The translations under genes were made by a program, and so were the position numbers. Under the pieces are notes generated by a model. It ran no database searches, was not told where the DNA came from, and saw nothing but the letters and a program-made list of their open reading frames with translations. 13,161 nt of DNA. It comes from Propionibacteriaceae bacterium (lineage in GTDB: Bacteria; Actinomycetota; Actinomycetes; Propionibacteriales; Propionibacteriaceae). The stretch spans positions 1 through 13,161 of the forward strand of contig JAIRRM010000056.1 in assembly GCA_031255975.1 (NCBI GenBank). Reading direction: 5' to 3'. Position 1 is the stretch's first letter. The number at the start of each line of letters is the position of its first letter. Positions 1 through 13,161 of this stretch are shown here, piece by piece.

Positions 1-267
1 ACCGCCAAGCTTACGCAGGCGTTCATCTCTCATTTCGGCGCGGCGGCGGTGGAGGATCTGGGCCAGTTGGCCGGCTCGGAGGATTTCGGTCAGATTCCGG
101 ATGCTTTCGGCACTCCGTACGTGTACTGGGGCCTAGGCGGTTTTGAAGACCCGGCCACGGCACCTGCCAACCACTCCGCGCTGTTCGCGCCGGTGATCCA
201 TCCCACGCTGGAAGTGGGAACCAGGGCTTACTTGGTGGCGGCGTTGACGCAACTGGGCACGTCCTGA
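1..267 (+). CDS. M20-family amidohydrolase, C-terminal part (partial)
   Basis: The frame is open from the first base and ends at TGA 265-267, giving 88 residues of the C-terminus of a zinc-type amidohydrolase of the peptidase M20 family (hippurate or N-acyl-amino-acid amidohydrolase type). These enzymes cleave the acyl group from N-acyl amino acids or related amides in the cytoplasm. The segment shows the late family motifs: an AGSEDFG block whose glutamate/aspartate region lies near the metal site, then TPYVYWGLGG, then NHSALFAP with the histidine that binds metal in this family, then the terminal HPTLEVG helix. The N-terminal catalytic half lies outside the window, so substrate cannot be judged. 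The ATG at 49 is internal to this frame and is not taken as a start. It is followed by thrS on the same strand after a leader of about 90 bases. Confidence 0.85.
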   Translation, partial: TAKLTQAFISHFGAAAVEDLGQLAGSEDFGQIPDAFGTPYVYWGLGGFEDPATAPANHSALFAPVIHPTLEVGTRAYLVAALTQLGTS

Positions 268-277
268 TAGGGCAGAA

Positions 278-283
278 TAGGGT
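278..283 (+). promoter_or_regulatory. Possible -10 element for thrS
   Basis: TAGGGT fits the loose actinobacterial TANNNT -10 pattern and would place the transcript start near base 290, exactly at the foot of the first leader hairpin. No convincing -35 hexamer is seen at the right distance, so this is weak. Confidence 0.3.
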
Positions 284-289
284 AGGTTG

Positions 290-342
290 CCGACCGCTCA
301 GTGGGGTCGGTGTTGTCTGCTCGCTGCCAGGTATGCAGCGAG
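290..342 (+). promoter_or_regulatory. Structured thrS leader with tRNA-Thr anticodon-arm-like hairpin
   Basis: Two hairpins fill the leader. The first pairs CCGACC 290-295 with GGTCGG 305-310. The second pairs CTCGCTGC 320-327 with GCAGCGAG 335-342, a perfect 8-bp stem with a 7-base loop CAGGTAT. In that loop GGT occupies the third to fifth positions, where the anticodon sits in a tRNA anticodon loop, and GGU is a threonine anticodon. The ribosome binding site begins three bases after the stem. By analogy with Escherichia coli thrS, where ThrRS binds anticodon-arm-like leader domains and blocks ribosome access, this could be a translational autoregulatory operator. The position equivalent to U33 is A, which weakens the mimicry. 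Structure is seen directly; function is inferred. Confidence 0.5.
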
Positions 343-358
343 AGAGGAAGGTGGCAAC

Positions 359-2311
359 ATGTCCGAAGAAGTCACGGGGCTGACGCGCTATGGCGACGAT
401 CAGTCGATAGTGGCCATGAAGCTGAACGGCGTGGCCGTCGATTTGGCGTACGTCATCACAGACACCGATCAGGTTGAGCCGATCACCGCCGCCAGCCCCG
501 AGGGGTTGGCGATTATTCGGCACTCCTGCGCCCATGTCACCGCACAGGCGTTGCAGGCGGTGTTCAGCGACGCAAAACTGGGTATCGGCCCACCCATCAC
601 TGACGGTTTCTACTACGACTTCCGCTGCCAACCGCTCACCCCGGACGATCTGAAGACCATCGAGAAGGGGATGCAACGTATCGTCAAGGAACGCCAGCGC
701 TTCGTACGCCGCGTCTCCACCGAAGCCGAGGCTTGCGCGCAAGAGGTGAACGAGCCCTACAAGTTGGAACTCATCTCCATCAAAGGCAACCCCAGCGAAA
801 CCGATGGGGCCTCTGTAGAGGTGGGAGGTAGCGAACTGACCTTCTACGACAATGTGCGCCGCGACGGCACCGTGGCCTGGTCGGACCTCTGTCGTGGCCC
901 GCATGTGCCGCACACCGGTTATCTGAAGGCGTTCGCGCTCACCAAGACTTCAGCCGCCTACTGGAGGGGCGACCAGGCCAACGATGCTTTGCAGCGCGTT
1001 TACGGCACCGCCTGGGCCACCCGCGAAGATCTGGCAGAGTATCAGGCTCGCATGGAGGAAGCCGCGAAACGCGACCACCGCAAACTTGGAGCTGAACTTG
1101 ACCTGTTCAGTTTTCCGGAGGAGTTGGGGCCGGGCCTGCCGCTCATCCACCCCAAAGGTGGCGTCATCAAGCGGCAGATGGAAGATTACGTCCGCCAGGC
1201 GCATATTGATGCGGGATTCCTGTATGTAGGTACGCCACACATCTCCAAAGAAGGGCTGTTCTACACCTCAGGGCATCTGCCGTACTACGCCGAGATGATG
1301 TTTCCGGCGATGGATGACGATGGACAAAACTACCGCCTCAAGGCGATGAATTGCCCGATGCACAACCTCATTTTCAAGTCGCGTGGACGCAGTTACCGCG
1401 AATTGCCGCTGCGTTTTTTCGAGTTCGGCGCGGTGTATCGTAACGAGAAATCCGGCGTGCTCCAGGGCCTCACCAGGGTACGCATGATAACCCAGGATGA
1501 CTCACACAGCTATGTGATGGCTAATCAGGCAGCCGATGAGGTGCGACACCTACTGGGCTTCATCCTGAAGCTGCTGCGCGATTTCGGTCTAAATGACTAC
1601 TACCTGGAACTGTCCACCCGCGACGACGGCAAGAAGAAGGACAAGTTCATCGGTTCGGATGCCGACTGGGCAAGCGCTACCGCCGTACTGGAACAGGTGG
1701 CGCAAGAAACCGGGCTGCGGTTGGTGCCCGATCCGGGCGGTGCCGCGTACTACGGCCCCAAGATCAGCGTGCAGGCAAAAGACGCCATCGGACGCACCTG
1801 GCAGATGAGCACCATCCAGTACGACTTCAACCAACCGGAGCGGTTCCAGTTGGAGTACACCGCCCCCGATGGCTCCCACGAGCGTCCGGTGATGATCCAT
1901 TCCGCCAAGTTCGGTTCCATTGAGCGGTTCTTGGGGGTGCTCACCGAGCATTACGCCGGGGCATTCCCGGCTTGGCTAGCTCCGGTGCAGGCGGTTGGCA
2001 TTCCGGTGGCGGACGAGTTCAACACGTATCTCGAAGAGATCATAGAGCAACTCAAAGCCGAGGGGATTCGCGCCGAAGTGGACGATTCCGACGACCGGAT
2101 GCAGAAGAAGATCCGCACCGCCACCAAACAGAAGGTGCCGTTCATGCTCATCGCCGGTGAACAGGATCGCAGCGTCGGCACAGTGAGTTTCCGCTTCCGC
2201 GACGGCTCACAGCTGAACGGAGTGCCGGTGGCAGACGCCATCCGGCGGATCACGACGACGGTGCGCACCCGTGACAACGCCGATCCGACGGCGGGTTTAC
2301 CCGAGACGTAG
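359..2311 (+). CDS. thrS: Threonyl-tRNA synthetase (ThrRS)
   Basis: This class II synthetase charges tRNA-Thr in the cytoplasm. With ATG 359 it has 650 residues, usual for the family. That start has AGGAAGG at 345-351 seven bases upstream, whereas an in-frame ATG at 287 would put both leader hairpins inside the coding region. Domains in order: a short TGS-like domain (about 16-46), the editing domain with HSCAH (H54, H58) and SDLCRGPH (C178, H182), then the catalytic core with MNCPMHN (C332, matching the zinc cysteine of E. coli ThrRS), YRNEKSG motif 2, DSHSY (H383, second zinc ligand), a GSIERFLG motif 3, and an anticodon-binding domain from about residue 540. All editing and zinc residues that I can check are intact. 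It heads the thrS-HIT-patA-pimA block known from Mycobacterium. Confidence 0.97.
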
Positions 2312-2324
2312 TAGCGTGGGTGAT

Positions 2325-2876
2325 ATGCCGAGTACCTGCACTGCGGAGCCAGCCGAGAGGTTTGCCCGGGTGCCTGATGCCTTCCAGCGGTTGTGGACGC
2401 CGTACCGCATGGCATACATCAAAGGCGATTCGCGGCCTGCGAGCGAGGAGCAGTCGGAGTGCCCGTTCTGCCGGGCACCGCGCGATGACGACGCCACCGC
2501 TCTGGTGGTGCATCGTGGCGAACTGGCCTACGTGGTGATGAATCTGTTCCCGTACTCGCCGGGACATCTGTTGGTATGCCCGTACCGCCATGTGGCTCGC
2601 TATATCGACTTGACGGACGCCGAAGCGGGTGAGTTCACAAAGCTGACGCAGGCCGCGGTGCGTACATTGGAGTCGGTGTCTCATCCGGATGGTTTCAACC
2701 TGGGCATAAACCAGGGGGCGGTCGCCGGAGCCGGTATCGCGGCGCACCTGCATCAACACATCGTGCCGCGTTGGGCGGGAGACACCAATTTCTTGCCCAT
2801 CATCGCGGAAACCAAGGCGCTGCCACAGCTATTGGAAGACGCCAGGCAGGCCCTGGCCGGGAACTGGGTGGGGTGA
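2325..2876 (+). CDS. HIT-family protein, probable Ap4A phosphorylase/hydrolase
   Basis: A 183-residue histidine-triad protein. HLHQHIV (H141, H143, H145) is the canonical HIT motif that carries the nucleophilic histidine. ECPFC (C46, C49) with H89 looks like the zinc site found in the longer actinobacterial members. The mycobacterial homologue in the same position (Rv2613c) is described as a diadenosine tetraphosphate phosphorylase, so nucleotide-stress turnover is the likely role. I chose ATG 2325, 13 bases after the thrS stop, because the longer frame from 2271 would overlap thrS by 41 bases and its extra residues look random. There is no strong Shine-Dalgarno sequence; TAGCGT at 2312-2317 lies where a -10 box for a leaderless internal transcript would be. 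The next gene starts three bases after the stop, implying coupling. Confidence 0.9.
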   Translation: MPSTCTAEPAERFARVPDAFQRLWTPYRMAYIKGDSRPASEEQSECPFCRAPRDDDATALVVHRGELAYVVMNLFPYSPGHLLVCPYRHVARYIDLTDAEAGEFTKLTQAAVRTLESVSHPDGFNLGINQGAVAGAGIAAHLHQHIVPRWAGDTNFLPIIAETKALPQLLEDARQALAGNWVG

Positions 2877-2879
2877 CGT

Positions 2880-3860
2880 ATGACCGATCAAAATGAAACC
2901 ACGCGGCCAGCGACCGGCACGAGTGACATCGTGAAAGCCGATAGATTCGCCAAACAGAAGCGTGGCTACGGCCTCTCGCCACGGGCGTACGTATACGGCC
3001 TCAAAATAGCGGCGCATATTCCGAACTGGTTGTGGCGTCCGCTGGCCCGGTTCGCCTCTTGGGTGGGCTATAAGAAGCAGTACAAGGCCGTCAGGCAGTG
3101 GGCTCTGAACGCCGAGGTGATGTTGGGACGACCTCCCACCGAAACCGAGGTGAAGGCTGGGCTGCTCTCCTGGTTCAAGAACATGATCGGTTCGGTGCAA
3201 CTCGGTAAATACACCGCGGCGCAGAACCTGAAACGGGTCAGCGTGGAACAGAGCGGCTACGAGGTGTTCCGCAAAGCCTGGGAAGAAGGCAGGGTGATCG
3301 TCACCTTGCCGCACATGGGCGATTGGGATCTTGCCGGTGCCTGGGTGTGCGCGAAAGGCATCCCGGTGTCTGCAGTGGTGGAGCGGCTCCCCGATGAGGA
3401 GTTCGCCTACTACTCGAAGATCAGGCACTCCGTCGGTATGACGATCTATCCGCACAAAGACCCTCATGCCTTCGAGAAGCTGCGCAACGATCTGGAGAAC
3501 GGTTCCGTGGTGGCGCTGGTGGCTGATCGTGACCTGTCACGGCGCGGTGTGCCGGTGAATTGGAACACCCCATCTGGGGCCCGTGAGGTGACCATGCCGC
3601 CCGGCCCGGCGCTGTTGGCGCGGCAGAGCGGGGCGGCGATTTTTGTGGCGATCAGCACCTTCGTCGGCTACCAGATGCACCTTGAGTTTATCGGCCCGAT
3701 TGAGGTGGACACCGGCCCCGACGGGCTACAAACCACCTGCCAACGTATCGCCGATGTCTTCTGCGAGCACGTCGCCAAGAATCCAATCGACTGGCATCTG
3801 ATGCAGCGATTCTTCCCCGGGGTGGTGGCGGAACCGCGCCCCGCCAAGTCGACCAGATAG
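2880..3860 (+). CDS. Phosphatidylinositol mannoside acyltransferase (PatA-like, LPLAT family)
   Basis: A 326-residue member of the lysophospholipid/lipid A acyltransferase family. PHMGDWD at 144-150 contains the HxxxxD catalytic pair (H145, D150), and a VALVADRD segment followed by a glycine/proline-rich PPGPALLA block matches the later family motifs. Position immediately before a PimA-like gene, as in Mycobacterium (Rv2611c-pimA), supports the PatA role: transfer of an acyl chain to the mannose of phosphatidylinositol mannosides at the inner face of the membrane. The N-terminus is about 19 residues longer before the catalytic histidine than the mycobacterial protein (H126 there). ATG 2880 lies three bases after the HIT stop and follows a GGGTGGGG stretch. 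The pgsA gene normally found just upstream is missing. Confidence 0.85.
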   Translation: MTDQNETTRPATGTSDIVKADRFAKQKRGYGLSPRAYVYGLKIAAHIPNWLWRPLARFASWVGYKKQYKAVRQWALNAEVMLGRPPTETEVKAGLLSWFKNMIGSVQLGKYTAAQNLKRVSVEQSGYEVFRKAWEEGRVIVTLPHMGDWDLAGAWVCAKGIPVSAVVERLPDEEFAYYSKIRHSVGMTIYPHKDPHAFEKLRNDLENGSVVALVADRDLSRRGVPVNWNTPSGAREVTMPPGPALLARQSGAAIFVAISTFVGYQMHLEFIGPIEVDTGPDGLQTTCQRIADVFCEHVAKNPIDWHLMQRFFPGVVAEPRPAKSTR

Positions 3861-3869
3861 GGCCGGGGC

Positions 3870-4955
3870 GTGCGTGTCGGCGTCGTCTGCCCGTATTCTT
3901 TCGCGGTACCCGGTGGAGTGCAGACGCATGTGTTGGGTTTCGCGTCCTGGCTCAGAGAGCAGGGGCACAGCGCACATATCTTGGCTCCGGAGGCGCGGGG
4001 GCACCCGAACGCGATGAGCGCCGGACGGGCGCATGGGTTCCGCTACAACGGTTCGGTGGCCCGGGTGGCGGTAGGGCCACAGGCGGTGTGCTCGGTTACG
4101 GTGTGGTTGCGATTGGGCCGTTTCGACGTGGTGCATGTGCATGAACCGTTGGTGCCACTGTTGGGGTTGGCCACGCTGCTGGCGGCGTGCGGCGAGCGGA
4201 AGTCACCACTGGTGGCGACGTTTCACGCCCAGGGCGATGATCCGGCCTGGTTGAGACGAGTGCTGCGAGGATTGCCGTTGCGGCACCGTATCGCGGCCAG
4301 CATTGCGGTCTCACCGTACGCGGCGGAGCTGGCCAACCGGCGCATCGGGGTGGTGCCCCGCATCATCGGGAACGGAATCGCGCTGCCAGCGACAGGAGAA
4401 GGTGCCGCTCAAATGGGGAGCACCACCGGCGAACCTGGCGAACCTGTGGTGGCCTTTGTTGGGCGTTTCGACGAGCCGCGTAAAGGTTTTTCAACGCTGT
4501 TACAAGCCTGGCCCTCGGTGCGCGCGGCGATACCTAAGGCCCGACTGTTGGTCGCAGGCCCTGGCACCCCGATTGACGTGTCTGGAGTGGAATACCTGGG
4601 TGTGCTTGATGGCCCGGAGCGCGATCGGCTGTTGACTCGCGCCACCGTGCTGGCGGCCCCCAACACTGGGCAAGAGAGCTTTGGGCTGGTGCTCGTAGAG
4701 GCGTTAGCCTGCGCCACCGCGGTGGTGGCCAGCGACTTGGCGGAGTTCCGCGTTACCCTGAGCGATACCCAGGGAACCGCAGCCACTTTGGTACCTCCCG
4801 GTGATGCGACGGCGTGGGCGGATGCCGTGGTGGCCGCACTGCGCCAGCCGCCTGACGCCGCTCGGGGGAGGAGGATCGCGACGCGCTACTCCTGGGATGC
4901 CATCGGGCCTCAACTACTGGACGTATACCATCGGGTCGCCTCCGCCAGCGATTGA
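3870..4955 (+). CDS. pimA: GT4-family phosphatidylinositol mannosyltransferase (PimA-like)
   Basis: A 361-residue GT-B retaining glycosyltransferase that probably transfers mannose from GDP-mannose to phosphatidylinositol on the cytoplasmic side of the membrane. Motifs: PGGVQTH (14-20) for phosphate/donor contact, ATFHA with H119 (H118 in mycobacterial PimA), GRFDEPRKG with R199 and K205 (R196 and K202 there), and ESFGLVLVE with E269 and E277 (the EX7E motif). The start is GTG 3870, nine bases after the PatA-like stop, with GGCCGGGG upstream. Gene order with the acyltransferase favours PimA over other GT4 enzymes. The C-terminal end is slightly shorter than the 378 to 386 residues usual in mycobacteria. 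It is the last gene of the forward block; only 51 bases separate it from the FHA gene. Confidence 0.88.
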   Translation: MRVGVVCPYSFAVPGGVQTHVLGFASWLREQGHSAHILAPEARGHPNAMSAGRAHGFRYNGSVARVAVGPQAVCSVTVWLRLGRFDVVHVHEPLVPLLGLATLLAACGERKSPLVATFHAQGDDPAWLRRVLRGLPLRHRIAASIAVSPYAAELANRRIGVVPRIIGNGIALPATGEGAAQMGSTTGEPGEPVVAFVGRFDEPRKGFSTLLQAWPSVRAAIPKARLLVAGPGTPIDVSGVEYLGVLDGPERDRLLTRATVLAAPNTGQESFGLVLVEALACATAVVASDLAEFRVTLSDTQGTAATLVPPGDATAWADAVVAALRQPPDAARGRRIATRYSWDAIGPQLLDVYHRVASASD

Positions 4956-4994
4956 CACGAGGCTGTGTTCCCCGCCGTAATGGCTTATGACCGA

Positions 4995-5000
4995 TAGACT
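4995..5000 (+). promoter_or_regulatory. Probable -10 box giving a leaderless FHA-gene transcript
   Basis: TAGACT is a typical actinobacterial -10 hexamer. Six bases separate it from ATG 5007, so transcription would start at or next to the A of the start codon. No Shine-Dalgarno sequence precedes the ATG, which agrees with a leaderless mRNA. No good -35 was found 17 bases upstream. Confidence 0.45.
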
Positions 5001-5006
5001 GGCCAC

Positions 5007-5504
5007 ATGATCGAGTGTGGCAACTGCGGTTTCCTCAGTACGCCAGGTAGCAACTTCTGCTCTCGCTGCGGAGCCAAGCTGGGCACCACACCCAGCGCTG
5101 ACATCACCAATTCCATCCCATCTTACGAAGAAGAGATCATCATCGGTGATGTGACCGACGAGGAAGCGAACGACATCGCGGCGCTCGCGGAAGGCAAGGC
5201 GTTGCTGATCGTTACCCGTGGGGGTGCCGACCGCGAACGGGTGCTGCTTGATAAACCCATCACCCAGGTAGGGCGGGCCCCCGAATCCGACATCTTCCTT
5301 GACGACATCACCGTGTCGCGGCATCACGCCGATTTCCTCATCGACGAGGACGGCGGCGTCGGCATCGTCGATCAGGGTTCCATGAACGGCACGTATGTGG
5401 ATAAGGCGTTGATCGACGGCACCCAGGTACTGCGCCCCGGCGATGAGGTACAGATCGGTAAATTCCGGATGCTGGTGTTCTTCACCGAACGCGAGGCCGT
5501 CTGA
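5007..5504 (+). CDS. garA: Zinc-ribbon FHA-domain protein (GarA/OdhI-like)
   Basis: A 165-residue soluble regulator. The N-terminus holds a CGNC...CSRC zinc ribbon (C4, C7, C18, C21). The C-terminal FHA domain (about 65-160) has the phosphothreonine-binding signature: GR at 89-90, SRHH at 104-107 and NG at 127-128. GarA and OdhI bind 2-oxoglutarate dehydrogenase, glutamate dehydrogenase and related enzymes and are controlled by Ser/Thr kinases PknB and PknG. Genomic context (FHA gene followed by an FtsR-type MerR gene) is the same as Rv1827-Rv1828. Two features are unlike mycobacterial GarA: the zinc ribbon, and the absence of the ETTS phosphorylation motif. The acidic linker around 32-50 has T34, S36 and S39 but no exact ETTS. 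The function is therefore probable by synteny, and kinase control uncertain. The stop overlaps the next start. Confidence 0.8.
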   Translation: MIECGNCGFLSTPGSNFCSRCGAKLGTTPSADITNSIPSYEEEIIIGDVTDEEANDIAALAEGKALLIVTRGGADRERVLLDKPITQVGRAPESDIFLDDITVSRHHADFLIDEDGGVGIVDQGSMNGTYVDKALIDGTQVLRPGDEVQIGKFRMLVFFTEREAV

Positions 5505-6190
5505 TGGCATCGGGTGGGCTGCGCAGTATAGGCAGCATCTTGCCACTGCTGCGCGCCGATTTCCCTGAGACCACCATCTCGAAGATCCGCTTCTTAGAGG
5601 GCGAAGGGTTGGTGTCACCGGAGCGGGCTCCCTCAGGATACCGGCGTTATTCGCAGGCAGACGTGGAGCGATTGCGTTACATCCTAAAGATGCAGCGCGA
5701 CTATTACATGCCATTGAAGGTGATCCGCGACCGGTTGGAAATGCTAGATCGTGGCGTAGAGCCGCCACAGGTGGAAACCCCGGATGGCCCCGCCGAAATC
5801 GAGGAACCGGTGGCTCATGACGAGGCGGAGACAGCAGAGCATCGCCCCATGAAGCTCACCAAGCGGGAACTGATCCAGCTATCCGGGCTATCAGAGGCAT
5901 CATTTTTGGAACTGGAGCGGCAACAGTTGGTGATGTCGCGACGGGGCACACTGCACTACGGACGCGAGGCGTTGATGATCTGCGTCTGCTACCGCAAACT
6001 GCAAGGTTACGGCATGGATATCCGACATCTTCGAGTCATCAAGAAATATGCCGAGCATGAGGCGAGCATGGTGGAGCAGCAACTCACCCCGATGCGGCGT
6101 GGTGCCGACATCGCCGAGGCATTGCAAGAACTCACCCAGTTGGTCATTCAGACACACGGCGCGCTGATGTATCTGGTGATGCGCCGCTGA
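5504..6190 (+). CDS. ftsR: MerR-family transcriptional regulator, FtsR-like
   Basis: A 228-residue regulator whose N-terminal winged helix (about 8-80) closely matches Rv1828/FtsR: a SIGSILPLLRADFP start, TISKIRFLEGEGL recognition region, SGYRRYS wing and YYMPLKVIRDRL helix. FtsR proteins bind DNA as dimers and activate ftsZ and other growth genes in Corynebacterium; the C-terminal domain (about 115-228) is the second conserved domain of this family. An acidic linker at about 84-112 separates the two. ATG 5504 overlaps the FHA stop codon in a TGATG arrangement, with GAGG about eight bases upstream, so translation is probably coupled. No metal- or drug-binding cysteine pattern of classical MerR sensors is visible. 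Confidence 0.88.
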   Translation: MASGGLRSIGSILPLLRADFPETTISKIRFLEGEGLVSPERAPSGYRRYSQADVERLRYILKMQRDYYMPLKVIRDRLEMLDRGVEPPQVETPDGPAEIEEPVAHDEAETAEHRPMKLTKRELIQLSGLSEASFLELERQQLVMSRRGTLHYGREALMICVCYRKLQGYGMDIRHLRVIKKYAEHEASMVEQQLTPMRRGADIAEALQELTQLVIQTHGALMYLVMRR

Positions 6191-6374
6191 CACCCGAGCG
6201 GCTAAATACGGAAACCGGCCATCCATACCCGCCGTTGCTGGCAGCAGCACGGTGAGCCGTGGAATGCCGCTGCGTTTTGCGGTGCCGTCACCGAGGCTGT
6301 GAAAATGCCCGCTTCGATCAGTCTCATCCGTGAAGCATTACTTTAGGTTTTGGCGGCTGGGAACGGCTTCCTGT

Positions 6375-6403
6375 TTGGAGTGGCCCCAGTCGGTGTCTAA
6401 CGT
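6375..6403 (+). promoter_or_regulatory. Probable promoter of the second MerR gene
   Basis: TTGGAG 6375-6380 and TAACGT 6398-6403 are separated by 17 bases, giving a predicted start near 6410 and a leader of about 27 bases. The rest of the gap after ftsR (6191-6374) shows only small inverted repeats, such as CACGG 248-252 offset (6248-6252) with CCGTG 6257-6261, and no convincing terminator or reading frame. Confidence 0.45.
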
Positions 6404-6436
6404 GTAATCACACCCTTGTGGTTCGAGGAGGATGCC

Positions 6437-6958
6437 ATGGTCGCAGGTCGCGCTGAGCAGGACGCGCTGTTCGACGAAGAGCCACTGCCCGCCATGGGGT
6501 TCCGGGGCCCAGTGGCAGCGACTGCCGCCGGAGTGTCCTATCGGCAACTTGACTACTGGGCCCGCACCGGACTGGTGCTTCCCGAACTGCACGCCGCTAC
6601 CGGCTCAGGCTCGCAACGACTGTACTCATTCCGCGACGTGGTGTTGCTGCGCCTGGTCAAGCGGCTGCTTGATACCGGTATCTCTTTGCAGCAGATTCGC
6701 GTGGCGATGGATTACCTGCGCACCAGGGGGGTACGCGACCTTACCTCGCTCACGCTGCTGTCAGACGGCACCAGCGTTTTCGAGGCCGCCGACGACGACG
6801 AGGTGCTGGACATCGTGAAAGGTGGGCAGGGCGTATTTGCCATCACCCTTGGCGGCATCGTGCGCGACGTTGAGGGCAGCATCGCGGAACTTCCGGCGAT
6901 TTTAGAAGCACAGCCGCTGGACGAACTCGCCGCCCGGCGACTGCGCCGCGCCGGCTGA
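6437..6958 (+). CDS. MerR-family regulator, Rv1830 (ResR/McdR)-like
   Basis: A 173-residue regulator. ATG 6437 is preceded by GAGGAGG at 6425-6431 with a five-base spacer, better than the upstream TTG at 6416, which lies before that site. The conserved block VSYRQLDYWARTGLV (33-47), then GSGSQRLYSFRDV and KRLLDTGISLQQIRVAMDYLR (75-95), and GGQGVF at 129-134 are nearly identical to mycobacterial Rv1830, a growth- and division-linked regulator also called ResR or McdR. The protein probably binds DNA as a dimer and controls growth or division genes. In Mycobacterium a DUF151 nuclease gene (Rv1829) separates the two MerR genes; here that space holds only 246 non-coding bases. The gene converges on pfp with ten bases between stop codons. 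Confidence 0.85.
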   Translation: MVAGRAEQDALFDEEPLPAMGFRGPVAATAAGVSYRQLDYWARTGLVLPELHAATGSGSQRLYSFRDVVLLRLVKRLLDTGISLQQIRVAMDYLRTRGVRDLTSLTLLSDGTSVFEAADDDEVLDIVKGGQGVFAITLGGIVRDVEGSIAELPAILEAQPLDELAARRLRRAG

Positions 6959-6968
6959 CTGGCGATGC

Positions 6969-8165
6969 TCAGCCCTGGCCGATGTCTTGCAACAGTTCTC
7001 GATACCAACCCAGGGTGGCGTCGAACGGTTTGTGCCCGGCGATGCGGGTAAAGGCGATGGTGGTGAGTTCGTCGCCTGCCTCCTCATCCATGCCGACGAC
7101 CCCTGCGCGCCCCTCCAGGGCCGATTTGACGGCTAAACCGGCGGTGGCGCGGATGAGCGCCAGGTCTTCATCGTTCGATGCCGCAGAGCGGCTGAAATAG
7201 CCGGATTTAAACACCAGTACCTTCCGGGCGTCTAACAGCGCGGCGAACTGGTTGGCGAACCACTCGCCAGGGTTGATCTTGTCTAGTTTGACGTGGCCGA
7301 AGGCGTCGCGGGGGATGTCGGCACCAGCCTTCTCCAGTTCTGCGACGATCTCGGGCACCCCAGCGCCCTCTGAGATGAACACGTTTACGCAACCGATACG
7401 ATCCATCACGGCCTTGAGCCGGGTGGCTTCGACGGCGATGTCCACCGGTACCTCAGGGACGTAGAGGGCGTGTGCCTCCCAGGTCTCGCGGGTAAGTCCC
7501 ACCTCGGGCAGCCATTGTTGGGCATCCAGCCAGGCGCGGTAACGCCGGGTGGTCTCCGCCGCCAAATAGCCACAGTTGCGCCCCATGATCTCGTGCACGA
7601 TGAGTACCCGAGAGTTGGCGTTGTGCTCGGCGATGACGTTGGCGGCGAATCGCGCGCCCTGATCGGCGGCTGTCCAGGCTCCGAGAGACTGACGGATGGG
7701 CACGATGTCGTTGTCGATGGTTTTTGGCAAGCCCACCACGGTGAGTGGATAGGAATTACTGGCCAGATATGCTGCCAGGTCGGCGGCGGTGGTGTTGGTG
7801 TCGTCACCGCCGATGGTGTGCAGCACGTCCACCCCATCCTTTGCCAACTGATCGGCGGCGACCTGCAACGGGTTGGTGTCTTCCGGCACCAGTCCGCGCC
7901 GTATCAGGTCGGCGGTGTTGGTGAGCTTGACGCGCGAGTTTCCGATGGGGGAGCCGCCGAAGGCGTAGAGTCGCGCGATGTTGGCACGAGCCTCCGGCGT
8001 GAAGACGATGGAATCGCCTTGCAACAGCCCCTCGTAGCCATGACGGTACCCGATGATCTCCACATTCGGTGCGACGCGCTCGTACTCCTCGACCAAAGCG
8101 GCGATGGCGGACGACAGGCACGGGGCATACCCGCCCGCGGTGAGGAAAGCGACCTTACGGATCAT
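6969..8165 (-). CDS. pfp: Pyrophosphate-dependent 6-phosphofructokinase
   Basis: A 398-residue enzyme that phosphorylates fructose 6-phosphate with pyrophosphate, reversibly, in glycolysis and gluconeogenesis. Motifs: LTAGGYAPCLSS (8-19), GGDDTNT (119-125) where ATP enzymes have GGDGS, and the aspartate marks PPi use; PKTIDND (147-153) with catalytic D151; MGRNCGYLAAE (194-204); SEGAG and HVKLDKINPG further on. It closely resembles the P. freudenreichii enzyme as I recall it, the main taxonomic clue here. Start: reverse-strand ATG at 8165, with AAAGGA (bases 8172-8177) six bases upstream; an in-frame ATG at 8201 adds 12 non-conserved residues. The 3' end meets the MerR gene; a 6-bp inverted repeat (6953-6958 with 6969-6974) includes both stop codons but has no T-run. 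Confidence 0.95.
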   Translation of the reverse strand: MIRKVAFLTAGGYAPCLSSAIAALVEEYERVAPNVEIIGYRHGYEGLLQGDSIVFTPEARANIARLYAFGGSPIGNSRVKLTNTADLIRRGLVPEDTNPLQVAADQLAKDGVDVLHTIGGDDTNTTAADLAAYLASNSYPLTVVGLPKTIDNDIVPIRQSLGAWTAADQGARFAANVIAEHNANSRVLIVHEIMGRNCGYLAAETTRRYRAWLDAQQWLPEVGLTRETWEAHALYVPEVPVDIAVEATRLKAVMDRIGCVNVFISEGAGVPEIVAELEKAGADIPRDAFGHVKLDKINPGEWFANQFAALLDARKVLVFKSGYFSRSAASNDEDLALIRATAGLAVKSALEGRAGVVGMDEEAGDELTTIAFTRIAGHKPFDATLGWYRELLQDIGQG

Positions 8166-8387
8166 CGATGTTCCTTTCGATTCGAGGCGACACCAAATCA
8201 AGGTGGTGCTGATTCGTCGGCCCGACGCGGCACCAGCCTGTTTTGGCGCTACCAGCCTAATGGCAGGGGCACCCCAGATTTGTCAGTTTGGAATCGCAAC
8301 CTCCGGTACGCGACGTTGAACTCGGTCGAACGACGGCGGCATATGAAGAATCTTGCGTTTGGTGCCCAAAAGTCAGCAAAAATTGGC

Positions 8388-8396
8388 TGTGGATAA
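8388..8396 (-). promoter_or_regulatory. Perfect consensus DnaA box
   Basis: The reverse strand reads TTATCCACA, an exact match to the classical DnaA box. It is flanked by AAAATTGG and CCCATTTT, which can pair almost fully around it. Only one box was seen, so this is not an origin; it could be a DnaA regulatory site or chance. Confidence 0.4.
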
Positions 8397-8410
8397 CCCA
8401 TTTTGTTCCC

Positions 8411-8424
8411 TTGACAGCATGTCA
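8411..8424 (+). promoter_or_regulatory. TTGACA -35-like hexamer overlapping a TGACA-GCA-TGTCA dyad
   Basis: TTGACA at 8411-8416 is a perfect -35 hexamer facing the lipoprotein gene, though no good -10 lies exactly 17 bases on (GTATTC-type sequences occur at 20-21). Bases 8412-8424 form a dyad with 5-base arms, a plausible operator over the -35. Confidence 0.35.
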
Positions 8425-8468
8425 GGATTTCTTTGCGTATTCGTGTGCCAGCGAAAGGAGATGGAATA

Positions 8469-9005
8469 GTGCGGGTGAAATGGCTTACCATAGCGGTTTT
8501 CGCCGCGGTGTTGTCGCTGAGTGGGTGTTCAGGCGAAGTAGTTGAGCCGCAACAGTCATTTTCCAGCGCGCAGGAGCGGCTGTATCAGGATGCGTTCGAG
8601 GTTTACTCGCAGTTCTTCGAGTTGGATTACGCGCTGGAACAGCTAGGTGGGGCAGAGACCCTGCCAGATGAGATCAAGCAGTACGTGATGGGCCCGGAGC
8701 TGGAAAGCATCACCCAGGCGTTGTACAACGGATGGCAGCTTGGGTTGCACTACACGGGCGAAAACAGCGATGTTATCGATAGCTGGCAACGTATCTCCGA
8801 CCCGGAACAGGGGAGCGGGGCATTCCTGCGTATTGCGGTCTGTCGCCACCATGAGTCAACAGATCTGTTGGACGCCGAAGGCGCGGTGCGGATAGCCGCG
8901 AACACCCGGATCGTGTTGGCGGAGGTGTCATTTGCCCGAGACAGCGACGGGAGCATCAAGGTATACGACGTGGCTACCGAGAAGGTGGAGTCATGTCCCT
9001 TCTGA
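8469..9005 (+). CDS. Putative lipoprotein of unknown function
   Basis: Not recognised as a named family. With GTG 8469 it has 178 residues: a basic VRVKW start, a hydrophobic stretch (about 5-16) and an LSGC lipobox with C20, so it should be lipid-anchored on the outer face of the membrane. GTG 8469 is preferred over the upstream ATG at 8433 because AAAGGAG (8454-8460) sits eight bases before it and because the longer version adds charged residues ahead of the signal peptide. The mature part is acidic, with a predicted helical region (about 30-85) followed by segments rich in beta-type residues that contain a pair of cysteines (one near CRHHE, one in the last residues ESCPF). Its end overlaps the next gene by 13 bases, so the two are probably cotranslated. 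Context suggests a cell-envelope role alongside the secreted protein and pseudopilin downstream. Confidence 0.8.
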   Translation: MRVKWLTIAVFAAVLSLSGCSGEVVEPQQSFSSAQERLYQDAFEVYSQFFELDYALEQLGGAETLPDEIKQYVMGPELESITQALYNGWQLGLHYTGENSDVIDSWQRISDPEQGSGAFLRIAVCRHHESTDLLDAEGAVRIAANTRIVLAEVSFARDSDGSIKVYDVATEKVESCPF

Positions 9006-9778
9006 TCCCGCTACTGCTCGCGGCTTCGCTGTCGTGTTGGCCCGCGCCCGTTGGTTTGTTGCCCAGCGATGGGAATGACGGCTACACGAACACCACCACT
9101 TCCACCAGTGCCGACGGCAACACTGTGGGAGTGACAGTGGAACAGAGCGGCACTACCACATCCGGCGGCTCCGGTGGCTCTGGCGGTTCAACCGGCGTTA
9201 CACCCCTATCGCGTAAATATGCCTGTACCGACTCGCGGTGGCAATCGCTATGTGCTCCGAATCCGCGACCGAACACGCCGCCCCGAAAACCAACTACGGC
9301 GGAGATCGCCAGACAGGCGGCAGCACAACTCACCCTGCCCGCTGTCATTCCGACGGTGCAGCCAAACCCGGCGGATAACGAATGGGACATGCTTGCCGTG
9401 GGGTTTCCGCTCTGGTTGTATGCCCCGGTACCAGCACCGCTGAGCCAAACGCTCACCCAGAGTGGGCTCACACTCACCCTGAGAGCCACCCCAGTGTGGT
9501 TCACCTTCGGGTTGGGCAACGGTGCCACAGTCTCTTGCGCCCGGCCACAAGCCAGGCCGGGCAACTTGGCCGATCCGATGACTCCAGCCCCGGCGTGTGG
9601 TTACGTATACCTTGATCCCGGCGTCTACACCATCTCGCTTGCGCTAACCTGGCGCGTCGACTGGACGGCTGCCGGACTCAGTGGCAGCTTCGAGCACACC
9701 CCACCAGGCACTGTGTCTCCAGAGCCGCTTCCCATTGGCGAGCTACACGCTGTCATCACCACCGCGGGCGATGACTGA
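8993..9778 (+). CDS. Secreted protein linked to a TadE-like gene
   Basis: A 261-residue exported protein. A hydrophobic N-terminus (2-14) ending at C15 could be a cleavable signal peptide; ASLSC is not a good lipobox. A low-complexity Ser/Thr/Gly region follows (31-68, with GGSGGSGGS). The C-terminal half has an AVGFPLWLY segment (135-143), a GLGNGATVSC stretch (173-182), a CGYVYLDPG segment (202-210) and LTWRVDW. This pattern resembles secreted actinobacterial proteins that databases often label ATP/GTP-binding or PKD-like and that I recall near tad genes; that link is from memory and unproven. Cysteines at 78, 87, 182 and 202 could form disulfides outside the cell. GAAGGTGGAG precedes ATG 8993, which lies inside the lipoprotein gene. 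Confidence 0.75.
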   Translation: MSLLIPLLLAASLSCWPAPVGLLPSDGNDGYTNTTTSTSADGNTVGVTVEQSGTTTSGGSGGSGGSTGVTPLSRKYACTDSRWQSLCAPNPRPNTPPRKPTTAEIARQAAAQLTLPAVIPTVQPNPADNEWDMLAVGFPLWLYAPVPAPLSQTLTQSGLTLTLRATPVWFTFGLGNGATVSCARPQARPGNLADPMTPAPACGYVYLDPGVYTISLALTWRVDWTAAGLSGSFEHTPPGTVSPEPLPIGELHAVITTAGDD

Positions 9779-9804
9779 TCGGGCTGGACAGGAGGAAGAT
9801 GCCA

Positions 9805-10221
9805 ATGAAGACGTTGCGGCAAACATGGCTGCATGAACGCGGGGTGAGCATCTCGGTGTTCACCGTGATCGCCGTCGGTGCCTTGTTGATCGCCGGAGGT
9901 CTGGCTATGGATGGGGCCGCTGCGGCGCAGGCGCATCGCCGCGCGGAGGCAGCGGCGGCTCAGGTGGCGCGAGTGGGAGCGGACGCGGGTGCCGCGTTCA
10001 GATTGGCGGGTGCGGATGGTGGCCCAGCGGCGCTCCAGGCGGCTCGCTTGACGGCGGCCAACTATCCCGGGATTGAGTTTGAGATGAGGATGAGTGGGGG
10101 ACAGGTGGCGGTGTACACCACCGCACGGGTGGATACCACTTTCCTACAGTTCATTGGCATCCGTAGCCTCACGGTGAGCGGCTACGCCAGCGCAGCCCTG
10201 ATACCGACACCGCCGGGATGA
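9805..10221 (+). CDS. TadE/TadG-like pilus-type protein
   Basis: A 138-residue protein with the hallmark layout of TadE/TadG-like pseudopilins: a short charged start, ERGVSISVF (11-19), one hydrophobic helix (about 15-38), then an alanine-rich helix with QAHRRAEAAAAQVARVGAD. Such proteins are minor pilins or assembly factors of Tad (Flp) pili, anchored in the membrane by the N-terminal helix. Of two close ATGs, 9805 is preferred because AGGAGG (9790-9795) lies nine bases upstream; for ATG 9799 the gap would be three bases. It follows the secreted protein by 26 bases, likely in one operon. No tadA, tadB, tadC, flp or prepilin peptidase gene is in the window. A hairpin with a two-base bulge (10216-10238) spans the stop codon and may be a weak terminator. 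Confidence 0.82.
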   Translation: MKTLRQTWLHERGVSISVFTVIAVGALLIAGGLAMDGAAAAQAHRRAEAAAAQVARVGADAGAAFRLAGADGGPAALQAARLTAANYPGIEFEMRMSGGQVAVYTTARVDTTFLQFIGIRSLTVSGYASAALIPTPPG

Positions 10222-10275
10222 AAGTGGCTTTCCCATCCGACAAGGTAAAACACCACAAGGATCAGCTAGCCCCCA

Positions 10276-10293
10276 AACTACACCTTTGTAGTT
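10276..10293 (+). promoter_or_regulatory. Perfect dyad upstream of the large-RNA promoter
   Basis: AACTACA 10276-10282 and TGTAGTT 10287-10293 form a 7-bp palindrome around CCTT, ending 12 bases before the -35 box. No T-run follows, so it is a poor terminator. The half-site ACTACA recurs at 10327-10332 across the -10 box, suggesting an operator. Confidence 0.4.
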
Positions 10294-10305
10294 CTCATGA
10301 AATCA

Positions 10306-10334
10306 TTGACAGCCCCGCGCGATGGGACTACAAA
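10306..10334 (+). promoter_or_regulatory. Sigma-70-like promoter of the large RNA
   Basis: TTGACA 10306-10311 (6 of 6 consensus) and TACAAA 10329-10334 (4 of 6) are spaced by exactly 17 bases. The predicted start is A10341, one base before the first RNA hairpin. This is the best-matched promoter in the window. Confidence 0.7.
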
Positions 10335-10340
10335 AGAAGT

Positions 10341-10920
10341 ACGCCCAACCGCAAGGGAGGGCGAGGCTCCAGAGGAAAGCCATCAGGTCGCCGCCACTGC
10401 GGTTCGGGAATGGGCCCAGGTAGGCAGGCTGATCGGTGGTAGCCCGGCGAGCCGAGCCGTCGGAGATGGACGACCCAGGTATGAGGTCCCGAAGGGGAAG
10501 TCAGGACCTGGACACCTCGGAAACGGGGTGGGTCGTAGCATTGAAGACGAACTCTCTGGCGCGAGCCAGGGGATCGCTGCGGGAAACCGGAGCGGAACTC
10601 CGGGAGACCGGGGTGATCGGGATGCGAAAGCAGCCCGGTCAGGTCTACGCAAGTAGGCCGACCTGATCCACGAAAGTGGGTCGACGGCCAGCGGTGGCGT
10701 GGTCGGCGGAATCGCAAGACGCGCCCGCCCGCCACCGAAGGCCAACGGGTCACGGCTTGAGCCTTCATGCCCGCACAGCGCGTCGCAAGACGAGTCGGTG
10801 TGGGACGCGCAGGGGTAAGCGCGCTGGGGGAGCGAACGTGACTTGGCCAGAGCCGGGGCCCACCGGCCAGGCGGCGGGGCCCAGCCGACTCATACTCGGC
10901 TGGGCCCCGCTTTATGCTTT
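10341..10920 (+). ncRNA. Large GNRA-rich structured RNA of unrecognised class
   Basis: No convincing protein is encoded here, but the forward strand folds by eye into a dense series of hairpins. GNRA-capped stems: GCAA loop 351-354 (all offsets add 10000), GAAA 520-523 on a 7-bp stem 513-519/524-530, GCGA 561-564 on 554-560/565-571, GAAA 583-586, GAGA 604-607 on 598-603/608-613, GAAA 626-629 within an 11-bp helix 615-625/630-640, GCAA 649-652, GAAA 672-675 on 665-671/676-682, GCAA 714-717 and GCAA 785-788. ACGACCC 470-476 with GGGTCGT 530-536 closes a multiloop, and GCGGTGGCG-type pairing 692-699/730-737 closes another. The unit starts right after a strong promoter and ends in a strong terminator, giving about 580 bases. 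GNRA polarity fixes the strand. I see no RNase P, tmRNA, SRP, group I/II intron or omega-RNA signature. OLE, GOLLD and ROOL are similar in size and style only. Confidence 0.75.
10874..10920 (+). terminator. Intrinsic terminator of the large RNA
   Basis: Bases 10874-10888 pair perfectly with 10896-10910 (15 bp, core GGGGCCCAGCCGA) around a 7-base loop CTCATAC, followed by TTTATGCTTT. The T-run is interrupted but the stem is very strong. Confidence 0.8.
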
Positions 10921-11052
10921 CGTACATTCCTACCAAGCGATGCCTATCTGGCGCGTGAGGCGCGCCGACGGCCCGGATACCGGAGGCAACTTCAGATTCA
11001 CTGCTGCTCCGTGCGCTGGCAGACCAAGCAGATTTCACTCCAAAACCCAGAA
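10921..11052. other. Non-coding gap between two terminators
   Basis: Only short inverted repeats are seen, GGCGCG/CGCGCC at 10950-10966 and CCGG-ATA-CCGG at 10973-10983. No gene, tRNA or promoter is supported. Confidence 0.6.
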
Positions 11053-11097
11053 AACGCCGAAGGCCCCCCGGATTTCTCCGAGGGGCACTTCGGCGTT
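11053..11097 (-). terminator. Terminator of the decarboxylase operon
   Basis: AACGCCGAAG 11053-11062 pairs with CTTCGGCGTT 11088-11097, extended by GCCCC/GGGGC (11063-11067/11082-11086) and CGGA/TCCG inside. On the reverse strand the stem runs into a TTTTC tract, so it ends the beta-subunit transcript; it may also stop forward read-through. Confidence 0.8.
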
Positions 11098-11111
11098 CTT
11101 GGAAGTGGGAT

Positions 11112-12485
11112 TTACCCCACAAACGGCACCAAGGCGAGCACCACACCACCGGCCATTGCCGAAGCAACCTGACCAGCAGCGTTCGACCCCATGGCGTGCA
11201 TGAGGATGAAGTTGGTGTAATCGGCCTGGGTGGCCTCCTTCTGCACCACGCGGGATGCCATCGGGAAGGCCGAGATGCCAGCCGCGCCAATGAGCGGGTT
11301 GAACTGGCCCTTGTAGAAGATGCGGTACACATGCCCGAACAGCACGCCTACTGCGGTGTCCATCACGAACGCGAACAGACCGAGGCCCATGATCATAGCC
11401 GTCTGGAGGTTGATGAAGTTCTCCCCCAGCATGGTCGAGCCGATGGCCAGGCCCAAGAACAGGGTGACGATGTTGTTCAGTTCGTTCTGTGCCGCACCGG
11501 ACAGACGCTCCACCACGCCGCACTCACGCATCAGGTTGCCGATCATCAACGAGCCGACCAGCGGCAACGCGAATGGTACGAGCAGACCAACGAGAATGGT
11601 GAGCAGCACCGGGAAGATGATGCGCGTGGTGCGCGAAATCTCACGGGAGCTGTACGGCATCTTGATAGCGCGAGCCTTCTTGGAGGCCATGAGCTTCATG
11701 ACCGGCGGCATGATGAGTGGAACGAGCGACATATACGAGTACGCTGCCACCGTGATCGGCCCCAGCATGTGTGGAGCCATCTTGGCAGACACGTAAATCG
11801 ATGTTGGCCCGTCAATAGCACCGATGATGCCGATGGACGCGGCCTCCTGACGGGAGAACCCGAGGACGACGGCGAGCGTCATGGTGATGAAGATACCAGC
11901 CTGGCCGGCGGCACCGAGAAGCACCATCTTCGGGTTTTCCAACAGCGGACCGAAGTCGGTCATGGCACCGATACCGATGAAGATGAGCAGCGGGAACAGC
12001 TCGTTCGCCACACCCATGTCATACAGGCTCGACAACATGCCGTGCTTGTTGGCGTCAGCGAGGACATAGTCGCCGATGGCGCCACAGGTTTCCACGAAGC
12101 CTTCCTTAGCGGCATGGCAATAGCTCGCGAGATTTACCATGGCTTCGGTGATGATTTCCTGGCCCGTCGCGGTAGCGACGGTCACTGTCTCACCGATCAA
12201 CTGATGGGTGATGACATCGAACGTCTGGCCTTTGAAAATCCCATCGGAGATGACGGTCACCGGCCCCTGAATGGCCGGGGTGACCTCGACATACTCGCCC
12301 ATGAAGGACGAAATCGGAAGGTTCGCCCAAATGCAGCCGCTGCCGATCGGTAGGAGCAGCAGGGGTTCGAAATCGTAAACGATTGCGAGCACCAGCAGGA
12401 CGCACCCTATGCCGATCATAATAGCGGCCTGCCAAGTGAAGTTGGTCAAACCAACCAGCAGGTCATTGAGTGTATCTGAGTTCAT
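11112..12485 (-). CDS. Na+-transporting carboxylic acid decarboxylase beta subunit (OadB/GcdB/MmdB family)
   Basis: A 457-residue integral membrane protein. The beta subunit decarboxylates the carboxybiotin carried by its partner and pumps Na+ out. Conserved parts: FEPLLLLPIG (39-48), GAMTDFGPLLENPK (173-186), GAIDGPTSIYVS (222-233) with D225 matching the Na+-site aspartate (D203) of Klebsiella OadB, AAYSYM with Y251, and NPLIGAAGISAFPMASRV (396-412) with N396 and S405. Many hydrophobic helices span the chain. Residues about 60-150 form a long insertion between early helices, larger than in compact GcdB proteins though enteric OadB also has an insert here. ATG 12485 follows the biotin carrier stop by 11 bases, with GAGG just upstream. 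The substrate (oxaloacetate, methylmalonyl-CoA or glutaconyl-CoA) depends on the carboxyltransferase subunit, outside the window; propionibacterial context favours methylmalonyl-CoA or oxaloacetate. Confidence 0.9.
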   Translation of the reverse strand: MNSDTLNDLLVGLTNFTWQAAIMIGIGCVLLVLAIVYDFEPLLLLPIGSGCIWANLPISSFMGEYVEVTPAIQGPVTVISDGIFKGQTFDVITHQLIGETVTVATATGQEIITEAMVNLASYCHAAKEGFVETCGAIGDYVLADANKHGMLSSLYDMGVANELFPLLIFIGIGAMTDFGPLLENPKMVLLGAAGQAGIFITMTLAVVLGFSRQEAASIGIIGAIDGPTSIYVSAKMAPHMLGPITVAAYSYMSLVPLIMPPVMKLMASKKARAIKMPYSSREISRTTRIIFPVLLTILVGLLVPFALPLVGSLMIGNLMRECGVVERLSGAAQNELNNIVTLFLGLAIGSTMLGENFINLQTAMIMGLGLFAFVMDTAVGVLFGHVYRIFYKGQFNPLIGAAGISAFPMASRVVQKEATQADYTNFILMHAMGSNAAGQVASAMAGGVVLALVPFVG

Positions 12486-12496
12486 GAGTCAGAACC

Positions 12497-12913
12497 TCAC
12501 TCGAAGCTGATGAGGGCCTCGCCGAACTTGACCTGCTGGCCAGCGGAGACGAGAACGGCGGCGACCGTACCGGTCACCTCAGACTTGATGTCGTTCTTCA
12601 TCTTCATGGCCTCCAGGATCAAAACGGTATCGCCCTTGTTGATCTTGTCGCCAGCCTTGACAGTGATCGAATCGATCGTGCCCGGCATCGGAGCGGTGAC
12701 CTTGGCACCCTTGCCGGCAACCGGCGCGGGAGCTGCGGGAGCCGGAGCAGCCTCAGCCTTGGGGGCGGGGGCAGCCTCAGCCTTAGGAGCCGGAGCAGCG
12801 ACCGGGGCGGCGGGAGCCGAACCGGCCTCGGTGACGGTGAAATCACCAGCGGCGGTCTTCGTGACGTCCAAGACGTAGGTCTTGTTCTCAATGGTCAAAG
12901 TGATCTGAGGCAT
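12497..12913 (-). CDS. Biotin carboxyl carrier protein subunit of the decarboxylase/transcarboxylase
   Basis: A 138-residue biotin carrier. The C-terminal biotinyl domain (about 70-138) has APMPGTI, then EAMKMKN with the biotinylated lysine K104, and a final GQQVKFGEALISFE. The N-terminal segment (1-30) is a small beta-rich region typical of MmdC and the 1.3S transcarboxylase subunit. Between them lies a flexible Ala/Pro linker (33-67) with tandem PAPKAEAA units, which lets the biotin arm travel between the carboxyltransferase and the membrane beta subunit. ATG 12913 has GGAG eight bases upstream, inside the end of the preceding gene, indicating translational coupling. It lies between the gamma/delta and beta genes, the same order as D-E-C-B in the Veillonella methylmalonyl-CoA decarboxylase operon. 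Confidence 0.92.
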   Translation of the reverse strand: MPQITLTIENKTYVLDVTKTAAGDFTVTEAGSAPAAPVAAPAPKAEAAPAPKAEAAPAPAAPAPVAGKGAKVTAPMPGTIDSITVKAGDKINKGDTVLILEAMKMKNDIKSEVTGTVAAVLVSAGQQVKFGEALISFE

Positions 12914-12917
12914 TTTC

Positions 12918-13161
12918 TTAACTCCGTTGCCAAGTGTGGTTCATCATGCTGCGGCCAATGGAGACCCAGCGGCTATCGGTAAGCCCGCTACCGGACTTAT
13001 TTGCGGTCAAGGCGGGGCCGCCGTGACCAAGGGCGAAATGAACAGCAGCGGCAATCGCTGCGAGATCGTCATCGGTAAGCTCACTGGTCGCGACAGCAGC
13101 CGCGGCGGGAGCTTCAGCCTCTTCCTCTTCCTCTTCCTCTTCAGGCTTCGGCGGGAATACA
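12918..13161 (-). CDS. Decarboxylase gamma/delta subunit, C-terminal part (partial)
   Basis: The reverse frame is open to the window edge and stops at TAA (12918-12920), four bases before the biotin carrier start, giving 81 residues. It begins with a proline-lysine stretch, then a run of seven glutamates, an alanine-rich segment, TDDDLAAIAAAVHFALG and a C-terminal SRWVSIGRSMMNHTWQRS. This acidic linker plus an AAIAAAV helix and a basic aromatic tail is the layout of OadG/MmdD-type small subunits, which hold the carboxyltransferase to the membrane beta subunit. The N-terminal membrane helix would lie beyond the window. Identification rests on layout and position; sequence identity in this group is low. 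Confidence 0.7.
   Translation of the reverse strand, partial: VFPPKPEEEEEEEEAEAPAAAAVATSELTDDDLAAIAAAVHFALGHGGPALTANKSGSGLTDSRWVSIGRSMMNHTWQRS
13119..13142 (+). repeat. Hexanucleotide repeat, four CTCTTC units
   Basis: Four perfect CTCTTC copies (GAAGAG on the coding strand) encode the poly-glutamate run in the gamma/delta subunit. Slippage would change the length by two residues per unit without a frameshift. Confidence 0.85.

Follow-up and report, generated by a model that had tools for sequence, protein, structure and literature searches.

Large ornate RNAs are among the closest described counterparts of the locus analysed here. In the part of PMC12286853 on which we draw, OLE, ROOL and GOLLD form complexes built by A-minor and kissing contacts, and GOLLD and ROOL, to which that part assigns no known function, are found in phages or prophages, often close to tRNA genes. 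Stand-alone RNAs are also on record in the Propionibacteriaceae: a transcriptome of Propionibacterium acnes names abundant sRNAs and a 6S RNA, as far as the section used here goes (PMC3848588), and the section used of PMC9130861 records Ms1 in three genera of the family.

The window, that is the whole stretch of 13,161 nucleotides of Propionibacteriaceae DNA that we analysed (contig JAIRRM010000056.1), holds at 10306–10911 a promoter, a 5′ hairpin, a series of GC-rich helices and a terminator (Table 1). A reading made from the letters alone, here called the sequence-only reading, had taken this region for a self-contained unit encoding a large ornate RNA, similar in size and style to OLE, GOLLD and ROOL and perhaps of an undescribed class or a divergent member of a known one. 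Rfam gave no match in the window at the gathering score and only chance matches, such as microRNA hairpins, up to E = 5, none of them to a known class. RNAIII-like and RNase P-like readings, set against Rfam alone, likewise found no match there. The kinship with OLE, GOLLD or ROOL was thus not borne out: no match to these classes appeared up to the same E value, the window contains 0 tRNAs, and the nine neighbouring proteins scanned around the RNA are ordinary chromosomal ones, with phage genes none among them. The idea of an undescribed class has held, in that neither Rfam nor the open-access literature searched describes this RNA family; papers outside that literature may exist.

Table 1. 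Features of the predicted RNA gene and its surroundings (window positions unless a locus is named).
Feature	Position	Strand	Evidence or remark
tadG-like gene, small, upstream of the RNA	9799–10221	+	name is our reading
Inverted repeat AACTACA-N4-TGTAGTT, candidate operator just 5′ of the −35	10276–10293	.	exact in window and G005 (L010:637–654)
−35 hexamer TTGACA	10306–10311	+	sequence; TTGACA also in G005, G001, G002, G003
−10 hexamer TACAAA, spacer 17 nt	10329–10334	+	TAGAAA in G005; TA-type −10 in 41/53 family hairpins
Predicted RNA transcript, about 570 nt (573 start to end by script)	10341–10911	+	fold z −9.0, alignment z −13.4
5′ hairpin, purine internal loop, GCAA loop	10343–10362	+	2/6 pairs exchanged on both sides in G005
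Long branched helix, 5′ part	10381–10438	+	17 + 5 common pairs with G005, 3 both-sided changes; within model R1
Helix around most conserved internal segment GGTCCCGAAGGGGAAGTCAGGA (10485–10506)	10475–10511	+	22 nt identical in G005
GTATGAG, exact complement of terminator loop	10479–10485	+	possible internal pairing or partner-hairpin remnant
Two adjacent GNRA hairpins (10642–10659, 10664–10683)	10642–10683	+	15 common pairs, 2 both-sided changes
Long irregular hairpin, loop GCAA/GAAA (window/G005)	10686–10743	+	19 common pairs; within model R2
GCAA-loop hairpin (10770–10804) and next hairpin (10806–10823)	10770–10823	+	18 common pairs, 4 both-sided changes
Terminator hairpin, 16 bp, 7-nt loop CUCAUAC at 10889–10895	10873–10911	+	terminator scan and model R3
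Sodium-transporting decarboxylase beta subunit gene, downstream of the RNA	11112–12485	−	PF03977
Example complementary unit	L099, about 1100–1206		CGTGTCG box, TAGAAAT-like −10, GUAUGAG hairpin

The region is almost certainly a real structured RNA gene, with promoter and structure both kept in a relative. That relative is a second species, G005 (record JAIRZI010000039.1, Propionibacteriaceae MAG Gsp477_bin82), the only one among 57 relatives' genomes with matches along the RNA; four more genomes matched via the terminator palindrome alone. Its locus is syntenic, with the tadG-like gene before the RNA and the decarboxylase beta gene after it. The G005 RNA lies at about L010:699–1352, has a length of 652 nt with a long extra stretch in its 5′ part, and is identical to the window at 352 of 547 aligned positions (64%; 126 gap columns; alignment A1). 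We infer that transcription starts at about 10341 and stops at the terminator. The signals that the sequence-only reading had placed at the two ends were confirmed: the promoter is evident in the sequence, with an identical −35 and spacer length in G005 and a similar promoter in most relatives (see below), the hairpin at the predicted start is in place, and the stem of the terminator varies by compensation. An automatic sigma-70 scan returned 0 promoters in the window because its rule demands a T at the last −10 position. No Pfam match was found for the tadG-like protein.

Just upstream of the promoter lies a palindrome at which a putative DNA-binding factor may control the RNA gene in the window species. 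In the seven genomes of the genus, exact copies number two in the window genome (G000), one in G005 and one in G006, and both extra copies, at C119:2316–2333 in G000 and C161:9874–9891 in G006, fall outside likely genes. With up to two mismatches, 22 sites were found versus 9 for a reversed control pattern, and therefore only the exact copies stand out. The extra copies in G000 and G006 precede a LytR_C-type gene (by Pfam for the G000 copy) and are surrounded by sequences that we read as DnaA-box-like. A variant palindrome, GACTACAACCGTGTAGTT, occurs in G004 in a near-identical stretch on two contigs (L075 and L076), and the L076 copy adjoins what we read as an integrase-like reading frame.

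Could the region encode a protein instead? In the window, one minus-strand frame runs without a stop and a second is interrupted once. Each of the six frames of the aligned G005 region holds at least five stops, and translated comparison of the two species gave local matches that are weak (best E 5e-7), lie in frames of both strands and include no outstanding one. We therefore rejected a protein reading, in agreement with the original impression that no frame is convincing; no coding pattern appears between window and G005.

The plus strand of the window RNA folds at −336 kcal/mol versus −265 for shuffles (z −9.0); the minus strand gave z −5.7. Folding energies of the two-sequence alignment, each compared with 100 column shuffles, reached z −13.4 on the plus strand and −5.0 on the minus strand, and −7.7 and −2.3 once the terminator was left out. 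Of the 150 pairs in the common structure, 91 are the same in both species, 32 differ at one partner and 27 at both; that none is broken is expected, because the structure was optimised on these same two sequences. Outside the terminator there are 22 both-sided changes, where shuffles average 18 and reach up to 28, so that this number is not above shuffles and the folding energy alone is. The covariation test that the sequence-only reading had called for, made by comparing pairs, showed compensatory changes between window and G005 as well as among the terminators of the genus. Two multiloop-closing helices had also been proposed; the fold predicts them, but comparison lends them weak support (10365–10369/10449–10453: four pairs the same, one one-sided change).

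The most conspicuous feature of the body is its GNRA hairpins. The sequence-only reading had listed ten, and with stems of at least 3 bp we too counted ten on the plus strand, perhaps a different ten, and 0 on the minus strand; 1000 dinucleotide shuffles of the plus strand averaged 1.28 and never exceeded 5. G005 has four such hairpins, a number reached by 86 of 1000 shuffles, and the number of GNRA hairpins is therefore not conserved. In the common structure a GNRA loop is kept in both species at five positions (about 10351, 10649, 10672, 10714 and 10785); in the two adjacent hairpins the loops are GCAA/GCAA and GAAA/GCAA (window/G005). One reading of these features is that the body itself is functional and that its GNRA and kissing loops join copies of the RNA into a particle, an RNA-only assembly in the style of OLE, GOLLD or ROOL. 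The size of the RNA, the excess of GNRA hairpins over expectation and the five positions kept in G005 are in line with it, as are the A-minor and kissing contacts that build the OLE, ROOL and GOLLD complexes in the part of PMC12286853 used here. We nonetheless regard it as quite unlikely: Rfam finds no match, the GNRA number is not kept in G005, the window has no tRNA, the scanned proteins include no phage gene, and the body was found in just two species.

This distribution was seen with two models of the long body, R1 (10380–10538) and R2 (10674–10822). E values for the window and G005 range from 5.5e-37 to 3.0e-44, and these two species are where the long body turned up among 198 family genomes. 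Other family matches at E ≤ 0.1, four for R1 and two for R2, score 19–25 bits; from these scores and the alignments of the three inspected (L028, L080 and L078) we took the remaining matches as chance. R2 added one match of the same 19–25 bit class in 396 genomes of the phylum. The long body is thus known from two species. A pattern scan of genome contigs yielded 29 stretches, of which L031 alone, on the same contig as G005, fits R1 and R2. No match to the window RNA was found in 50,697 phage records or in plasmid records, and two short patterns picked out 0 and 3 stretches in viral contigs, none of which fits R1 or R2.

The RNA gene is present in five of the seven genus genomes (G000, G005, G001, G002 and G003), each time directly 3′ of the tadG-like gene, whose protein finds a match in six of the seven. 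In G001, G002 and G003 it is shorter, about 190–255 nt; its promoter has TTGACA, the start lies near GTA(C/A)G, the 5′ hairpin bears a GCAA or GAAA loop and the terminator the loop CUCAUAC. This 5′ hairpin resembles that of the window in G002, G003 and, with changes, G001. The −10 of the G002 and G003 RNAs is TTTGAT, and the fold of the short G002 RNA reaches z −5.1. A comparison of the five terminators shows both-sided variation at 8 of 14 pairs and no broken pair, with an invariant CUCAUAC loop. No match to a model of the terminator hairpin (R3) was found in G004 and G006. G004 has what we read as a phosphofructokinase-like gene after the tadG-like gene, in place of the RNA; G006 has the downstream decarboxylase gene without the RNA and no match to the tadG-like protein.

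How far does the terminator reach beyond the genus? At E ≤ 0.1, R3 matches 97 of the 198 family genomes in 20 of 29 genera, with about 20 genomes expected by chance and five of the matched genomes having supplied the model; at E ≤ 1e-6 it matches 62 of 198 genomes in 10 genera (hand count). We inspected in context 53 terminator hairpins, a selection from the best R3 matches. A script found a TTG-16..19-TA promoter before 41 of them; it missed the promoters of G001–G003 because their −10 has another form. From start to end the RNA measures 174–216 nt in 34 of the 53. Longer forms are of 309 nt in one case and 406–420 nt in four (three of genus g34), and the window and G005 RNAs are the longest with a recognised promoter among the 53. 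The loop reads CUCAUAC in 51 hairpins and CCCAUAC in two, a constancy that is partly selection because R3 contains the loop. In 17 sequences (16 of genus g8, one of g17) whose bodies differ, a run of 27 adjacent terminator positions shows no variation at all. An element near the promoter, CGACACGCC, is frequent in relatives, though not universal, and present in G001–G003; as an exact match it is absent from the window and G005. The window RNA shares with these relatives a TTG-17-TA promoter, the lack of a conserved ORF and the CUCAUAC terminator, and very probably belongs with the CUCAUAC RNAs. Other species of the genus thus carry the RNA gene too, and its terminator, as judged by the sequence matches, extends into the family, in most cases on a much shorter RNA. 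Promoter type and CUCAUAC terminator, the latter above all, are the constant features, joined within the genus by the 5′ hairpin, and the ornate 570-nt body is not defining.

The surroundings of the family loci vary. Ten neighbouring proteins at seven loci, picked by a longest-frame rule, comprise a sugar epimerase, two short-chain dehydrogenases, a nucleotidyltransferase-like protein, an acetyltransferase, a ParA-like ATPase, an ankyrin protein, threonyl-tRNA synthetase, exonuclease VII and one without a match, so that the short-chain dehydrogenase type alone was seen twice. That the neighbours differ across genera argues for an RNA acting in trans. Some genomes carry more than one copy within a few kilobases: near-identical RNA genes lie at 2402–2599 (+) and 4400–4597 (−) in G013 (L132), and similar ones at 2170–2382 and 8982–9193 in G195 (L131). 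In G010 (L129) the RNA, at 2593–2776, stands directly before the threonyl-tRNA synthetase gene (2890–5058) on the same strand. A T-box leader was considered and rejected; the nine other neighbouring proteins are not synthetases, and no Rfam T-box was found in 20 family loci, where the one Rfam match is a tRNA. In genus g25 (L127 and L136), for which no promoter was found, the DNA about 450 bases before the terminator shows a long, GC-rich stretch that by eye seems structured.

The terminator might instead be a common, perhaps mobile, REP-like hairpin that ends unrelated RNAs, the window RNA then being lineage-specific with a function of its own. Consistent with this, the bodies beyond the genus can scarcely be aligned by eye and stems differ by genus. 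Among 396 genomes of the phylum, R3 found a match in 19 at E ≤ 0.001, including G000; in the 19 loci inspected (L138–L156) the loop occurs in two alone, both in G306, a genome of another family with three matches (two inspected), whose RNAs of about 80–110 nt have two plain hairpins. Against this, the hairpin lies at a near-constant distance from the same kind of promoter in 34 of 53 cases. The sequence GACACGCC is also enriched near it, with 23 copies in 24 kb versus 13 in 134 kb elsewhere, several of these 13 being near an RNA outside the coverage of that count. In the 17 sequences of g8 and g17, moreover, the bodies have a structure in common, in which 18 of 44 pairs show a both-sided change in at least one sequence. 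We consider the mobile-hairpin account unlikely.

Could the family stand in for 6S or Ms1, as an RNA that binds RNA polymerase where 6S is not recognised? The shape of 6S RNA is one long rod with a central bubble. The predicted folds of the CUCAUAC RNAs run as hairpin, branched domain, hairpin and terminator, with no such single rod, and several copies are present in some genomes, which speaks against this role. The 6S model RF00013 matched nothing in the window and 0 of 198 family genomes versus 4 of 14 control genomes, and the typical length of about 200 nt would suit. For Ms1, the part of PMC9130861 used names no more than three of the family's genera. Because the section of PMC3848588 cited names a 6S RNA in P. 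acnes, possibly missed by the model, absence of 6S here means absence of model matches. A stand-in for 6S or Ms1 appears very unlikely.

What might read the loop? Termination needs no constant loop, and something therefore probably reads it. A bacterial tRNA-Met anticodon loop is CUCAUAA, from which CUCAUAC differs at its last base alone, and the loop, invariant in the genus, is usually closed by A-U. It could accordingly be a mimic of the tRNA-Met(CAU) anticodon loop (7 nt, U33-C-A-U-A37, A-U closing) and act as a decoy for a tRNA enzyme or nuclease. We hold this to be highly improbable: that last base differs in every hairpin inspected, two loci have CCCAUAC, and a complementary unit found beside many of the RNAs would go unexplained.

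This unit came to light in 24 of the 53 hairpins, where a hairpin with a GUAUGAG loop stands about 290–550 bases before the terminator on the same strand. Several features of the unit emerged: (i) a CGTGTCG box is present in 24 of 24, 50–53 nt before the GUAUGAG loop; and (ii) a −10 of the form TA(G/C)A(A/C)A is present in 18 of 24 and always follows the box at exactly 27 nt, a spacing such as would be expected of a promoter with an activator site replacing the −35. Five of seven further hairpins checked have the box 50–55 nt before GUAUGAG, with the unit divergent from the RNA in four (L118, L123, L126 and L130) and downstream of it in L135; the −10 form of the 24 units is mostly missing in these five, and L129 and L137 have no CGTGTCG box. 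As the box keeps this distance in any orientation, the order is a property of the unit itself. The unit may encode a tiny partner RNA, which at 35–40 nt would be little more than a hairpin. Alternatively, the GUAUGAG hairpin could be the terminator of an opposite transcript; wobble counts slightly favour the GUAUGAG strand, with 5 G-U versus 1 A-C in 13 distinct hairpins. The stems of terminator and GUAUGAG hairpins agree in one telling case (L116) and do not in L104 and L130. The DNA inspected around the two CCCAUAC loci showed no matching GUAUGGG hairpin.

No partner unit was seen beside the window RNA or the G005 RNA, and R3 detected no second hairpin in the G000 or G005 genome, both of which are incomplete assemblies. 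The window RNA contains GTATGAG within its own body instead, which may be the partner sequence taken into the RNA; 32 of 2000 shuffles contain one by chance, and G005 has at this site a partial match with at most five pairable bases.

The constant loop, the exact complement beside many copies and the beginning of the loop point to a kissing pair; this beginning, CUCA, is YUNR-like, which we take to be the form of fast-pairing antisense loops. Tentatively, we favour a trans-acting structured RNA family that would recognise its partners via the terminator loop, with a body enlarged here, a statement that as a whole falls somewhat short of being probable and is drawn from comparison of sequences. 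The loop CUCAUAC would be the recognition element and would kiss, loop to loop, an exposed GUAUGAG on other RNAs, and many relatives appear to encode a tiny dedicated GUAUGAG hairpin RNA next door. The GNRA-rich body, enlarged in the window species and G005, could be a scaffold that stabilises the transcript and holds its loop accessible. A more specific form is a two-RNA system, in which the tiny GUAUGAG RNA, under a boxed promoter of its own (CGTGTCG, 27 nt, −10), would be partner or decoy of a structured RNA that works through its CUCAUAC loop, with the body free to grow and swollen to 570–650 nt here and the partner sequence internalised in the window; this we rate as doubtful, if conceivable.

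If a trans-acting family of this kind exists, about a third of the Propionibacteriaceae genomes searched (62/198, E ≤ 1e-6) carry an RNA family absent from Rfam, and do so in a group of bacteria without any match to the 6S model. An invariant loop on bodies of about 90 to 650 nt also raises the question of what a large ornate body adds to a small regulatory RNA.

The window RNA resembles OLE, GOLLD and ROOL in its several hundred nucleotides, its many hairpins and its lack of a protein. Unlike them, it matches no model, has ordinary chromosomal neighbours and a body found in two species, and is marked by its terminator and promoter; unlike GOLLD and ROOL in particular, it lies in a window with no tRNA and no phage setting. 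With 6S and Ms1 the family shares the stand-alone RNA and, in most relatives inspected, a length of about 200 nt, whereas its predicted architecture differs and Rfam finds no match. It differs from kissing antisense or sibling sRNAs in that the loop sits in the terminator, the body measures 573–652 nt here, and the relation is known here from sequence complementarity; it is like them in its invariant loop, in the complementary hairpin unit near it in many relatives and in its presence in more than one copy in some genomes.
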